64,000 nucleotides of DNA from contig NZ_BPIJ01000001.1 in the NCBI RefSeq assembly GCF_026004055.1, positions 248,001-312,000 on the forward strand, written 5' to 3'. The notes under the pieces were generated by a model. That model was given only the letters and a program-made list of their open reading frames with translations, made no database searches and was not told where the DNA came from. Positions within the stretch are counted from its first letter, which is position 1, and the number at the start of each line of letters is the position of its first letter. Below are positions 1 through 64,000 of this stretch, piece after piece. The position numbers and the translations under genes are program-made. Source of the DNA: Meiothermus sp. (GTDB lineage Bacteria; Deinococcota; Deinococci; Deinococcales; Thermaceae).

Positions 1-1642
1 GCCGGGCCATGGCCACGGTCAGGTGGGCCTCGAGGTTGGCCCGTTCAAAGCTGGGGCTTTTCATCAGCACATCAATCAGCCGGGCCCCCTCCCCCCGCTG
101 CTCAAAGTGCTTGAGGATGCGGTTCTTACCCTGTTCGGAGCGGGCCGCCTGCATGAAGTCGGCCAGCAGGCTGCCCTCCGGCGGCCAGGTGTGGTCTTCG
201 ACGTAGAGCGCCCACTCTACAAACTCCTCCTCGGGCACCGAGTACAGCAGGGCAATCACGTCCAACTCGCGCAGCAGGCGCTTTTCGGTGAGGTCGGGGC
301 GGTTTAGCCCCAGGTGGGCCGAGCTATCGGGCCGCCGCGGTGTACGAGCCATCCGGCCCGCAGAAGAGGATCGCTCTTTGGCCAGGTAGTCTTCCAGCGC
401 ACGCGGCGAAAGCTCCAATGCCCCAATCACCTTGGCCTTCAGCTTCTCCACCACCCGGTCGAAGGGCTCGCTCGAGATCAGGCGTGGCTTGAGGGCCTCC
501 AGGACTTTTTGCTTGTGTTCCGGACGCCGCAAGTCCAGCCCGCTGGCGGCCACCTCAAAGCGGTACTCCACTTCCGGCAACGCCGAGTCCAGGGCTTTTG
601 CAAAGCGGTCTTTGCCATCCGGTACAAGCAGCAAGTCGCCGGGGTCTTTGCCGCCCTCGAGCAGCACCGCATACACCACAAAGCTACGGGCAATCTCCAG
701 GTTCAGGCTTTGCAGGGTGGCCTTGCGCCCGGCCTCGTCGGCATCGAAGGCCAGGTAAAGTTCTGCTGCATCGGCCCGCTTTAAGAGGTGGGCCTGCTCG
801 GCCGAAAGCGAGGAACCCAGTACCGCTACCGCCTCGCCAAAGCCCATCTGGTGCAGGGCAATTACATCGAAAAGCCCTTCCACCACCACTGCCCGCCCCC
901 GCTCCCGGATGGCAGGGCGGGCCTGGGGATAGCCATAAAGCAGCAAGCTTTTCTTGAACAGGGCGGTTTCGGGCGAGTTGAGATACTTGGGATTATCGTC
1001 TTTCGTCAGGGCCCGGGCCGTGAAGGCCACGATGCGGCCCAGGGGATCCTGGATGGGAAAGGTGATGCGATTTCGGAAGCGATCCAAAAAGCGACCCTCG
1101 CGCTCCATCAGCACCCCCGCCTCCAGGGCCTCCTGGGGACTCACCCCCTGGCCGTGAAGGTACTTGAGCAGGCCGTCCCAGCTTGCCGGGGCATAGCCCA
1201 GGCCAAACTGCTCGATAGATTCGGGGGTCAGACCGCGGGCTTGCAGGTACTGCAGGGCCTCGCCCCCCAGACAGGAACGAAAGTAGGCCTGGGTCAGCTC
1301 GAGGACTTGCAGGGTTTCCTTGCGTGCAGAAGAGCGTCCTTTGTACTGTGGCAGCTCCACGCCGGTTTCCTGGGCAAGTCGCTCCAGGGCCTCCCGAAAC
1401 TCGATGCCCTCAATCTTTTGCAAAAAAGCAAAGATGTCGCCCCCGTTCTTACAGCCAAAGCAGTAGCACAGTCCTTTGGCCTCATTGACCTGAAACGACG
1501 GGGTTTTTTCCTGGTGAAAAGGGCACAAGCCCTTCCAGGTGCCCTTGCCACTGGGTTTGAGTGTCACATACCGCCCCACCAGCTCCTGAATGGGCATCCG
1601 GGAGCGAATCAGTTCGATGGCCTGGGCAGTCTGGGCATCCAT
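1..1642 (-). CDS. dnaG: DNA primase DnaG, C-terminus cut by window edge
   Basis: Synthesises RNA primers for the replication fork. The leftward frame from ATG at 1642 stays open to the window edge, giving about 547 codons of a protein usually near 600. The N-terminus has the CHC2 zinc finger: C40-P-F-H43, then C61-x2-C64, followed by NGGDIFAFLQ, which is the DnaG signature. The TOPRIM part and the start of the helicase-binding C-terminus follow; the last visible residues read MKSPSFERANLEAHL. Start chosen because it sits a normal distance ahead of the zinc finger. The 520 bp upstream carry no gene. Only the stop and final residues are missing. Confidence 0.97.
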   Translation of the reverse strand, partial: MDAQTAQAIELIRSRMPIQELVGRYVTLKPSGKGTWKGLCPFHQEKTPSFQVNEAKGLCYCFGCKNGGDIFAFLQKIEGIEFREALERLAQETGVELPQYKGRSSARKETLQVLELTQAYFRSCLGGEALQYLQARGLTPESIEQFGLGYAPASWDGLLKYLHGQGVSPQEALEAGVLMEREGRFLDRFRNRITFPIQDPLGRIVAFTARALTKDDNPKYLNSPETALFKKSLLLYGYPQARPAIRERGRAVVVEGLFDVIALHQMGFGEAVAVLGSSLSAEQAHLLKRADAAELYLAFDADEAGRKATLQSLNLEIARSFVVYAVLLEGGKDPGDLLLVPDGKDRFAKALDSALPEVEYRFEVAASGLDLRRPEHKQKVLEALKPRLISSEPFDRVVEKLKAKVIGALELSPRALEDYLAKERSSSAGRMARTPRRPDSSAHLGLNRPDLTEKRLLRELDVIALLYSVPEEEFVEWALYVEDHTWPPEGSLLADFMQAARSEQGKNRILKHFEQRGEGARLIDVLMKSPSFERANLEAHLTVAMAR

Positions 1643-1783
1643 AGCGGGCAAGTAACAAAGGGGTCAGACAAAATCAGACCCTTATTCTAACGCGCAGCAG
1701 ACTCGAGGTCTGCAAAAGTAAAGATACAGAGAATTTTCCCATGGAGGATGTGATTCGCACTTGTCAGAGCGGTTCCCACGAAT

Positions 1784-1814
1784 AGTCCCTACAGCGGTTT
1801 TTGCGGTAGGGACT
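1784..1814. repeat. Hairpin in the dnaG upstream region
   Basis: AGTCCCTAC (1784-1792) and GTAGGGACT (1806-1814) are a perfect 9-bp inverted repeat around a 13-nt loop. The loop sequence cctacagcggttttt recurs near 20935-20950 downstream of another gene, so this may be a small dispersed repeat rather than a regulatory site. Function unknown. Confidence 0.5.
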
Positions 1815-1832
1815 TACAATACGAGCCACCTT

Positions 1833-1975
1833 GTCATTGCGAGGAGGCCCCCACCGACGAAGCAATCCAGATAGGGTTGGCTGGGCGAGCCAGACCAGAG
1901 ATTCTGGATTGCTTCGCCTCCGCAGGATGCGAAGCAATGATGGGAGGAGACTGGCGTCACATACTTTGTTACCAG
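1833..1975 (+). repeat. REP-like palindromic repeat, copy 1
   Basis: Begins GTCATTGCGAGGAGGC. CGAAGCAATCCAGA (1858-1871) is perfectly inverted as TCTGGATTGCTTCG (1903-1916), and a second GAAGCAATGA follows at 1931-1940. It ends near ATACTTTGTTACCAGA. The left half plus the ATACTTTGTTACCA end is found again, inverted, at 60384-60470, so this is a dispersed repeat. The stretch 1643-2162 otherwise holds no gene that I can see. Confidence 0.7.
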
Positions 1976-2095
1976 AGCAGTAACTTTAAATTTTGTAGTC
2001 CCCTGTAACACGCCGGGGTCTGGGTAACGCGGCCATAACACGCGGTATCGCACCCTGTGGAGGCTCGAGCAGCCATGCGAACGGGGGTGGTTTTA

Positions 2096-2108
2096 TTGGT
2101 TTAACCAA
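2096..2108. promoter_or_regulatory. Small palindrome upstream of the 2163 gene
   Basis: TTGGTT-T-AACCAA is a perfect 6-1-6 palindrome 55 bp ahead of the next start codon, followed by another TTGGTTT. It could be an operator for the unknown gene downstream, but there is no second copy in the window to support that. Confidence 0.25.
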
Positions 2109-2162
2109 CGATGGTAGCTATTGGTTTCGGCATCTGGAAGCGAACACATACAGGAGAAAACC

Positions 2163-2906
2163 ATGGCAAGGATCGCACTAAGTATTCCCAGAGTCCGCTG
2201 CGTAGACGAGACTGGCGGCAGTTGGGCAGAAAAGTTCGGCAACGATGAAATCTACCTGGGGGCGGTGCTTGCCCTCATTAACGCCAACAAGTCCGTGGCC
2301 ATTGCCACTTCGGGCTCCAAGCTGGTGGGCAACAACTTCGATGACGGTGAGACCGTGCACTGGATGCGCGACCTGGTGGTTCAGGATCTGGGCGACCCCT
2401 CGGTCTACCCCTACCCCAAGGCGGTGGTGGCCTCGTTGGTGCTGGCCGAGCACGATGCCGGCAATGGTCGCAACAACTTCCTCGAGCGCCTCGCCAACGA
2501 CCTCCGGGCCAAGCTGAACCCGGCGGCCCTGGACGCAGTGCTGGGACGGGTGGGGGGCGGTGCCGTCCGGCGAGCTGGGGGTGGAACCCTGGCCCCATCC
2601 GTGGTGCACGGTGCGGTACTTGGCCCCACTACCGCCTCCGCCACGCCGGCACCTGCCCTAAACCCCCAAGCCTTCGAGCTTATCAAGGGTTTTGCCGCGG
2701 AAAAGGTCAAGGAGGTCGGCAACTACCTGATCTCCACGGTCTCGAGCTGGGTGGGCGACGACATCTTTCCGCCCGTTGTGAAGGTGCTGGACATCCCCAG
2801 CCCGGATCATACCTGGAATGGGCAGCGGATGACTCCAGAGGAGGACGTGGAGTTTGTGGGGCACAAGGGCAAGTATAGGGTGACCATGTACTGGGCCATG
2901 GATTGA
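2163..2906 (+). CDS. Hypothetical protein, 247 aa
   Basis: Not recognised. Start ATG 2163 is chosen because AGGAGA lies 7 nt upstream; a longer in-frame start at 2121 lacks such a site. No signal peptide or membrane segment is visible. The N-terminal half contains a conserved-looking stretch (CVDETGGSWAEKFGNDEIYL), the middle (about residues 120-165) is Gly/Ala/Pro-rich and probably a linker, and the C-terminus has GDDIFPP and VEFVGHKGKYRVTMYW, which looks like a beta-rich second domain. Upstream lies a non-coding region with repeats; downstream are two secreted-protein genes on the same strand, but separated by about 90 bp. Confidence 0.8.
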   Translation: MARIALSIPRVRCVDETGGSWAEKFGNDEIYLGAVLALINANKSVAIATSGSKLVGNNFDDGETVHWMRDLVVQDLGDPSVYPYPKAVVASLVLAEHDAGNGRNNFLERLANDLRAKLNPAALDAVLGRVGGGAVRRAGGGTLAPSVVHGAVLGPTTASATPAPALNPQAFELIKGFAAEKVKEVGNYLISTVSSWVGDDIFPPVVKVLDIPSPDHTWNGQRMTPEEDVEFVGHKGKYRVTMYWAMD

Positions 2907-2999
2907 GCCTCAAGGCCGTGTAAATTTGCCCCCTGTGCGGTGACCCCAAACCGATTTTTTAGGACTCGTGTTACCGGACAAGGGGGCTCGAGGCAGGTT

Positions 3000-3134
3000 A
3001 TGAAAAAGCTCGCTTGTTACGGAATGGTATGGCTGGCACTGTTTTTGGCGGCCTGTGGGGGGAGCGGTGGGAACAATGGCTCGAGCGCCGGTCACTGGGA
3101 CAGTGCAAAGTGGGACGAAGCCAAATGGCAGTAG
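3000..3134 (+). CDS. Small lipoprotein, 44 aa
   Basis: MKKLACYGMVWLALFLAAC is a classical lipoprotein signal with lipobox LAAC (Cys19 would be lipidated). The mature part is only about 26 residues, Gly/Ser-rich, ending in a short near-repeat DSAKW-DEAKW. AGGCAGG precedes the ATG at 3000; the frame opens earlier (2940) without a ribosome site. It ends 11 bp before the start of the S74 protein, so the two are probably cotranscribed and may work together at the cell surface. Function unknown. Confidence 0.7.
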   Translation: MKKLACYGMVWLALFLAACGGSGGNNGSSAGHWDSAKWDEAKWQ

Positions 3135-3145
3135 AGGAGGTTTTT

Positions 3146-4462
3146 GTGCCATACAACAAACTTTTCCTGGTGGGGGCCATGTTGACGGCGGGGGGATTGT
3201 TTGGGCTATCGGTAGGCGACCTGATTACCTTCAAGGCCGGAGACCCCATCAAGTCGGCAGAGGTCAATGCTAACTTCAGCACCCTCAAAGCTGCAGTGCA
3301 GTCCCTGGAGGCCCCCATCGGGGTCTCACGTCTGGCTGTGGAAGGCACCCCCGCCGACGGCAAGGTCTTGAAGCTCCAGGGTGCCAGCCTGACCTGGGCC
3401 GATGACCTCGTAGGCGGCCCTGGCACCAGCTACAACGCAGACGGCACCAGCCTCCAGCTTGTGGGCACCACCTTCTCGATTAAGGACGGTGGGGTGGGGA
3501 ATGCCAAGCTTGCGGACGGTGCTGTTACCGCCGGCAAACTCTCGCTCCCCCTGAACCTCAGCAGCTCTAGCGCAACCGCAATCTCGCTCGTCAACACTGC
3601 CGGCAACGCGCTCAGCAGCGTAAGTAGCGGCGGCGGCATCGGGGTGCTGGGGCGTGGCACCACCCGGGGCATTGTGGGCACCCAGGGTGATCTGAGCCTG
3701 TCGTGCGCAGGCACCTTCGGGGTGGGCGGGTGCGCTGAGAGCAGCGGGGTTGGGGTTTTTGGGCGCAGCGTCAGTGGAAATGGGGTGCGCGGCGTTAGCG
3801 ACACTGGTAACTCGGTCTACGGTGATAGTGGATCGGGTATTGGGGTGTGGGGGAACAGCACCACCCGGGGCGTGGTGGGCACTTTGGGGGGAACCTCCTG
3901 TGCCGGAACGTATGCGGTAGGCGGCTGTGCTGCTAGCGGGGTTGGGGTATTGGGCAGGAGTTCGGGCAACGATGCGGTGGTGGGAGAATCTACCAGCCCT
4001 AACCACGCGGCTGTTGCGGGATCCAATACGGGGGGTGGTTTCGCGGCCTACTTCGAGGCGGGCACGGCGGTCTGCTCCTTCAAGGCGGGCACTACCGGCT
4101 GGGCCTGCTCCTCCGACCGGAATCTCAAAGAGAACCTCGAGGCGGTGGACGCCATAAAGGTTTTGGACGCGGTGACCAAAATGCCCATCACCACCTGGAA
4201 CATGAAAGGCTCCAAGACCCGCCAGATGGGCCCCTCAGCACAGGATTTCTATGCTGCTTTTAGGCTGGGTGACGGCGATAAAACCATCAACACCACCGAC
4301 GCACAAGGGGTGGCGCTGGCTGCCATACAGGGCTTGAACACCAAACTGCAAGCCCAAAACAAGGCCCTCGAGGCCCGGGTGCAGGAGCTGGAGTCCCAAC
4401 TTGCAACCCTTCACTCGCTACAAGCCGAAGTTGCGGCCCTAAAAGCCCAGATCAGGCGATAA
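3146..4462 (+). CDS. Secreted fibre-like protein with C-terminal S74 chaperone/protease domain
   Basis: GTG 3146 is chosen because AGAGGAGG sits just upstream and the product then begins with a signal-peptide-like segment (PYNKLFLVGAMLTAGGLFGLSVG). Residues about 160-310 are Gly-rich imperfect repeats of the GVGVLGR / RGVVGT type, expected to form a beta-structured shaft. S323-D324 in the sequence SSDRNLKENL starts a Peptidase_S74 intramolecular chaperone domain, which in phage tailspikes trimerises and then cleaves itself before Ser-Asp. The last 50 residues are a heptad coiled coil. No phage genes are nearby, so this is likely a cell-surface protein rather than a tail fibre. Confidence 0.85.
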   Translation: MPYNKLFLVGAMLTAGGLFGLSVGDLITFKAGDPIKSAEVNANFSTLKAAVQSLEAPIGVSRLAVEGTPADGKVLKLQGASLTWADDLVGGPGTSYNADGTSLQLVGTTFSIKDGGVGNAKLADGAVTAGKLSLPLNLSSSSATAISLVNTAGNALSSVSSGGGIGVLGRGTTRGIVGTQGDLSLSCAGTFGVGGCAESSGVGVFGRSVSGNGVRGVSDTGNSVYGDSGSGIGVWGNSTTRGVVGTLGGTSCAGTYAVGGCAASGVGVLGRSSGNDAVVGESTSPNHAAVAGSNTGGGFAAYFEAGTAVCSFKAGTTGWACSSDRNLKENLEAVDAIKVLDAVTKMPITTWNMKGSKTRQMGPSAQDFYAAFRLGDGDKTINTTDAQGVALAAIQGLNTKLQAQNKALEARVQELESQLATLHSLQAEVAALKAQIRR

Positions 4463-4512
4463 GGGTTGCATGCGCCGGTGTTGCCCAACTGCCCCAAGGA
4501 AAGGATTGGACA

Positions 4513-5289
4513 CTAGCGCGCAGTCCAACCCAGATCCATCACCTGTGCCGAACCGGTGATGGCCCCGGCCTTGTCGGAGGCCAAAAACAGGGCGTACTCG
4601 GCCACTTCCTCCGGCTCGATCAGGCGCTTGATGGCCGCCGGGGCCAACATGACCTTTTCGATGACCTCGGCCTCGGAAATACCCAGCGTGCGGGCCTGGT
4701 CGGCAATCTGCGACTCCACCAGGGCAGTGCGCACATAGGCCGGGCAGATGGCATTGCAGGTAATTCCATGCTCTGCCACCTCGAGCGCCACGGTTTTGGT
4801 CAGGCCCATCAGGCCGTGCTTGGCCGAGATGTAGGCCGACTTGTAGGGGCTGGCCACCAGCCCATGCAGCGAGGAAATGTTGAGGATGCGCCCCCATTTG
4901 CGGGCTTTCATGCCCGGCAAGGTGTACTTGATGAGCTGAAACGGGGCGGTCAGGAGCACCTGGAGCATCCGGTTCCAGGTCTCTTCGGGGAACTCGTCTA
5001 CCGGGTAGATGCGCTGCAGGCCGGCGTTGTTGACCAGAATGTCGATGGGGCCTGGCTCGAGGGCTTTTTGCGCCAGCTCTCTAACCGCGGCTTGGTCGGA
5101 AAGGTCGGCCTGGATAAAGACCCCTCCCACCGCCTGGGCAACCTCCGCTCCGGCAGGTGAGAGGTCGTTCAAGATAACCCGGGCCCCTTCCCGGGCGAAC
5201 ACCTCCGCGATGGCCTTGCCGATGCCGCTGCCGGCCCCGGTGATGAGGGCAGTTTTGCCGTGTAGAATCATAGACGTATTATCTGGCAT
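4513..5289 (-). CDS. Short-chain dehydrogenase, probable 3-hydroxybutyrate dehydrogenase
   Basis: Oxidises 3-hydroxybutyrate to acetoacetate with NAD in the best-matching subfamily. Classical SDR layout: TGAGSGIG near residue 17-24, NNAG near 87-90, catalytic S140, Y153 and K157 (YISAK). HGLVASPYKSAYISAKHG and the ending ITGSAQVMDLGWTAR are typical of D-beta-hydroxybutyrate dehydrogenase. Two starts are possible: ATG 5289 or ATG 5271 (MILHGKTALITG); neither has a strong ribosome site. It lies 36 bp downstream of livF and is the last gene of the leftward run, consistent with short-chain acyl metabolism. Confidence 0.85.
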   Translation of the reverse strand: MPDNTSMILHGKTALITGAGSGIGKAIAEVFAREGARVILNDLSPAGAEVAQAVGGVFIQADLSDQAAVRELAQKALEPGPIDILVNNAGLQRIYPVDEFPEETWNRMLQVLLTAPFQLIKYTLPGMKARKWGRILNISSLHGLVASPYKSAYISAKHGLMGLTKTVALEVAEHGITCNAICPAYVRTALVESQIADQARTLGISEAEVIEKVMLAPAAIKRLIEPEEVAEYALFLASDKAGAITGSAQVMDLGWTAR

Positions 5290-5325
5290 ACTGCGGCTTT
5301 CGAAAGCCAGGGCTCGAGAATGGAC

Positions 5326-6030
5326 TTACAAGGCCAGGTAGGCCTTTTGCACCCCTTCGTTGCTGGATAGCTCGTAGGCGCTGCCCTGCAAGACCACCCG
5401 GCCATGCTCCACCACATAGCCCCGGTCGGCTACCTCGAGGCTCAGGGCCACGTTTTGCTCTACCAGGAGTACGCCCACCCCTTCTTTTTTCACCTGCGAC
5501 AAGGTGCTGAGCACCTCCTCGGCCAGTTTAGGGGAGAGGCCCAGGCTGGGTTCGTCCACCATCAGGATTTTGGGCCTGCCCATCAGGGCCCGCCCGATGG
5601 CCAGCATCTGCTGCTCGCCGCCGGAGAGGGTTCCGGCTAATTGGGTCTTGCGCTCGGCCAGACGGGGGAAGAGCCCATAGACCCGCTCGAGGGTTTCGGA
5701 TTTGCTCGCCCAGGCCAGAAACGCAGCTCCCAGCAACAGGTTTTCTTCTACCGTCATCAGGGGAAAGAGCTGTCGGCCTTCGGGGACGTGCCCCAGGCCC
5801 AGATGCGCCCGTCGGGCTGCCGACAACCCCCCCAGGCTCTGCCCGTCCAGCTTGATCTGGCCGCTCCAGGGGCGAATCAAGCCGGAGATAGTGCGCAAGG
5901 CGGTGGTCTTGCCTGCACCGTTGGCGCCGAGCAGGGCGACCAACTCGCCCTCGGCCACCTCGAGGCCGACGCCAAACAACACCTGGGCCTTGCCGTAGCC
6001 TGCGGTCAGGTCGGTCACGGTGAGCTTCAC
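5326..6030 (-). CDS. livF: Branched-chain amino acid-type ABC transporter ATPase LivF
   Basis: ATP-binding subunit energising a HAAT-family importer. Walker A GANGAGKTT (residues about 34-42), signature LSGGEQQ, Walker B ILMVDEPSLGLSP, then the short LivF C-terminus. 234 residues, normal for LivF. GTG start at 6030 with GGAGG five nucleotides upstream. Belongs to the livKHMGF set on the same strand; an 88-bp gap separates it from livG. Substrate may be a carboxylic acid rather than an amino acid, given the CoA ligase upstream. Confidence 0.93.
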   Translation of the reverse strand: MKLTVTDLTAGYGKAQVLFGVGLEVAEGELVALLGANGAGKTTALRTISGLIRPWSGQIKLDGQSLGGLSAARRAHLGLGHVPEGRQLFPLMTVEENLLLGAAFLAWASKSETLERVYGLFPRLAERKTQLAGTLSGGEQQMLAIGRALMGRPKILMVDEPSLGLSPKLAEEVLSTLSQVKKEGVGVLLVEQNVALSLEVADRGYVVEHGRVVLQGSAYELSSNEGVQKAYLAL

Positions 6031-6118
6031 GAGGGCCTCCCCAACACAGCCGATATGTATTCAGGCAAAGCCGGGCTCCCAACTTTCGCTTTGACACACC
6101 CTCTGCCCTGAACCCTGG

Positions 6119-6835
6119 TCACGCACTCCTCCCCAGATAGGCCTCGCGCACCTTGATATTTGCCGCAACCTCCTCATAGGGGCCCTCGGCGATCACCTGG
6201 CCGTAGTCCATCACTACCACCCGGTCGGCCAGGGCCCGTACCACGGGCATCAGGTGCTCGATAAACAGCACCGTTACGCCGCTTTCGCGGATTTGCTGCA
6301 CCAGCTTCACGGCCTCTTGGGCCTCGGATGGGCGCAGGCCGGCCATCACCTCGTCCAAAAGCAGTAGCCTGGGCTGGGTGCACAGTGCTCGGGCGAGCTC
6401 GAGGCGCTTGTCCTCGAGCAGCGTTAGCTCTCCCGCTTCGGTGTCGGCTTTGCTGGTCAGGCCGGTGAGCTCGATGACCTGCTCAACCACTTGCCGGGCG
6501 GCCTTCAGAGAGGTGCCGGGCTTGCCGTAGAGGGCGCCCACCATCAGGTTCTCCCGCACGGTCATCTCGTGGAAGGGCTGCACAATCTGAAAAGCCCGTC
6601 CCAGCCCCTTCCAGGCCCGCACCTCGGGCGGGGTATGGGTGATGTCCTGGCCCAGAAACTCGATCTGCCCGGCATCGGGGCGTATAAGGCCCGACAGCAG
6701 GTTGAGCAGGGTGCTTTTGCCCGCCCCGTTGGGGCCAATCACCGCCAGGATTTCGCCGGCGCGAACCTCGAGGTTCACCTCCCGGGCCGCCACCACCCCG
6801 CCAAAGCGTTTGCTCAGGCCGCTAACCCTAAGCAC
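6119..6835 (-). CDS. livG: ABC transporter ATPase LivG
   Basis: Second ATPase of the importer. Walker [10 protein letters not shown], the LivG-typical Q-loop region LGRAFQIVQPFHEMTV, Walker B LLLLDEVMAGL and H-loop FIEHLM. The signature motif is atypical: LTLLEDKRLELARAL replaces LSGGQ-type sequence, as is common in this LivG branch (LSYGEQRRLEIARAL in others), so the first residues of the signature have drifted. GTG start overlaps the livM stop by 8 bp, and GGGAGG precedes it. Confidence 0.92.
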   Translation of the reverse strand: MLRVSGLSKRFGGVVAAREVNLEVRAGEILAVIGPNGAGKSTLLNLLSGLIRPDAGQIEFLGQDITHTPPEVRAWKGLGRAFQIVQPFHEMTVRENLMVGALYGKPGTSLKAARQVVEQVIELTGLTSKADTEAGELTLLEDKRLELARALCTQPRLLLLDEVMAGLRPSEAQEAVKLVQQIRESGVTVLFIEHLMPVVRALADRVVVMDYGQVIAEGPYEEVAANIKVREAYLGRSA

Positions 6836-7736
6836 GCTGGCCTCCCTTGCGGCTAAACAGGCTCATCAGGCCCTTGGGCAAAAACAGAATGGTCAGCACC
6901 AGCACCACCCCGTACACCACCAGATAGCCCTCGCCGATGCGCAGGCGTAGCCAGGTCTCGAGGCTCACAATGATCAAGCCTCCCAACAGCGGCCCGGCGG
7001 TGGTATAGAGCCCGCCAAAAATCGGAATTACCAAAGCCTCGACGGCCCGGCCCAGGCCGAAGGCATCGTAAGGCGAGAGAAACAGGGTCTTCATGGCGTA
7101 CACCCCGCCCCCGAGCCCGGCCAGGAAGGCCGAGATCAGGAACGTCACGAGCTTCACCCGTACCACCGGCACCCCCAGCACCCGGGCCACCGCCTCCCCC
7201 TGCCGGGTGGCCGCCATGGCATAGTGGAGGCGGCTCTTGCTCAACAGCAGGCTTACCACCGTACAGATCAGCAATACCGCCACTGCCAGGTAGTAGCCCC
7301 CCAGTGGGTAGGCCCCGCCAAACGCGGGCTGTACCGGCAGGCCAATCGAGCCGCCGGTGAACTCTGCTTTGAGCACCAGCGTGCGCATTACCTCGCTAAA
7401 GGCCAGGGTAGCGATGGCAAAGTACATGCCTTGCAAGCGCAAAGTGGCTAGACCGAGCAGCAGGCTCGAGAGGGCCGCCACCCCTCCGCCTACCAAAAGG
7501 GCCGGAATGGTGCCCAGGGCAGGGGCCGAGAGTGCAGCGGCATACGCCCCCAGCCCAAAAAAAGCCCCGTGGGCCAGCGAGAGCTGCCCGGTGCGGGCCA
7601 GCATGTCCCAGGCCAGGGCCAGCGCGCTAATCAAGAAGGCAAACTGGGCAGCATCCAGCAGGAAGGCCCGCCACTGGCCCAGGGGCAGCCCCGGCAAAAC
7701 CAGGGCCAAGAGCAGAAGAACCCCGGCCAGAATCAC
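6828..7736 (-). CDS. livM: ABC transporter permease LivM
   Basis: Inner-membrane permease; 302 residues with about nine hydrophobic helices. The segment AHGAFFGLGAYAAAL and ARVLGVPVVRVKLVTFLISAFLAGLGGGVYA are hallmark LivM sequences. GTG start overlaps the livH stop by 4 bp, indicating translational coupling. C-terminus ILFLPKGLMSLFSRK is the usual LivM ending (PxGL). Confidence 0.93.
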   Translation of the reverse strand: MILAGVLLLLALVLPGLPLGQWRAFLLDAAQFAFLISALALAWDMLARTGQLSLAHGAFFGLGAYAAALSAPALGTIPALLVGGGVAALSSLLLGLATLRLQGMYFAIATLAFSEVMRTLVLKAEFTGGSIGLPVQPAFGGAYPLGGYYLAVAVLLICTVVSLLLSKSRLHYAMAATRQGEAVARVLGVPVVRVKLVTFLISAFLAGLGGGVYAMKTLFLSPYDAFGLGRAVEALVIPIFGGLYTTAGPLLGGLIIVSLETWLRLRIGEGYLVVYGVVLVLTILFLPKGLMSLFSRKGGQRA

Positions 7737-8590
7737 CGAATCCTCCAGCTACGCCAGGTCAGGGCGATAAAAATCACCAAAAAGAACACTGCCTCCACCC
7801 AGCCGCCCCCACCCGGCACATAGGTGCTCACAAAGGCTTCGGCTAAGGCCAGGATGACGGCCGCCGGAACCACCCCTCGCAGGTTACCCAAACCCGCCAT
7901 CACGATAATGGCAAAGGCCTTGAGGGTATAGGCGAACCCCACGGTGGGGGAGGCGTACAACATTACCGAGAGCATGACGCCCGCAACGCCGGCCAGCGCT
8001 GCCGAAAGGCCAAAAGCCAGCAGATAAATCTGCTGGGTCTCGATGCCCAACAAACCCGGCGCCAGCCGATTCTGGGCCACCGCCCGCACCGCGAAGCCCA
8101 GCCGGGTTCTGCCCAGGAACCAGTACAACGCGCCCAGCAAACCTAGTGATAGCAAAAAAGCAGCAAAGGGCGGTACTCCAAAGGAAATACCGCCCAGCGC
8201 AACGGTAGCGCCCTGATAACTGGTGGAGACCACCCGGGTATCTGCGCCAAACAGCAGTAAGGCGATATTTTGCAGCGCCACCGAGATGCCAAAGGTTAGG
8301 AGCATCTGGTTGAGTTCCGGTGCAGCCAGCACGGGCCGGATCAGGCCATAGTAGGTGATAGCCCCGACCAGAAACAATACGATGGCGGCCAGCCCTAACG
8401 AGAGGATGGGGTCAATCCCTGCACCCACAAAAAGCAGGTAGGAGACAAAAGCGCCGATCATGGAGAACTCGCCGTGGGCAAAGTTGACAATACCCACCAC
8501 GCCCACCGCCAGGGCCAGTCCACTGGCCACCAGCGCATAAATGCCGGCGGCCAGGATGCCGTTGATGAGGGTTTGTAGCAGTAAATCCAT
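7733..8590 (-). CDS. livH: ABC transporter permease LivH
   Basis: Partner permease of LivM. NFAHGEFSMIGAFVSYLLF and the final region AFAIIVMAGLGNLRG-VVPAAVILALAEAF identify LivH. ATG 8590 (MDLLLQTLINGILAAG) is chosen because it matches the family start; an in-frame TTG at 8608 would add six residues, and neither has a clear ribosome site. About 62 bp separate it from the binding-protein gene upstream. Confidence 0.92.
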   Translation of the reverse strand: MDLLLQTLINGILAAGIYALVASGLALAVGVVGIVNFAHGEFSMIGAFVSYLLFVGAGIDPILSLGLAAIVLFLVGAITYYGLIRPVLAAPELNQMLLTFGISVALQNIALLLFGADTRVVSTSYQGATVALGGISFGVPPFAAFLLSLGLLGALYWFLGRTRLGFAVRAVAQNRLAPGLLGIETQQIYLLAFGLSAALAGVAGVMLSVMLYASPTVGFAYTLKAFAIIVMAGLGNLRGVVPAAVILALAEAFVSTYVPGGGGWVEAVFFLVIFIALTWRSWRIR

Positions 8591-8652
8591 AAAGTTGGCT
8601 GATAGCAAAGGGGCTGATTAGCTATACGCCATTAGCTATCAGCGCTGAGCCT

Positions 8653-9816
8653 TTAGTAGTTGCCAGGGAACCGCAGTGGACGGGCGGCACGGCTGGTCGG
8701 GAAGACCGGACGACGCGAACCTTCCAGGTACTGGAACTGGAACCAGATGCTCTGGTTGAAGCCCTGGAAGCGGGTTCTGCCGGTATCCGAGGGCTTGAAG
8801 GAAAGGGGGCCGAAAGGTGTATCCATCTGCACCTTGGCCAGCTCGGCGGCAATGCGGTCTTTGTCGGTAGAGTTGGCGGCCTCTACCGCCTTGCCCAGGC
8901 TCAGGGCAATTACGTAGCCCATGGGAGCCATATACTCATCGGTAATTTCACCAAACTTGCGGCGGTACTGGGTCACAAAGCGGCGGCTTTCGTTGTTGGC
9001 CACCGAGGGTAGCCAGGCGGTCATACCGGCCACATCGTTGGAGAGGTTGTTCTTTTCAAAGCCCAGGGGCCAGGCGGGCGGCGCGCCATAAATCAGCTTG
9101 GGTTCCAAACCGACCTGGCGGGTCTGGGCGGCAATGGGCAGGGCGTCCACGTCGTAGCCAATCCAGTACAGGATGTCCGGGCGGAAGGACTTGAACCGGG
9201 TCAGGATGGCCGTAAAGCTGCCGGAGCCCGACTTGAAGGGTTCGGCCTGCACGGTGTAGCCCTGGTTTTGCAGTTGCTGCCGGTACACCTGGATACCCGC
9301 TGAGCCAAAAGGCCCGTCTTCGTAGAGGATGGCGACCCGTCGCGCGCCGTTGTCGTGGAGGTATTTGAAGAACTCGAGGGCCGCCGCCACGTTGTGGTAG
9401 TCCCAGGGGTGGTAGTGGAAGAAGCGCCCGTAATCGCTAAAAGCCTGCTCCACCACACTGCTGGCCGCGCCGATGCACAAAAACAGCGGGTTGTACTGCT
9501 TGACCGGGCCGGAGAGGGCAAAGGTCACCCCGGAGGCTAGCCCCCCGATGACGATGTCTACCCGATCCACCGTCATGAGCTTGGTCAGGGCGGGTACGGC
9601 GGCCGCAGGCGCGTTTCCGTCGTCCACGACTACCAGCTCTATCTTGACCTTTCCTCCTGCATTCACCTGATCTACGCCCAACTGCACCCCGTTGAGCGCA
9701 GCCTTGCCCGCCACCGTCGAGATGGGCAGCAGCACTCCGACCCGAACCGTGGTTTGGGCCAGCGCAAGGCCGGCCAGACCCAAAACTGCCAGAAGAACTA
9801 CCAGAACTTTTCTCAT
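8653..9816 (-). CDS. ABC transporter substrate-binding protein LivK-like
   Basis: Exported solute receptor. Signal peptide MRKVLVVLLAVLGLAGLALAQ, then a Peripla_BP_6 / ANF-type two-lobed domain: VRVGVLLPISTVAGKAALNGVQLGVDQVN, GGLASGVTFAL, RRVAILYEDGPFGSAGI. 387 residues is normal. AGGAGGAAGG immediately upstream supports ATG 9816. HAAT receptors of this branch bind amides, aromatic or aliphatic acids as well as amino acids; the adjacent CoA ligase and beta-oxidation-like genes suggest an organic acid. Substrate cannot be read from the sequence. Confidence 0.9.
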   Translation of the reverse strand: MRKVLVVLLAVLGLAGLALAQTTVRVGVLLPISTVAGKAALNGVQLGVDQVNAGGKVKIELVVVDDGNAPAAAVPALTKLMTVDRVDIVIGGLASGVTFALSGPVKQYNPLFLCIGAASSVVEQAFSDYGRFFHYHPWDYHNVAAALEFFKYLHDNGARRVAILYEDGPFGSAGIQVYRQQLQNQGYTVQAEPFKSGSGSFTAILTRFKSFRPDILYWIGYDVDALPIAAQTRQVGLEPKLIYGAPPAWPLGFEKNNLSNDVAGMTAWLPSVANNESRRFVTQYRRKFGEITDEYMAPMGYVIALSLGKAVEAANSTDKDRIAAELAKVQMDTPFGPLSFKPSDTGRTRFQGFNQSIWFQFQYLEGSRRPVFPTSRAARPLRFPGNY

Positions 9817-9849
9817 GCCTTCCTCCTACAAACCAAATTGCTCAACCAT

Positions 9850-9876
9850 CCCTTTCCCCCCTTTTGGGGAAAAGGG
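9850..9876. other. Imperfect stem-loop between MaoC and LivK genes
   Basis: CCCTTTCCCC and GGGGAAAAGGGG can pair around a short pyrimidine loop in the 91-bp gap between the MaoC dehydratase gene and the binding-protein gene. There is no T-run on the leftward side, so a processing or mRNA-stability hairpin is more likely than a terminator. Confidence 0.4.
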
Positions 9877-9907
9877 GCCGGGGGATTGGGGATGTAAGGG
9901 TTTGCTC

Positions 9908-10315
9908 TCACGCGACTACCTCCTCGTACAAGACAGTGGCCTCTCCGCTGATGATCTGCTCGCCCCGCTGGTTGGTACACACGGTTTCCAGGGTCAGGAT
10001 GGGCTTGTCTTCGCGGACGGCTTTGACCCTGACGGTAGCCGTAATGGTGTCACCGATAAAGGTGGGCCGCAGAAACTTCAGGGTTTGGCCCAGGTAGATG
10101 GCTCCCACCCCCGGTAGTTTGGTGCCGATGGCGGTGGAAATCAGCCCGGCTACCAGAATGCCCTGGGCGATGCGCTGCCCAAAGCGGCTCTTGCGGGCAA
10201 ACTCTGCATCTACGTGCAGGGGGTTGGTGTCGCCTACTGCCCCGATGAACTGCGCGATGTGGGCTTCGCCGATGGTCTGGGTATAACTGGCCGAATCGCC
10301 GACTTTGAACCTCAT
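9908..10315 (-). CDS. MaoC-family (R)-specific enoyl-CoA hydratase
   Basis: Single hot-dog domain of 135 residues, the size of PhaJ-type hydratases that interconvert crotonyl-type enoyl-CoA and (R)-3-hydroxyacyl-CoA. The hydratase-2 motif is visible: D29-x-N-P-L-H34 followed by the conserved turn at RFGQRIAQGILVAGLIS. Start ATG 10315 overlaps the stop of the hydrolase gene (ATGA). Product (R)-3-hydroxyacyl-CoA would fit the 3-hydroxybutyrate dehydrogenase further downstream. Confidence 0.88.
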   Translation of the reverse strand: MRFKVGDSASYTQTIGEAHIAQFIGAVGDTNPLHVDAEFARKSRFGQRIAQGILVAGLISTAIGTKLPGVGAIYLGQTLKFLRPTFIGDTITATVRVKAVREDKPILTLETVCTNQRGEQIISGEATVLYEEVVA

Positions 10316-11121
10316 GCCGCCTCCAAGAACGCTGTGAGATGTTGAACCAGAAGAGGAGTGTTTTCTAGGGCTGCGACGTGACCCACACCCGGTAGCACCT
10401 GGTGGATGGCTCCGGGAATGGCCTTGGCTATTTCCTGGCTATACAGAGGCGGAAACAACAGGTCTTCCTCGCCCGAGAGCACCAGGGTGGGGGCTTTGAT
10501 GTTTGAAAGCTGGGGCCGCAGATCGCCCAGGGTTAGAAAGCCGTTCATCAAGTTGTGCTGGGCTTCCATGCTGGGGGCTGCAAGAAACATCTGCTCGAGC
10601 GATGCGGGTGTGTCAATCTCCGGATGGGCCTCCAAAAAGGCCCGCCCCCAGATCCAGGGCAGCGCAATCTGCAAGCGTCCCAGGGTGCCACCCCATTCCA
10701 GGGCCAACTGCCAGCTTCGCACCTTGGCCCGGATCAAGGGGTCTACTCGAGCCGTGGTACAGAGCAGAACGAGCATCTGCAAGCCACTGGGCTGCCGAGT
10801 TGCGTATACCTGTGCTACAACCCCTCCATTGGAAAGCCCCAGCAGGTGATAGCGCCCGATTTCCAGTGCCGCTAGAAGTGCGTGTAAATCGTCGGCGTGG
10901 AGTTCGGGGGTATAGGGGCCTTCGGGTACGGCGCTTTTGCCCTGTCCGCGCATGTCGTAGCGCAGCACCGGAAAGCCTTGCAGGTAAGGCATCAAGGGCT
11001 CCCAGGCCTCGGTGCGCTGGAAGATGCCGTTGAGCAGAACCAGCGTAGGGCGGCTTGGTGAGGGGATGCCCCCGTCTAGCTGATAGAACAACTCGGTGCC
11101 GTTGACGGAGATTCTAGGCAT
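10312..11121 (-). CDS. Alpha/beta hydrolase
   Basis: 269-residue alpha/beta-hydrolase fold. HG-like oxyanion region LLNGIFQ, RYDMRGQGKS after strand 4, nucleophile elbow GLSNGG (Ser), acid in the SGEEDLLFP loop and catalytic His in LPGVGHVAALENT. Related to 3-oxoadipate enol-lactonase and similar esterases, but the substrate cannot be fixed. ATG 11121 overlaps the CoA ligase stop by 8 bp, so it is part of the coupled run. Confidence 0.87.
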   Translation of the reverse strand: MPRISVNGTELFYQLDGGIPSPSRPTLVLLNGIFQRTEAWEPLMPYLQGFPVLRYDMRGQGKSAVPEGPYTPELHADDLHALLAALEIGRYHLLGLSNGGVVAQVYATRQPSGLQMLVLLCTTARVDPLIRAKVRSWQLALEWGGTLGRLQIALPWIWGRAFLEAHPEIDTPASLEQMFLAAPSMEAQHNLMNGFLTLGDLRPQLSNIKAPTLVLSGEEDLLFPPLYSQEIAKAIPGAIHQVLPGVGHVAALENTPLLVQHLTAFLEAA

Positions 11122-12583
11122 GTTCCCCCCTAAAGCGCGCGGCCAGGATGCTCTTTAGGATTTTGCCGGGGCCGCTTTTGGGCAATTCGGTGGTAAAGAA
11201 AAAATGCTTGGGAACCTTGTACCCCGCCAGTCTGCTTTTCAGGAAGGCCCGGAGCTCCTCTTCACTGGTCGGGCTCTTGAGCACGATGGCGGCCAGCCCC
11301 ACCTCGCCCCAGCGGGCATCGGGCACCCCCACCACCGCGCACTCCAGCACCGCGGGGTGGTCGTAGAGGGCCCGTTCGATCTCGATGGGATAGACGTTCT
11401 CGCCTCCCGAAATGAACATTTCCTTGGCCCGCCCCACGATGTAGTAGCGTCCGTCCTCGTCGCGCTGGGCCAGATCGCCGGTGCGCAACCAGGTGCGCCC
11501 TCCCTGCTCGACCAGTGCAGCGGCAGTATCGTGGGGCCGCCCGTAATAGCCCGCCATGACCACCGGCCCCGAGAGCCATAGCTCGCCTTCATCGGCCTCC
11601 TGGCCGTTGGCATCGACCAGCCGGGCCCACAGGTGGGGCATGGGTCGGCCCACCGATTCGGGGAACTGCTCGGCTTCGTCTAACTCCAGCGTAAAGCAGT
11701 TTACGCCCGCTTCGGTCAGACCATAGCCTTGTTTGAAGCGCACCTGCTTGGCCTTGAACGCTTCGCGCACCGGGGCCGGACAAGGGGCCCCCCCCGAGAT
11801 GGCCCAGCGCACGCTTTGCAGGTTGGCCGTGGCAAAGTCGGGGTGCTGGGCGAGCATCTGGTACATGGTAGGCACCAAAAACAACAGGCTCACTTGATGC
11901 TCTGAGACCCAGCGCAGGTACTCGGCGGGGTCGAATTTCTCCTGGATGAGCAAACTACCTCCCAGGTACAGCAAGGGCGTGGCCAAGGCATTGAGAGCGG
12001 CGTGAAACATGGGTGTGGCCAGGATGTAGCGATCCTCGGGCCGCAAACCCCAGCTCAGGGAGGTCTGGAAGGCATTGACCAGTAGCTGGCGATAGGGAAT
12101 CAGGGCGCCTTTGGGCAGTCCGGTGGTGCCGCCGGTAAAGAGGATCAGGGCGGTGTCCTCGAGCGCTGCTTGGTAGGGGAGCAGGGGGCCTTTGGGCAGG
12201 GTTTGCAAGGCCTCCAGTGGCAAGGGCGAGGGGTGTAGTCTGCGGGCCAGCGCAGCAAAATCTTCCCCATAGAAAAGCACTTTGGGGCCGGTGTACTCGA
12301 GCAAACCCTGTAGCTCGGTCTCGCTCAGACGGTGGTTGAACAGGGTGGGGATGAACCCCAGCAGCGGGGCGGCGAAGTAGAGCTCGAGGTAGCCCAGGTG
12401 GTTCAGGCTCAAAACCCCTACCCGGTCGCCTTTCTGGATGCCCAGGCCGGCCAGTGACCCGGCCGCTCGTTCGGCCCGCTGATATAGCTCAGCGTAGCTT
12501 ACCCACCGTCCGCGCCACAGCACCGCCGGACGGCTGGGGTGGTACTCGGCCAGACGCGCCAGCCAGTTGGTGTTTAGCTCCAT
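11114..12583 (-). CDS. AMP-dependent acyl-CoA synthetase/ligase
   Basis: Activates a carboxylic acid to its CoA thioester through an acyl-adenylate. P-loop LFTGGTTGLPKGA, A5-type motif QGYGLTEAG, LRTGDLAQRDEDGRYYIVGR and the C-terminal lysine segment PKSGPGKILK are all present. 489 residues from ATG 12583, chosen because GGAGGG precedes it; a longer frame start at 12610 overlaps more of the upstream gene. The 10-bp overlap with the ketoacyl synthase gene shows coupling. Likely a medium-chain or aromatic acid ligase; chain length unknown. Confidence 0.92.
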   Translation of the reverse strand: MELNTNWLARLAEYHPSRPAVLWRGRWVSYAELYQRAERAAGSLAGLGIQKGDRVGVLSLNHLGYLELYFAAPLLGFIPTLFNHRLSETELQGLLEYTGPKVLFYGEDFAALARRLHPSPLPLEALQTLPKGPLLPYQAALEDTALILFTGGTTGLPKGALIPYRQLLVNAFQTSLSWGLRPEDRYILATPMFHAALNALATPLLYLGGSLLIQEKFDPAEYLRWVSEHQVSLLFLVPTMYQMLAQHPDFATANLQSVRWAISGGAPCPAPVREAFKAKQVRFKQGYGLTEAGVNCFTLELDEAEQFPESVGRPMPHLWARLVDANGQEADEGELWLSGPVVMAGYYGRPHDTAAALVEQGGRTWLRTGDLAQRDEDGRYYIVGRAKEMFISGGENVYPIEIERALYDHPAVLECAVVGVPDARWGEVGLAAIVLKSPTSEEELRAFLKSRLAGYKVPKHFFFTTELPKSGPGKILKSILAARFRGEHA

Positions 12584-13596
12584 AGGCCCTCCGCTGCGCC
12601 CTCTTCCCAACGCAACACGGCGGCCCCCCAGTGATACCCCACCCCTGCGGCGGCCAGTGCCAGCAGGCTGCCCGGGCCAATCTTGCCGGCTTGCCTCGCC
12701 AGTTGCACCGAGAGAATGGGGTCAAGTTGGCCCAGATGTCCGTAGTCCGACAGATAAATCGAACGCGCTTCGGAAAGCCCCAGGCCCTCCAGCACTGCTT
12801 TGTGCGCGGAAGGCTTCATGTGCAGGAGGGCCAGATAATCCAGGTCGGCGGCGGTGTAGCCGGCTTGCTGCAAGGCCCCGTTGATAACCTCCAGAAAGCC
12901 CGGCAGCGAAACCTGCTCGAGCCGCGATTTCATGAACTCGGGTTCGGCCACGCGCAGCTTGTACTGCTCGGTGTTGGTGGGGTTGAGTGGGGCCACCGTT
13001 CCTCCTACCGGAACCCGGACGGTGTTGGCTAGCGCGGGGTCGGTCTTGAGCTGCGTGGATAACAGCTTCAGACCCGGCCCGTGACGGGTCAGAATGGCAG
13101 CGCCCCCTCCTGCGGCCAGGTCGTACATGAAGCGCACCGACTCGTCTTGGTAGTCAATCAGGTCGCCGTTGCGGTAGCCGCCCGCAATCAGGAGGGCCTC
13201 AATTTCGGGGCGGCTGGCAAAAAGCCCCTCGGCCACGGTCAGGGCGGTGATAAAGGTGGCGCACTTTTGGTTGAGGTCAAAGCACCAAGCCTTGTCTGCA
13301 TCCACCATTTGGGCAATTAGCGGGGCGCTGCTCCAGACTGGGAAGTCCTTGTGTTCGTCGGTGATGCTGATCACCACATCCACGGCCGTGCCCTCGAGCC
13401 CGGCATCGGCCAGGGCTTGCCCGGCGGCCCAGCCCGCCATCCGGGCCGGGTGGTCGTCGGGGCCGGGCACAGGTTTCTGGTGGATGCCCAGTTTTTCCCG
13501 CACCACCCACTCCGGCAGGCCGCTGGCCAGAGCGATTTCGCTGCTGGTCATGCGCGGTGCAGGTAAGTAGACCCCTAGGCCCCGAAGGTATGCCAT
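12574..13596 (-). CDS. 3-oxoacyl-ACP synthase III-like condensing enzyme
   Basis: Thiolase-fold KAS III family, 340 residues. Nucleophile C112 in NQKCATFITAL and H259 in LLHMKPSAH are in place; where FabH has Asn (YGN) this protein has H287 in YGHLGQLD, so the third catalytic residue differs. Such FabH-like proteins act in side pathways (acyl transfer or ketone formation) as well as fatty acid initiation. ATG 13596 is chosen over TTG 13608 because GAGG lies six nucleotides ahead. It is the first gene of the leftward run that continues through the CoA ligase. Confidence 0.85.
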   Translation of the reverse strand: MAYLRGLGVYLPAPRMTSSEIALASGLPEWVVREKLGIHQKPVPGPDDHPARMAGWAAGQALADAGLEGTAVDVVISITDEHKDFPVWSSAPLIAQMVDADKAWCFDLNQKCATFITALTVAEGLFASRPEIEALLIAGGYRNGDLIDYQDESVRFMYDLAAGGGAAILTRHGPGLKLLSTQLKTDPALANTVRVPVGGTVAPLNPTNTEQYKLRVAEPEFMKSRLEQVSLPGFLEVINGALQQAGYTAADLDYLALLHMKPSAHKAVLEGLGLSEARSIYLSDYGHLGQLDPILSVQLARQAGKIGPGSLLALAAAGVGYHWGAAVLRWEEGAAEGLWS

Positions 13597-13835
13597 CTCG
13601 AACCTCAAGACTTGATTGAGGTGAGTTTACCCAGGGGTTGTTACAACCTTGTTACATGCGGGTGGTCTGGAAACTATGCCCAACGGTGGCCTGAAAGGCA
13701 CGAAAACCCAGCCACAAGGGTCACTCCTGCAGCGGGAAATCTGATGCCCTGCCGTCCCACTTGCGCCTCCTCGGAATGGGGGGTGCAACTTTATTTGATT
13801 CGATGAGCTTTGTACTACTAGCACAGCCGTTCTCG

Positions 13836-13943
13836 GTAAATTTCTGGAGTTATTTACCGCACACCGACTGCATTGTCCACTTTGATGCCCGAAAGGGATC
13901 GCCTAAAAAGGCCCTCTCTACCGCGTAGGGGAGCCCGGGTGAA
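13836..13943 (+). repeat. Diverged relic of the 338-bp inverted-repeat element (left half)
   Basis: GTAAATTTCTGGAGTT..ACCGCACACCGA and CGCCTAAAAAGGCCCTCTCTACCGCG.. align with the left third of the element found at 14022, with many substitutions. No terminal repeat or target duplication survives. It sits about 80 bp upstream of an intact copy. The DNA 13609-14021 shows no gene. Confidence 0.65.
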
Positions 13944-14021
13944 GGGGGGGTGGTTTTTAGAGCTATACAGATGTGGTTGTACAGGTATCCAAACGACACC
14001 GCACTCAATTTGGGCCCTTAG

Positions 14022-14359
14022 TGGTCTGGTAACTAAATTTCCGAAGTTTTGTACCGCACACCGAATACATCGATGTAGAGATTCCATCCCACTTCGGCCC
14101 CCGAGATGGCCTAAAAACGCCCTCCCTACCGCGTAGGGAGGGTGGGGGAGGGTATCAGGCAAGGCCCCCAATCCGCTGGGTGAAGGGCCAGGTCAGCCAC
14201 CCCACCTGGCCTCCCCTACGCAGTAGGGGAGGGAAGGGACGAAGCGGGGTGGGGTGCTTTTTGCATGACCGTACAGGCAAGGCACCGAAGGCCCAGGTTT
14301 ACGAGACACGGCGCGTTCTGAAGGCTAAACCCCATACTGCGTATTTTGTTACCAGACCA
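14022..14359 (+). mobile_element. MITE-like element, copy A (338 bp)
   Basis: Terminal inverted repeats TGGTCTGGTAAC..GTTACCAGACCA (12 bp perfect). Flanked by direct repeats CTTAG at 14017-14021 and 14360-14364, as expected for a target-site duplication. Internal hairpins: CCCTCCCTAC..GTAGGGAGGG and CCTCCCCTAC..GTAGGGGAGG. No transposase frame; the longest frames in it have no family resemblance. The right-hand target duplication contains the stop codon of the small membrane-protein gene. Confidence 0.85.
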
Positions 14360-14360
14360 C

Positions 14361-14537
14361 TTAGCGCGATCCTTTGGCCAGCAGATTGGCAAATCCCAAG
14401 GCCAAAATCAGTACCACACCCAAAGCCCAGTAAGGAAAATTGGCGGGAATCCAGCCCTGCCACTGAGCTAGGTAGATCAGCCCACCTACCAGGACGGCAA
14501 TTAGCGCCCACAGGCCAAACGGTTTTAAGCCTTCCAT
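14361..14537 (-). CDS. Small two-helix membrane protein, 58 aa
   Basis: Hypothetical. Residues about 8-25 and 36-53 are hydrophobic helices; the end is NLLAKGSR. ATG 14537 preceded by AGGA at good spacing; an in-frame GTG at 14543 is also possible. Lies 3 bp downstream of the AhpD-like gene and is probably cotranscribed with it. Its TAA stop lies inside the CTTAG target duplication of the adjacent inverted-repeat element, so the insertion left the reading frame intact. Confidence 0.7.
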   Translation of the reverse strand: MEGLKPFGLWALIAVLVGGLIYLAQWQGWIPANFPYWALGVVLILALGFANLLAKGSR

Positions 14538-14546
14538 GCGCACATC

Positions 14547-15200
14547 CTACTTTTTCTCGCGGTGCAGGTAGTAGTAAATTTCGTTGGGTACCCAGCCCAT
14601 GGCGTTGGCGATACGGTTGGTGAAGTTGAACATGGCTGCTACCTGGGCGGCCTCGAAGATGGCCTCGTCTGAAAGCCCAATAGCCCTGAGCATCTGCACA
14701 TCGGCAGAGCTCATCACCGCCGAATCTACCGTTATCTGATGAGCGAATTCCAGCAGCGCATGTTCCCTGGGGCTCAGGTGGGCCCGCCGGAAGTTGGCCG
14801 CAAGCACCTCGGGCAAGACCGGATCGCCGCTGATCTCGCGCAGGTAGGCCGAGTGCGAAGCCAGGCAGTACTCGCATTCGTTGGCCGAAGAAACCACCAC
14901 GGCGATCATCTCCCGTTCCTTGCGGGTTAGGTGGCTTTGATCCTCGTTGCGCATCAGAAAGTCGTAGTAGCGGAACCAGCGCATGAAGTGTTCTGGGGTT
15001 AGGGCAAAGTTGCGGGCCACATTGGGAATGAAGCCGGTTTTCTCTTTGAACTTACCGAACAAAACCTGCACATCCTGGGGTACCTCGCTTTCCTCTGGCA
15101 CCCGAACCCAGGCGGTGGGTGGGGCGTCCAATTGGGTCTTTTGGGTCTTGCGTTGCGACTTGCGACTGGTTTTGGGGGTTTTGGCTCGAGGGGTTGCCAT
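14547..15200 (-). CDS. AhpD/carboxymuconolactone decarboxylase-family peroxidase-like protein
   Basis: 217 residues. The AhpD core shows E-C109-x2-C112-x3-H116 (ECEYCLASH), the redox-active pair and proton relay of peroxidase-related alkylhydroperoxidases. The first 30 residues are Lys/Ser/Thr/Pro-rich and basic, an unusual disordered extension. ATG 15200 has GGAG 6 nt upstream. Role probably peroxide reduction; the physiological reductant is unknown. Followed at once by the small membrane-protein gene. Confidence 0.85.
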   Translation of the reverse strand: MATPRAKTPKTSRKSQRKTQKTQLDAPPTAWVRVPEESEVPQDVQVLFGKFKEKTGFIPNVARNFALTPEHFMRWFRYYDFLMRNEDQSHLTRKEREMIAVVVSSANECEYCLASHSAYLREISGDPVLPEVLAANFRRAHLSPREHALLEFAHQITVDSAVMSSADVQMLRAIGLSDEAIFEAAQVAAMFNFTNRIANAMGWVPNEIYYYLHREKK

Positions 15201-15232
15201 ACGGTTACTCCATAGCGAGGTGGCGAATAAGC

Positions 15233-15646
15233 TCAGCCCTGCGTGGCCCAGCGCTCGGGCACGGCTTTTTTCAGAAAATCCACGATGTCTTGAGTGCTGG
15301 TACCGGGGCCAAATACCCCTGCTACGCCCAGCTCTTTGAGGTAGGGCACGTCCTCATCGGGGATGATGCCCCCGCCGAAGAGCAGGATATCGTCTGCCCC
15401 TTGTTCTTTGAGTAAACGCCGAACCTCCCCAAAGTAGTGCATGTGAGCGCCGGATAAAATAGACAGACCAATTGCGTCTACGTCTTCTTGTAAGGCTGCC
15501 GAGACGATCATCTCTGGGGTTTGCCGCAAGCCTGTGTAGATGACTTCCATCCCGGCGTCGCGCAGCGCTCTGGCTACTACCTTGGCCCCCCGGTCGTGGC
15601 CGTCGAGGCCGGGCTTGGCTATAAGCACACGGATCCTTCTGTCCAT
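15233..15646 (-). CDS. Cobalamin-binding subunit of methylmalonyl-CoA mutase type
   Basis: 137 residues, just the B12-binding Rossmann domain. D15-G-H17-D-R-G gives the lower axial His ligand of base-off cobalamin; LSILSGAHM and [11 protein letters not shown] complete the motif set. Such stand-alone small subunits pair with a separate catalytic subunit, which is not in the window. ATG 15646 is taken because upstream in-frame sequence is not conserved-looking. Lies 32 bp upstream of the AhpD-like gene. Confidence 0.9.
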
Positions 15647-15961
15647 GGCTTCTATCTTACGGGATGGTCTTGGACAGTCGCCAGGTACGAAGTCCCGCGC
15701 GTACCCCAAGCGCTTTGGAGGCTGGTAGCAATTGTTTGGTGGCGAATACGGTGCGGCCAAACAAGCTTTTCACTGTGAGCTTGCTTCGCATTCTGTGGCT
15801 CGCAATGCCCGTTAAAGGGAGGAGCACCAGATTCTTCCGAGGTGGCCCCCATCGAACCCCACAACCCAGCGCAGGCTGGGAGCGCCGATGAAACAAGCCC
15901 GGCTGTCCAGCCAGTTGCCCAAGGTCGAACCAGGGCGAGGGCAAAAATATCTTTGCGAAGA
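15647..15961. other. Non-coding stretch upstream of the B12-binding gene
   Basis: No convincing gene on either strand. It contains short direct and inverted fragments (for example CCCAGCGCAGGCTGGG) but nothing that I can tie to the known elements. It ends at the left target duplication of inverted-repeat copy B. Confidence 0.5.
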
Positions 15962-15966
15962 TTAAG

Positions 15967-16304
15967 TGGTCTGGTAACTAAATTTCCGAAGTTTTGTACC
16001 GCACACCGAATACATCGTTGTAGAGATTCCATCCCACTTCGGCCCCCGAGATGGCCTAAAAACGCCCTCCCTACCGCGTAGGGAGGGTGGGGGAGGGTAT
16101 CAGACAAGGCCCCCAATCCGCTGCGTGAAGGGCCAGGTCAGCCACCCCACCTGGCCTCCCCTACGCAGTAGGGGAGGGAAGGGGCGAAGCGGGGTGGGGT
16201 GCTTTTTGCATGACCGTACAGGCAAGGCACCGAAGGCCCAGGTTTACGAGACACGGCGCGTTCTGAAGGCTAAACCCCATGCTGCGTATTTTGTTACCAG
16301 GCCA
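15967..16304 (+). mobile_element. MITE-like element, copy B (338 bp)
   Basis: Nearly identical to copy A. Left end TGGTCTGGTAAC, right end GTTACCAGGCCA (one change). Direct repeats TTAAG flank it at 15962-15966 and 16305-16309. The right-hand duplication contains the TAA stop of the SRPBCC gene on the minus strand. Confidence 0.85.
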
Positions 16305-16784
16305 TTAAGTGGTGGTCGAAAATTCCCGCTGGCGATAGGTTTTTTCCAAATGATTTTTAAACTGCTCGAGGGTAACCTTAAGCAGTTTGTTGGGCTCGCC
16401 GAATATAGAGGCATACCAGTCGGCGGCCTTGTCTAGCAAAGGAGAGTCGTAGTGAGGTTGTCCCTCGAGCAAAAGCTCGAGGTGGGTATTGCCGTCTTCG
16501 GTCTCGCTCAGGCGCAGCCAGCCGGAGATTTCCAGGTTGTGGGGTACACCCGGCACACTGCGGAATTCCAAATACTCCGGGGGCCTGCGCTCGGTGGCTT
16601 CGGCCACCCAGATCAGATCTACCGGCGGTTGGCCCCGGGCCTTGAAGCGCCAACCCGAGCCAATCCGGCTGACCTCCTTGATGGCTTTGGCCCAGCTAGG
16701 CCAGCTCGAGAAATCCTGAAAAGCCGCCCAGACCACCTCGCGGGGAGCCTGGATGTTCATTACCAATTCCTCCCTAAAACGCAT
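16305..16784 (-). CDS. SRPBCC (START-like) family protein
   Basis: 159-residue helix-grip fold of the polyketide cyclase/SRPBCC type: MRFREELVMNIQAPREVVWAAFQDFSSWPSWAKAI at the start is characteristic, followed by alternating strands and a long C-terminal helix (SIFGEPNKLLKVTLEQFKNHLEKTY). Such proteins bind hydrophobic ligands; no ligand can be named. ATG 16784 is preferred because GGGAGG lies just upstream. Its stop codon is supplied within the target duplication of element copy B. Confidence 0.85.
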   Translation of the reverse strand: MRFREELVMNIQAPREVVWAAFQDFSSWPSWAKAIKEVSRIGSGWRFKARGQPPVDLIWVAEATERRPPEYLEFRSVPGVPHNLEISGWLRLSETEDGNTHLELLLEGQPHYDSPLLDKAADWYASIFGEPNKLLKVTLEQFKNHLEKTYRQREFSTTT

Positions 16785-16866
16785 GTCCACCTCCCTTTTT
16801 TGTACAAGAGCACAACGGAAAGAGAACGATTACAATTTCGTGTAAACATATATTGCCACGAAGCCG

Positions 16867-16895
16867 TGTACACAGGATGAGGGCTGGATTACACT
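16867..16895 (+). promoter_or_regulatory. Probable leaderless promoter of trmFO
   Basis: TGTACA (16867-16872), 17-bp spacer, TACACT (16890-16895). Initiation seven bases later would fall on the A of the trmFO start codon at 16902, and there is no ribosome-binding site ahead of that ATG. Leaderless mRNAs are common in Deinococcus-Thermus; the assignment here is inferred from spacing. Confidence 0.5.
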
Positions 16896-16901
16896 ATCAA
16901 G

Positions 16902-18257
16902 ATGATGAAGGTATATGTAATCGGGGCCGGACTTGCCGGTGCGGAGGCGGCCTTTACGGCGGCCCGTATGGGGGCGCAGGTGCGGCTCTTTGAGATGCGG
17001 CCCCAGCGGATGACCCCGGCCCACCAGACCCCCCATTTTGCCGAGCTGGTCTGTTCCAACAGCCTAGGAGGTGAGGGGGAGACCAACGCCAAAGGGTTGT
17101 TGCAAGCCGAGATGCGGGCCGCGGGCTCGCTGATCATGCAGGCTGCCGAACGGCACCGCATTCCGGCGGGTGGGGCTTTGGCGGTGGAGCGCGAGGGGTT
17201 CTCGCTGGCAATTACCCGAGCGCTGGAGGGTCATCCCCAGATTGAGGTGGTGCGGCAGGAGGTCTTGGAACTGCCCCCAGACGGCGTTACGGTGCTGGCG
17301 ACCGGGCCGCTCACCTCAGATGCGCTATCGGAGCATCTGCGATCTTTGCTGGGGGAGGAGTTTTTGGGCTTTTACGATGCCGCCGCGCCGGTGGTGCTGG
17401 GGGAGAGCATCGACCTCGAGGTGGCCTACCGGGCCGGGCGTTATGGTCAGAGCGCGGACTACCTAAACTGCCCCATGACCGAAGAAGAGTACCGGCGCTT
17501 TTATGAAGTGTTGACCCAGGCCCGCCAACACACCCCCCACGACTGGGAGAAGCTCGAGTTCTTCGAAGGCTGTATGCCCATCGAAGAAATTGCCCGGCGG
17601 GGCTACGATACCCCGCGCTTTGGCCCCCTGAAGCCGGTGGGCTTGCCCGACCCCAGAACCGGCCAGGAGCCCTACGCGGTGGTACAGCTACGGGCGGAGG
17701 ATCGGCGGGGCCAGATGTGGAGCCTGGTGGGGTTCCAGACCGGTCTCAAGTGGGGCGACCAAAAGAACGTGGTGCAGAGCATCCCGGGCCTGGAAAAAGC
17801 CGAAATTGTGCGCTATGGGGTCATGCACCGCAACACCTATCTGTGTGCCCCCAGGCTGATAAAACCCACCCTGCAGTTCCGCGAACATCCAAACCTGCTG
17901 GTAGCCGGGGTGCTCTGCGGGGTAGAGGGATACCTCGAGTCGGCAGCCACCGGTTTTCTGGCCGGCCTCAACGCGGCCCGGTTGGCTCTGGGTGACGAAC
18001 CCTTGGTGCCGCCGGAAGAGTCCATGCTGGGCGGGTTGGTGCGCTACCTGGCAAGCGCCAACCCCGACAACTTCCAGCCCATGAACGCCAACTGGGGGCT
18101 GGTGCCGGCCGAGGGCGGCAAGGGCAAAAAAGCCGAAAAGCGCGCCCGGATGTTTCGGCGGGGTTTGCAGCATTTCCAGGGCTGGCTGGCCGATTTTTCG
18201 GCTGGGGTGGAGGAGGGGCTCCTCTCTAGCGAGGAAATACCGGTAGGTTCAGGTTAG
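16902..18257 (+). CDS. trmFO: tRNA (uracil-54) methyltransferase, folate/FAD-dependent
   Basis: Makes ribothymidine at position 54 of the T-loop using methylene-tetrahydrofolate and FADH2. The N-terminus VYVIGAGLAGAEAAFTAARMG binds FAD, followed by the family signature LFEMRP..TPAHQTPHFAELVCSNSLGGEG and NAKGLLQAEM. 451 residues, normal length. The start is ATG 16902 or 16905; a leaderless promoter points to the first. Its last 32 bp overlap the convergent gene ending at 18226. Confidence 0.97.
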   Translation: MMKVYVIGAGLAGAEAAFTAARMGAQVRLFEMRPQRMTPAHQTPHFAELVCSNSLGGEGETNAKGLLQAEMRAAGSLIMQAAERHRIPAGGALAVEREGFSLAITRALEGHPQIEVVRQEVLELPPDGVTVLATGPLTSDALSEHLRSLLGEEFLGFYDAAAPVVLGESIDLEVAYRAGRYGQSADYLNCPMTEEEYRRFYEVLTQARQHTPHDWEKLEFFEGCMPIEEIARRGYDTPRFGPLKPVGLPDPRTGQEPYAVVQLRAEDRRGQMWSLVGFQTGLKWGDQKNVVQSIPGLEKAEIVRYGVMHRNTYLCAPRLIKPTLQFREHPNLLVAGVLCGVEGYLESAATGFLAGLNAARLALGDEPLVPPEESMLGGLVRYLASANPDNFQPMNANWGLVPAEGGKGKKAEKRARMFRRGLQHFQGWLADFSAGVEEGLLSSEEIPVGSG

Positions 18258-18705
18258 CCAGGCTGGCGTAATCCACTTTCCAGCCCTGTTCGCCAAAGGT
18301 GAGCCGAGCCGAACCGCTCCGTTGCAGGGTAGTGCCGTTCAGTACGGCTGTGAGCCTGAAGCGGATGGTGGCCTGGTCGCCCTCGACCTGGGTTTGTATC
18401 ACCCCCAACTCAAAGTTTTTGAGCCGGGCTGCCGTGCGGCCAAAGCCGGGTGCGGGGTTTTGCAAGAAGCGCTCGCTCCAGATCGGATCGCTGCACTTGA
18501 GACCTTCGAAGACCTGGCGCAGGGCATTTTCGGCCAGTAGCGCCGAGGGCTGGGGTACGGGGCTCTGTGGGCTCGAGAGGGCTTCTACAGCGGCCCTGGC
18601 CCAGTGGCAGGGGGGCACGTCCACAAAGGGAGAAGTGCCCGGCTGGGGTTGGCCTTGCGCTAGGCTCAGGCTTCCCCAAAGCAAAAGGGCCAGCAGTTGG
18701 TTCAT
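18226..18705 (-). CDS. Exported protein with partial SLH-like N-terminus
   Basis: 159 residues starting with a signal peptide (MNQLLALLLWGSLSLAQG). The mature part begins FVDVPPCHWARAAVEAL, resembling the first half of an S-layer homology motif, then a beta-rich stretch (ATIRFRLTAVLNG, SARLTFGEQGWKVDYASL) like an NTF2/DUF-type lipid or nuclease inhibitor fold. Function unknown. ATG 18705 is preferred because it begins the signal peptide; the frame continues upstream into the glmM promoter. Convergent overlap of 32 bp with trmFO. Confidence 0.7.
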   Translation of the reverse strand: MNQLLALLLWGSLSLAQGQPQPGTSPFVDVPPCHWARAAVEALSSPQSPVPQPSALLAENALRQVFEGLKCSDPIWSERFLQNPAPGFGRTAARLKNFELGVIQTQVEGDQATIRFRLTAVLNGTTLQRSGSARLTFGEQGWKVDYASLANLNLPVFPR

Positions 18706-18766
18706 GCTTCTACCCTTGCAGACAGCTAGCCTTGCAACAAGTGAACCCAACACCTTTGGGTATGGG

Positions 18767-18772
18767 TATAAA
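18767..18772 (+). promoter_or_regulatory. Possible -10 box of glmM
   Basis: TATAAA lies 9 bp ahead of the glmM ATG at 18782, leaving no room for a normal leader and with no ribosome site between, so glmM may be translated from a leaderless or nearly leaderless mRNA. No convincing -35 box at the usual distance. Confidence 0.35.
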
Positions 18773-18781
18773 CTGTGCGAG

Positions 18782-20101
18782 ATGGAACGTAAGTATTTTG
18801 GAACCGATGGGGTGCGGGGGGTGGCCGGTGAGCCGCCGCTCACGCCCGAGTTCGCACTCAAGCTGGGCCAGGCGGCCGGGGCTTTCTTCAAAAGCACCGT
18901 CAAGCGACCGGTGGTGTTGTTGGGCAAGGATACCCGGCTATCTTGCGACCTGCTCGAGGCCGCCCTGGCCGCCGGGCTGATGTCCCAGGGGGTACGGGTG
19001 GAGCACCTGGGGGTGCTGCCTACCCCCGGCGTGGCCTACCTGACCCGCGCGCTAGGGGCTACCGCCGGGGTGATGATCTCGGCCAGCCACAACCCCTACC
19101 AGGACAACGGCATCAAGTTTTTCAGCGCGCAGGGGGACAAACTGCCCGACGAGGTCGAGACCCAGATCGAGGCCTTGCTGGAAGAAGATTTCAAAACCGA
19201 TGGTATTGGTACGGTCTCCGACTTCCGCGAGGCCGAGCGGATGTACCTGGACTTTCTGGCCTCCAAGGGCGCAAGCTTGGAGGGGCTTAAGGTTGTCCTG
19301 GACACCGCCAATGGGGCTACCTACCGCTTGGCCCACCGGCTATTCCAGCGGCTAGGGGCCGAGGTGTTTGTGATGTTCAACACCCCGGATGGGCGCAACA
19401 TCAACAAAGGATGCGGCTCCACTCACCCCGGATTTTTGAAGCAGCAGGTGGTGGAGATGGGCTTCGATCTGGGGGTGGCTTTTGATGGTGACGGCGACCG
19501 AGCCATCCTGGTAGACCGGCATGGGCGCGAATTTCACGGCGACCATGTGCTTTATCTAAATGCCCTGATGCGGCGGGAGCCCGGGGTGGTGGGCACCCTG
19601 ATGAGCAACATGGGCCTCGAGGTCAAGCTACGCGAAGCCGGCATCAGCTTCTACCGCACGGCGGTGGGTGACCGTTACGTCTACGAGAAACTCAAAGCCT
19701 CGGCCCTTACCCTGGGCGGCGAACAGAGCGGCCATGTGCTGTTCCTTGACCACGCCCCCACCGGTGACGGCATGCTCACGGCCATTCTGACCCTCAAAGC
19801 CATGCGCGAGTCGGGGCGTGACCTTTCGGAGTGGTACGAGGCCTTACCCATGTACCCGCAGCTCCTCAAAAACGTGCGGGTGCGTGACAAGCAAAGCCTT
19901 ATGAAAAGCAGCGAACTGCACGCCGCGATTCAGCAGGCCGAGGGCCGACTGGCCGGCCAGGGCCGGGTCAACGTGCGGCCCTCCGGCACCGAGCCTTTGG
20001 TGCGGGTGATGGTGGAGGGCCCGGCGGAACTGATTGAATCGGTCTCGTCGGAGCTGGTGGCTGTGGTCGAGCGCCTTGACGGTATGCCGCAGCCCAAATG
20101 A
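18782..20101 (+). CDS. glmM: Phosphoglucosamine mutase
   Basis: Converts glucosamine-6-phosphate to glucosamine-1-phosphate for peptidoglycan precursors. MERKYFGTDGVRG is the GlmM N-terminus; the phosphoserine is S102 in ISASHNP, the magnesium loop is DGDGDR, the sugar loop GGEQSGH and the phosphate loop RVNVRPSGTEPLVRVM. 439 residues, normal. Start ATG 18782 is fixed by the family N-terminus although the frame is open much further upstream. Confidence 0.97.
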   Translation: MERKYFGTDGVRGVAGEPPLTPEFALKLGQAAGAFFKSTVKRPVVLLGKDTRLSCDLLEAALAAGLMSQGVRVEHLGVLPTPGVAYLTRALGATAGVMISASHNPYQDNGIKFFSAQGDKLPDEVETQIEALLEEDFKTDGIGTVSDFREAERMYLDFLASKGASLEGLKVVLDTANGATYRLAHRLFQRLGAEVFVMFNTPDGRNINKGCGSTHPGFLKQQVVEMGFDLGVAFDGDGDRAILVDRHGREFHGDHVLYLNALMRREPGVVGTLMSNMGLEVKLREAGISFYRTAVGDRYVYEKLKASALTLGGEQSGHVLFLDHAPTGDGMLTAILTLKAMRESGRDLSEWYEALPMYPQLLKNVRVRDKQSLMKSSELHAAIQQAEGRLAGQGRVNVRPSGTEPLVRVMVEGPAELIESVSSELVAVVERLDGMPQPK

Positions 20102-20140
20102 TGGGGCTTTGAGTCCGCCGACGACTGCCAGGACAACCGT

Positions 20141-20548
20141 ATGACCGTTCGCCTACCCCTTACCGTGCGCTACGCCGAAACCGATGCCATGGGCGTGGTA
20201 CACCATAGCAGCTACGTGGTCTGGCTCGAGGCCGCAAGGGTGGAGTGGCTCGAGCAAATCGGCCTGCCTTATACCCAAATCGAAGCCCAAGGGCTGGCCT
20301 TTGCGGTGATCGAGTTGGGCCTGACCTACCGCAACCCGGCCCGCTTTGGGGATCGGCTCGAGGTCGAGACCTGGCTCTGCGAGACTTCCTCCCGTACCCT
20401 GCGCTACCAGTACCGGGTGTGGCGGGGCGAAACACTGCTGGCCGAAGGCTTTACCCGCCACCTGTGCCAGGACACCCGGGGCAAGGCGGTGCGGATTCCC
20501 CCGGATATTTCCAGTCGCCTATCGCAGCACCTGTATCGGTTCAGCTGA
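20141..20548 (+). CDS. YbgC/FadM-type acyl-CoA thioesterase
   Basis: 135-residue hot-dog thioesterase. YAETDAMGVVHHSSYVVWLEAAR is the 4-hydroxybenzoyl-CoA thioesterase/YbgC signature, with the catalytic Asp in TDAMG and the following His. Hydrolyses an acyl-CoA to free acid; chain preference unknown. Follows glmM by 39 bp on the same strand. Not close to the aromatic island, so no special link to benzoyl-CoA is claimed. Confidence 0.9.
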   Translation: MTVRLPLTVRYAETDAMGVVHHSSYVVWLEAARVEWLEQIGLPYTQIEAQGLAFAVIELGLTYRNPARFGDRLEVETWLCETSSRTLRYQYRVWRGETLLAEGFTRHLCQDTRGKAVRIPPDISSRLSQHLYRFS

Positions 20549-20574
20549 AAAATCTGGGGTTGTAGCCTGGACGT

Positions 20575-20889
20575 ATGGGCCAGACTGGACAGCCGAGAAG
20601 AACCATTAGCGACCGTGAGATTCGCCTGACCGCGGTGGTGTATGCCCGGCTAGGTGTGGTGCCCTATCTGCGGGCTCATGGGCGGCTGCCCGACCGGATT
20701 GGCGGCCCCTGGAATATCATCCCCATGCGGCTGGTGATCGAGGAGCGGGGAACCGACCCCGAACTTACCGACGACGAGCAATTGGTGTATGAGGCCATTT
20801 TGCGGGAAGGTCGGCTGCCGGGAGGGTCGGTCGTATTGCTCGACGAAGCGGAAAAACGCTCCGGCAAGAAAAGAAAACGGAAGGGGTGA
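20575..20889 (+). CDS. Hypothetical protein, 104 aa
   Basis: Not recognised. A compact N-terminal region (REIRLTAVVYARLGVVPYLRAHG) is followed by a mixed region and an extremely basic tail (KRSGKKRKRKG) that could contact nucleic acid. No cysteines, no signal peptide. Starts 26 bp after the thioesterase stop on the same strand, so probably cotranscribed. The start is not preceded by a clear ribosome site. Confidence 0.6.
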   Translation: MGQTGQPRRTISDREIRLTAVVYARLGVVPYLRAHGRLPDRIGGPWNIIPMRLVIEERGTDPELTDDEQLVYEAILREGRLPGGSVVLLDEAEKRSGKKRKRKG

Positions 20890-20975
20890 CCGCGCTTTTC
20901 ATCAAAAGAGCCCACGCGGTGGCTTATGTAGCCCCTACAGCGGTTTTTCTGGGGGGACCACTCATGTACACGGGA

Positions 20976-22019
20976 CTAGAGCGCGATCCAGGTCTGCTGC
21001 TGGCAACTTTGTACCGTGGCATCGATCACCCGCTGGGTGGCCAGACCATCCGCCAGGCTCGGGGTGGGTTGCTGGTTTTGCCGCACCCCCTCCATAAAGC
21101 GCCGGGCCAGCTCGATGAACTGGAAGTGGCCCCAGGAGGTCTCTGGGTCGCGCCCCCGCAGCAGGCTTTTGTCCGGGGGCACTTCGCGGTAGAGGCCGGG
21201 GCGCCGGGCCAGGAGGAGCTGGAAGCTGCTTCCCTTGCCCCAGAGGGCTGGGGAGAGCTTTAGGGCTCCTTTGGTGCCCTGGATTTCCAGCTCGAGCCGC
21301 TGGTCGGCCCCGATGTGCACCCTCGAGAGCGAAAAAGCCCCGCTGGCCTGGCCCAGCCGGGCCAGCACCGCCCCCTCGTCGAGGTTGGTGACCGGGTCGG
21401 GCCGCTGGAAGTGGATGTGGCCCTGGGCCATGACCTGGGTGAACTCGAGGCCCGTTACCATCCGTACCAGGTCGAAAAGGTGGGCCCCCAGGTCGGCCAC
21501 CGCGCCCCCGGCCCCGCCCGTCTCGGCCTTGGCCCGCCAGGGGGTGGAGCCCTCGGGGTCACCCATAAAGCCCCCGTGGAAGTAGCCCCGCAGGTAGAGC
21601 ACCTCGCCGATCTCGCCCGAACGCACCAGTGCCTGCGCGGTCTCGGCGGCTAGGTCGCCCCGGCTGGTGAAGGCGGTCAGGCCGATGCGCCTGTGGGCCT
21701 GCGCGGCGTTCAAAATGGCCTCGCCTTCCGGCGCACTGCGGGCCAGCGGCTTGTCCATAAAAAGGTGCTTCCCCGCTTCCAGGGCCCGAATGCCCAAGGG
21801 GGCGTGGGTATCGTCGGTGGTGGAGATGGCCACGCCGTCGCAGGCGGCCAGCAGGTCTGGGTAGTGCTCAAAGGCCCGGGTGCCAAACTGCGCGGCCAGT
21901 TTTTGCGCGTGGGCCGGGGTGCGACTGTAGATGCCGGCAATTTCGGCCCCTGCGTCTTTGAAGGCGGGAAGGTGGGCAAAACCGGCCCACCAGCCCGCGC
22001 CTACGATTCCGATTCGCAT
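20976..22019 (-). CDS. Gfo/Idh/MocA-family oxidoreductase (sugar operon)
   Basis: NAD(P)-dependent dehydrogenase with Rossmann start MRIGIVGAGWWAGFAHLPAF, the EKP-like motif as M-DKPLAR near residue 92 and the C-terminal alpha/beta domain with a Gly/Ala-rich active-site loop (GGAGGAVADLGAHLFDLVR, catalytic-type His in the DLGAHLFD motif). 347 residues. ATG 22019 is preferred over GTG 22028 because AGAGG sits just upstream. It follows the sugar ABC transporter genes by 11 bp, so it probably oxidises the imported sugar or a derivative. Confidence 0.9.
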   Translation of the reverse strand: MRIGIVGAGWWAGFAHLPAFKDAGAEIAGIYSRTPAHAQKLAAQFGTRAFEHYPDLLAACDGVAISTTDDTHAPLGIRALEAGKHLFMDKPLARSAPEGEAILNAAQAHRRIGLTAFTSRGDLAAETAQALVRSGEIGEVLYLRGYFHGGFMGDPEGSTPWRAKAETGGAGGAVADLGAHLFDLVRMVTGLEFTQVMAQGHIHFQRPDPVTNLDEGAVLARLGQASGAFSLSRVHIGADQRLELEIQGTKGALKLSPALWGKGSSFQLLLARRPGLYREVPPDKSLLRGRDPETSWGHFQFIELARRFMEGVRQNQQPTPSLADGLATQRVIDATVQSCQQQTWIAL

Positions 22020-22030
22020 CTTAAGCACCT

Positions 22031-22801
22031 CTAGCCGCGTGGTAGGGGGGTTTGTGCAGGGCGCACGCCCTTGGGCATCACTCCCCCAATAATCATGCCC
22101 AGCACGTCGTCGTGGCTCACGTCTTGGGTGTAGACGGTGCCCACCACTTTGCCGTTCTTCATCACCGTGATGCGGTCGGCCAGGTCGAACACATCGTGCA
22201 GGTCGTGGCTGATCAGGAAGATGCCCACCCCCTCGGCCTTGAGGGCCTTGATTAGCTCACCCACCTTGGCGGTCTCCTCGGGGCCTAAGGCGGCGGTGGG
22301 CTCGTCCATGATCAGGCAGCGGGCCTTGAAGTAGATGGCCCGCCCGATGGCCACCGTCTGGCGCTGGCCGCCCGACATCTGGGCTACCGGTACGCGCAAG
22401 GAGGGGATTTTGACCCTTAGGCGGTCAAGGGTTTTGCGGGCTTCCAGCTCCATGATGTCCTCGTCCAGCATCACCCCCCGTACCTTCTCCCGCCCCAAGA
22501 AGACGTTGGCTACAGCGTCGAGGTTGTCGGCTAGGGCTAGGCTCTGGTAGATGGTCTCGATGCCCAGGGCCTGAGCGTCTTGCGGAGACCGGATTTGCAC
22601 TTCCTGCCCGTCTACCCGAATCTGCCCTGAGTCGGCCTGATAGGCGCCGGAGAGTACCTTAATCAGGGTGGACTTACCCGCTCCGTTATGCCCCAAAAGA
22701 CCCACCACCTCGCCTGGATAGAGATTAACCGAGGCGTTGTCTAAGGCCTGGTTGCCGCCAAAGCGCAAACAGATGTTCTGCATCTCGATAAGAGGGGTCA
22801 T
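22031..22801 (-). CDS. Sugar ABC transporter ATP-binding protein (single-domain)
   Basis: CUT2-type ATPase. Walker [10 protein letters not shown], signature [14 protein letters not shown], Walker [14 protein letters not shown]-loop LISHDLHDV. Unlike RbsA/XylG, which are two fused ATPase halves of about 500 residues, this is a single 256-residue domain of the FrcA type that must dimerise. ATG 22801 follows GGAGGTAGGC and overlaps the neighbouring permease gene's end by no more than a few bases. Substrate inferred only as a monosaccharide. Confidence 0.92.
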
Positions 22802-22803
22802 GC

Positions 22804-24024
22804 CTACCTCCGGCTCCTCAAGTAGACCGTGTTCCAGATAACCGCGGCCAGAAGCACCAGCCCCAGCACCACGTTCTGCCACTCGGTCGGTAGACCCATC
22901 AGCACCATTCCACTGCGCAACGAAGACATGAGCAGCGCTCCCAGCGCGGCCCCCACAATGGTGCCGCTACCCCCAGCTAAGGCGGTACCGCCTATGACCG
23001 CAGCGGCAATCACGTCGAGCTCGAGCAGATTGCCCATGCTGTTGGTCACAAAGTTCAAGCGGGCGGCCTGCACTGCCCCGGCCAGGGCGGCCAGGAAGCC
23101 CATTAGGGCGAATACCGCTACCAGCATCCGCCGGACGTTAATGCCGGCCAGCAAAGCGGCTTCGGGGTTACCCCCGATGGCGAAGACATAGCGGCCAAAG
23201 CGGGTGTTGAGGGCAATCCAGTTGAGGCTGAAGAGCACAACCAGCGTGATGAGTACCGGTACCGGCATGCCCCGTGGGGTGTTGGTGCCGGGGTAGGGGA
23301 AGGCATTCATGACCAACACAAAAGCCAGTACCAGCGCCAGTAGGGTACCGGTGACCAGCCCTTCGGCCCAGACGGGCCGCACCGGTAGGCCGTTCTTGAG
23401 GCGGCGACTGCGGTTGGAAAGGGCTTGGAATACGATAAAAACCATCACCACCAGACCCACCACCCAGGTCCAGAACTCGCCGATAGCGCCATTTAGGCCG
23501 CCCCCCAGCACCTTGAAGTTGTCGTTTAGGGGGCCGATGGTGCGCCCGCTGGCCACGATGAAGGTGGCATTGCGAAAAATCAGCAACCCCGCGAGCGTCA
23601 CCACGAAGGCCGGCACCCCCCAGTAGGCCACCCAGTAGCCCTGAAAAGCGCCAATTAGGGCCCCCAGCAGCAAGCCTGCCAGCAGAGCCAGCAGCCAGTG
23701 CCCCCCCCAGCCCAGAGGGGGCACGGTCTGGATCAGGGCCATAATCATGCCGGTAAAGCCCAGGATGGAGCCCACCGAAAGGTCAATTTGGCGGGTGACG
23801 ATGACCATCACCATGCCCCCCACCATGATGCCCACTACGGCGGTTTGTACCGAAAGGTTCCAGAGGTTTTGCGGGCTCAGGAACTGTCCGGGCTGGTTCA
23901 TGGTGAGTATTTGAAAGACCGTCCAGACCACTGCCAGTACTACCAGCATGGTGAGGATGCGCCCATCCACCCCCAGGCTTTGTACCAGGCCGGGGGTAGC
24001 CCTCGAGGTCGTTTGCATCTGCAT
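22804..24024 (-). CDS. Sugar ABC transporter permease (XylH/RbsC family)
   Basis: 406 residues with about ten hydrophobic helices. [19 protein letters not shown] is the BPD_transp_2 signature of CUT2 permeases, and [33 protein letters not shown] is the conserved cytoplasmic loop. The long periplasmic insert around residues 240-270 is typical of XylH rather than RbsC. AGGAGGG precedes the ATG. Lies downstream of the binding-protein gene, separated by a terminator-like hairpin. Confidence 0.92.
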
Positions 24025-24103
24025 TAAGAAGCCCTCCTCACTTGTAGTTGTTGGACACGATTATAGCGCGGCTTTGGGAACTTTGTGCTTTTTGCTCGGC
24101 CTA

Positions 24104-24130
24104 TAAAAAGGGTGGGCCTGCGCCCACCCT
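24104..24130 (-). terminator. Rho-independent terminator after the sugar-binding protein gene
   Basis: On the minus strand GGGTGGGC-GCAG-GCCCACCC is followed by TTTTTATA. It lies 18 bp after the binding-protein stop and ahead of the permease gene, so it should stop most transcripts and give excess receptor over membrane components, as in maltose and xylose systems. Confidence 0.8.
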
Positions 24131-24147
24131 GGCAAAACCACTTCAGA

Positions 24148-25185
24148 TTAGCGGCAGGCTGCCGGTGCGCTTGCTCCGCTCACACCCTGGCACAGGGCTT
24201 GTTTGGTGATCCAGCCTGCCCGCAGCACCACGTCGAGGTTCTGGCGGGTAATGGGGATAGGCTTGAGCAAGAGGGCGTTCATGCGCACTTTGTTGGGGCC
24301 GTCGGCAAAAACGGTTCTACCTGGCAGCTTGTCCATGGCAGTGCCACGGGCCATCAGCACGGCGGCCTCGGCGGCCCTACGGCCTAGCTCGCGGGCATCT
24401 TTCCAGACGCTCACGGTTTGCAGCCCCCGGGCCACCCGGTTGAGCGCGGCCTGGTCGCCGTCCTGGCCCGAAACCGGCACTTTTCCGGCCAGCCCCACTG
24501 CGGCCAGCGCGGCTACCACGCCCCCTGCGGTGCCGTCGTTGGAGGCCACAACTGCATCCACTTTGTTACCGTTGGCGGTGAGGATCTGCTCCATATTGCG
24601 CTGGGCCACCTCGGGCTTCCAACCTTCGGTGTACTGCTTGCCCACCACCTTAATATCGCCCCGCTTGATGGCGGCATCGAGTACCTCGAGCTGCCCTTTG
24701 TGCAGGAAGTCGGCGTTGGGGTCGGTGTTGGCCCCCAGAATAAAGGCATAGTTGCCCTTGGGACGCACCTTGTACACCTCGCGGGCCTGCATCCGGCCTA
24801 CTTCCACGTTGTCGAAGGTGATGTAGTAGGCGTAGTCGTTCTCGATCAGGCGGTCGTAGGCCACCACCGGAATGCCGGCGGCCTTGGCCTTATCAATGGC
24901 TGGCAGGATGGCGTCTTTGTCCCAGGCCAAAATGATCAGGGCCTTGGCCCCACGGGCGATGAGGGCGTCGATGTCGTTGAGCTGCTTTTCCGAGGAGCTC
25001 TGGGCGTCGGCGCTGATGTAGGTCGCACCCATGCGCCCGAGCTGCTCACGGATGGCCCGCTCGTCAATTTTCCAGCGCTCTTCTTGGAAGTTGGCCCAGC
25101 TCACCCCCACTATTACCTGCTGCGCCAAAGCCGGCACGGCCAGCGCAAACCACAACAGCACCATTACCCTGGTGAATGGCTTCAT
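24148..25185 (-). CDS. Sugar ABC transporter substrate-binding protein (XylF-like)
   Basis: Exported receptor: signal peptide [22 protein letters not shown] then a Peripla_BP_4 domain ([93 protein letters not shown]). DRLI..YYITFDN and GQDGD are close to D-xylose-binding XylF. ATG 25185 follows AGGAGGAGGG. 345 residues. First gene of the transporter operon, separated from the permease gene by a terminator. Confidence 0.9.
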
Positions 25186-25282
25186 GTTCCCTCCTCCTAC
25201 GTTGATGAGCCGAGATTGGGCATATGGAAAAGACCCCGGTTTTTTCGACTCGGGAAAAAAGTACCACTTTGCCAGAGGAATG

Positions 25283-26860
25283 TCAATAACTTTGGCCGGG
25301 CACGAAGTTTTGTGGCCCCTGACCTCGTACAAACCGCACAAAGCGGTTGCTGCTCACCAAGGCGGTTTCCTCGAGGCCGTCGGGCCAGCGCACCCGCAGG
25401 CGCACCTCTTTGGCGTTGCCTAGGCCGAAATGCACGAAGCCCAGGCCCCCGCTCACGTGCCCTCCGCCCACCGTGAGTTCGCGCCGCAGCACCCGGCCCG
25501 GTAGCTCGACCTCGAGCCAGGCCCCGATGCCATCGCGGTTGGGGCCCGGTTGCTGAAGGCGTACCTGCAGCCAGTTGCCCAAAGGCTGCCCACCCAGTCC
25601 CCCTAGGTTGCGCCAGAGCTGGGCCGGGTCGAGCCGGTTGACCACCACCAGGTCGAGCAGGCCGTCGGCGTTTAGATCCACCACCTGGGCCCCCCGACCC
25701 CGCAAAAAACTGGCCACCCCGGCCTTGTCCCCTGCCTCGGTGAAGGTGCCGTCGGGCTTTTGCAGCATCAGGTTGTTGGGGTCGCGGGCGGCGGCCTCGC
25801 GCATGTAGCCCACGTTGCCCTTAGCCACGAAGAGATCCACCAGACCATCGTTGTTGACGTCCTCGAACTGGGCGTGCCAGGCGGTGGACATGTGCACGTC
25901 GCCGCCGGTATAGGGGCGGTGGGCGGTGGCGTTGCGGCGGAAGGCGATGTCTGTGTAGCTGGGCTGCTCGGGGGACTCCAGCATCTGGAGCTTGTTGTCG
26001 CCCATGCTGGTGAGGTAGTAGACCGGGTAGCCCGTTCCGGTAAGGTCGGCGCTGGCGATGCCCATACCCCAGATTTGCAGGCGCTTCCAGCCTTCGGCCT
26101 CGGTGTAGAGGCGGGGCGGCTGCCCTGGGAGGAGCTGCCAGAGCTGCTCCTGGCCCTTGCCCTGGTAGTACTCGCGGTCGTTGGAAACCCTAAGGGCCGG
26201 GATGCCCGAGCGGTTCCAGTCGGAGAAGAGCATGGAAAGCGCGCAGAAGCTGGGCTCGAGCGGCCAAGGGGGAGCGAATCCCGGGGTGCTGAGGCTGGGC
26301 CGGTACAGGGCGTTGCCGCGGCAACTACCCCAGGGGAACGTGGTGTTGCGCTGCACGTAGGCCCCCGTGGCCAAGGTAGGCCAGTTGTGGCCGCGCTCCC
26401 AGGTCGCAGAAAAGGCCGTGGTCCAGGTGTTTCCCCCTTGAAAGCCCCACCGCCGGTTGGCCACTTCAAAGCGGCATTGGCCCAGTCCGCGCAGCAGGAG
26501 ATCCTCCCCGGCCCGCAGGAGGGCCAGGTCGGTCTCGCTGTCGCCGTCTATGTCCAGCGGGTAGGCTCCCATTACCTGGGCGAACTCCACCCCGGCCACC
26601 TGCTCCGAAAAGCGCAGCGGCCCGCCCATCGCGCTTCGGTTCACGAAGAGTTTGGCCCGGTTGTCGCCGCCGGCCAGCACCAGCTCGGGCAGGCCATCGT
26701 GGTTGCAATCGAAGGCGGCCACCCCACCCCCCACCACGTAGTCGCCTTCAAAGCGGCTGTAGAGGCCAGCGCTTTGGGTTTCTTCCAGAAAGCTGGGAAC
26801 CACCTGAGCCAGCGCTAGGGAAAGCCAGCCCACCCCCAGCCAAACCCACACGGAACGCAT
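25283..26860 (-). CDS. Secreted FG-GAP / ASPIC-UnbV (CRTAC1-like) repeat protein
   Basis: 525 residues with signal peptide [18 protein letters not shown]. Several calcium-type FG-GAP/VCBS blades are visible: [62 protein letters not shown]. The C-terminal 90 residues are an ASPIC/UnbV domain ([23 protein letters not shown].., [17 protein letters not shown]). Expected extracellular seven-bladed propeller of unknown role. Divergent from the haloperoxidase-like gene with only 27 bp between start codons. Confidence 0.88.
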
Positions 26861-26887
26861 ACAGAGTATGATACTGCCGGCAAAACC

Positions 26888-28090
26888 ATGCGCTGCTTGA
26901 TTGGGGTTTTGATTCTAGTCTGCGCCTGGGGTCTGGCCCAGCCCAGGGCCTGGGTTGCGGCTCCCACGCCGGCCCTGGAAGGTTTGCTGGGGCAGCTCGA
27001 GCCGGTGGGGCTTGTGGGTGAGCTCCGCTGGGAAACCCTGGAAGAGCTAGAGCGGCTCGAGCTTTTGGGTATCCAGACCCAGATGTTCTCCCCTTTGCGC
27101 ACCGCCCGGGCCCTGGCCTTGCTTGCGGTGGCCCTCAACGACGCCCTTTATCTAGCTCAAAAGCCGGGGGTTGAGGCCAACGTGCTCGCGGCCTACGCTG
27201 CGCAGGAGGTGATGCTCTATCTGCACCCCACGTTTCCCAACCTCAAAGATGCCGTACGCCAGACGGCGCAGGCCATCTTCCGGGAGGCCCAGGCCCGGGG
27301 TTGGCCTGAGCCGAACCTCCGGCTAAGCCAGAGCCTGGGTCGCCAGGTGGGGCTCCAGGTGGTGGCCTGGGGCCGCCGGGACGGGGCCGCTCGGCAGGTG
27401 ATTCCCACCTACCCCGCCCCGGCCCCGGGGGTCTGGGTCTTGCCTTTGGGGCGGCCCGCGGTGGAGCCGGGCTGGGGTGGGGTGGCGCCCATTGGGGTTG
27501 CGGCCGAGGCGCTCGCACGGGCGGTGCCGCCCCCGGCCTGGGACTCGCCTGAGTTCGCCCAGGAACGGGCGTTGTTCTGGGCTGAGCAGGCCAAACTGGA
27601 CGAGTATGGCCGGCAGATAGCGGACAAATGGGCCGGCGACCCTGGCACCGTAACCCCAGCAGGCCTCTGGCAGGAAGCGGCTCTCGAGGTTCTGCGCCCG
27701 CGGGTAGACGCGGCCCGGGCGGTGGCGATTCTGGCGGTGCTCAATATCGCCATGCACAACGCTAACATCGCCTGCTGGCGGGACAAGTTCAGCTACTACG
27801 TGGCCCGGCCCGAGCAATGGGTGCGAGGCTTCGACCGCCGCTGGCAGCCCTATCTGCGCACCCCCAAGCACCCCTCTTACCCCTCGGGCCACTCCGCCAT
27901 TAGCGGGGCGGCTGCGGTGGTGCTCGGTCACTTTTTCCCCCAGGAACGCCAGACCTGGGAAGGTATGGCTCAGGAGGCCTCGTACTCCCGGGTGGTGGCC
28001 GGGATTCACTGGTTTACGGACGGCACGGCCGGTCTGGATCAGGGCAGGCGGGTAGCCCAACAGGTACTCAAAGCCTTGGGAAACCCTTAG
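26888..28090 (+). CDS. PAP2/vanadium haloperoxidase-like protein
   Basis: 400 residues with signal peptide MRCLIGVLILVCAWGLAQ. The C-terminal vanadate/phosphate pocket shows a basic residue region RTPKHPSYPSGHSA and SRVVAGIHWFTDGTAG, i.e. the SGH and SRxxxGxH-x3-D motifs shared by haloperoxidases and PAP2 phosphatases. Large size and export match secreted vanadium-dependent haloperoxidase homologues, but halide oxidation cannot be inferred. Shares a 27-bp divergent promoter region with the FG-GAP gene; such pairs recur in secreted oxidative systems. Confidence 0.85.
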   Translation: MRCLIGVLILVCAWGLAQPRAWVAAPTPALEGLLGQLEPVGLVGELRWETLEELERLELLGIQTQMFSPLRTARALALLAVALNDALYLAQKPGVEANVLAAYAAQEVMLYLHPTFPNLKDAVRQTAQAIFREAQARGWPEPNLRLSQSLGRQVGLQVVAWGRRDGAARQVIPTYPAPAPGVWVLPLGRPAVEPGWGGVAPIGVAAEALARAVPPPAWDSPEFAQERALFWAEQAKLDEYGRQIADKWAGDPGTVTPAGLWQEAALEVLRPRVDAARAVAILAVLNIAMHNANIACWRDKFSYYVARPEQWVRGFDRRWQPYLRTPKHPSYPSGHSAISGAAAVVLGHFFPQERQTWEGMAQEASYSRVVAGIHWFTDGTAGLDQGRRVAQQVLKALGNP

Positions 28091-28123
28091 ACTAAATCCA
28101 ACGGTGCATTGTGAGGAGATGCC

Positions 28124-29161
28124 ATGACCCTACCCATTCATGTGGCTCTTGTCGGCTACGGCATGGCTGGCCAGATATTCCATGCCCCCGTTATTCAGGC
28201 GGTGCCAGGCCTACACCTGGTTACCATCCAAAGCCGCCAGCGCGAGCGGGTACGCTCCGACTGGCCCGAGGTCTGGGTGAGCCAGACCTTTGAGGAGGTG
28301 ATCGAAAACCCTCATCTTGACCTGGTGGTCATCGCTACCCCCAACGCCACCCACTTTGAGCTGGCCCGGCGGGCCCTCGAGGCCGGCAAGCACGTGGTGG
28401 TGGACAAGCCTTTTACCCTGAGCCTGCTCGAGGCCCAGACTTTGGCCCGGCTGGCCCAGGAGCGGGGCAGGCTGCTCTCGGTCTTCCAGAACCGGCGCTG
28501 GGACGGCGACTTCCTCGCCTTGCGGAGGATGCTGGAGGCCGGAACCCTGGGCGAGGTGGTCTATTTTGAGTCGCACTTCGACCGCTTTCGCCCAGAGGTA
28601 CAGAACCGCTGGCGCGAGCAGGAGGGCCCCGGCAGCGGCATCTGGTACGACCTAGGGCCCCACCTGGCCGACCAGGCCCTGCTGCTTTTTGGCTGGCCCC
28701 AGGCCATCTTTGCCGATATCGGCAAGCAGCGGCAGGGGGCCCAGGCCCCGGACTACTTCCACGTGCTTTTGCGCTACCCCAGGCTGCGGGTGGTACTGCA
28801 CGCCAGCGCCTTAGTGCCGGGGGGCAGCCCGCGCTTTGTGGTGCACGGGACTGTGGCCAGCTATGTGAAGCACGGCCTCGATACCCAGGAAAAAGCTCTT
28901 AGAGAAGGGCTGCGCCCGGGGGAGCCGGGGTTTGGTCTCGACCCCTGGCCGGGCCAGCTCTACCGCCCCGACCGGGCCCCCGAGCCTGTCCCGACTGAGC
29001 CCGGCGACTACCGGCGCTACTACGAGGCGGTGCGGGACGCCATCCGGGGGCAGGGGCCCAACCCGGTGCCGCCCGAACAGGCGGTGCGCCTAATGGCCCT
29101 TATAGAGGCTGGCCTCAGAAGCGCCGAGCTACACCAGGAGATTTCGTTGGAGGAAGTGTGA
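28124..29161 (+). CDS. Gfo/Idh/MocA-family oxidoreductase
   Basis: 345 residues; GYGMAGQIFHAPVIQ binds NAD(P), VIATPNATHFELARRALEAGKHVVVDKPF carries the DKPF lysine motif, and the C-terminal domain has the active-site His in YDLGPHLADQAL. Close in pattern to YdgJ/scyllo-inositol dehydrogenase-like enzymes. GAGGAG precedes the ATG. First of three genes joined by 4-bp overlaps, so it likely works in one pathway with the UPF0303 protein and the aminotransferase. Confidence 0.9.
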   Translation: MTLPIHVALVGYGMAGQIFHAPVIQAVPGLHLVTIQSRQRERVRSDWPEVWVSQTFEEVIENPHLDLVVIATPNATHFELARRALEAGKHVVVDKPFTLSLLEAQTLARLAQERGRLLSVFQNRRWDGDFLALRRMLEAGTLGEVVYFESHFDRFRPEVQNRWREQEGPGSGIWYDLGPHLADQALLLFGWPQAIFADIGKQRQGAQAPDYFHVLLRYPRLRVVLHASALVPGGSPRFVVHGTVASYVKHGLDTQEKALREGLRPGEPGFGLDPWPGQLYRPDRAPEPVPTEPGDYRRYYEAVRDAIRGQGPNPVPPEQAVRLMALIEAGLRSAELHQEISLEEV

Positions 29162-29649
29162 ACCTCGAGCAAGACCTAAAAATCATCGCCGAGCAGGAGG
29201 CCCGGTTGCGCTTTGAGCGCTTCGACGCCGGGGTGGCCTGGGAGCTAGGGCTGCGCCTCAAAAAAGCCGCCGAAGCCCTTCACAGTGCTATCGCCATGGA
29301 TATCGGCCTCTTTGGTCAGCCCCTTTTCTTCTATGCCATGCCGGGCTCTACGCCCGACCAGGCCGACTGGATTCGACGCAAGCGCAACGTGGTGCAGCGC
29401 TTTCACCGGAGTTCCTACGCGGTGGGCTTGATGCTCAAGCAGAAAGAGACCCGCCTCGAGGAGCGGGGTCTCGAGCCGCGGGACTACGCGGCCCATGGCG
29501 GCGGCTTTCCCATCTGGGTAAACGGGGTGGGCTGCGTGGGGGCGGTCACGGTATCGGGCCTGCCCCAGCGCGAAGACCACGAGCTGGTGGTGGAGGTGCT
29601 GGCGGGCTACCTGGGCCTACCCTACGAGGAGCTGGCCCTCGACCCATGA
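29158..29649 (+). CDS. UPF0303 / heme-degrading-domain family protein
   Basis: 163 residues. The DUF336-like (GlcG/HbpS) domain is recognisable from AIAMDIGLFGQPLFFYAMPGSTPDQADWIRRKRNVVQRFHRSSYAVGLML and the ending GGGFPIWVNGVGCVGAVTVSGLPQREDHELVVEVL. UPF0303 members are found in bacteria and yeast and are of uncertain function. GTG start overlaps the dehydrogenase stop (GTGTGA) and its stop overlaps the aminotransferase start, so all three are translationally coupled. Confidence 0.85.
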   Translation: MNLEQDLKIIAEQEARLRFERFDAGVAWELGLRLKKAAEALHSAIAMDIGLFGQPLFFYAMPGSTPDQADWIRRKRNVVQRFHRSSYAVGLMLKQKETRLEERGLEPRDYAAHGGGFPIWVNGVGCVGAVTVSGLPQREDHELVVEVLAGYLGLPYEELALDP

Positions 29650-30827
29650 GCCCGCTCAATTTTGGCCGAGAAATGCGGGCGCATTGGCTGCTCGACCCGG
29701 CCATCACCTACCTCAACCACGGCACTGTGGGCGCTACTCCCAGGCACGTGCTCGAGGTGCAGCAGGCCCTGCGGGACGAGATGGAACGCCAACCGGCCCG
29801 TTTTCTGCTGCGGGAGCTCTCGGCTTTGTCCGGCCCCTCCGACCGCGCCGTACCCCGGCTGCGGGAGGCTGCTTTGGCGGTGGCCCGCTTTTTGGGTGTG
29901 CGGGGAGAGGATTTGGTGTTCGTGGACAATGCTACCACCGGCGTCAACGCAGTGCTGCGCTCGCTAAAGCTGTCACCCGGCGACGAAATCCTGATTACCA
30001 ACCGGGCCTATGGCGCCGTACTCAACGCGGCGCGTTTTGTGGCCGAGCAGGCCCAGGCCCGCTTGGTGGAGGTGCGCTTCCCCTTTCCGGTCGGCGACCC
30101 TTCCGCGCTGATCAATGCCCTGGACGAGGCCTTATCCCCCCGCACCCGGCTGGCCATCCTCGACCACATCACTGCCGAGACCGCCCTGCTGCTGCCTCTG
30201 GCTGAGATGGCGGCCTGCTGCCGTGCGGCGGGTGTGCCGGTGCTGATTGATGGGGCCCATGCCCCAGGGGCCATAGATCTGAATATTGCCAGCCTGGGTG
30301 TGGACTACTATACCGGCAACCTGCACAAATGGGCGTTGGCCCCCAAAGGCTGCGCCTTCTTGTGGGCGGCCTCGGAACGGCAGCAAGACCTGCACCCTCC
30401 TGTGATTTCCTGGGGTCTGGGGCGGGGTTTCACCCAGGAGTTCGACTGGGTGGGCACCAAAGACCCCACCCCCTATTTGGCGGCGCCGGCAGCCCTGGAT
30501 CTGATGCGCGAATGGGGTCTGGAAGCCATGCGCAACTACAATCACCGCCTGGCCTGGGAAGCAGCCTCGAGGCTCTCTAGCCGTTGGGGCACAGACCTCC
30601 CGACACCGGAGGCCATGGTGGGTTGTATGGTGACGCTGCCCCTGCCAAAGCCGTTGGGTCAAACCCGTGAGGAGGCGGCCCGGTTGCAGTACACCCTGTT
30701 GTACGAGCACCAGATTGAAGCCCCCGTTTTGTGCCTGGAGGAGCGGCTTTGGGTACGAATTTCGGCCCAGATCTACAACGATCTGGACGATATTGAGCGC
30801 TTTGCCCAGGTGGTGGAGTTGTTGTAA
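29646..30827 (+). CDS. Class V aminotransferase, isopenicillin-N-epimerase-like
   Basis: 393-residue PLP enzyme. LLDPAITYLNHGTVGATP at the start, VFVDNATTGVNAVL, IDGAHAPGAIDLNIASLGVDYYTGNLHKWALAPKG: the Asp that binds the pyridine nitrogen and the Schiff-base Lys in NLHKW are present. Members desulphurate cysteine, epimerise amino acids or act on kynurenine-like substrates; the exact reaction cannot be read. Coupled by ATGA overlap to the UPF0303 gene. Confidence 0.9.
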   Translation: MSPLNFGREMRAHWLLDPAITYLNHGTVGATPRHVLEVQQALRDEMERQPARFLLRELSALSGPSDRAVPRLREAALAVARFLGVRGEDLVFVDNATTGVNAVLRSLKLSPGDEILITNRAYGAVLNAARFVAEQAQARLVEVRFPFPVGDPSALINALDEALSPRTRLAILDHITAETALLLPLAEMAACCRAAGVPVLIDGAHAPGAIDLNIASLGVDYYTGNLHKWALAPKGCAFLWAASERQQDLHPPVISWGLGRGFTQEFDWVGTKDPTPYLAAPAALDLMREWGLEAMRNYNHRLAWEAASRLSSRWGTDLPTPEAMVGCMVTLPLPKPLGQTREEAARLQYTLLYEHQIEAPVLCLEERLWVRISAQIYNDLDDIERFAQVVELL

Positions 30828-30863
30828 AAAAGCCGCCCGCAAGAGCCTTGCGGGCAGCGCAGT

Positions 30864-30954
<91 letters not shown>

Positions 30955-31026
30955 AAAGCTGTACCTGCGCAGGCAGGCAGACTTGAGTGTACTAGGCGCT
31001 TGGGGGAGCGTCAAGCTGCAAAGCGA

Positions 31027-31032
31027 TATACT
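31027..31032 (+). promoter_or_regulatory. -10 box for a leaderless PIG-L transcript
   Basis: TATACT ends 6 bp before the GTG at 31039, so a transcript starting at the usual distance would begin on the start codon. No ribosome-binding site is visible. I cannot identify a good -35 box. Confidence 0.4.
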
Positions 31033-31038
31033 TTGTGG

Positions 31039-31704
31039 GTGCGCTTGCTTGCAGTATTCCCTCATCCCGACGATGAAATAGGCGTTTGTGGCACCCTGGC
31101 CAAGCACGTGCTGCGGGGCGATGCGGCCCGGATACTCTGGCTCACGCGGGGCGAGCTGGCCAGCCAGTTTGGCGATATGCCTCCCGAAGAAGTAGCCCGC
31201 ATCCGCGAAGGGCACGGACAAACCGTGGCCCAGATGATCGGGGCCGAGGCAGCCTTCCTGGACTTTGCCGACTCGAGCCTGACCGGGGGCCGCGAAGAGG
31301 CCCTGGCCATTGCCCGCGTGATTGCAAGCTGGAAACCCGATGTGGTAGTGACCTGGAACCCCTACGACGTACACCCAGATCACCGGGCGGCTTACTGGGC
31401 CACCCTCTCGGCGCTCAAGTTCTGCCGCATTCCCAAGCTGGTGGGCGAACCCCACCGCCAGCCGGTGCGCCTGTTGCACTACTACCGCAGGGATATTCCG
31501 CGCCCGGCGGTGTATGTGGACGTGGGCGAGGAAGGTCAGGCGGTGGCCGAGCGGGTGTTTGGCTTTTACCGGGACTTCTACCAATGGGAGTACAGCCTGG
31601 AAGCCTTCAGGGCGAATCGCTCGAGGCTGGGGGCCCTGGCTGGCGTAAAGTTTGCGGAGCGTTTTCAGGCCGAGGCGCCGCTGGCGCATCCATATCTAAG
31701 CTAA
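31039..31704 (+). CDS. PIG-L / LmbE-family deacetylase
   Basis: 221 residues. LLAVFPHPDDEIGVCGTLA carries the zinc motif HPDDE and DVHPDHRAAYWA the third ligand region. The family removes acetyl groups from GlcNAc-type substrates, for example in bacillithiol synthesis (BshB), which is known from Thermus relatives; the match to BshB is plausible but not proven. GTG 31039 is chosen from the family start and the -10 box. The last 98 bp overlap the convergent chloride-channel gene. Confidence 0.88.
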   Translation: MRLLAVFPHPDDEIGVCGTLAKHVLRGDAARILWLTRGELASQFGDMPPEEVARIREGHGQTVAQMIGAEAAFLDFADSSLTGGREEALAIARVIASWKPDVVVTWNPYDVHPDHRAAYWATLSALKFCRIPKLVGEPHRQPVRLLHYYRRDIPRPAVYVDVGEEGQAVAERVFGFYRDFYQWEYSLEAFRANRSRLGALAGVKFAERFQAEAPLAHPYLS

Positions 31705-32938
31705 CTTCTCCCACCTCGAAGCTGCCCCGGGGGCTGGTGAAGGTATAAGCGGCAAAAGCGGCAATCAGGGTTAGGGGCAGCAGGCTGTACCCCCCAATTT
31801 CCCCTGCCAACACCACTGCCGCGAAGGGTGCGCGGGCGATACCGGCCAGTAGGGAGGCCATGCCCACCAGGGCGGCGGTTTCGGGTGAGGGGGCGATGGA
31901 AGGGAAGACCTGGCCCAGTAGCTGAGCTAGAATGAGCCCACTCAGGCCGCCTAGGGTCAGGGCCGGGGTGAGCTGCCCCCCGTAGGCCCGCACGCCCCCG
32001 CCCAGGATCAGCAAGACGAGCTGTACCAGGAAGAGCATCCCCAGAAAAGGCAACGTCAGGATAGGAGACGTACCGAGCTGTACCCAGGGCAGCCCGCTGC
32101 CGATGGCCTCCGGCATCAAGAGCAAGACCCCCGCCAGCACCAGCCCGAAAAGGGCATGACGCCACCCAAAGGGGATGCGCTGTAGATAACGCTGCAAAAA
32201 TCGCTCGGTCTCGAGCCAGAGGGTGCCTACCCCGGCACACACCAGCCCGATGGCCAGCCCAAACAGAAGCTGGGGCCACTCCAAAGGCCCCGGTGGAAGC
32301 TCGAGCAGCGGCCCGTAGCCATGAAAAAGCCCGTAAACCGTGAAGCCGGCCAGCGCTCCGATCAGCGCGGGGGCCAGGGCGCCAACCTCGAGGGCCAGCC
32401 CCCGGTAGACAATCTCGCTGGCCAGAAGCGCGCCGGCCATGGGGGCATGGAAGGCCGAAGCAAACCCGGCTGCCATGCCGGCAAAGGGCAGAAAGCGGCT
32501 CGACTCACCCAGCGGGATGCGCCGCCCCAGTCCACTGCCCACCCACAGGCCCAGCGCGGCCATGGGCCCTTCGCGGCCCAGAGGGGAGCCTGTGCCAAGC
32601 TGTACCAGCGAACCGATGATGCCGCGAAAATACTCGCCGGCCCGTACCGGTCGGCCCGTTCGGTAGGCCGCCAGCAACCAGCCCAGGCCGCGCCCCGAGC
32701 CCAGGTAGCTCGAGGCCGCGAACAAAATTGGCAACAAGAAGGCCAGCCACCAGTAGGCGGGCCCGCGAAAAACCTGCGAGAGACCCCCTTCCCCCGGCAG
32801 GCCCGGTGGTAGATAGCCCAGGGTTTCGCCCAGCAGATAACGCCCCATTACCTCCAGGCAGAACACAAACCCGGCGGCAAAAACCCCGGTGAGGGCACCC
32901 ACAAAAGCGCTGTAGAGGATGAGCGCGCCGATCTGCAT
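31607..32938 (-). CDS. ClC-family chloride channel/transporter
   Basis: 443 residues, about ten to twelve hydrophobic helices. The ion-path motifs are GTGSPLGREGPMAALG (GREGP with the gating Glu) and the helix-N region YGGQLTPALTLGGLSG in place of GGxFxP. The C-terminus lacks CBS domains. Its end extends 98 bp antisense into the PIG-L gene; the last about 35 residues are Pro/Ala/Ser-rich and may be dispensable. Could be a Cl-/H+ exchanger or a fluoride/chloride channel. Confidence 0.9.
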   Translation of the reverse strand: MQIGALILYSAFVGALTGVFAAGFVFCLEVMGRYLLGETLGYLPPGLPGEGGLSQVFRGPAYWWLAFLLPILFAASSYLGSGRGLGWLLAAYRTGRPVRAGEYFRGIIGSLVQLGTGSPLGREGPMAALGLWVGSGLGRRIPLGESSRFLPFAGMAAGFASAFHAPMAGALLASEIVYRGLALEVGALAPALIGALAGFTVYGLFHGYGPLLELPPGPLEWPQLLFGLAIGLVCAGVGTLWLETERFLQRYLQRIPFGWRHALFGLVLAGVLLLMPEAIGSGLPWVQLGTSPILTLPFLGMLFLVQLVLLILGGGVRAYGGQLTPALTLGGLSGLILAQLLGQVFPSIAPSPETAALVGMASLLAGIARAPFAAVVLAGEIGGYSLLPLTLIAAFAAYTFTSPRGSFEVGEVSLDMDAPAAPRPENAPQTLRQPGPPASSDSP

Positions 32939-32961
32939 AAAAATCCCGGCACTGAGGCCGA

Positions 32962-34071
32962 CTACCAGGATTGTACCTGGGAAACCGGGGTTCCGCGGGT
33001 AATGCGAGGCATTTCTAGCCCCAGCACCCGGTAGCCGCTACGGGTTGCGGCCCGCACCAGTACCCGGGGGTCTACCTGCTCCCACAAAAAAAGCGCTTCG
33101 TTGCGTACGTCCAGGTCGGGGCTGCTGCTGCGCGAGTCGGTGCCCAGGGCGGGCTCGAGGCGGTGCTTGAGGTACAAATCCCAGGGCATCTGGCCGCAGG
33201 CCAGGGCCTCATTGCTGCGCGGACAGGCCACCACCAAGGTGCCCGACTGGGCCAGCATCTGCACCTCTTCTTCGTCCACCTGCACCCCGTGCACCAGCGT
33301 CAGGTGCGGCCCCAGCACCCCGAGTTCGGCCAGGTAGCGCACGGGGGTCAGGCCGGGCAGCGCTTGATAAGCCGGAAAGCCGTACTGCCGGGGTATTTCC
33401 TGCAAGGGGCCGCTGCCTTGGGTCATGAGCTCGGTTTCCTCGGGGCTTTCGGCCACGTGCATCTGTAAGGGGAAGCCCTCGAGCCGGCCGATCTCCACCA
33501 GTTTTTTGAGCAGTTCCGGGCTCACGTTGTAAGGCGTATGGGGTGAAATCCCTACCCGTACCTGGCTGTCCCGCGCGCGCCACTCGGACAACCGACGGGC
33601 TACCCGGCGGGCCACCTCTTCGGCCTGAAGGGGGTTACGGTTGATTACTTCCAGGTACACCACGCCGGGGAGCGGACTGTTTTCCAGCAGCCACTCCGCC
33701 ACTTCAGGCCGGTAGGCGATGTCCCCAAACCCCCCCACCCCCAGCGCCCGCAGCTCGTGCAAGCCCCGCATGGCCGCCTCCACAGTGCGTTCTGCGCTGT
33801 GGTCGATTACATGTCGGATGAACCCGGGGTAGCCACCGCGAAAATAGGGAACCGTGGATAAATCCAAGTGGGTGTGGGCATTGACCACCGGCGGGGTGAG
33901 AGCCCTGCCTTTGCGTATCAGAGGTGCTTCGGGGTAGCTTTGCTGGAGCTCGGCCAAAGGGCCCACCGCAACCACGTGCTGGCCCACCACCACCAGGCCC
34001 CCCTTCAGCATGGGCGTGCCCAAGCCAGCATAGACCACCTCGGCTGTCCAAATTTCAGGCGCTAGAATCAG
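32962..34071 (-). CDS. Amidohydrolase, possibly aminodeoxyfutalosine deaminase type
   Basis: Metal-dependent TIM-barrel hydrolase of the TrzA/ATZ-like group: VNAHTHLDLS supplies HxH, LQMHVAESPEETELM and LVHGVQVDEEEV the next His residues and LGTDSRSSSPDLDV the Asp. The closest remembered group contains deaminases of the futalosine menaquinone pathway; this is a suggestion only. The visible GTG at 34038 has no ribosome site and would clip the first strand. AGGAGG at 34077-34082 points instead to a CTG at 34069-34071 (or the ATT after it), giving LILAPEIWTAEVVYAG as N-terminus. Confidence 0.8.
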   Translation of the reverse strand: MILAPEIWTAEVVYAGLGTPMLKGGLVVVGQHVVAVGPLAELQQSYPEAPLIRKGRALTPPVVNAHTHLDLSTVPYFRGGYPGFIRHVIDHSAERTVEAAMRGLHELRALGVGGFGDIAYRPEVAEWLLENSPLPGVVYLEVINRNPLQAEEVARRVARRLSEWRARDSQVRVGISPHTPYNVSPELLKKLVEIGRLEGFPLQMHVAESPEETELMTQGSGPLQEIPRQYGFPAYQALPGLTPVRYLAELGVLGPHLTLVHGVQVDEEEVQMLAQSGTLVVACPRSNEALACGQMPWDLYLKHRLEPALGTDSRSSSPDLDVRNEALFLWEQVDPRVLVRAATRSGYRVLGLEMPRITRGTPVSQVQSW

Positions 34072-34177
34072 GGTTTCCTCCTGTGCCCAAAGCTAAAGGC
34101 TCAAGGCCGCATGTCAAATCCGATCTATGGACGAGGGGCTACGGTTCATAGTTGCGGTAGGGGGAGCAAACAGGCTT

Positions 34178-35008
34178 TCAAGGGTGTTCTCGCTCGAGCA
34201 CATATCGGTTGGGGCCGCGCACGAACTCGGTGGCCCGGTAGCCCTGGGCAAAGTAGTGTTCAAAGACCTCGCGGCTATGAGCCCGCCAGCGCAGGGCCAG
34301 GCCGGGGTCGGTTTGCAGAATATGGCCCCAGTCTTCGGGAATCTGCACCAGAATTTGCGCTTCGGACAAGTCCTTGATGAAGCCCAGCGGTACTTGATGC
34401 TCGACCTGGTTGGCCTGGATAAGGCCCTCTGTGGGGGTAGCGGGTGCAGGTGCGTAGATGCGCCGGAACACTCGAGGCGAACGCAGCTCCCAGACGGCGT
34501 AGGCCCGGTCGGAGGGGGCCCCCGCATTGATGCCACCCATGGGGCCGTAGCAGTTGGGGATGTAGCGGTTGAAGGTAGCCCCCAGCTTGTGCAGGTTGAA
34601 ATGGGCATTGAGGCTGCGCAGGGGGTCGAAGGTCCAGACCACCCGTTCGTAGCCTCTACTCAAAGCCCAGTCGCGCTGGTAGCGCTTGAGCAGGAGCCCG
34701 ATCTGGCTACCCTGGTACTCCGGCAGCACCCCGGCCATGTGCGAGTGGTGGTCGGTGGGGCGGTCGGTGGGGAAGCCAAAAATGAAGCCCACAAGCTGCG
34801 GGTTGGAGCCCCCTACCTCTCTCCTTGGGGTCGTAGGAGCTGCTGCGGCTTCGACCCACGCACCCGCCAGCAGAGCCCCCTCGTGCACCAGGGCCATCAG
34901 GGTGCCGGTACGGATGGTGTCGCTGGGGTCGTTCCAGATGGCCTGCTCGAGCCGGGGAATGAGGGCGATTTCCTCGGGGTCGTGCAGTTCACGAATTACA
35001 ACGTTCAT
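34178..35008 (-). CDS. GNAT-family N-acyltransferase paired with racemase
   Basis: 276 residues. N-terminal GNAT fold with motif A-like HMAGVLPEYQGSQIGLLLKRYQRDWALSRGYERVVWTFDPLRSLNAHFNLHKLGA; the C-terminal half is a second, family-specific domain. This COG3375-type protein is often next to N-succinylamino acid racemase; in Geobacillus a GNAT enzyme N-succinylates D-amino acids for the racemase. The racemase gene stops 4 bp upstream, so the two are one operon here. Residues 62-70 carry a small Arg-rich insertion. Confidence 0.88.
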   Translation of the reverse strand: MNVVIRELHDPEEIALIPRLEQAIWNDPSDTIRTGTLMALVHEGALLAGAWVEAAAAPTTPRREVGGSNPQLVGFIFGFPTDRPTDHHSHMAGVLPEYQGSQIGLLLKRYQRDWALSRGYERVVWTFDPLRSLNAHFNLHKLGATFNRYIPNCYGPMGGINAGAPSDRAYAVWELRSPRVFRRIYAPAPATPTEGLIQANQVEHQVPLGFIKDLSEAQILVQIPEDWGHILQTDPGLALRWRAHSREVFEHYFAQGYRATEFVRGPNRYVLEREHP

Positions 35009-35012
35009 ACCG

Positions 35013-36134
35013 CTACAGGTTGTTGGTGGTTTTGGTTACGTAGGCCGATTTTTCGGTCAGGTTCTGGATCAAATCCCGCTTAAGCGTCACGCCCAGACCC
35101 GGCCCCTGGGGTACGGGCATCAGGCCGTTTTTGGCCTCGAGGGCCTCTTCGATGATGTCCTCCTGCCAGTAGCGGCTGGCACTGCTGGTATCGCCCGGCT
35201 TGATGAACATGGGCAGGGTGGCTACGTGAATGTTGGCGGCCCGGCCAATGCCGGCCTCCAGCATCCCGCCCATCCAGACCGGTAGCCCGTAGCTCTGGGT
35301 AATGTCGTGCACCTTGCGGCTGGCCAGGATGCCGCCTACACGCCCCGGTTTGAGATTGATCACCCGACCGGCCCCAATTTCCAAGGCCTTGCGGGCATCC
35401 TCGGGCGAGGTGATGGACTCGTCCAGGCAGATGGAGGTGGAGATGGCGGCCTGCAACTTGGCGTGATCCAGGATGTCGTCGAAGGCCAGGGGCTGCTCGA
35501 TGTAGTCGAGGCCGGCTGCGTCCAGGGCTTTGAAGGTGGCGATGTGGTTGAGGCTGTAGGCGGAGTTGGCGTCTACGGTAAGGTTGGCCTCGGGGTAGGC
35601 TTCGCGCACGGCTAAGGCTAGCTTCACATCCCATCCGGGTTTGATTTTGAGCTTGATGCGCTGGTAGCCCTCGGAGAGCCCCTTACCCACCTTCTCGAGG
35701 GTGGCCTCGAGGCTGGGCTCGATACCCAGGCTGATGCCCACCGGAATCTCGCTGCGCACCCCCCCCAGCACCTTCCAGAGGGGCTGGCCCAGGCTCTTGC
35801 ACCACAAATCCCAGAAGGCCATCTCGAGCGCAGCTTTGGTCATCTTGTTGCCCCTAAAGCCGGCAATTTCAGCCCAGAGCTGCTCGGGGTTGGCAAAATC
35901 CCGGCCTAGTACCTTGGGAAGGAGCAGTTCTTCCAGCAAGGCCCAGGCCCCAGGGATGGTTTCCTCGCGGTAGTGGGGGGTGTACTCCATTACGGTTTCG
36001 GCATAGCCCTCGAGGCCCTCGCCGTAAAGCGTCAGCACGATCAGGTGGCGCATGGTCTGCACCCCAAAGGAGGTCTCGAAGCGAAACTTGAGCGGCAGCG
36101 AGATCAGGCGGAGTTCGGCGGCTTCGATTTTCAT
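35013..36134 (-). CDS. menC: o-Succinylbenzoate synthase / N-succinylamino acid racemase
   Basis: Enolase-superfamily enzyme, 373 residues. The general-base pair KLKIK (KxK), metal ligands in VDANSAY (Asp), EQPLAFDD (Glu) and CLDESI (Asp), and the second Lys in INLKPGRVGG are all visible. GGMLEAGIGRAANIHVATLP is the NSAR/OSBS subgroup signature. Members make o-succinylbenzoate for menaquinone, racemise N-succinylamino acids, or both. The adjacent GNAT gene argues for the racemase role; no other men genes are here. Confidence 0.92.
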   Translation of the reverse strand: MKIEAAELRLISLPLKFRFETSFGVQTMRHLIVLTLYGEGLEGYAETVMEYTPHYREETIPGAWALLEELLLPKVLGRDFANPEQLWAEIAGFRGNKMTKAALEMAFWDLWCKSLGQPLWKVLGGVRSEIPVGISLGIEPSLEATLEKVGKGLSEGYQRIKLKIKPGWDVKLALAVREAYPEANLTVDANSAYSLNHIATFKALDAAGLDYIEQPLAFDDILDHAKLQAAISTSICLDESITSPEDARKALEIGAGRVINLKPGRVGGILASRKVHDITQSYGLPVWMGGMLEAGIGRAANIHVATLPMFIKPGDTSSASRYWQEDIIEEALEAKNGLMPVPQGPGLGVTLKRDLIQNLTEKSAYVTKTTNNL

Positions 36135-36252
36135 GCCTGTATGCTAACGCCCGGGTCACAAAAATCCCAAGCAGCCCGCCGAAGCCTATTGCAGATAGAT
36201 TTCACAAGCAAGGTATCGTGAAACAAAACACATATTGTCGGCCTCGCACCGC

Positions 36253-36969
36253 CTACTTTTTCCAGGCCTCGAGCACCAGAACCGGGCTTTCCGGGGTCAG
36301 GGGTTCTTTGTGGAAGCCGCCAAACAGCCGATAATCGAAGGCAAAAGCCCGTAGCCAGCGCTCGAGTTCGTAGCGGGTGTAGTAGCGCTGGGTTAAGGTG
36401 TGGCGCTGCCGCTTGAGGGTTCCCGAGGGCGAAAGGGTGTCTACCAGATAGTGCGTGAGCAGGGCCTGGGCGGTGGGATGGTGCTCCTGAAACAAAAAGA
36501 CCTCGGTTCCTTCGTAGCTGCCCTCGTGCTGCAAAACCCCCTGCGGGCCGATGTGGGCCGGGTTGTACACATCGAAGGCAAAGCGCCCGCCCGCTTCCAG
36601 ATGAGCCCGGACACCTTGTAGCATGGCATCTTGCTCGTCCAGGGTATAGAGGTGCATCAGGGCGTTGAAGGGGGCGATGATCAGGGGAAACTGCCGTTTG
36701 AGCTTGAGCTGGCGCATGTCGCCTGCCAGCCATTTCACGCCCAGGCCCTGGGTGTGCTTGGCACCTCGTTTACGCATTTGTTGGGCAGGTTCCAACGCCC
36801 ACACCTCCACGCCCTGCCGCGCAATGGCCCTGCTCACCCGTCCGGTGCCGGCTCCAAGCTCCAGCACCGGGCCGCCATAGTTCAGGGCCAGGCGGGTGTA
36901 GAACTCGAGGTCGTCGGTGTAGTGCTGATACTGCAACTGATACAGCGGGGCGATGGGGGAGTAGTCCAC
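36253..36969 (-). CDS. Class I SAM-dependent methyltransferase
   Basis: 238 residues. Motif I PVLELGAGTGRVSRAIARQG binds SAM; motif post-I VWALEPAQQM; DMRQL; and FPLIIAPFNALMHL. Small-molecule methyltransferase type (Methyltransf_25), substrate unknown. GTG start at 36969; no ATG is available because in-frame stops lie just upstream. Stands alone between the racemase operon and the divergent Uma2 gene. Confidence 0.85.
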   Translation of the reverse strand: MDYSPIAPLYQLQYQHYTDDLEFYTRLALNYGGPVLELGAGTGRVSRAIARQGVEVWALEPAQQMRKRGAKHTQGLGVKWLAGDMRQLKLKRQFPLIIAPFNALMHLYTLDEQDAMLQGVRAHLEAGGRFAFDVYNPAHIGPQGVLQHEGSYEGTEVFLFQEHHPTAQALLTHYLVDTLSPSGTLKRQRHTLTQRYYTRYELERWLRAFAFDYRLFGGFHKEPLTPESPVLVLEAWKK

Positions 36970-37061
36970 TCAAAAAATCATACTCTTACCTCCCACGGCC
37001 CATCCCCACCATATGCGTTGCTGAAAGTATTAGCCTGAAGTTGGTAAAAATAGGTTTGCGC

Positions 37062-37067
37062 TAAACT
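37062..37067 (+). promoter_or_regulatory. -10 box for a leaderless Uma2-family transcript
   Basis: TAAACT ends 6 bp before the ATG at 37074, with TTGGTA (37041-37046) about 15 bp upstream as a possible -35 box. There is no ribosome site before the ATG. Confidence 0.35.
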
Positions 37068-37073
37068 CAGGCT

Positions 37074-37625
37074 ATGGTCAAACCCAGCGCTCAACTCATG
37101 ACCATCGAGGAGTACCTCCGCACCGAGCCAGAACGCGAGGTGCGGCACGAGTACGTGCATGGGCACATCTACGCGATGGCCGGAGGGAGCAGCATCCACA
37201 ACCGAATCTGCGCCAACATCGTGCATCTTTTGGTGGGGCTTAACCTGGCTCATGGTAAGTGCCGCGTCTATCCCAGCGACATGAAACTGCGGGTGGGCGA
37301 CGATAAGGTTTACTACCCCGACGCGATGGTGGTATGCCAGGGAGAACTCCCCAACGAGTTCTACGAAACCGAGCCTTGCCTGCTGGTGGAGGTGCTGTCA
37401 CCCAGTACCAAAGACATTGACCGGCGCGAAAAAGCCGATGTATACCGCAGCTTGCCCAGCCTGCAGACCTACCTGATTGTAGATAGCGAGTCCCGAACGG
37501 TGCGCCACTACTGGCGCGAAAACGGCGAGTGGAAGGTTTTGGACTACGTCGAGCAAGGAGAAATTCCGCTGCCCTGTTTGGAGGGGCGTATAAGCCTCGA
37601 GGAAATCTACCGGGGGGTTTTGTAA
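37074..37625 (+). CDS. Uma2-family (DUF820) putative endonuclease
   Basis: 183 residues with a PD-(D/E)XK-like core: MTIEEYLRTEPEREVRHEYVHGHIYAMAGGSSIHNRI at the start, VYYPDAMVVCQGE with the catalytic Asp, and PCLLVEVLSPSTKDIDRREKADVYRSLPSLQTYLIVD with E-x-LS and K. Uma2 genes expand greatly in cyanobacteria and Deinococcota; their cellular role is unproven. Stops 1 bp before the convergent serS stop. Confidence 0.88.
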   Translation: MVKPSAQLMTIEEYLRTEPEREVRHEYVHGHIYAMAGGSSIHNRICANIVHLLVGLNLAHGKCRVYPSDMKLRVGDDKVYYPDAMVVCQGELPNEFYETEPCLLVEVLSPSTKDIDRREKADVYRSLPSLQTYLIVDSESRTVRHYWRENGEWKVLDYVEQGEIPLPCLEGRISLEEIYRGVL

Positions 37626-37626
37626 C

Positions 37627-39248
<1,622 letters not shown>

Positions 39249-39390
39249 TCTAACCCTTCCACCGTGGGAAGCCCAAAGGCTCCTGGCAGGACGCGGTAAG
39301 CGCTTGGCAGCTTTGCCACTGCGTGTGGGGTTGCTTTGTAGGGAGGTGGCGGCTTCTTCCAAAGGTTCTTTGTTGGAGTAGGCTATTTGC

Positions 39391-40815
39391 ATGTCGCCGG
39401 AAGAGTTCAAGCGCCTGGGATACCAACTGATTGACTTCATCGCCGAGTACCGCAGCCGCATCGAAGATATGCCGGTGATGGCGCAAGTCCAGCCAGGGGC
39501 CATCAAAGCCCGCTTTCCCTCGAGGCCCCCCGAGCAGGCCACGGGTTTTGAGGGCGTACAAGAAGACCTCGAGGCCTTGTTTCCGGGCCTGACCCACTGG
39601 CAAAGCCCCCATTTCTTTGCCTGGTTTCCCTCCAACGCCCCGCTTTCTTCGGTGCTGGCCGATATGGTTGCCACGGGTCTGGGCCAGACCGGCATCACCT
39701 GGCAGGCCAGCCCGGCCCTGACCGAGGTCGAGGAGGTCATGACCGACTGGCTGCGCCAGATGTTGGGCTTACCCGAGCAGTTCCAGGGGGTGATTCAGGA
39801 CACCGCCTCCACCGCTACTTTGGTGGCACTGCTCACCGCGCGGGAATGGGCCACCGGCCAGTCCCAAGACCGGGGGGGGCTCCAGGCCGAGCCCAGACCC
39901 CTCACGGTCTACGTGTCCGACCAGGCCCACAGTTCGGTGCCCAAGGCGGCCTTGCTGGCCGGTTTTGGCCGCGAAAACCTGCGCCTGATCGAGACCGATG
40001 AGGCTCACGCCATGCGGCTGGATGCGCTCGAGGCCACCCTGCAACGCGACCTGGCCGAAGGCCGCAAGCCCTGCGCGGTGGTAGCGGCGGTGGGCACCAC
40101 CAATACCACGGCCATTGACCCGGTGCGAAAAATTGCCGAGCTGTGCCAAGAACACGGCATCTGGCTGCACGTGGATGCGGCCATGGCGGGCTCCGCCATG
40201 ATTTTGCCGGAGTGCCGCTGGATGTGGGACGGGGTCGAACACGCCGACTCTATCGTCCTCAACCCCCACAAGTGGCTGGGGGTGGCCATGGATTGCTCGC
40301 TCTACTACGTGCGCGAGCCCCAGCACCTGATCCGGGCCATGTCCACCAGCCCTTCCTACCTGCACTCGGCGGCTGATGGGCAGGTGAAAAACTACAAAGA
40401 CTGGGGTATTCCTCTAGGGCGTCGCTTTCGGGCCCTCAAGATCTGGTTTGCCCTGCGCGAGCACGGGGTAGAGGGGCTCCAGGCGCGGCTGCGGCGCGAC
40501 CTCGAAAATGCCAAGTGGCTCGAGGCCCAGGTAAAGGCAACCCCAGGCTGGGAGCTGTTGGCGCCGGTGCCCTTGCAGACGGTGTGCGTGCGCTACGACC
40601 CAGGGGGCCTGAGCCCGGAGCAGCTTGACCGGCACACCCAGGACTGGGTAGCCCGCCTCAACCGTTCGGGTCGGGCTTTCCTGACCCCGGCCCTGCTCAA
40701 AGGTCGCTGGATGGTGCGGGTCTCGATTGGGGCCGAGGCCACCGAACGCCCGCACGTGGAGGCGCTGTGGGCCCTGATGCAACAAGAAGCCCAGAGGGTG
40801 GAAATTGGCACCTGA
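39391..40815 (+). CDS. PLP-dependent aromatic amino acid decarboxylase-like protein
   Basis: 474-residue group II decarboxylase. N-terminal YQLIDFIAEYRSRIEDMPV, substrate-side FFAWFPSNAP, PLP phosphate site DTASTATLVALLTAR, HVDAAMAGSAMILPECR with the Asp, and Schiff-base Lys in SIVLNPHKWLGVAMDCS. The overall pattern fits aromatic-L-amino-acid/tyrosine/tryptophan decarboxylases (a CO2-releasing enzyme giving an amine). Substrate specificity not visible. Start follows GGAG at 39375. Overlaps the next gene by 11 bp. Confidence 0.9.
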   Translation: MSPEEFKRLGYQLIDFIAEYRSRIEDMPVMAQVQPGAIKARFPSRPPEQATGFEGVQEDLEALFPGLTHWQSPHFFAWFPSNAPLSSVLADMVATGLGQTGITWQASPALTEVEEVMTDWLRQMLGLPEQFQGVIQDTASTATLVALLTAREWATGQSQDRGGLQAEPRPLTVYVSDQAHSSVPKAALLAGFGRENLRLIETDEAHAMRLDALEATLQRDLAEGRKPCAVVAAVGTTNTTAIDPVRKIAELCQEHGIWLHVDAAMAGSAMILPECRWMWDGVEHADSIVLNPHKWLGVAMDCSLYYVREPQHLIRAMSTSPSYLHSAADGQVKNYKDWGIPLGRRFRALKIWFALREHGVEGLQARLRRDLENAKWLEAQVKATPGWELLAPVPLQTVCVRYDPGGLSPEQLDRHTQDWVARLNRSGRAFLTPALLKGRWMVRVSIGAEATERPHVEALWALMQQEAQRVEIGT

Positions 40816-41506
40816 CCAATCCCTTTTCTACCAGCCCTTGCGAACCGAGGACGGCTCACCGACCCTGGTGCATCCGGTGTTTGGCGAGGCCTACAGCTCC
40901 CGGCACGGGGCCTGGATGCAGGCCAACGAGCTCTATCTGAAACTAACCCAGACCCACCTACATCCCTCGCCGCGCGTTTTGGAAATCGGCTTTGGGCTGG
41001 GGATGAATTTTCGGGCCACGCTGGAAAACTGCTTGCAGCGGGGAGTGTACCTGGAGTACATGAGTTACGAGGCTTTTCCGGTCTCGAGGGAGATTCTGGC
41101 CTTGGTAGAGGTGCCCCTTTGCCCCCAGGCTCGGCTTATATGGGCAGAGGTACTCGCCAACTGGCCCCTCCATCCGCAGGCCCCTCTGACCATGGAGGGG
41201 GCTTGGGGTCGGCTCGAGGTTCGCTTTGAAGATGTAACCGCGGCCAATTTTCCGGCTCAGTGGGCTACCGCGCTCTACTTTGACCCCTTCAGCCCCAAGG
41301 TCAACCCCGAACCCTGGCAGCTTGGTGTACTGCAAAAGCTATCCCGGGCCGCCCAGCAAGGTGCACAGCTGGCGACCTACTCGGTCTCGGGCTGCTTCCG
41401 CCGCGACCTTTTGGCTGCGGGCTTTACCGTGCAAAAGGTACCGGGGGTGGGGAAGAAGGCCTGGACGGTGGCTGAGCATCTCGGATCCACCATCAGTCTC
41501 CTGTAG
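40805..41506 (+). CDS. MnmC-like tRNA 5-methylaminomethyl-2-thiouridine methyltransferase domain protein
   Basis: 233 residues. Single methyltransferase domain of the DUF752/MnmC(o) type: FGEAYSSRHGAWMQANELYL, LEIGFGLGMNFRAT (SAM site), YFDPFSPKVNPEPW (catalytic region) and the ending VQKVPGVGKKAWTVA are hallmarks. It would add the final methyl of mnm5(s2)U34 in tRNA; the oxidoreductase half of E. coli MnmC is absent, as in many bacteria. TTG start at 40805 with GAGGGTGG just upstream. Confidence 0.9.
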   Translation: MAPDQSLFYQPLRTEDGSPTLVHPVFGEAYSSRHGAWMQANELYLKLTQTHLHPSPRVLEIGFGLGMNFRATLENCLQRGVYLEYMSYEAFPVSREILALVEVPLCPQARLIWAEVLANWPLHPQAPLTMEGAWGRLEVRFEDVTAANFPAQWATALYFDPFSPKVNPEPWQLGVLQKLSRAAQQGAQLATYSVSGCFRRDLLAAGFTVQKVPGVGKKAWTVAEHLGSTISLL

Positions 41507-43070
41507 CTTCGGTGAGTTGGGGGGCTTCGTTGTCCTCGAGCGGGTTGAGGCCCAACGCCCGCTCGGCCAGCCGCTCGCCGGCCTCGGCAAAGGGGCGCGA
41601 GATCAGGGTCACACCGGCTTCCTGCAGGAGCGGATCTTCCTCGCGGTGGTAACTGGTAGCGGCAATGATGCCGCTAAAGCCGCGTTGCTTGAGGCCCTGG
41701 GCCGCCCTGAGTTTGGCCTCGAGGTCGGGCAGGGTCAGCAACACCCCCTTTAGGCCGCTCAAATCCAGCCGCTGCCACAGCTCGGGGTCTTCGGCGTCGC
41801 CGTAGCGCACCTGGCGTTTTTTGGCCCGGTGGGCGTCCAGCTTGCCCTCGTCGGCGTCCAGGCCCAGTACCCGAAAGCCTTGACTGGCCAGCATTTTGTA
41901 GGCGGCCCCCCCGGTACGCCCCATCCCCACCACCAGCCACTCGGCCCCCCCCAGGCTGGTCGGTTCATCGTCGGCGTGCTGCCCTTTGCGTTCAAAGCGG
42001 AGCAAATGAGGCTCGTAGCGCTGGAATAGGGAGTGTACCGAACGATTGAGGGGGGCTGCCAGGGCCAGTGAGACCGCTACTGCCAGACCCACCAGTTGGC
42101 CCCAGGACTCCGGCAAGAGACCTCCCTCTACGGCGGCCACACTGGTAATCAGGGCAAACTCACTGTAGCTCGTCAGCGAGATGCTGGTTACAAACGCGGT
42201 GCGGGCCCGCAGGCCAAAAGCGATAAAGAGGGTGAAAAAGAGCGCAGCCTTGAGGGGCAGAAGCAGTACCAGGCCCAGGGCCAGCGGCAGCGAGGAGGCC
42301 GCCGGCAGTCCCATCAGCCCAATCTGGAGGAAAAAAGCTACCAGGAAAGCCTCTTTGAGGCCCCACAGGGTGCGCGATAGCTCGGAGGTCTGGGGGTGCC
42401 CGGCCAAAGCGGCTCCCATCAGCAGCGCGCCCAACTCGGGCGAGACGCCAAGGCTTTTGGCCAGTGTGGCGCCGCCCAGCGCCAGCCCCAGACCGTACAG
42501 CAGCAAAAGTTCATCGTGGCCGCTTTTTTCCAGCAACCGGCCCACCACGGGGCGTAACAAGGGTAGAGCCAGTAAAAGTAAGGCCCAGGGGGTGGGGTTC
42601 TTTACCCCGGCATACGCCAACAGCCCCACCGCAACCAGATCCTGCAAAACCAGAATGCCCACTGCCACACGCCCGTGAAAGGTGGACAGCTCGCGGCGGT
42701 CGTCCAGCAGCTTTACAGCCAGCACGGTGCTCGAGAAAGCCAGCCCGACCCCCACAAAAAGCGCCGCATTGGGATCCAGACCCAGCCCTAGGCTGAAAAG
42801 ACCCAGCAGCAGGGCAAAAAGTACCAGGTGAATCCCCCCCACCCCCAGCACCTCCAGCCGCACCAGACTGGCAAAGCGCAGCTTCAGGCCCACCGTGAAC
42901 AAGAGCAACAACACGCCCACGTCGGCAATTTCGCCCAGCAGATCGCTGTTGTGGTAGCCAAAGCCCCAAAGCGCAAAGCCCGCTCCCAGATAGCCCACCA
43001 AGGGCGGCAGTCCGAAGCGACTTGCCAGCAAGCCTAGCGCATAGGCGGCCCCGACCCACGCCAACTCCAT
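41493..43070 (-). CDS. Kef-type cation:proton antiporter with RCK domain
   Basis: 525 residues. About 12 hydrophobic helices of the CPA2 Na/H-exchanger fold (SVGLAFSSTVLAVKLLDD-type motif as VGLAFSSTVLAVKLLDDRREL, LQDLVAVGLL), then from about residue 385 a TrkA-N nucleotide-binding domain (WLVVGMGRTGGAAYKML..VLGLDADEGK). This matches KefB/YbaL potassium efflux. No TrkA-C domain is present. Ends 14 bp inside the convergent MnmC-like gene. Confidence 0.92.
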   Translation of the reverse strand: MELAWVGAAYALGLLASRFGLPPLVGYLGAGFALWGFGYHNSDLLGEIADVGVLLLLFTVGLKLRFASLVRLEVLGVGGIHLVLFALLLGLFSLGLGLDPNAALFVGVGLAFSSTVLAVKLLDDRRELSTFHGRVAVGILVLQDLVAVGLLAYAGVKNPTPWALLLLALPLLRPVVGRLLEKSGHDELLLLYGLGLALGGATLAKSLGVSPELGALLMGAALAGHPQTSELSRTLWGLKEAFLVAFFLQIGLMGLPAASSLPLALGLVLLLPLKAALFFTLFIAFGLRARTAFVTSISLTSYSEFALITSVAAVEGGLLPESWGQLVGLAVAVSLALAAPLNRSVHSLFQRYEPHLLRFERKGQHADDEPTSLGGAEWLVVGMGRTGGAAYKMLASQGFRVLGLDADEGKLDAHRAKKRQVRYGDAEDPELWQRLDLSGLKGVLLTLPDLEAKLRAAQGLKQRGFSGIIAATSYHREEDPLLQEAGVTLISRPFAEAGERLAERALGLNPLEDNEAPQLTEATGD

Positions 43071-43218
43071 ACCCCCATCATAGGGTTTGGTGCAGCGTGG
43101 TCAAAATGAGCATCCAGACTATGGTTACCGAAGCCTCCCATTTTTCCCAAAGCGAGACACGACCTTGGTTTGTTACATCGCTCTTCACAGACGTGGCCGC
43201 CCACGAAAACGAGAAGGG

Positions 43219-43256
43219 ACAAGCAGACGTGCCTCACCAAGGTGAGGCACGCTTGT
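43219..43256. repeat. Strong hairpin in gene-poor region
   Basis: GTGCCTCACC (43229-43238) and GGTGAGGCAC (43241-43250) are perfect inverses around AA, extended by ACAAGC/GCTTGT with a 4-nt bulge. It lies about 150 bp upstream of the Kef gene start, inside 43071-43404, where I see no gene on either strand. Could be a structured RNA, a relic of a mobile element or a regulatory cruciform. Confidence 0.55.
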
Positions 43257-43383
43257 CTGCGTTGCGTCTGGGCCAGGTTAGCCACGTTGTGGCTATGGCA
43301 TAAGCCATTCCCTGGCAGACGCATGTTACGCACTGGGGCGTGGGCCACGGGTGCTTGGGTTTCGAGTTTCCCGGCGGCCACTG

Positions 43384-43400
43384 TTTTGTCCAGGACAAAA
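43384..43400. promoter_or_regulatory. 17-bp palindrome next to MITE copy C
   Basis: TTTTGTCC-A-GGACAAAA is a perfect 8-1-8 palindrome ending 4 bp before the left target duplication of inverted-repeat copy C. The loop is too small for an RNA hairpin, so it is either a protein-binding site or part of the integration target. Confidence 0.4.
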
Positions 43401-43409
43401 GATTCTTAG

Positions 43410-43745
43410 TGGTCTGGTAACTAAATTTCCGAAGTTTTGTACCGCACACCGAATACATCGATGTAGAGATTCCATCCCACTTCGGCCCCCGAGATGGCCT
43501 AAAAACGTCCTCCCTACCGCGTAGGGAGGGTGGGGGAGGGTATCAGGCAAGGCCCGCAATCCGCTGCGTGAAGGGCCAGGTCAGCCACCCCACCTGGCCT
43601 CCCCTACGCAGTAGGGGAGGGAAGGGGCGAAGCGGGGGGGTGCTTTTTGCATGACCGTACAGGCAAGGCACCGAAGGCCCAGGTTTACGAGACACGGCGC
43701 GTTCTGAAGGCTAAACCCCATACTGCGTATTTTGTTACCAGACCA
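43410..43745 (+). mobile_element. MITE-like element, copy C (336 bp)
   Basis: Ends TGGTCTGGTAAC and GTTACCAGACCA; CTTAG duplicated at 43405-43409 and 43746-43750. Two bases shorter than the other copies because the internal GCGGGGTGGGGTGC is GCGGGGGGGTGC here. This is the only copy whose target duplication does not touch a stop codon. Confidence 0.85.
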
Positions 43746-43755
43746 CTTAGTCCCC

Positions 43756-43784
43756 GATGGCTCAATATTTGTGAAGAGCGCTCT
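43756..43784 (+). repeat. 29-bp dispersed motif, copy 1
   Basis: GATGGCTCAATATTTGTGAA.. matches 60347-60375 at 25 of 29 positions and both lie near an inverted-repeat element (just right of copy C, about 160 bp left of copy D). It may be a shared relic of an older insertion. Confidence 0.45.
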
Positions 43785-43825
43785 AGGTAGGCTTCAAGCG
43801 AACGAAGCCCTGTCATACCAGATTC

Positions 43826-43859
43826 GGTTAGTTCGTCACCATTCGGTGACGAACTAACC
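43826..43859. repeat. Perfect 15-bp hairpin
   Basis: GGTTAGTTCGTCACC, loop ATTC, GGTGACGAACTAACC. Fully complementary. It is not followed by a T-run in either direction, so it is not an ordinary terminator. The region 43751-44011 has no gene that I can support; this is its most striking element. Confidence 0.6.
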
Positions 43860-43949
43860 CGACCAAAGTTATCCGCGTAGCGGAGGGCGATACCGCCCCT
43901 TGGAAGGGAGACGTTTTTTTCGCCGACCGTCAGGGAGGGGTGTGCTCTA

Positions 43950-44007
43950 GGATTCAAAAAGATAGCCCCCAGGGTGGTTTGTTTTGAAGACTATCTTTAT
44001 TGAATCC
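43950..44007. repeat. Long inverted repeat after lepB
   Basis: GGATTCAA-AAAGATAG (43950-43965) and CTATCTTTATTGAATCC (43991-44007) pair over 16 bp with one bulge, loop about 25 nt. It begins 5 bp after the lepB stop codon, so it may stabilise or end the lepB transcript even without a T-run. Confidence 0.55.
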
Positions 44008-44011
44008 GGTA

Positions 44012-44794
44012 TCAGAGCCCCTTGAAACCCTGAGGTATCTGCAAGGCCCGAATGCGGTTCAGGGGCCACCAGACCGCACTGGCCCGGCCTGCAATCGAAG
44101 CGGTGGGAACCGGCCCAAAAGTGCGCGAGTCCTCCGAACCTCCAAAGGTGCGATTGTCGCCCATTACAAAATAGTAGCCCGGCTTGAGCTTGAGCGAAGC
44201 GGTAAAGCAGTGCTCTGCTGCCTGGCTTTTCAAGAGGTCTTCCGGGCTGGGAGGAGTGAGCATCTCGAGGGTTGGCTTCAGGTAGTCGGGTAGTAGATCG
44301 GGCGCAAAGCGCACCTGCTGTTGGGTGATGAGGGCGGTTAGTTTTTGGTTTTGATAACAGACTACCGGATAGCTATCGGGGTAAGGGGTTAGGGAAGCGG
44401 TGATGTGCTCTTCGTTGAGAGGCTGGCCGTTTAGGTATACCACCCCTTCACGCAGGCTTACCTCGTCGCCCGGCAAGCCGATGATGCGCTTGATAAAAAA
44501 GGCTCGAAACTGAAAGCCCAAAAACGGGAACTCGGCTACCGCATTGGGCGTACCCTCGGGCGGTTTGACGATGGCAACCTCGCCCCTGCGCCACTGCATC
44601 AGGCCAAAGCGCACCAGCCAGGTCTCGTATTTGGGCACAAAGACCCGCTCACCGTTAAGCAGGGTAGGATTCATGGAACTACCCACCACACCTACTGTCG
44701 TGAAAACAAAGGTGGTGACCAAAAAAGCCAGCAAGAGTGCCTCGCCTACCTGGCGAAACCATTCTTTGAAGAGATAGTCCAAAAACTTTCGCAT
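44012..44794 (-). CDS. lepB: Signal peptidase I
   Basis: Cleaves signal peptides of exported proteins. 260 residues: one N-terminal membrane helix (GEALLLAFLVTTFVFTTVGVV), nucleophile Ser in VGSSMNPTLLNGERV, general-base Lys in IKRIIGLPGDEV, and box E YYFVMGDNRTFGGSEDSR-type segment. A 45-residue insert between the Lys box and box E (PDLLPDYLKPTLEML..AAEHCF) contains two cysteines, unusual for the family and possibly a disulfide. ATG 44794 is set by the membrane anchor; the frame extends upstream. Confidence 0.95.
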   Translation of the reverse strand: MRKFLDYLFKEWFRQVGEALLLAFLVTTFVFTTVGVVGSSMNPTLLNGERVFVPKYETWLVRFGLMQWRRGEVAIVKPPEGTPNAVAEFPFLGFQFRAFFIKRIIGLPGDEVSLREGVVYLNGQPLNEEHITASLTPYPDSYPVVCYQNQKLTALITQQQVRFAPDLLPDYLKPTLEMLTPPSPEDLLKSQAAEHCFTASLKLKPGYYFVMGDNRTFGGSEDSRTFGPVPTASIAGRASAVWWPLNRIRALQIPQGFKGL

Positions 44795-45186
44795 CGTAAA
44801 AAGTCCCCTTCGTCTTGGCCGAAGCCCGGCCCATAGCATAACCCAGGCCGTGCTTATGCCTGAGCAGTCTATTGGATTTGGAGCCATGCTTGCCCCTCTT
44901 TCCTCTGGCCTAAGAGGCGTCTTTCAGGAACTTATCTAAGAGCGACGACCTGGACCATGTCTACTTCCGCATCACTACGCCTCGCGCATCCTCAAGGCCA
45001 TTGGTTGCCCAAGTATGCTTCGTCCCAGTCTGGAAACCACTTGGCGTACCTTCACGAACCCAAAACCCTTCTGGTGCACCACCTTCTGCCACCCTGTAAG
45101 CGCAACAGGCCTCGGCCAGGAATAGGGTGTTGGGAGGGCATCTTCGGATGACCCCGGTTTTCTCCGTTGCATAACCCCGTTGATGG
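44795..45186. other. Intergenic region at the left edge of the aromatic island
   Basis: No gene seen on either strand. It separates lepB (leftward) from the island's first operon (rightward) and ends in the operator/promoter at 45187. No tRNA, attachment-site repeat or integrase is visible that would show how the island arrived. Confidence 0.5.
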
Positions 45187-45220
45187 ATTGTTGACAATCT
45201 GGACGACCATTTGATACAGT
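45187..45220 (+). promoter_or_regulatory. Promoter with tandem GntR/FCD-type operator, operon 1
   Basis: ATTGTTGACAAT (45187-45198) then one base, then TGGACGACCA (45200-45209). The -35 box TTGACA (45191-45196) lies inside the first palindrome and TACAGT (45215-45220) is the -10 box with an 18-bp spacer. The same arrangement stands at 53046. The two palindromes are 12 bp apart centre to centre, about one helical turn. Binding of a FadR/FCD-type dimer would block RNA polymerase. GAGGAGG and ATG 45253 follow. Confidence 0.75.
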
Positions 45221-45252
45221 CGGGGCACAAACTAAAAGCGAGGAGGTTGGCG

Positions 45253-46440
45253 ATGGGCACAATTCATCGTAGGCAGGTGATCAAGGCGGGTCTGGGGCTT
45301 ATGGGCGCGGCGGCGCAGGGGCGGTTTTCCTTGGGGCTAGCCCAGCAGGACGTCATCCGCATCGGGGTGGTGCTTTCCTACTCGGGGCCTTACGCCCGGC
45401 TGGGGCAGGAGATCACCCGCGGCATGGAGCTTTACCTGGATAAGGTGGGTTACCAGGCCGGGGGGCGGCGCATTCAGCTTTTAAAAGAAGACGAGGAGGC
45501 CGACCCCGCGGTGGCGGTGCGCAAGGTGCGCAAGCTGGTGGAGCAGGACCGGGTCAACCTGCTCACCGGGATTATCCTCTCCTCCTCAGCCTACGGCATC
45601 CGCGACTACGTGCACGAGCGGCAGATGCCCCTCATCATTGCCAACGCAGCGGCCAACGGCATCACCCGCGAACGACGCAGCCCCTACATCTTCCGCACCT
45701 CGATTAGCGCCTGGCAGCAACACTACCCCATGGGATCCTGGGTGGCGCGCAACGTGGGGAAGAAGGTTTTTCTGCTGGCGCTGGACTACGCCTTCGGTAA
45801 GGAGGCCACCGCGGCCTTCAAGGAGAGCTTCCTCCAGGGCGGGGGGGAGGTGGTGGCCGAGCTCTACACGCCTTTGGGTAGCACCGACTACAGCGCGGTG
45901 ATCTCGCGCATCGCGGCGGCCCGGCCGGAGGCGGTGCACGCGGTGCTCTCGGGCAGCGATGCGGTGATCTTCCTGCGCCAGTTTGTCCAGTTTGGCCTCA
46001 ACCGCACGGTGCAGCTCGCGGTGAGCGGCGAGGTGACCGACGAGAACGTGCTCGAGGCCATCGGGGATGCGGCTTTGGGCGCCAAGAGCGCCGACCACTG
46101 GGTCTACACCCTGAACAACAGCGCCAACCGGGAGTTCATAAGGGCCTACCGCCAGAAGTACAACGCGGTGCCCAACCACTTCGCCGTGCGCGGCTACGAC
46201 GCCATGCAGTTCATCGTGGACGCCATCAACAGCGCCCAAGGCGACGTGGGCAACCGCCCGCGCTTCCTGCGGGCCCTGGAGAGCGCCAAGATCATCAGCC
46301 CGCGCGGCTTTGTGCAGATGGACCCCGAGACCAACAACGCCACCCAGCACGTCTACGCGCGGGAGGTGGCCCGCATTGACGGGGTGCTGACCAACCGCCT
46401 GCTGGCCGATCTGGGCATCGTCCGCGACCCTGGCAAGTAG
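45253..46440 (+). CDS. ABC transporter substrate-binding protein, aromatic island
   Basis: 395 residues. The N-terminus MGTIHRRQVIKAGLGLMGAAA resembles a Tat signal (twin Arg followed by a hydrophobic stretch), so the receptor may be exported folded. Peripla_BP_6 domain: IRIGVVLSYSGPYARLGQEITRGMELYLDKVG, PLIIANAAANGITRERRSPYIFRT, VFLLALDYAFGKEATAAFKESF. HAAT receptors next to aromatic oxygenase genes usually bind benzoates or related acids; that is the inference here. ATG 45253 follows GAGGAGG. Confidence 0.9.
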   Translation: MGTIHRRQVIKAGLGLMGAAAQGRFSLGLAQQDVIRIGVVLSYSGPYARLGQEITRGMELYLDKVGYQAGGRRIQLLKEDEEADPAVAVRKVRKLVEQDRVNLLTGIILSSSAYGIRDYVHERQMPLIIANAAANGITRERRSPYIFRTSISAWQQHYPMGSWVARNVGKKVFLLALDYAFGKEATAAFKESFLQGGGEVVAELYTPLGSTDYSAVISRIAAARPEAVHAVLSGSDAVIFLRQFVQFGLNRTVQLAVSGEVTDENVLEAIGDAALGAKSADHWVYTLNNSANREFIRAYRQKYNAVPNHFAVRGYDAMQFIVDAINSAQGDVGNRPRFLRALESAKIISPRGFVQMDPETNNATQHVYAREVARIDGVLTNRLLADLGIVRDPGK

Positions 46441-46442
46441 CC

Positions 46443-47303
46443 ATGACCCTGCTCCTGCTGACCCAGCTCCTCAATAGCCTGGCCTTTGCCATGCTCCTCT
46501 TCCTCTTGGCCCTGGGCCTCTCTCTCATCTTCGGGGTGGCCCGGGTGGTCAACCTGGCCCACGGGGCCTTCTACATGTTGGGGGCCTACCTGGGGCTGGC
46601 CCTGGGGGGCAGCCTCAACTTCTGGCTGGCCCTCCTCTTGGTGCCCCTTTTAGTGGGCCTTTTGGGGGTGGCGGTGGAGCGCTTCTTGCTGCGGGGTCTG
46701 CACGGGCGGGAGCTCGAGCAGGTGCTGCTCACCATCGGGCTGGGCTTCGTGATCGCCGACCTATTGCGGGCCACCTTCGGGGCCGCTATCCGCTCGGTGC
46801 CGCCGCCGGAGGCCCTGGCCGGGCCCTTGTTCCTGGGCTCCTTCATCTACCCCAAGTACCCCCTCTTCGTGCTGGGGGTGGGGGTGGCCCTCTTCCTGCT
46901 GGTGCGGCTTTTGCTGGCCCGCACGCCCTTTGGGGTGCAGGTGCGGGCGGTGACCGCCGACCCCGGCATGGCCAGCGCCCTGGGCATCCGGCCCGCCCAG
47001 GTGAGCCTGCTCACCTTTGGCATCGGCACCGCCCTGGCCGGGCTGGGAGGGGTGGTGGGGGCCCCCATGATCGCCCTGGCCCCGGGCCTCGACGCCCAGA
47101 TGACCCTTTTTGCCCTGATCGTGGTGGTCATCGGGGGGCTGGGCCGCATCGAGGGGGCCTTCTGGGGGGCCATCCTGGTGGGGTTGGTGGACGGGTTCGG
47201 GCGGCTTTTCCTGCCCCAGGTGGCGATGTTCTTAATCTTTGCCCTGATGGCCCTGGTGCTGGCCCTGAAGCCCGAGGGGCTTTTGGGTAGGAGGGTGGCA
47301 TGA
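46443..47303 (+). CDS. ABC transporter permease LivH-type, aromatic island
   Basis: 286 residues, very hydrophobic. VVNLAHGAFYMLGAYLGLAL and the C-terminal FALIVVVIGGLGRIEGAFWGAILVGLVDGFG identify LivH. Starts 2 bp after the binding-protein stop; its stop overlaps the next start (ATGA). Part of the putative aromatic acid importer. Confidence 0.92.
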   Translation: MTLLLLTQLLNSLAFAMLLFLLALGLSLIFGVARVVNLAHGAFYMLGAYLGLALGGSLNFWLALLLVPLLVGLLGVAVERFLLRGLHGRELEQVLLTIGLGFVIADLLRATFGAAIRSVPPPEALAGPLFLGSFIYPKYPLFVLGVGVALFLLVRLLLARTPFGVQVRAVTADPGMASALGIRPAQVSLLTFGIGTALAGLGGVVGAPMIALAPGLDAQMTLFALIVVVIGGLGRIEGAFWGAILVGLVDGFGRLFLPQVAMFLIFALMALVLALKPEGLLGRRVA

Positions 47304-48250
47304 TGGCCGGTCTGAGCGAGGTTCGCCGGGTGCGGGCGGCTTCCCAGCGGCTGGCCCTGCGCATCGGGTTGGTGGTTCTTTGGTTCGTGCCGCTGCTCTT
47401 TGGCGGATACCCCCTCTACCTGGCCACCGAGGCCGCCCTGCTTGCGGTAGCGGCGGTGGCCTTGGGCCTGCTCCTGGGCCATGGGGGGGTGCCCTCGCTG
47501 GGTCAGGCAGCTTTTTTGGGCCTGGGGGCCTACGCGGTGGGGCTGGCCCTCAAGGCCGGTCTGCCGCTTCTTTTGGCCCTGGCGCTGGCGGGGCTGGTGG
47601 CGGGGCTGTTTGCTCTTCTTACCGGGCTTCTGGTCTTTCGTACCCACGGGATTTTCGTCCTGATGCTCACGCTGGCCTTTGGGCAGATGGTCTACTCGGC
47701 GGCCCACAAATGGACCGCGCTTACCGGTGGCGACGACGGGCTGAGCCTCTCGGGGCTCTCCCTCCACCCAGGCCTTTTGCACCTGGGGGCCATGGCGGTC
47801 TTGCTGGGGGTTTTGTTGGGCCTGGGGCGGCTCTTGCAGACCCCTTACGGCAAGACCCTCGAGGCCATCCGCCAAAACGAGGAGAAGATCCGCTCGCTGG
47901 GGGTGCCCACCTTCTACTACAAGCTCTCGCTCTTTGTGCTCACCGGGGCCCTCACCGGGCTGGCCGGGGGCGGGCTGGCCCTGCACCGCAGCTTCATCAG
48001 CCCCCACGACCTCTTCTGGCTGACCTCGGCCACCCTGATGGTGATGGTGCTCCTGGGGGGCAGCCGGGGCCTGTGGGGGGCGGCCTTTGGGGCCTTGCTC
48101 TACACCTTCGTGCAGTCGTGGGTGAGCTCTTTCACCGATTTGTGGGGGGTGTTCGTGGGGCTATTGCTAATCGGCACGGTGCTCTTCGCCCGCGAGGGGC
48201 TTTGGCCCCTTTTGGAGCGGCGGTTTGGGGGTGAACGTGGAGGCGCTTAG
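47300..48250 (+). CDS. ABC transporter permease LivM-type, aromatic island
   Basis: 316 residues. [23 protein letters not shown] and [43 protein letters not shown] are LivM signatures; the ending [17 protein letters not shown] is the usual conserved tail. ATG 47300 or 47303. Overlaps the fused ATPase gene by 20 bp. Confidence 0.92.
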
Positions 48251-49691
48251 GGTCGAAGGGGTAGAGCGAGCCTTCGGGGGGCTACTAGCCCTAGCCGGGG
48301 TCAGCCTGCAGGTGGCCCCAGGTGAGCGCCGGGCGGTGATTGGCCCCAACGGCGCGGGCAAGAGCACCCTCTTCAAGGTAGTGGCGGGGGAGCTGCGCCC
48401 CACCCGGGGGCGGGTCTACCTGCGGGGGCGTGAAGTAACCGGGGTGCCCCAGGAACGGGTGGCGCGGCTGGGGCTGGGCCGCACCTTCCAGCGCTCCAAC
48501 GCCTTCCCGGAGCTGTTGGTCTGGGAGAACGTGGCCCTGGCCCACCAGGCCGCCCGGGGCCGAAGCGGCCACTTCTCCGGCCCGCTTTTGCCGGGCCCGG
48601 AGGTAGAGGCGGCGCTGGAGCAGGTGGGCCTGAGCGAGCGGGCCGGGGTGGAGGCCGGGCGGCTCTCGCACGGGGAGAAGCGGCAGCTCGAGATCGCCAT
48701 GGCCCTGGTGCAAAGCCCCGAGGTGCTGCTGTTGGACGAGCCCCTAGCAGGGCTTTCCGGGGCCGAGCGGGAGCGGATTGGCGAGCTCATCCTGGGCCTC
48801 GATCCCCGCATGACCGTGCTCTTGGTGGAGCACGACCTGGACTACGCCCTGCGCTTCGCCGAGCGGGTCACGGTGCTGCACTACGGCGAGGTGGTGGCCG
48901 AGGGCGAACCCGAGGCCATCCGACAAGACCCCAAGGTGCAGGAAATCTACGTGGGCCAGGGCTGGGGGGTGGACGGGGCCGTCCAGAGCGCCCCGGGCCC
49001 GGAGGTGCTGCGCTGCGAAGGGCTTTCGGCGGGATACGGGCCCATGCGGGTGCTGGAGGGGGTGGGCCTGCGGGTGGGCCAGGGGGAGGTGGTGGCCCTG
49101 CTGGGCCGCAACGGCATGGGCAAGACCACCCTGCTCTCGGCCCTGATGGGCCTTCTGCCTTTGCAGGCGGGCGAGGTCTACTTCCAGGGCCAGGGCCTGG
49201 GCCGCCTGCCCGCCCACCGCCGGGCCGAGCTGGGGCTGGCCCTGGTGCCCCAGGGGCGGCGGATGTTCGAGGGGCTTTCGGTGGAAGAGGAGCTGTGCAT
49301 GGCGGCCTGGGGGCAGCAGGGCCGCTGGACGCTGGAGCGGGTGCTGGAGGTCTTTCCCCGGCTGGCCGAGCGGCGCAAAAGCCCTTCCCGTGCGCTTTCC
49401 GGGGGTGAGCAGCAGATGGTGGCCATCGCCCGGGCCCTTCTGCGCAACCCCAAGCTGGTCTTGATGGACGAGCCCACCGAGGGGCTCTCGCCCCTCATGG
49501 TGCGGCAGGTGGCGGAGGTGATCCGCGCCCTGAAGGCCGAGGGCGAGACGGTCTTGCTGGCCGAGCAGAACGTGCAGATGGCACTGGCGGTGGCCGACCG
49601 GGTCTACATCCTGGAGCACGGCGAGATCGTCTGGGAAGGCCGCCCGCAGGAGGCCAGCGGCGCGGTGCTGCACCGCTATCTGGGTGTGTGA
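48231..49691 (+). CDS. Fused LivG-LivF ABC transporter ATPase
   Basis: About 486 residues containing both ATPases in one chain. Domain 1 (LivG-like, about 1-240): [58 protein letters not shown]. Linker about 240-265. Domain 2 (LivF-like): GRNGMGKTT near 292, [34 protein letters not shown]. Separate livG and livF are the rule, as in the 5.3-6.8 kb transporter of this window. Starts at GTG 48231 or 48237; neither is decisive. A frameshift artefact is unlikely since both halves are in one continuous frame with an ordinary linker. Confidence 0.9.
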
Positions 49692-49699
49692 GGTGGGAT

Positions 49700-51034
49700 A
49701 TGGCCAAGGTCAAAACGGGGGTCTCCCCTCGGCTTAGCCGGATGCTGGAGGAGCTGCAGGAGGGGGTAGAGGACGGGCTGGTGCCGGCCTGGATCTTCAA
49801 CGACCCCGAGCTTTTTGAGCTGGAAAAGGAGAAGATTTTCAGCCGCTCCTGGGTCTACCTGGCCCACGAGTCGGAGATTCCCAAGCCCGGCGACTACGTG
49901 CTGCGCTACGTGCTGGACAACCCCTACATCCTGGTGCGGGGCGAGGACGGGGTGGTGCGGGCCCTTTTGGACATGTGCCGCCACCGCGGGATGCGGGTCT
50001 GCCGGGCCGAGCTGGGCAACGCCAGCCACTTCCGCTGCCCCTTCCACGGCTGGACCTACCGCAACGACGGCCGGCTCATAGGGGTACCGGCGGAGCGCGA
50101 GGCCTTTGGGCAAGACTTCAACAAGGAGGAATGGGGGCTGGTGCCGATACCCCGGCTCGAGGCCTTCGACGGGATGATCTTCGGCAACCTCGACCCCGAG
50201 GCCCCGAGCCTCGAGGAGTGGCTGGGGGAGATCCGCTGGTACTTAGAGCTCGTCACCAAACGCAGCCCGCAGGGCCTCGAGGTGCTGGGCCCGCCCCAGC
50301 GCTGGGTGGTCCACACCGACTGGAAGCTGGCCCTGGAGACCTTCCTGAGCGACAGCTACCACACCCTCATGACCCACCGCTCGCTCATCGAGCTGGGCAT
50401 CGCCCCCAAGGACGCCAAGTACGCCATGTACGGCGAGCAGATTCACATCCCCGGCAAGGGCCACGGCAGCATGGTGGTGGGGGCCCCGCCCGGGGCCAAG
50501 CTGCCCCCCTTCTGGGGCTACCCGGAGGAGATGCTAGAGCGGGCCCGCACCTCCTACCCCACCCGCGAGCAGTTCGAGACCGCCCGCGAGACCCGCATCC
50601 TCCTGGTCACCCTTTTCCCCAACTTCTCCTTCCACAACCCCATCCGCAAGCCCGACCACAAGTACCAAGGCGCGGTGCCCATGCTCACCTTCCGGGTCTG
50701 GCACCCCTTGGGCCCGGGCCGCATCGAGATTTTCTCCTGGGCCCTGGTGGAAAAAGACGCCCCGGAGTGGTTCAAGGAGAAGACTCGGCTCTCCTACCTG
50801 CGCTTCTTCGGCTCCTCGGGCACCTTTGAGCAGGACGACACCGAGATCTGGAGCCACGTAGCCCACAACGCCGCCACCCCCCAGGGCCGCCACCTGCGCT
50901 TCAACTACCGCATGGGGCTCAAGCTCGAGCCCGACCCCAACTGGCCCGGCCCAGGGGTGGCCTACGGCCTCAACTTCACCGACGCCAACATGCGCAACTT
51001 CCACCGCCGCTATTTGGAGATGCTGCTTTCTTAG
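49700..51034 (+). CDS. Rieske aromatic-ring-hydroxylating dioxygenase, alpha subunit
   Basis: 444 residues. Rieske centre C93-R-H95..C113-P-F-H116 and a catalytic domain with LETFLSDSYHTLMTHRSLIE, giving the bridging Asp and the two His that hold mononuclear iron. Inserts O2 into an aromatic ring to make a cis-dihydrodiol (or demethylates in some relatives). No ferredoxin or reductase is encoded nearby, so electrons come from elsewhere. ATG 49700 with GAGGTGGG upstream. Beta subunit gene follows 9 bp later. Confidence 0.93.
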   Translation: MAKVKTGVSPRLSRMLEELQEGVEDGLVPAWIFNDPELFELEKEKIFSRSWVYLAHESEIPKPGDYVLRYVLDNPYILVRGEDGVVRALLDMCRHRGMRVCRAELGNASHFRCPFHGWTYRNDGRLIGVPAEREAFGQDFNKEEWGLVPIPRLEAFDGMIFGNLDPEAPSLEEWLGEIRWYLELVTKRSPQGLEVLGPPQRWVVHTDWKLALETFLSDSYHTLMTHRSLIELGIAPKDAKYAMYGEQIHIPGKGHGSMVVGAPPGAKLPPFWGYPEEMLERARTSYPTREQFETARETRILLVTLFPNFSFHNPIRKPDHKYQGAVPMLTFRVWHPLGPGRIEIFSWALVEKDAPEWFKEKTRLSYLRFFGSSGTFEQDDTEIWSHVAHNAATPQGRHLRFNYRMGLKLEPDPNWPGPGVAYGLNFTDANMRNFHRRYLEMLLS

Positions 51035-51043
51035 AGGTGAACC

Positions 51044-51556
51044 GTGGAACGTACCCAGGCCCTACTCAACTGCCTCTACCACGAGGCCGAGCTGCTCGAT
51101 GAGGGGCGCTACCGGGAGTGGCTGGCCCTGCTGGCCGAGGACGTGCGCTACCGGGTGCCGGTGCGGGTCACCAAGGAGCGGGGCCCGGAGGGCGGGGTGA
51201 GCGGGGTGATGGAGGGGATGTACCACCTGGACGAGGACTACACCTCGCTGGAGATGCGCGTGGCCCGGCTCGAGACCGGCTTCGCCTGGGCCGAAGACCC
51301 CCCCTCCCGGCTGCGCCACTTCGTGACCAACGTGCGCATCGGCGAGCCCCGGCCCACCCCCAAGGGCGAGGAGAGTGAGGTGCGCTCCAACCTGCTCATC
51401 TTCAGAAGCCGCTGGGACCGGCCCGACTACACCTTCCTCTCCGCCGAGCGCCGCGACGTCTGGCGGCAGGAGGAGGGGGGCTGGCGGCTGGCCTGCCGCA
51501 CGGTGATCCTGGACAGCGCCACCCTGCCCACCCACAACCTCTCGTTCTTCTTCTAG
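51044..51556 (+). CDS. Aromatic-ring-hydroxylating dioxygenase, beta subunit
   Basis: 170 residues of the NTF2-like beta-subunit fold: YHEAELLDEGRYREWLALLAEDVRYRVPVRVTKERG at the start and SNLLIFRSRWDRPDYTFLSAERRDVWRQEEGGWRLACRTVILDSATLP at the end, the usual pattern of benzoate/biphenyl-type beta subunits. Together with the alpha subunit forms an alpha3beta3 oxygenase. GTG start with AGAGGTG upstream. Confidence 0.92.
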   Translation: MERTQALLNCLYHEAELLDEGRYREWLALLAEDVRYRVPVRVTKERGPEGGVSGVMEGMYHLDEDYTSLEMRVARLETGFAWAEDPPSRLRHFVTNVRIGEPRPTPKGEESEVRSNLLIFRSRWDRPDYTFLSAERRDVWRQEEGGWRLACRTVILDSATLPTHNLSFFF

Positions 51557-51565
51557 GGGGGTTTT

Positions 51566-51820
51566 GTGTTCACCCTGACCAACGAATTCACCACCGTGAC
51601 CATCGAGAAAGTCCAGACCCGCAACGGCGAGCGGCTGCGCATCAGCGCCCCGCGCATGGGCTACAGCGTGGAGCTCGACCCCTTGGAGCTCGAGGCCCTG
51701 ACCTGGCAGCCGGTGGAGACCTTCTCGCGGCTGCTCTCCACCCCCTTCGGCCCCGACGAGGAGGGGGTGGAGGCCCGGCCGCTTTCCGACCTAATCCTTT
51801 TTGGGGGGGAGCATGGCTAG
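51566..51820 (+). CDS. Small hypothetical protein between oxygenase and pobA genes
   Basis: 84 residues, GTG start, GGGGGG upstream. Not recognised. No cysteines, so it is not a ferredoxin. FTLTNEFTTVTIEKVQTRNGERLRISAPRMGYSVELDPLELEALTW suggests a small beta sandwich followed by a helix. Its stop overlaps the pobA start by 8 bp and it follows the beta subunit gene by 9 bp. Position suggests an accessory to the Rieske oxygenase. Confidence 0.65.
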   Translation: MFTLTNEFTTVTIEKVQTRNGERLRISAPRMGYSVELDPLELEALTWQPVETFSRLLSTPFGPDEEGVEARPLSDLILFGGEHG

Positions 51821-53012
51821 GGTGGGCATCGTGGGGGCAGGGCCGGCGGGGCTGTTGCTGGCCCACTTGCTGCACCGCGAGGGCATCGAGGCGGTGGTCT
51901 TCGAGGCCAAAAGCCGCGAGTACCTGGAAACAAGCCCCCACCGCATCCGCGCCGGGGTGCTGGAGTGGGGCAGCAAGGAGATTCTGCGCCGGGCGGGGCT
52001 GGGGCAGCGGATGCTCGAGCAAGGCTTAGAGCACCGCGGGGTCTACCTGGCCTTCGACGGGGCCCTGCACCGGCTGGACTTCCCCAGCCTCACCGGCAAG
52101 AGCATCTGGGTCTACGGCCAGCAGTTCGTGGTGCAGGACATGATAAGGCTCCACCTGGCCCAAGGCGGGGAGATTCGCTTTGAGCACGAGGTGCTGGGCC
52201 TGGAGGAGGACGCCGGGGGCCTTTGGGTGGTCTACCGCACCCCCGAGGGCGCGACCGAGCGAATGCGCTGCGATTTCGTGGTGGGGGCCGACGGCTCGCA
52301 CAGCCGGCTGCGGGGCCAGATACCGGGGGCCCGGCTGCACCAGAAAAACTACCCCTTCGCCTGGTTGGGCATCTTGGCCGAGGCCCCGCCCGCCGCCGAG
52401 GAGCTCATCTACGCCAGCCACCCCCGCGGCTTTGCCCTCTTCAGCATGCGCTCGCCCACCCGCTCGAGGAACTACCTGCAAGTCGGGGTGGAGGAGCGGC
52501 TCGAGGACTGGCCCGAGGAGCGCATCTGGGCCGAGCTCAGCGAGCGGCTTGGGGGGGTGGCGGAGGTGCGCCCAGGGCCCCTATTGGAAAAAAGCCTCAC
52601 CCCCTTGCGCTCCTTGGTGCTGGAGCCCATGCAGCATGGCCGCTTCTTCCTGATGGGCGATGCGGCCCACGTGGTGCCGCCCACCGGGGCCAAGGGCATG
52701 AACCTGGCCCTCTGCGACGCGGTGCTTTTGTACCGGGCGCTTTGGGCCTACTACCGCCAGGGCGAGGAGGGGCGCCTACAGCGCTACACCCAGGACGCGC
52801 TGCGCCACGTCTGGCAGGCCGAGTTCTTCTCCTACTTCATGACCACCCTGCTCCACACCCCCGCCGACGCCTTCGACGACGGGCTGCGCACGGCCCAGCT
52901 CCGCCACCTGGCCGAAAGCCCCCACCTCCAGCGCTTTTTGGCCGAGAACTACGTGGGCCTCCACACCAGCGGGCGCTACCCCGGGTGGGTGGGGGAGGGG
53001 GTCTTGGCCTAG
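51813..53012 (+). CDS. pobA: 4-Hydroxybenzoate 3-monooxygenase
   Basis: Makes protocatechuate from 4-hydroxybenzoate with FAD, NAD(P)H and O2. 399 residues, the usual PobA size. VGIVGAGPAGLLLAHLLHREG binds FAD; RIRAGVLEWGSKEILRRAGLG is the PobA sequence; ELIYASHPRGFALFSMRSPTRSRNYLQVG carries the substrate Tyr (Y201 in Pseudomonas), Ser212 and Arg214 equivalents; GDAAHVVPPTGAKGMNLAL closes the flavin site. ATG 51813 is chosen because GGGGGGAG precedes it. The equivalent of catalytic Tyr385 could not be checked with certainty. Confidence 0.92.
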   Translation: MARVGIVGAGPAGLLLAHLLHREGIEAVVFEAKSREYLETSPHRIRAGVLEWGSKEILRRAGLGQRMLEQGLEHRGVYLAFDGALHRLDFPSLTGKSIWVYGQQFVVQDMIRLHLAQGGEIRFEHEVLGLEEDAGGLWVVYRTPEGATERMRCDFVVGADGSHSRLRGQIPGARLHQKNYPFAWLGILAEAPPAAEELIYASHPRGFALFSMRSPTRSRNYLQVGVEERLEDWPEERIWAELSERLGGVAEVRPGPLLEKSLTPLRSLVLEPMQHGRFFLMGDAAHVVPPTGAKGMNLALCDAVLLYRALWAYYRQGEEGRLQRYTQDALRHVWQAEFFSYFMTTLLHTPADAFDDGLRTAQLRHLAESPHLQRFLAENYVGLHTSGRYPGWVGEGVLA

Positions 53013-53045
53013 CCCAGGGGCCCTCTCTGGGCGTTTGCCGCACGG

Positions 53046-53079
53046 ATTGTTGACAATGTGGTTGACCAATGGCTAAGAT
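53046..53079 (+). promoter_or_regulatory. Promoter with tandem GntR/FCD-type operator, operon 2
   Basis: ATTGTTGACAAT (53046-53057), one base, TGGTTGACCA (53059-53068). TTGACA (53050-53055) is the -35 box and TAAGAT (53074-53079) the -10 box, 18-bp spacer. Identical design to 45187. Downstream, GGGAGG precedes the ATG at 53102. The GntR/FCD gene in this same operon is the natural candidate repressor, giving autoregulation. Confidence 0.78.
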
Positions 53080-53101
53080 GCGCGAATAAGGGAGGTTTGG
53101 T

Positions 53102-54085
53102 ATGTCCGAGGAAGTTGAACCAGGGGCCTGGCCCTACTGCGACCTGGCCCACCTGGCCCATCTGGAGCTTCTAACGCCCAAGCTGGAGGAGAGCCTCCGC
53201 TTCTTCACCGAGGTGATGGGCCTCATCGTGAGCGAGTCCACCGCCAGCTCGGTCTACCTGCGCGGCTGGGACGACTACGAGCACCACACCCTGAAGCTCA
53301 CCGCCGCCCCCAGGCCCGGGCTGGGGCACTTCGCCTTCCGGGTGCGGAGTCCCGAAGCCCTAAAGCGGCGGGTTCGGGTTCTGGAGCAGAGCGGGCTGGG
53401 CCAGGGCTGGGTAGAGGACGAGCGCGGCCACGGCCCGGCCTACCGCTTCACCACCCCGGACGGGCACCTGATGGAGCTCTACTACGAGACCACCTGGTAT
53501 ACCCCCACCGAGGCCACCCGGCCTGCGCTGAAGAACCAGGCCTCCCGCTTCCCCGGCAAGGGGGCCAACCTGCGCCGGCTCGACCACATCAACCTGCTGG
53601 CCTCGAACGTGCGGGCCATGCGGGTCTTCATGGAGGGCTACTTGGGGATGAAGGTCACCGAGCAGATCGTCTTCAGCGGGGGGGACGAGCAGGGGGTCTG
53701 GCTCACCAGCAACAACAAGACCTACGACGTGGCCATCACCAAAGACCACCTGGGGGCCAAAGGCCGCTTCCACCACTGCACCTACGCGGTGGACAGCCGC
53801 GAGGAGGTCTTGCGGGCGGCGGACATCTGCTTGGAGCACGGGGTCAAGATCGAGACCGGGCCGCACAAGCACGCCATCCAGCAGACCTTTTTCCTCTACG
53901 TCTACGAGCCGGGGGGCAACCGCTTTGAGGTGGCCTGCCCGGGGGCCCGGCTCCTGTTGGCCCCAGACTGGAAGCCCATCGTCTGGAACGAGGAGGAGCG
54001 CAAGAAGGGCCAGGCCTGGGGGCTGCAGACGGTGCCTACCTTCCACACCTACGGCACCCCCCCGGTAGAGACCCAGGAGGCCTGA
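53102..54085 (+). CDS. Extradiol ring-cleavage dioxygenase (VOC, type I)
   Basis: 327 residues, two glyoxalase/VOC modules. The C-terminal one holds the iron: H162 in LRRLDHINLLAS, H225 in GRFHHCTYAV and E286 in EPGGNRFEVACP, the 2-His-1-carboxylate set of catechol 2,3-dioxygenase. It would open a catechol ring next to, not between, the hydroxyls. With PobA upstream, protocatechuate is the likely substrate; normally that is cleaved 4,5 by the unrelated LigAB, or 2,3 by a VOC enzyme in Paenibacillus. First gene of operon 2. Confidence 0.9.
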   Translation: MSEEVEPGAWPYCDLAHLAHLELLTPKLEESLRFFTEVMGLIVSESTASSVYLRGWDDYEHHTLKLTAAPRPGLGHFAFRVRSPEALKRRVRVLEQSGLGQGWVEDERGHGPAYRFTTPDGHLMELYYETTWYTPTEATRPALKNQASRFPGKGANLRRLDHINLLASNVRAMRVFMEGYLGMKVTEQIVFSGGDEQGVWLTSNNKTYDVAITKDHLGAKGRFHHCTYAVDSREEVLRAADICLEHGVKIETGPHKHAIQQTFFLYVYEPGGNRFEVACPGARLLLAPDWKPIVWNEEERKKGQAWGLQTVPTFHTYGTPPVETQEA

Positions 54086-54086
54086 G

Positions 54087-54743
54087 ATGGCGGTGACGGA
54101 GCGGGCTACCGAAACCCAGAGCGCCTACCTTCTGGTGCGGCGGGCCATTCTGGCGGGGGAGCTTCTGCCGGGGCAGCGCCTGGTGGAGAAGGAACTCTCC
54201 GAGCGCTTCGGGGTGGGGCGGGCGGCCATCCGCACCGCCTTGGCCCGCCTCGAGCAGGAAGGCCTGGTGGAGAGCGAGCCCTTCCGGGGGGCGCGGGTGC
54301 GCACCATCGGCGAGGCCGAGGCGGTGGAGATTCTGGAGGCCCGCGCCGCGCTGGAGGCCCTGGCCGCCCATCACGCGGCCCAAAAGGCCACCCCCGAGCA
54401 GGCCGAGGCCCTGTGGGCCATCCACCGCCAGATGGAGGAGCGCCACCGCGCGGGCGACCTCTTGGGCATGTCCGAGCTCAACAGCCTGCTCCACCGCACC
54501 TTGGTGGAAATCTCCGGCCACCAGACCGCGGCCCGGCTCATCGAGGGGCTGCGGGCCCAGGGGGTGCGGCACCAGTTCCACACCATTCTGGTTCCGGGCC
54601 GCCCCCAGCAGTCTTTGGAGGAGCACCGCCGGATCATAGCCGCGGTGGCCGCCCACCGGCCCGAGGAGGCCGAGGCCGCCATGAAGGCCCACCTGGAGGG
54701 CGTCATCGCGGCCCTCAAACGCATCGGAAGGAGCACCCTATGA
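54087..54743 (+). CDS. GntR-family transcriptional regulator, FCD subfamily
   Basis: 218 residues. Winged helix about 12-78: SAYLLVRRAILAGELLPGQRLVEKELSERFGVGRAAIRTALARLEQEGLVESEPFRGARV. FCD effector domain about 85-210 with helices carrying acidic/His residues (LNSLLHRTLVEISGH, RQFHTIL-type, SLEEHRRIIAAVAAHRPEEAEAAMKAHLEGV). Likely binds the ATTGTTGACAAT/TGGnnGACCA operators at 45187 and 53046 and releases them on sensing a pathway metabolite. Starts 1 bp after the dioxygenase stop. Confidence 0.93.
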   Translation: MAVTERATETQSAYLLVRRAILAGELLPGQRLVEKELSERFGVGRAAIRTALARLEQEGLVESEPFRGARVRTIGEAEAVEILEARAALEALAAHHAAQKATPEQAEALWAIHRQMEERHRAGDLLGMSELNSLLHRTLVEISGHQTAARLIEGLRAQGVRHQFHTILVPGRPQQSLEEHRRIIAAVAAHRPEEAEAAMKAHLEGVIAALKRIGRSTL

Positions 54744-55651
54744 CCCCCAGCGAACGCGCTATCGAACTGGTGCGGGGCGCTTACGACCTGCACGTGCATA
54801 TCGAGCCCGACGTGATTCCCCGCCGTACCCACGACCTCGAGCTGGCCCAGCGCTTCCGCGAGCGGGGCCTGGCCGGCTTCGTGCTCAAGTCCCACTACGT
54901 TCCCACCGCCGAGCGGGCCCTCTTGGCCCGGCGGGTGGTGCCGGAGGTGGAGGTGCTGGGCAGCCTGACCCTGAACCACGGGGTGGGCGGGCTGAACCCG
55001 GTGGCGGTGGAGATCGCCGCCCGCGAGGGGGCCCGCGTCGTCTGGCTGCCCACCGTGGACGCGGCCAACGAGGCCCGCGAGGCCGACGCCCTGCCCCCGG
55101 AGAAGAAGCCCCTGTGGGCCAAGCTGCAAGCGGAGTTCCGCCAGGCCGGGCTGCCCCTTTGCCCCATCGAGGCCCTCGACGCCAACGGGCGGGTGGTGCC
55201 GGCTTTGCGCCAGGTGCTGGGGGTGGTGGCCCGGCACGGCCTGGTGCTGGCCACCGGGCACCTAGGCCGCGAGGAGATTCTGAAGGTGGTGGAGGCGGCC
55301 CTGGAGGAGGGGGTGCGCCAGATCGTGGTCACCCACCCCGACTACCCCACCCAGGCCCTACCCATCCCCGAGCAGCGCTGGCTGGCCCAGCAGGGGGCCT
55401 ACCTCGAGCGCTGCTTGGTGCCCTCCTGGAGCGGCAAGGTGCCCTGGGAGCGGGTGTTCGAGGCCATCCGGGCCACCGGCCTCGAGCAGAACGTGCTCTC
55501 CACCGACCTAGGCCAGCCCAAGAACCCTCCCGTAGAGGACGGGCTGGCCCTCTTCGCCGACAAGCTCTTGGAAGCGGGCTTTGCTGAGGACGAGGTGCGC
55601 CATATGGCCGTGACCAATACCGTGAAGCTGGCCAAAGGAGGCAAAGCATGA
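54740..55651 (+). CDS. HxH metal-dependent hydrolase (DUF6282-like), candidate pathway lactonase
   Basis: 303 residues. The N-terminus GAYDLHVHIEPDVIPRRTHD gives H18-x-H20; FVLKSHYVPTAERA gives K50 and H52; LVLATGHLGREEI and IVVTHPDYPTQ give two more His, the pattern of amidohydrolase/PHP TIM barrels. I would tentatively place it in DUF6282. In protocatechuate 4,5-cleavage the step after the dehydrogenase is hydrolysis of pyrone-dicarboxylate by LigI, itself an amidohydrolase, so this protein could fill that role. ATGA overlap with the regulator gene. Confidence 0.8.
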   Translation: MTPSERAIELVRGAYDLHVHIEPDVIPRRTHDLELAQRFRERGLAGFVLKSHYVPTAERALLARRVVPEVEVLGSLTLNHGVGGLNPVAVEIAAREGARVVWLPTVDAANEAREADALPPEKKPLWAKLQAEFRQAGLPLCPIEALDANGRVVPALRQVLGVVARHGLVLATGHLGREEILKVVEAALEEGVRQIVVTHPDYPTQALPIPEQRWLAQQGAYLERCLVPSWSGKVPWERVFEAIRATGLEQNVLSTDLGQPKNPPVEDGLALFADKLLEAGFAEDEVRHMAVTNTVKLAKGGKA

Positions 55652-56358
55652 AGCGGATGCTGGTCTTTAGCGCCCACGCCGCCGACTTCGTCTGGCGGGC
55701 TGGGGGGGCCATCGCCAGCGTGTGCGCCCAGGGGGGCACGGCGCGGGTGGTGGCCCTGAGTTACGGAGAGCGGGGGGAGTCGGGGGAGCTTTGGAAGGAG
55801 CCGGGGCAGACCCTCGAGCGGGTCAAGGCTACCCGCCACGCCGAGGCCACCCAGGCCGCCGAGGCCCTGGGGGCCAGCTTTGAGTGCCTGGACTTAGGCG
55901 ACTACCCCTTGCGGGTGGACGAAGGGGCCCTGGAGCGCCTGGTGGAGATCATCGTGGAGACCGCCCCCGACCTGCTGCTGACCCACGCCGAGAAGGACCC
56001 CTTCAACCCCGACCACCCGGTGACCTACCAAGCGGTGGAGAAGGCCCGCCAGCTGGCCAGCGGGGCCGGGGTGGCCAGCGCCTTCCGCACCGTGCGGCCC
56101 CCCGAGTTCTTGCTCTTCGAGCCCCACCAGCCCGAGCTGTGCGGCTTTGTGCCCACGCTTTTCCTGGACATCACTCCGGTCTGGGAGAAGAAGCAAAAGG
56201 CCATGGAGGCCTTCGCCTCGCAGGGCTATCTGCGCCAGTACTACAGCGAGCGGGCCGCCCACCGGGCCAACCACGCCCGCCGCATCGCCGGCTACAAGGA
56301 CATCGAACGGGCCGAGGCCTTCCAGCGCGCGCTGCCCCAGGTGGTGAGGAGCCTATGA
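55648..56358 (+). CDS. galB: GalB-like 4-oxalomesaconate hydratase (PIG-L superfamily)
   Basis: 236 residues of the PIG-L/LmbE fold, but the zinc motif reads AHAADFVWRAGG (H10, D13) instead of HPDDE, with third ligand H123 in PDHPVTY and H113 nearby. The SAHAADFVWRAGGAIA..VVALSYGERGESGELWKEPG pattern is that of Pseudomonas GalB, a zinc-dependent hydratase turning 4-oxalomesaconate into 4-carboxy-4-hydroxy-2-oxoadipate, not a deacetylase. The RraA-type aldolase gene follows with an ATGA overlap, the same galB-galC order as in Pseudomonas putida. ATGA overlap also with the gene upstream. Confidence 0.8.
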   Translation: MKRMLVFSAHAADFVWRAGGAIASVCAQGGTARVVALSYGERGESGELWKEPGQTLERVKATRHAEATQAAEALGASFECLDLGDYPLRVDEGALERLVEIIVETAPDLLLTHAEKDPFNPDHPVTYQAVEKARQLASGAGVASAFRTVRPPEFLLFEPHQPELCGFVPTLFLDITPVWEKKQKAMEAFASQGYLRQYYSERAAHRANHARRIAGYKDIERAEAFQRALPQVVRSL

Positions 56359-57005
56359 GCCTGAGCCCGGACGAACTGCAAACCCTGGCCCGGCTGGGGG
56401 TGGCCACGGTCTACGAGGCCTCGGGGCGGGAGGGGCTGGTGGATCTGCCCCTCCTCCAGCTCGTGCCCGGCAGCCGGGTAGCGGGGCCGGCCCTGACGGT
56501 GCTTTGCGCCCAGAACGACAACCTGATGGTGCACGCGGCCATGGCCGCGGTGCGGCCCGGCGAGGTGCTGGTCTTCGCCATGCCCGAGCCCGCCCCGGTG
56601 GCGTTGGTGGGCGAGCTTTTGGCCACCCAGGCCCAGGCCCAAAGGGCCAGCGGGATGCTGGTGGACGCCGCGGTGCGCGACGCCGAGGAGCTTTCCCAGA
56701 TGGGCCTGCCGATCTGGGCCCGCTACGTGCGGGCCCGGGGGGCCGAGCGCAAATCGCTGGGGCAGATCGGGGTGCCGCTGCGGGTGGGCGGGGCCCTCAT
56801 CCGCACCGGCGACATCCTGGTGCTGGACGCCGATGGGGCGGTGGTGGTGGCCCAGGAGCGGGCCAGGGAGGTGCTCGAGGCCGCCCAAGCCCGCGCCCAG
56901 CGGGAAGAGGGCCTGCGCGGGCGCTTCCGGGCCGGGGAGCTTTCCATCGACCTTTATGGCCTGCGCGAGCAGGTGGCCTCCGCGCTGGCTCGAGAGGAGG
57001 CCTGA
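56355..57005 (+). CDS. galC: RraA-family 4-carboxy-4-hydroxy-2-oxoadipate aldolase
   Basis: 216 residues. Class II pyruvate aldolase of the HMG/CHA (GalC/LigK) type: VATVYEASGREGLVDLPLLQLVPGSRVAGPALTV, the substrate Arg and metal Asp in VDAAVRDAEELSQMGLPIWAR, and GGALIRTGDILVLDADGAVVV. Would split the hydratase product into pyruvate and oxaloacetate, which feed central metabolism (citrate synthase lies at 61 kb but is unrelated in operon terms). RNase E inhibition (RraA) is unlikely in this context. Coupled to genes on both sides. Confidence 0.85.
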   Translation: MSLSPDELQTLARLGVATVYEASGREGLVDLPLLQLVPGSRVAGPALTVLCAQNDNLMVHAAMAAVRPGEVLVFAMPEPAPVALVGELLATQAQAQRASGMLVDAAVRDAEELSQMGLPIWARYVRARGAERKSLGQIGVPLRVGGALIRTGDILVLDADGAVVVAQERAREVLEAAQARAQREEGLRGRFRAGELSIDLYGLREQVASALAREEA

Positions 57006-57874
57006 TGCCCCTGCGGGTAGCCGTGCTGGGCTTGGGCGAGGCCGGGGCGGCCATCGCCCAAGACCTCCTTGACGCCGGGGCGGAGGTGGTGGGCTACGAC
57101 CCCATCCCCGAGAAAGACGTGAGGGGAATCCGGCGCGCCTCCAGCGAGGCCGAAGCGGCCCAGGGGGCCGAGGTCGTGCTCAGCGTGAACTGGGCCCGGG
57201 TGGCGCTCGAGGTGGCCCACCGGGTGGCCCCGGTGCTCACCCCGGGCCAGGTCTTCGCCGACCTCAACACCGCGGCCCCGGCGCTCAAGCGGGCCCTCTG
57301 TGAAGTCATAGCCCCCACCGGGGCCCTCTTCGCCGACATCGCCCTGATGAGCCCGGTGCCGGGCAAGGGCCTGCGTACCCCCTCGCTGGCCTCGGGGCCG
57401 GGGGCTTTGGCCTACGCCGAGCGGCTGGGGCCTTTGGGCGCGGTGGTGGAGGGGGTGGGGGAGGCGCCGGGGGACGCCGCTACCCGCAAGCTCCTGCGCA
57501 GCATCTTCTTCAAAGGGCTCGCGGCGGCGGTGGGCGAGGCTTTGGAGGCGGCCCGGCGGCTTGGCCTCGAGGCCGAGACCCGCCAGAACATCGGGCTCGC
57601 GGCGGCGGTGGGCGAGGCTTTGGAGGCGGCCCGGCGGCTTGGCCTCGAGGCCGAGACCCGCCAGAACATCGCCCAGACCCTGGAAGAGGCCAACGCCGCG
57701 CTCATCGACCGCCTGGAGGAGGGCAGCCGGCGCCACGCCGTGCGGCGGCGGGAGGAGATGCTGGCCGCGGCGGCCTTGCTGGAGGAGGTGGGCCTGAGGC
57801 CGGTGATGGCCCGGGCTACGGCGGCGTGGCTGGAGGAGCTGCAGCAGATGGAGAGGGGCAGGTCGGCACCTTAG
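57005..57874 (+). CDS. 6PGDH/3-hydroxyisobutyrate dehydrogenase-like oxidoreductase
   Basis: 289 residues. N-terminal Rossmann domain VAVLGLGEAGAAIAQDLLDAGAEVVGYD; FADLNTAAPALKR and LFADIALMSPVP-GKGLRTPSLASG are the substrate-side motifs, and the C-terminal helical domain is DUF1932-like. It is the only dehydrogenase in the island, so it may oxidise the semialdehyde (as a lactol) made by ring cleavage, the job of LigC in Sphingobium; LigC is of the Gfo/Idh family, so this would be a convergent solution. Residues 171-222 are a perfect 26-residue tandem duplication. TGATG overlap with the aldolase gene. Confidence 0.82.
   Translation: MPLRVAVLGLGEAGAAIAQDLLDAGAEVVGYDPIPEKDVRGIRRASSEAEAAQGAEVVLSVNWARVALEVAHRVAPVLTPGQVFADLNTAAPALKRALCEVIAPTGALFADIALMSPVPGKGLRTPSLASGPGALAYAERLGPLGAVVEGVGEAPGDAATRKLLRSIFFKGLAAAVGEALEAARRLGLEAETRQNIGLAAAVGEALEAARRLGLEAETRQNIAQTLEEANAALIDRLEEGSRRHAVRRREEMLAAAALLEEVGLRPVMARATAAWLEELQQMERGRSAP
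57515..57670 (+). repeat. Perfect 78-bp tandem duplication inside the dehydrogenase gene
   Basis: 57515-57592 and 57593-57670 are identical base for base, in frame, each encoding 26 residues starting GLAAAVGEALEAARR and ending TRQNI. It lengthens the long helix of the C-terminal domain by about seven turns. Identity at third positions shows that it is recent, or an assembly artefact. Confidence 0.95.
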
Positions 57875-58320
57875 AGCTGAACTTCGTCCAAAGCCCCGGG
57901 CGCCACCGCCTCCAGGACGGCGTTTAGCCGGGCCGATACGTAGCCGGGCTGGAGCTCGCTGAAGACCACCAGCGCGGTGTGGGCGTAGTGGCGGGCCATG
58001 CGGGCGATGGTCGCGGCCACGTCGCGGCGGGCGGCGGCGTCGAGGATGGCCCGGTGTTCGGCCTGGCGGAGCTGGCCCCGTTCGGGGTGGGCTTGGAAGA
58101 ACGAAAGGCGGTAGCGCTCGGCGTGGTCGAAAAGCCGGCCGATCTCCTCCACCCAGCGGGGGCCTGCCGCCCGCACAAAGCGCAGGTGAAAGGCCCGGTG
58201 GGGGGTGTCCAGGCGCTCGATGTCCTGGGTGCGGATGTAGTGCTCCATCTGGGCGTAGAGGCCCTCCAGCTCGGCGAAGTCTTCCGGTGTGAGCATGGGC
58301 ACGCTGAGGCGTAGGGCCAT
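57871..58320 (-). pseudogene. Headless GntR/FCD regulator (FCD domain only)
   Basis: 149 residues resembling an FCD effector domain from its second helix on: LTPEDFAELEGLYAQMEHYIRTQDIERLDTPHRAFHLRFVRAAGPRWVEEIGRLFDHAERYR, then QAEHRAILDAAARRDVAATIARMARHYAHTALVVF. The winged-helix DNA-binding half (about 90 residues) is missing; upstream codons run into a TGA within eight codons. Either a truncated pseudogene at the island edge or a stand-alone ligand-binding domain. Its stop overlaps the end of the convergent dehydrogenase gene by 4 bp. Confidence 0.75.
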
Positions 58321-58497
58321 GGCCCAGGGCTTCCGCCATGATCAGAGTCTAAAAAATATGGTGGTGCGGGCACTGGAAGATGGCTCGAGAGATCCCTGAC
58401 GTTCGCTCAAGACTAACGTTGTAGGATTCCCTGCATTACCACGGAGCTTTCTTAGGCGGTCTGATAATACCGGTACTCACGGGAGATGGAACACGGC

Positions 58498-59241
58498 CTA
58501 CAGCCTTAGCCGGGCCTGCGAGGCTGCTTTGCGACCTGCTTCGACAATTTCTTCCAGGCGACCGAATTGCTCGATGCCAATCCCTGGAAGTTCGGGGCGG
58601 ATATAGAGTTCGGGTGGGTAGAGCGAACGCCTTGCCGCGGTCAGGTGGTTTTGCATAATGTCGATGGCCCGGCGTACCTGACCGATGGAGGAACGCGGCA
58701 CCCCCGGCAATCTCATTTCGGGAGTAACGTCTACCGCCAGCACATACTTGGCCCGCATGAACCGGGCGGCGTCCACCGGCAGGTTGTCGAGCACACCCCC
58801 ATCCACATAGGTGCGGCCTTCATAAAGAACGGGAGCCACCAGGCCTGGGTAAGCCGCAGAGGCCAGCACCGCCCCCGGCAGGTCGCCCTCCGAAAAATAG
58901 GCCAGCTTGCCCGCCTCGAGATCTACCGCCGTCACCACCAGTTTTTTGGATAGCCGCTCGAAGCGGGGGGGTAGGTGTTTCGCCAGGAAGTCCCGCAGCC
59001 CCCGTTGGGAAATCAGGCCGGGTCTTGGCACCAAGTCCAGCAGTCTTAGCCAAGGCGTCGAACGGGCAATCTCGAGGATTTCCGCTGGCTTTTTGCCCGA
59101 GGCATACAGCGCACCCACCACGGCTCCCATGCTGGTTCCGGCCACCACCTCGGCCTCAAAGCCTTGGGCCTCGAGAACCTCGAGTACCCCGATATGCGCC
59201 AAGCCCCTGGCCCCTCCGCCCGACAATACCAGACCACGCAC
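58498..59241 (-). CDS. Patatin-like phospholipase (RssA family)
   Basis: 247 residues. Oxyanion loop LVLSGGGARGLAHIG, nucleophile GTSMG (Ser40), and catalytic Asp in VDGGVLDNLPV: a full Ser-Asp dyad. Bacterial patatins hydrolyse phospholipids or acylglycerols; no signal peptide, so cytosolic. GTG start at 59241 with GGAGG 7 nt upstream. Not related to the island. Confidence 0.93.
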   Translation of the reverse strand: MRGLVLSGGGARGLAHIGVLEVLEAQGFEAEVVAGTSMGAVVGALYASGKKPAEILEIARSTPWLRLLDLVPRPGLISQRGLRDFLAKHLPPRFERLSKKLVVTAVDLEAGKLAYFSEGDLPGAVLASAAYPGLVAPVLYEGRTYVDGGVLDNLPVDAARFMRAKYVLAVDVTPEMRLPGVPRSSIGQVRRAIDIMQNHLTAARRSLYPPELYIRPELPGIGIEQFGRLEEIVEAGRKAASQARLRL

Positions 59242-59419
59242 CTTGCAACCTCCTGGGCAAACAACCTATAGCTAGGCAATTCTAAACCCGAGCATTTTTT
59301 TCGAACCTGTTTGACCATCTCTTGGAACGGGCAATCCCCATGACCGATTCCCCCATGCCACCAAAAAATGAAAATTTGCCGGATTTACCCGCGGCATATG
59401 CGGGAAAATCGGTATAGTG

Positions 59420-60238
59420 ATGGTTGTGGGGCTAGCCGGAATCACCTTGGAGAACCGTTACAAGGTCATTCGACCCATTGCCCGTGGGGCCTTGGCAACG
59501 GTGTATTTGGCTTTTGACGTACACGGCACCCCCTATGCACTAAAGGTATTCCCCAAAGGTTTTGAGGGGCGGGCCGACCGTGAATGGAAGGTGGGTCGGC
59601 AGCTTAAGCATCCCCACATCAATCCGGTACTTGCCCGGCTGAGCGTACCTCACGACGGCACCCTGAGCCCCGCGGTGTTGTTGGCGTTTGCTCCGGGTAG
59701 CCGCTTTTCTGAGTGGCGTAAAGACCATCCCCAGCAAGTGCTGGGGGTGTTCAGGCACCTGCTCGAGGCCCTGGCCCACATGCACGGTCAGAACCTGGTG
59801 CATCGCGACGTAAAACCCGATAATCTGGTAGTAGACGGCACCGGAGAAGCGCGTCTGGTGGATTTTGACCTTTCCGGGCCACAAAGCGAGCGTTTTAGCA
59901 AGAAGGTTCGCCTAGGAACCATTGCCTACATTGCTCCTGAACAAATCCGTGGACAATCCCCCAGCCCTGCATCCGACATGTACTCGGCGGGCATTCTACT
60001 CTACTGGGCCCTCTCGGGCGAGTTACCATTTGTAGGCGAGCCGGTGGAGGTCATGAACGCCCATCTCCACCTACCCCCCCCACCTTTGGTAGCAGCCCCC
60101 GATACCGGCTTGGTGATTACGGCGGAGCTACAAACATACCTGGACAGGCTCATCGCCAAGGACGTAAGCCAGCGCTACCCCAATGCAATGGAAGCCCTGC
60201 GCGACTTAGAAGCAATCAGAATTACGCAGGCTTTTTGA
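59420..60238 (+). CDS. Minimal Ser/Thr protein kinase with atypical P-loop
   Basis: 272 residues, kinase domain only, no membrane or sensor domain. Beta-3 Lys in YALKVF (K42), catalytic loop HRDVKPDN, APE region IAPEQIRG, and P+1 region are normal. Two departures: the glycine loop reads ARGALATVY (one Gly instead of GxGxxG), and the DFG motif is DFD (LVDFDLSG). TATAGT at 59413-59418 suggests a leaderless transcript; the GTG at 59426 could then be the true start. ATP affinity may be weak. Confidence 0.85.
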   Translation: MVVGLAGITLENRYKVIRPIARGALATVYLAFDVHGTPYALKVFPKGFEGRADREWKVGRQLKHPHINPVLARLSVPHDGTLSPAVLLAFAPGSRFSEWRKDHPQQVLGVFRHLLEALAHMHGQNLVHRDVKPDNLVVDGTGEARLVDFDLSGPQSERFSKKVRLGTIAYIAPEQIRGQSPSPASDMYSAGILLYWALSGELPFVGEPVEVMNAHLHLPPPPLVAAPDTGLVITAELQTYLDRLIAKDVSQRYPNAMEALRDLEAIRITQAF

Positions 60239-60313
60239 AGCCTAGCCTTTAGAAAAGGCATCGCGCTTCTACCCAGCCCGATCAGGAGAATTGAGCGCTC
60301 TTCTAAAAAGCGT

Positions 60314-60333
60314 GGCCGCCCATCCAGGCGGCC
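60314..60333 (-). terminator. Hairpin between kinase and MITE copy D
   Basis: GGCCGCC-CATCCA-GGCGGCC. On the minus strand it is followed by ACGCTTTTT, the form of a rho-independent terminator for leftward transcripts (citrate synthase lies upstream in that direction). On the plus strand only GTTCGTTGT follows. Confidence 0.5.
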
Positions 60334-60346
60334 GTTCGTTGTACCG

Positions 60347-60375
60347 GATGGCTCGATGTTTGTGAAGATTGCTCT
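60347..60375 (+). repeat. 29-bp dispersed motif, copy 2
   Basis: GATGGCTCGATGTTTGTGAA.. shares 25 of 29 bases with 43756-43784. Together with the REP-like repeat and element copy D it fills the gene-free stretch 60239-60875. Confidence 0.45.
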
Positions 60376-60383
60376 GCTAAGAT

Positions 60384-60470
60384 TGGTAACAAAGTATGCG
60401 CTACTGGCCTAGCTAGCCCAGTCAACCCTATCTGGATTGCATTGTCGGCCTTAGGCCTCTTCGCAATGAC
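60384..60470 (-). repeat. REP-like palindromic repeat, copy 2
   Basis: On the minus strand reads GTCATTGCGAAGAGGCC..GGCCGAC..GCAATCCAGATAGGG and ends CATACTTTGTTACCAA, matching the start and end of 1833-1975 but lacking that copy's inverted second half. Repeats of this GTCATTGCGA..GCAATCC type are dispersed in many genomes. Confidence 0.65.
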
Positions 60471-60537
60471 TAGGAGCTGGTCAAGGAAACGCCCCAATCT
60501 GTGTAGAGTGACGCAAATCAGCTTACCAGTCCACTAG

Positions 60538-60875
60538 TGGTCTGGTAACTAAATTTCCGAAGTTATGTACCGCACACCGAATACATCGTTGTAGAGATTC
60601 CATCCCACTTCGGCCCTCGAGATGGCCTAAAAACGCCCTCCCTACCGCGTAGGGAGGGTGGGGGAGGGTATCAGGCAAGGCCCCCAATCCGCTGCGTGAA
60701 GGGCCAGGTCAGCCACCCCACCTGGCCTCCCCTACGCAGTAGGGGAGGGAAGGGGCGAAGCGGGGTGGGGTGCTTTTTGCATGACCGTACAGGCAAGGCA
60801 CCGAAGGCCCAGGTTTGCGAGACACGGCGCGTTCTGAAGGCTAAACCCCATACTGCGTATTTTGTTACCAGACCA
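60538..60875 (+). mobile_element. MITE-like element, copy D (338 bp)
   Basis: Ends TGGTCTGGTAAC and GTTACCAGACCA; CTAG at 60534-60537 and 60876-60879. Internal hairpins as in copy A. The right-hand CTAG contains the TAG stop of the citrate synthase gene, so the gene's own stop is regenerated by the duplication. Confidence 0.85.
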
Positions 60876-62018
60876 CTAGCGCTTAGAAAGGGGTATGTAG
60901 GGCAGATCCAGCTTGCCGGTGTAGTGCGAGTCGGGGCGTAGCAGGCGGTTGTCTACTTTGGTGTACTCGAGGATATGGGCACACCAGCCCGAGATGCGGG
61001 CCACGGCAAAGATGGGGGTGAAGAACTCGAGGGGATAGCCCAGATCGGAGTAGACCACGCCGGAATAGAAATCTACATTGGGATAGATGCCCTTGGGGTT
61101 GTAAATGGCTCCGGCCTGCCGTTCAAGTTCCTTCAGAATGGCATATTCCTTGCTATGCCCGTGTTTGGCTGCTACTTCGCCGGCGTACTTATCGAGCACA
61201 CCCGCCCTGGGGTCGTAGGACTTATAGACCCGGTGGCCCATGCCCATCACCCGGCCCTTTTTGGCTTGCAGGTCGGCCAGCCAGGCCGATACGTTCTCGG
61301 GAGCGCCAATTTCGGCAATCATCTTCATCACGGCTTCGTTGGCTCCGCCGTGACGAGGCCCCTTAAGGGCGCCCACCGCCGCCACAATAGAGCTGTAGAT
61401 ATCGGTCTGGGTCGAATAGGTGGCAATCGCGGTGAAGGTAGAGGCATTAAAACCATGCTCGGCCTGCAAAATCAGGGCCACATCCATCAGTTTGGTTTCC
61501 TCTTTGTTAGGCACCTTACCATTCGACATGTAGAGGAAATTGGCTGCATGGGACAAGCCTTTGCGGGGGGAAAGAATTTTTTGCCCTTCGCGGTGGCGTT
61601 TGGTAGCTGCTACGATGGTGGCAAACTTGGCGATAAGGGAGAGCGATTTCTGGTAGAGGGCCTCGGGGGACACGTCTGCTTCGGTCTCGTCTACCATACC
61701 CAGCTCACTGACCGCCGTGCGCAGCATGGACATGGGATGGGCATTGCGGGGGAACTGTTTAATCTGCTTGATGATGGAGGGGGGTAGTGCCCGGAGAGAG
61801 GCCAGCTTGGCACTAAAGGCCTTTAGCTCGGCCTTATTGGGTAGGTGGCCGTGTAAGAGTAGGTAGGTAACTTCCTCGAAGGTGGCATATTCGGCGAGGT
61901 CTTGAATTTTATAGCCGGCGTAATACAGCCGGCCCTGGTCGCCATCAATAAAGCACAGGCTGCTTTCGGTAAAGATTACGTCTTCCAAACCTCTGGCAAT
62001 CGCTACAGTCGCGCTCAT
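60876..62018 (-). CDS. gltA: Citrate synthase
   Basis: Condenses acetyl-CoA and oxaloacetate, entry of the TCA cycle. 380 residues, the short dimeric (type II, archaeal/Gram-positive-like) form. Catalytic residues: His in [15 protein letters not shown], His in [15 protein letters not shown] and Asp in [13 protein letters not shown] 62018 follows AAGGAGAAA. The TAG stop lies inside the target duplication of inverted-repeat copy D. Confidence 0.97.
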
Positions 62019-62078
62019 GGTTTCTCCTTGAACTTTCCCGACCGATGTCGGTTTCAGCCTGTGTATTCTATCGCGTTC

Positions 62079-62879
62079 TTACACCGAAATACCGCAGAAC
62101 AGCTCATAATCTTGCAGTGTAGTTACACTGGGTTGGTCGCCACACACCAAGCAGTCTTGCCGCCGCGAAAACCGGATGTGGCTAAAGCGGGCTTGCAGCC
62201 CGTCGTAGAGCAGCAGTTTGCCCGAGAGCACTTCGCCTTGGCCTAGCAAAAGCTTGAGCGCCTCGGTAGCCATTAAGCTGCCGATCACCCCAGGGAGAAC
62301 CCCAAACACCCCGGCCTCGGAGCAGTTCGGCACGGTTCCGGGTTGGGGTGGGTTGGGGAACAAACAGCGATAGCACGGCCCGCCTTGGTAGTGGAACACC
62401 GAAAGCTGGCCTTCAAACTGGTGAATGGCGCCGTATACCAGCGGCTTATCCAGCAATACACAAGCATCGTTCACCAGATAGCGGGTGGGGAAATTGTCGG
62501 AGCAATCTACCACCAGATCGTAAGGGGCCAAAATCTCCAGGGCATTGTGCGAATCGAGCTTGAGGGTATGGGTGTGTATCTCTATGTGGGGGTTGAGGCC
62601 ATTTAGGCGCGCCCTGGCCACTTCGGCCTTGGGTTGCCCGATATGCTCGGTATCGAACAGCACCTGCCGTTGGAGGTTCGAAAGCGCGACCCTGTCCATT
62701 TCTACAATCCCCAGGCGGCCCACGCCGGCAGCCGCCAGGTACATCAGAACCGGCGAACCCAGGCCACCGGCGCCTACTACCAGCACCGAGCTCTGTTTTA
62801 GCCGGGCCTGGCCCGCTCCCCCCACCCCGGGCAGCACGATGTGCCGGGCGTAGCGATCGAGCTCTTCTTTACTCCACAT
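62079..62879 (-). CDS. ThiF/MoeB-type E1-like adenylyltransferase
   Basis: 266 residues. RYARHIVLPGVGGAGQARL, VVGAGGLGSPVLMYLAAAGVG (ATP site), NLQRQVLF, DCSDNFPTRYLVNDAC and a zinc site from CYRC and CLVC. It adenylates the C-terminal Gly-Gly of small sulfur carriers. Thermus has one such enzyme (TtuC) serving thiamine, molybdopterin and 2-thio-tRNA carriers and protein conjugation. The JAMM gene 12 bp upstream supports that wider ubiquitin-like role. No rhodanese domain. Confidence 0.93.
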   Translation of the reverse strand: MWSKEELDRYARHIVLPGVGGAGQARLKQSSVLVVGAGGLGSPVLMYLAAAGVGRLGIVEMDRVALSNLQRQVLFDTEHIGQPKAEVARARLNGLNPHIEIHTHTLKLDSHNALEILAPYDLVVDCSDNFPTRYLVNDACVLLDKPLVYGAIHQFEGQLSVFHYQGGPCYRCLFPNPPQPGTVPNCSEAGVFGVLPGVIGSLMATEALKLLLGQGEVLSGKLLLYDGLQARFSHIRFSRRQDCLVCGDQPSVTTLQDYELFCGISV

Positions 62880-62891
62880 ACTTTAGACAGA

Positions 62892-63308
62892 CTAACCGCT
62901 GCGGCTGAGGTCTGTCACCCTCGAGCGTTCGGGTTGTATGGCTACCTCGTCGCCTTCGGGCAAGCTATAGGCCCGCGCCTCACCGGTTTGCATGTCGAAG
63001 ATTACATAAGGAACCCGCCAAAAGGCTTGGGAGCGGTCGCTTTCACTGGGCCGCGCTGGGCCCAAAGGATGTGAATGATAGATGGCTAGGAGCTCGAGGC
63101 CCGCTACCTCAATGCACCGTAGCGCCTCGAGCAGGGCTTGTGGATTGGCCTCGTAGTACGCTTGGGGCGCCGGATGCACATTTTCCAACGGCCAGACCTG
63201 CCTCACCACACCGCGCCGGCCGGCCCAGAGCCCTACGCCTTCGTTGGGCAAGGCGGTCTTGAGATGCACCAGGGTTTGCTCCAGACAATCTTGTGGCACC
63301 CACAGCAT
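62892..63308 (-). CDS. JAMM/MPN+ metalloprotease, deubiquitinase-like
   Basis: 138 residues. Complete JAMM motif: E23 in PNEGVG, H78-S-H80-PLGPARPSES-D91. Zinc isopeptidase of the Mov34/PAD-1 family. In Thermus a homologous enzyme removes the ubiquitin-like TtuB from proteins and can trim the carrier. Pairing with the E1-like gene makes a conjugation/deconjugation role likely. The last residues (RSRVTDLSRSG) are a short basic tail. Gap of 2 bp to the gene upstream. Confidence 0.92.
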   Translation of the reverse strand: MLWVPQDCLEQTLVHLKTALPNEGVGLWAGRRGVVRQVWPLENVHPAPQAYYEANPQALLEALRCIEVAGLELLAIYHSHPLGPARPSESDRSQAFWRVPYVIFDMQTGEARAYSLPEGDEVAIQPERSRVTDLSRSG

Positions 63309-63310
63309 GG

Positions 63311-63994
63311 CTATTCTCCTACCTTCAACAGCAATACCTCGCTCAAAAACTGGTTAAGCGGTAATAGCTCGCCAAAAACCTTCTCCACCTTATCCGGTAA
63401 CTTCTCCGAAAACACCTCGTCCTCTGTGAGGGGGTATGAAACCGTAAAACTACGCTGTTTGAGGTCTTCGATTAAGGGGTGGTCTGCGCTATACCCCTTG
63501 GGCGGGCGGATTAGTTTGCCCTCCCCATCCAGCTCAAATTGCCTGCGCAGCCGTAGCCAACGGGGGTCTTGCCGCGCGATGACAAGTCGGATGCGCCGGA
63601 GGTTTTCCGGTTCAGGCATCCACATCCCGGCCCCCAAAAAGCAGTTGTCGGGCTCCAGATGGATATAAAACCCCGGCAGGTGGACGTCCTGACCCAGTCG
63701 GTGGCGAAATTGCGCAGCAACATGGGTCTTGTAGGGCGCTTTGTGGGGGCTAAAACGGGTATCGCGCTGGATGCGGAAAAGGCTACGCGCATTGGCGATG
63801 TAGTCGGGGCTAATACGCCCCAGGCGGGGAGCAAAATCCTCGATAAAGCGCAAAAACGGCTGGCGAACCAGGGCCTCGTAGCGGGGTTTGTTGGCCTGAA
63901 ACCAAGTGCGATGGTTGTTGAAGCGCAACTCTATCAAGAACGCAAACAGTTCCGGCTTAAAATAGGCTTGTTTGTTGGATAGCACTCGAGGCAC
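63311..63994 (-). CDS. DUF2461 (TIGR02453) family protein
   Basis: 227 residues. LFAFLIELRFNNHRTWFQANKPRYEALVRQPFLRFIEDFAP and SLFRIQRDTRFSPHKAPYKTHVAAQFRH..GFYIHLEPDNCFLGAGMW are the family marks. Function unknown; widespread in bacteria and some fungi. GTG start at 63994 directly abuts GGAGG; another in-frame GTG nine bases later has better spacing and may be the true start. First gene of a leftward group with the JAMM and E1-like genes. Confidence 0.85.
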   Translation of the reverse strand: MPRVLSNKQAYFKPELFAFLIELRFNNHRTWFQANKPRYEALVRQPFLRFIEDFAPRLGRISPDYIANARSLFRIQRDTRFSPHKAPYKTHVAAQFRHRLGQDVHLPGFYIHLEPDNCFLGAGMWMPEPENLRRIRLVIARQDPRWLRLRRQFELDGEGKLIRPPKGYSADHPLIEDLKQRSFTVSYPLTEDEVFSEKLPDKVEKVFGELLPLNQFLSEVLLLKVGE

Positions 63995-64000
63995 CCTCCA

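What the first reader, a model, noticed from the sequence alone, without database searches (positions are those of the whole stretch)
3000..4462. Tiny lipoprotein plus self-cleaving S74 surface fibre
A 44-residue lipoprotein is 11 bp ahead of a secreted, Gly-repeat fibre with a C-terminal S74 domain (Ser323-Asp324) and coiled coil, but no phage gene is near. S74 domains are best known from phage tailspikes; use in a cellular surface structure anchored by a lipoprotein would be unusual.
Basis: partly seen in the sequence, partly recalled or inferred. Interest (0 to 1): 0.55.

Follow-up and report, generated by a model that had tools for sequence, protein, structure and literature searches.

The report
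Tryptophan-tag lipoprotein and fibre pair
A tiny bacterial lipoprotein ends in a three-tryptophan tag that, in many bacteria and in some virus-like DNA, sits beside a gene for a fibre with one particular N-terminus, which suggests an unrecognised plug-and-socket that fixes interchangeable adhesion fibres to cells and to virus tails.

Summary
In detail: a 44-aa lipoprotein (3000-3134) lies 11 bp before a 438-aa fibre (3146-4462) with a signal sequence, an S74 domain (SDxxxK) and a coiled coil; no phage gene was found nearby. The S74 tip is not the surprise: bacterial S74 surface fibres are known (Bdellovibrio MATs). The pairing is. The lipoprotein ends in WDxxxWDxxxWQ. In 50 genomes of its family (Thermaceae) this tag occurs in 16 and the fibre's N-terminal motif ('socket', FxAGTPIKxxEVNxNF) in the same 16. 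Elsewhere 95 of 105 cellular tag loci have a socket gene close by on the same strand, in either gene order. In 369 gammaproteobacterial genomes, 29 of 40 sockets have a Wx4Wx4W C-terminus within 5 kb (31 by the bare rule; two judged spurious). A few viral contigs carry the same junction without signal peptides, one with an S74 fibre. No tag examined has a fourth unit. Best reading: the tag docks the N-terminus of a trimeric, mosaic adhesion fibre and anchors it to an outer-membrane lipoprotein. Docking, trimerisation, surface exposure and self-cleavage are inferred. Pfam, NCBIfam and PDB held nothing for tag or socket; PHROGs nothing convincing.

The parts
3000..3134 (+). Tiny lipoprotein, 44 aa: Sec/lipoprotein signal with lipobox LAAC (Cys19), Gly/Asn linker, C-terminal tag
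   Evidence: relatives
3096..3134 (+). C-terminal tag WDSAKWDEAKWQ plus stop (residues 33-44): three tryptophans five residues apart
   Evidence: positional conservation
3135..3140 (+). Shine-Dalgarno AGGAGG of the fibre gene
   Evidence: sequence
3146..4462 (+). Exported fibre, 438 aa, GTG start
   Evidence: export inferred
3146..3214 (+). Hydrophobic N-terminal signal sequence of the fibre
   Evidence: sequence; helix 4-19; cleavage inferred
3212..3325 (+). Socket motif, about residues 23-60 (VGDLITFKAGDPIKSAEVNANFSTLK...): conserved arm, then start of a helix
   Evidence: profile match G000:C1:251212-251325, E 7.7e-17 (the window sequence is itself a row of the profile)
3548..4111 (+). Gly-rich variable fibre shaft
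   Evidence: sequence; weak PHROG tail-fibre match across residues 100-427, E 9.3e-6; low-confidence model
4112..4261 (+). S74 intramolecular chaperone/autoprotease; Ser323 4112-4114, Asp324 4115-4117, Lys328 4127-4129
4292..4456 (+). C-terminal coiled-coil helix, residues 383-437
   Evidence: block means 87-98

Best explanation
The two genes make one surface-fibre unit. The lipoprotein is exported, lipidated at Cys19 and held in the outer membrane. Its C-terminal WDxxxWDxxxWQ tag binds the N-terminal socket (FxAGTPIKxxEVNxNF and the start of the helix) of the exported fibre, which trimerises, folds with its S74 domain as intramolecular chaperone and probably cuts that domain off. The variable tip then serves as an adhesin. 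Tag and socket are constant parts; the tips are swapped (S74, YadA-like beta-roll, DUF7452, collagen, FGE-sulfatase fold, C1q). Some phages use the same joint to hold a fibre on a virion protein. Shown: tag, socket, their pairing in both gene orders, genome-level co-occurrence, tip diversity, viral-contig versions. Inferred: direct binding, 1 tag to 3 chains, lipidation, surface exposure, cleavage, adhesion.
For: 1. Window's family: 26 tags, 24 followed 1-20 bp later by a socket protein (one of these truncated, L064); tag and socket in the same 16 of 50 genomes; reversed-pattern control 0. 2. Elsewhere: 95 of 105 cellular tag loci outside the family have a socket on the same strand (within 0.5 kb downstream or 5 kb upstream, E<0.05): tag first 73, socket first 20, both 2. 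The profile was built from family members only, without signal peptides; every hit at E<0.01 is on the tag's strand. 3. Reverse test: of 40 sockets in 369 gammaproteobacterial genomes, 31 have a relaxed tag on the same strand within 5 kb; two of these (L291) rest on a match I judge spurious, leaving 29, 24 of them within 180 nt upstream. Opposite strand: 2 of 40, both at L291. Background: 1 match in 1.0 Mb shuffled, 3 in 368 kb of real flanks. 4. Across 119 of the 171 socket proteins collected the only cluster of nearly invariant columns is the socket, and no Pfam family matches more than 8, so a partner common to all should meet the socket. 5. In viral contigs seven loci (two nearly identical) have a socket within 65 nt of a tag, the fibres starting without a signal peptide in all but L322; L386 pairs a protein related to one annotated DUF2612 with an S74 fibre. 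A membrane sorting signal would not explain these. 6. Tags were sought as three units; a fourth W is seen in 0 of 94, 0 of 25 and 0 of 29. Several tips belong to folds known, from general knowledge, to be trimeric. 7. Five of 29 gamma tags carry Cys at both W1-2 and W3-2, always together: probably a disulphide-clipped element.
Against: No binding data. AlphaFold of an in-frame read-through tag-socket chain gave no confident contact (tag blocks pLDDT 50-58), though only as a monomer. 11 of 40 gamma sockets lack a same-strand tag after the recount (L308 has a variant with Leu for the first Trp, and L291 a tag-like end on the other strand); 10 of 105 tag loci lack a recognised socket. About nine sockets in the family lie away from any tag, all in genomes that have tags. 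Of nine viral sockets not used to make the query, two near-identical ones have a tag 2.3 kb away, one has a variant with Phe for the second Trp, six have none. At least seven tag carriers have an ordinary Sec signal and no lipobox, so membrane anchoring is not universal. The roles of most viral tag carriers are unassigned. How the fibre crosses the outer membrane is unexplained.
Confidence: 0.72

Rival explanations
1. The tag is a sorting or export signal read by dedicated machinery (as PEP-CTERM or GlyGly-CTERM tags are; recalled) and does not touch the fibre; the genes are merely co-regulated.
For: Short, exact C-terminal motif on many different carriers; most readable carriers look exported.
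Against: The tag tracks the fibre's N-terminal motif itself, in both gene orders and at genome level in the window's family. Tags also end proteins in viral contigs beside fibres without signal peptides.
Confidence: 0.13
2. The pair is a domesticated or remnant phage fibre with a small phage-type lipoprotein, such as a superinfection-exclusion lipoprotein that blocks receptors.
For: S74 and PHROG tail-fibre matches; viral contigs carry the same joint.
Against: No phage gene among the neighbours scanned. Cellular fibres have signal sequences, and the unit is multicopy with decayed copies in the window's genome. Tags sit on lipoproteins of up to about 680 aa and on proteins of viral contigs, which fits a joint, not a receptor blocker. 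A phage origin of the joint itself remains possible.
Confidence: 0.08
3. The lipoprotein holds the fibre, but in the periplasm or the S-layer space, as a spacer or envelope-linking rod and not as an exposed adhesin.
For: No outer-membrane translocator was seen among the neighbours scanned; none was sought elsewhere in the genome.
Against: Tips are adhesin-like (collagen, YadA-like, C1q, FGE-sulfatase fold, one carbohydrate-binding module) and highly variable. Bdellovibrio fibres of the same general build were found on the surface (PMC10769870, passages read).
Confidence: 0.12

Closest known systems
Bdellovibrio MAT (mosaic adhesive trimeric) fibres, PMC10769870 (passages read)
   Same: Cellular fibres with signal peptide, constant N-terminus and swappable C-terminal tips, S74 or not; SDxxxK motif
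   Different: The MAT constant domain is about 130 aa and beta-rich, and its surface partner was stated as awaiting identification; here the constant part is about 40 aa (arm plus helix) and a partner lipoprotein with a tag is encoded next door. No MAT sequence was compared
Phage S74 tail fibres and endosialidases (Pfam PF13884)
   Same: S74 domain with SDxxxK at the end of a Gly-rich fibre
   Different: Phage records match only the S74 end of the window fibre (22 records); the window fibre has a signal sequence and no phage neighbours were found
Small lipoprotein partners of surface adhesins: FAD-I/RadD of Fusobacterium (PMC7023056, start of abstract seen); SadB/SadA of Salmonella (recalled)
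   Same: Small lipoprotein encoded with a large adhesin
   Different: Those adhesins are autotransporters (recalled); no C-terminal Trp tag or socket is known to me there; not compared by sequence
TasL lipoprotein of Vibrio fischeri, PMC9040878 (outline and passages read)
   Same: Surface lipoprotein for specific cell-cell contact, likened by its authors to tail fibres
   Different: Reported as not in an operon; its C-terminus was not checked here

Membership tests
Peptidase S74 / endosialidase chaperone (PF13884) | Profile match above the curated cut-off | tested here: met
   39.8 bits against 22
Peptidase S74 / endosialidase chaperone (PF13884) | SDxxxK catalytic motif | tested here: met
   S323-D324-R-N-L-K328; motif as given in PMC10769870
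Peptidase S74 / endosialidase chaperone (PF13884) | S74 fold | tested here: met
   Best Foldseek matches are the S74-type MyRF ICA domain 7dc3 (probability 1.00, E 0.01) and, very weakly, 3gw6; no match at E 0.001
Peptidase S74 / endosialidase chaperone (PF13884) | Self-cleavage and trimerisation | not testable with these tools
   needs protein
Bdellovibrio MAT fibres | Exported fibre with swappable S74 or non-S74 tips on a constant N-terminus | tested here: met
   (export by signal sequence only)
Bdellovibrio MAT fibres | About 130 aa beta-rich N-terminal domain after the signal peptide | tested here: inconclusive
   Shared N-terminal part is about 40 aa, arm plus helix; residues 57-320 are low confidence; no MAT sequence was compared
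Prophage tail fibre | Neighbouring phage structural genes | tested here: not met
   Pfam scan of neighbours, three ORFs without any match
Bacterial lipoprotein | Lipobox with Cys after a short signal peptide | tested here: met
   LAAC, Cys19
Bacterial lipoprotein | Lipidation and outer-membrane location | not testable with these tools
   needs cells
Tag-socket pair (described here) | WDxxxWDxxxWQ at the extreme C-terminus | tested here: met
Tag-socket pair (described here) | Adjacent gene with the N-terminal socket | tested here: met
Tag-socket pair (described here) | Physical binding of tag and socket | not testable with these tools
   AlphaFold monomer inconclusive

The most novel reading that the evidence does not exclude
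Tag and socket are a universal fibre coupler shared by diderm bacteria and tailed phages. The tag's three WD repeats each clasp one chain of the trimeric fibre base (a one-peptide-to-three-chains match), and because the coupler is constant, fibres can be exchanged between lipoproteins, and between viruses and cells, without re-engineering. It would also be a candidate for the kind of surface partner that the Bdellovibrio work left unidentified.
Probability: 0.4. Interest if true: 0.88.

Novelty: categorically new. Interest (0 to 1): 0.76.

Why it matters
How bacteria hold phage-like trimeric fibres on their surface is open; the Bdellovibrio authors write that identification of the surface element bound by their fibres awaits further study (PMC10769870). 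Here a 12-residue tag and a short socket (about 40 residues) predict such a partnership across several diderm groups and in some viral contigs, from sequence alone. It makes anchoring directly testable with a peptide and a short fibre base, allows surface fibres to be sought genome-wide by looking for the tag, links phage and cellular fibre evolution, and could give a small, portable coupler for displaying trimeric proteins. The fibre tips (S74 and others) are of known kinds; the coupler is what matches no catalogued family in the libraries searched.

Tried and rejected
Prophage explanation: no phage family among the neighbours scanned. Upstream ORF 2163-2906 as a third partner: no Pfam, NCBIfam or PHROG match and no homologue in the other loci then held; dropped. 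Split-gene explanation (tag and socket once one protein): gene order is reversed in 20 of 105 loci; dropped. Solved structures: none for the socket (best E 0.081, a short match to a cysteine desulfurase) or the lipoprotein (best E 0.46). Library matches of the lipoprotein are weak: PHROG 5610 of unknown function over residues 1-44 at E 0.019, NCBIfam models over the signal region only. Docking by AlphaFold: read-through chain with a 25-row alignment gave no confident tag contact. Named phages with the pair: five INPHARED records inspected, none had it; a second query found nothing; the 14 named-phage records related to the L386 tag carrier were not inspected for tags. Literature: no paper with the motif spelt as WDxxxWD or WxxxxWxxxxW and none holding all six fibre-docking terms; among the titles and abstract starts listed for lipoprotein plus fibre, Meiothermus fibres and S74 in bacteria I saw nothing on it (only 10-15 of up to 470 papers listed). 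Subscription journals and preprints are not in that library. Promoter/terminator scan: no promoter-like site and nothing useful. Rows dropped or to be known before counts: two of 124 tag stretches had no in-frame tag (L143, L157). Two actinobacterial loci (L116, L160) carry long tandem WD arrays, have no socket and are counted among the 10 without. L140, also counted as without, has a socket by the later profile (E 3e-5). One spurious relaxed match in L291 was left out of the 29-tag table but had counted for two sockets; corrected. Identical tag ORFs were counted once (25 for the family). 119 of 171 socket proteins were given to the family libraries; short, cut or redundant ones were left out. 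In the reverse test the centre genome G056 was itself reached through a tag locus, and 4 of the 29 paired sockets are also in the set.

Full report
WHAT IS THERE. A 44-residue lipoprotein (3000-3134, lipobox LAAC) is followed after 11 bp and a good AGGAGG by a GTG-started fibre of 438 residues (3146-4462). The fibre has a hydrophobic N-terminal signal, a Gly-rich shaft, a Peptidase_S74 domain (residues 323-372, E 5.7e-10) with S323-D324-x-x-x-K328, and a C-terminal helix. AlphaFold on a 16-row alignment is confident for residues 331-438 (block means 81-98), moderate for the socket region (74-78) and poor for the shaft; Foldseek's best matches are the MyRF ICA domain (E 0.01, probability 1.00) and, very weakly, the endosialidase chaperone. 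It is the only S74 match in the 3.18-Mb genome. Neighbours with a Pfam match are ordinary (dnaG, SDR, branched-chain amino-acid transporter parts, 4-alpha-glucanotransferase, trypsin/PDZ, solute-binding protein, AAA); three scanned ORFs have none; no phage family appears.

THE PAIR IN THE FAMILY. The tool placed 50 genomes in the window's family; named members met later are Meiothermus, Calidithermus and Allomeiothermus, hence Thermaceae. Searching them with each protein showed two conserved things: the lipoprotein and the first roughly 100 residues of the fibre. A DNA pattern for the tag WDxxxWDxxxWQ-stop found 26 copies in 16 of 50 genomes and none for the reversed control. 24 of the 26 are followed 1-20 bp later by a protein beginning with the same motif, which I call the socket: signal sequence, then FxAGTPIKxxEVNxNFxxLrxAIeaLE; one of these is truncated (L064), and L065 and L078 lack it there. 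A profile of the socket finds 43 copies in the same 16 genomes: both present or both absent in all 50. Related species share ancestry, so these are not 50 independent trials; but in the group g4 (27 genomes) one genome has both and 26 have neither. Downstream tips differ: S74 in the window, L067, L079 and L081, other endings elsewhere. Some operons carry a second, roughly 190-aa socket protein, and some sockets lie away from any tag.

THE PAIR ELSEWHERE. With the six viral hits, 122 of 124 stretches have the tag in frame at an ORF's end. A socket profile made only from 32 family N-termini without signal peptides hits within 500 nt downstream of 72 of 111 tags outside the family and 9 of 11 within it at E<0.01. 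Another 26 hits in these loci are all on the tag's strand, 20 of them 750-1750 nt upstream, that is, with the gene order reversed. Counting the 105 cellular loci outside the family at E<0.05: tag first 73, socket first 20, both 2, none 10. Some loci come from one genome. Of the 95 with a socket, 56 carriers have an automatically detected lipobox (38 to 683 aa by the rule's start); many of the other 39 show one by eye or are cut by the locus edge; at least seven (L103, L117, L125, L156, L158, L183, L209) are small secreted proteins without one.

REVERSE TEST. To find sockets without choosing by tag, I searched 369 gammaproteobacterial genomes drawn evenly by the tool (centred on G056, which itself came from a tag locus) with the socket profile: 26 genomes, 40 sockets. 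In 37 stretches around them, 31 of 40 sockets have a relaxed tag (Wx4Wx4W, 0-4 residues, stop) on the same strand within 5 kb, 5 of them strict. Two of the 31 (L291) rest on a match in a 43-codon frame that I judge spurious, so the count is 29: 25 with the tag upstream (24 within 180 nt, one at 1.8 kb) and 4 downstream; opposite-strand matches occur for 2 of 40, both at L291, where a tag-like end faces the other way. One more (L308) has Leu for the first Trp. The relaxed pattern occurs once in 1.0 Mb of shuffled sequence and three times in 368 kb of real family flanks. Several of the 40 are close relatives or sit in one genome (7 in G096), and 4 of the 29 were already in the set. In 14 whole genomes reached through tag loci there are 16 sockets in all, 1-2 per genome.

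ANATOMY OF TAG AND SOCKET. Tags were found by a three-tryptophan pattern; a fourth W five residues earlier is seen in 0 of 94, 0 of 25 and 0 of 29 tags of three sets, and the protein ends one or two residues after the last W. Five of 29 gamma tags have Cys at W1-2 and W3-2, always both, as expected for a disulphide within the tag. The socket closely follows the signal peptide; F, V, N, N and F of FxAGTPxxxxEVNxNF are invariant or nearly so. The AlphaFold model of a read-through chain shows it as an extended arm leading into a long helix, with the tag unplaced. Of 171 socket proteins collected, 119 were scanned: Pfam tips at E 0.001 are S74 8, DUF7452 8, LbR_Ice_bind 8, FGE-sulfatase 6 and collagen 5, with single C1q, Collar and Gp53-like matches (25 of 45 families shown). 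16 of the 25 PHROGs listed are tail proteins. No Pfam family matches more than 8 of the 119, no NCBIfam model more than 6 and no PHROG more than 7, so none covers the shared N-terminus.

VIRAL VERSIONS. The socket profile finds nine hits at E 3e-5 or better in 1.18 Mb of these loci, in seven loci, seven of the hits within 65 nt of the tag; L388 and L427 carry the same proteins. The fibres start directly with the socket, without a signal peptide (for example MTVPYIFTSGTPISASQVNVNF in a protein with PHROG tail-spike matches), except in L322, which has one. In L386 the tag ends a protein whose relatives in named phages include one annotated DUF2612 (no Pfam match itself), and the next gene is a socket fibre with S74 (E 1.7e-14), the viral mirror of the window pair. 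In L217 a tag ends a PAAR protein, but the next gene's socket score is only E 0.3. Most other viral in-frame tags have no socket beside them. Fourteen viral sockets were then sought with an alignment of viral ones; five are the contigs it was made from. Of the other nine, L437 and L438 (near-identical) have a tag 2.3 kb upstream, L442 a variant with Phe for the second Trp 3 bp upstream, and six have none. Five named phages inspected lack the pair. In viruses the joint is thus one option among several.

MECHANISM. The partner of the tag should be something common to all the fibres; only the socket is. Because signal-less fibres in viral contigs show the same pairing, a membrane sorting signal is a poor explanation, and because the gene order flips, a split gene is too. 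I therefore take tag and socket to bind. Lipidation puts the tag in a membrane, presumably the outer one (38 of 56 detected lipoproteins have Gly after the Cys, 3 have Asp); the titled cellular hosts that have a socket belong to diderm groups by general knowledge. The fibre then stands on that anchor. Trimerisation follows from the tip families by general knowledge and would fit three W units. S74 self-cleavage is expected from SDxxxK, as shown for Bd3182 (PMC10769870, passages read), but is untested here.

KNOWN OR NEW. Cellular S74 fibres are known (PMC10769870). [quoted passage not shown] I found no paper, family or structure that describes the tag or the socket; that library lacks most subscription journals, and for the broad searches I saw only the top listings. 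I file the coupler as categorically new and the fibre tip as a known kind. The general idea of a docking peptide is not new.

LIMITS. Everything beyond sequence is inference. The AlphaFold docking attempt was a monomer and inconclusive. The collection scans were capped. Lipobox counts are by a simple rule. The recount from 31 to 29 of 40 did not change my odds.

Noticed in passing
L064 (G000:C1:107 kb): In the window's own genome one further copy has an intact tag lipoprotein but a fibre of only about 115 aa, apparently a decayed copy.
   Followed up: partly
L065 (G000:C2:892.8 kb): An orphan tag lipoprotein with no socket after it; opposite-strand ORFs that look (by eye) like an HNH protein and a cysteine desulfurase lie there.
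   Followed up: partly
L064, L068, L070-L074, L076-L078: A second socket protein of about 190 aa with a constant C-terminus (KTFYL.EEN-like) lies downstream in many of the family's operons: one tag, two sockets.
   Followed up: partly
L103, L117, L125, L156, L158, L183, L209: The tag also ends small secreted proteins (about 130-140 aa, LIF/LIY...GFE-like start) with an ordinary Sec signal and no lipobox; the socket gene comes first (in L103 sockets lie on both sides).
   Followed up: partly
L287, L295, L299, L301, L305: Disulphide-type tags CxWxxxxWxxCxW; both cysteines always occur together.
   Followed up: partly
window:2163-2906: A 247-aa ORF just upstream with no family match and no homologue in the other loci then held.
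   Followed up: partly
L116, L160: Actinobacterial ORFs end in long tandem arrays of WDRSS or WDSNA, without a socket; function unknown.
   Followed up: no
Allomeiothermus silvanus plasmid NC_014213; Meiothermus taiwanensis plasmid NZ_CP021131: Relatives of the window fibre are carried on plasmids, suggesting mobility of the unit.
   Followed up: no
alignment A2, member not identified: One socket protein matches Pfam Pilin (PF00114, E 1.4e-29); a fusion or a frame artefact.
   Followed up: no
L388 and L427: In these viral contigs a second socket follows the first about 1.6 kb after one tag.
   Followed up: no
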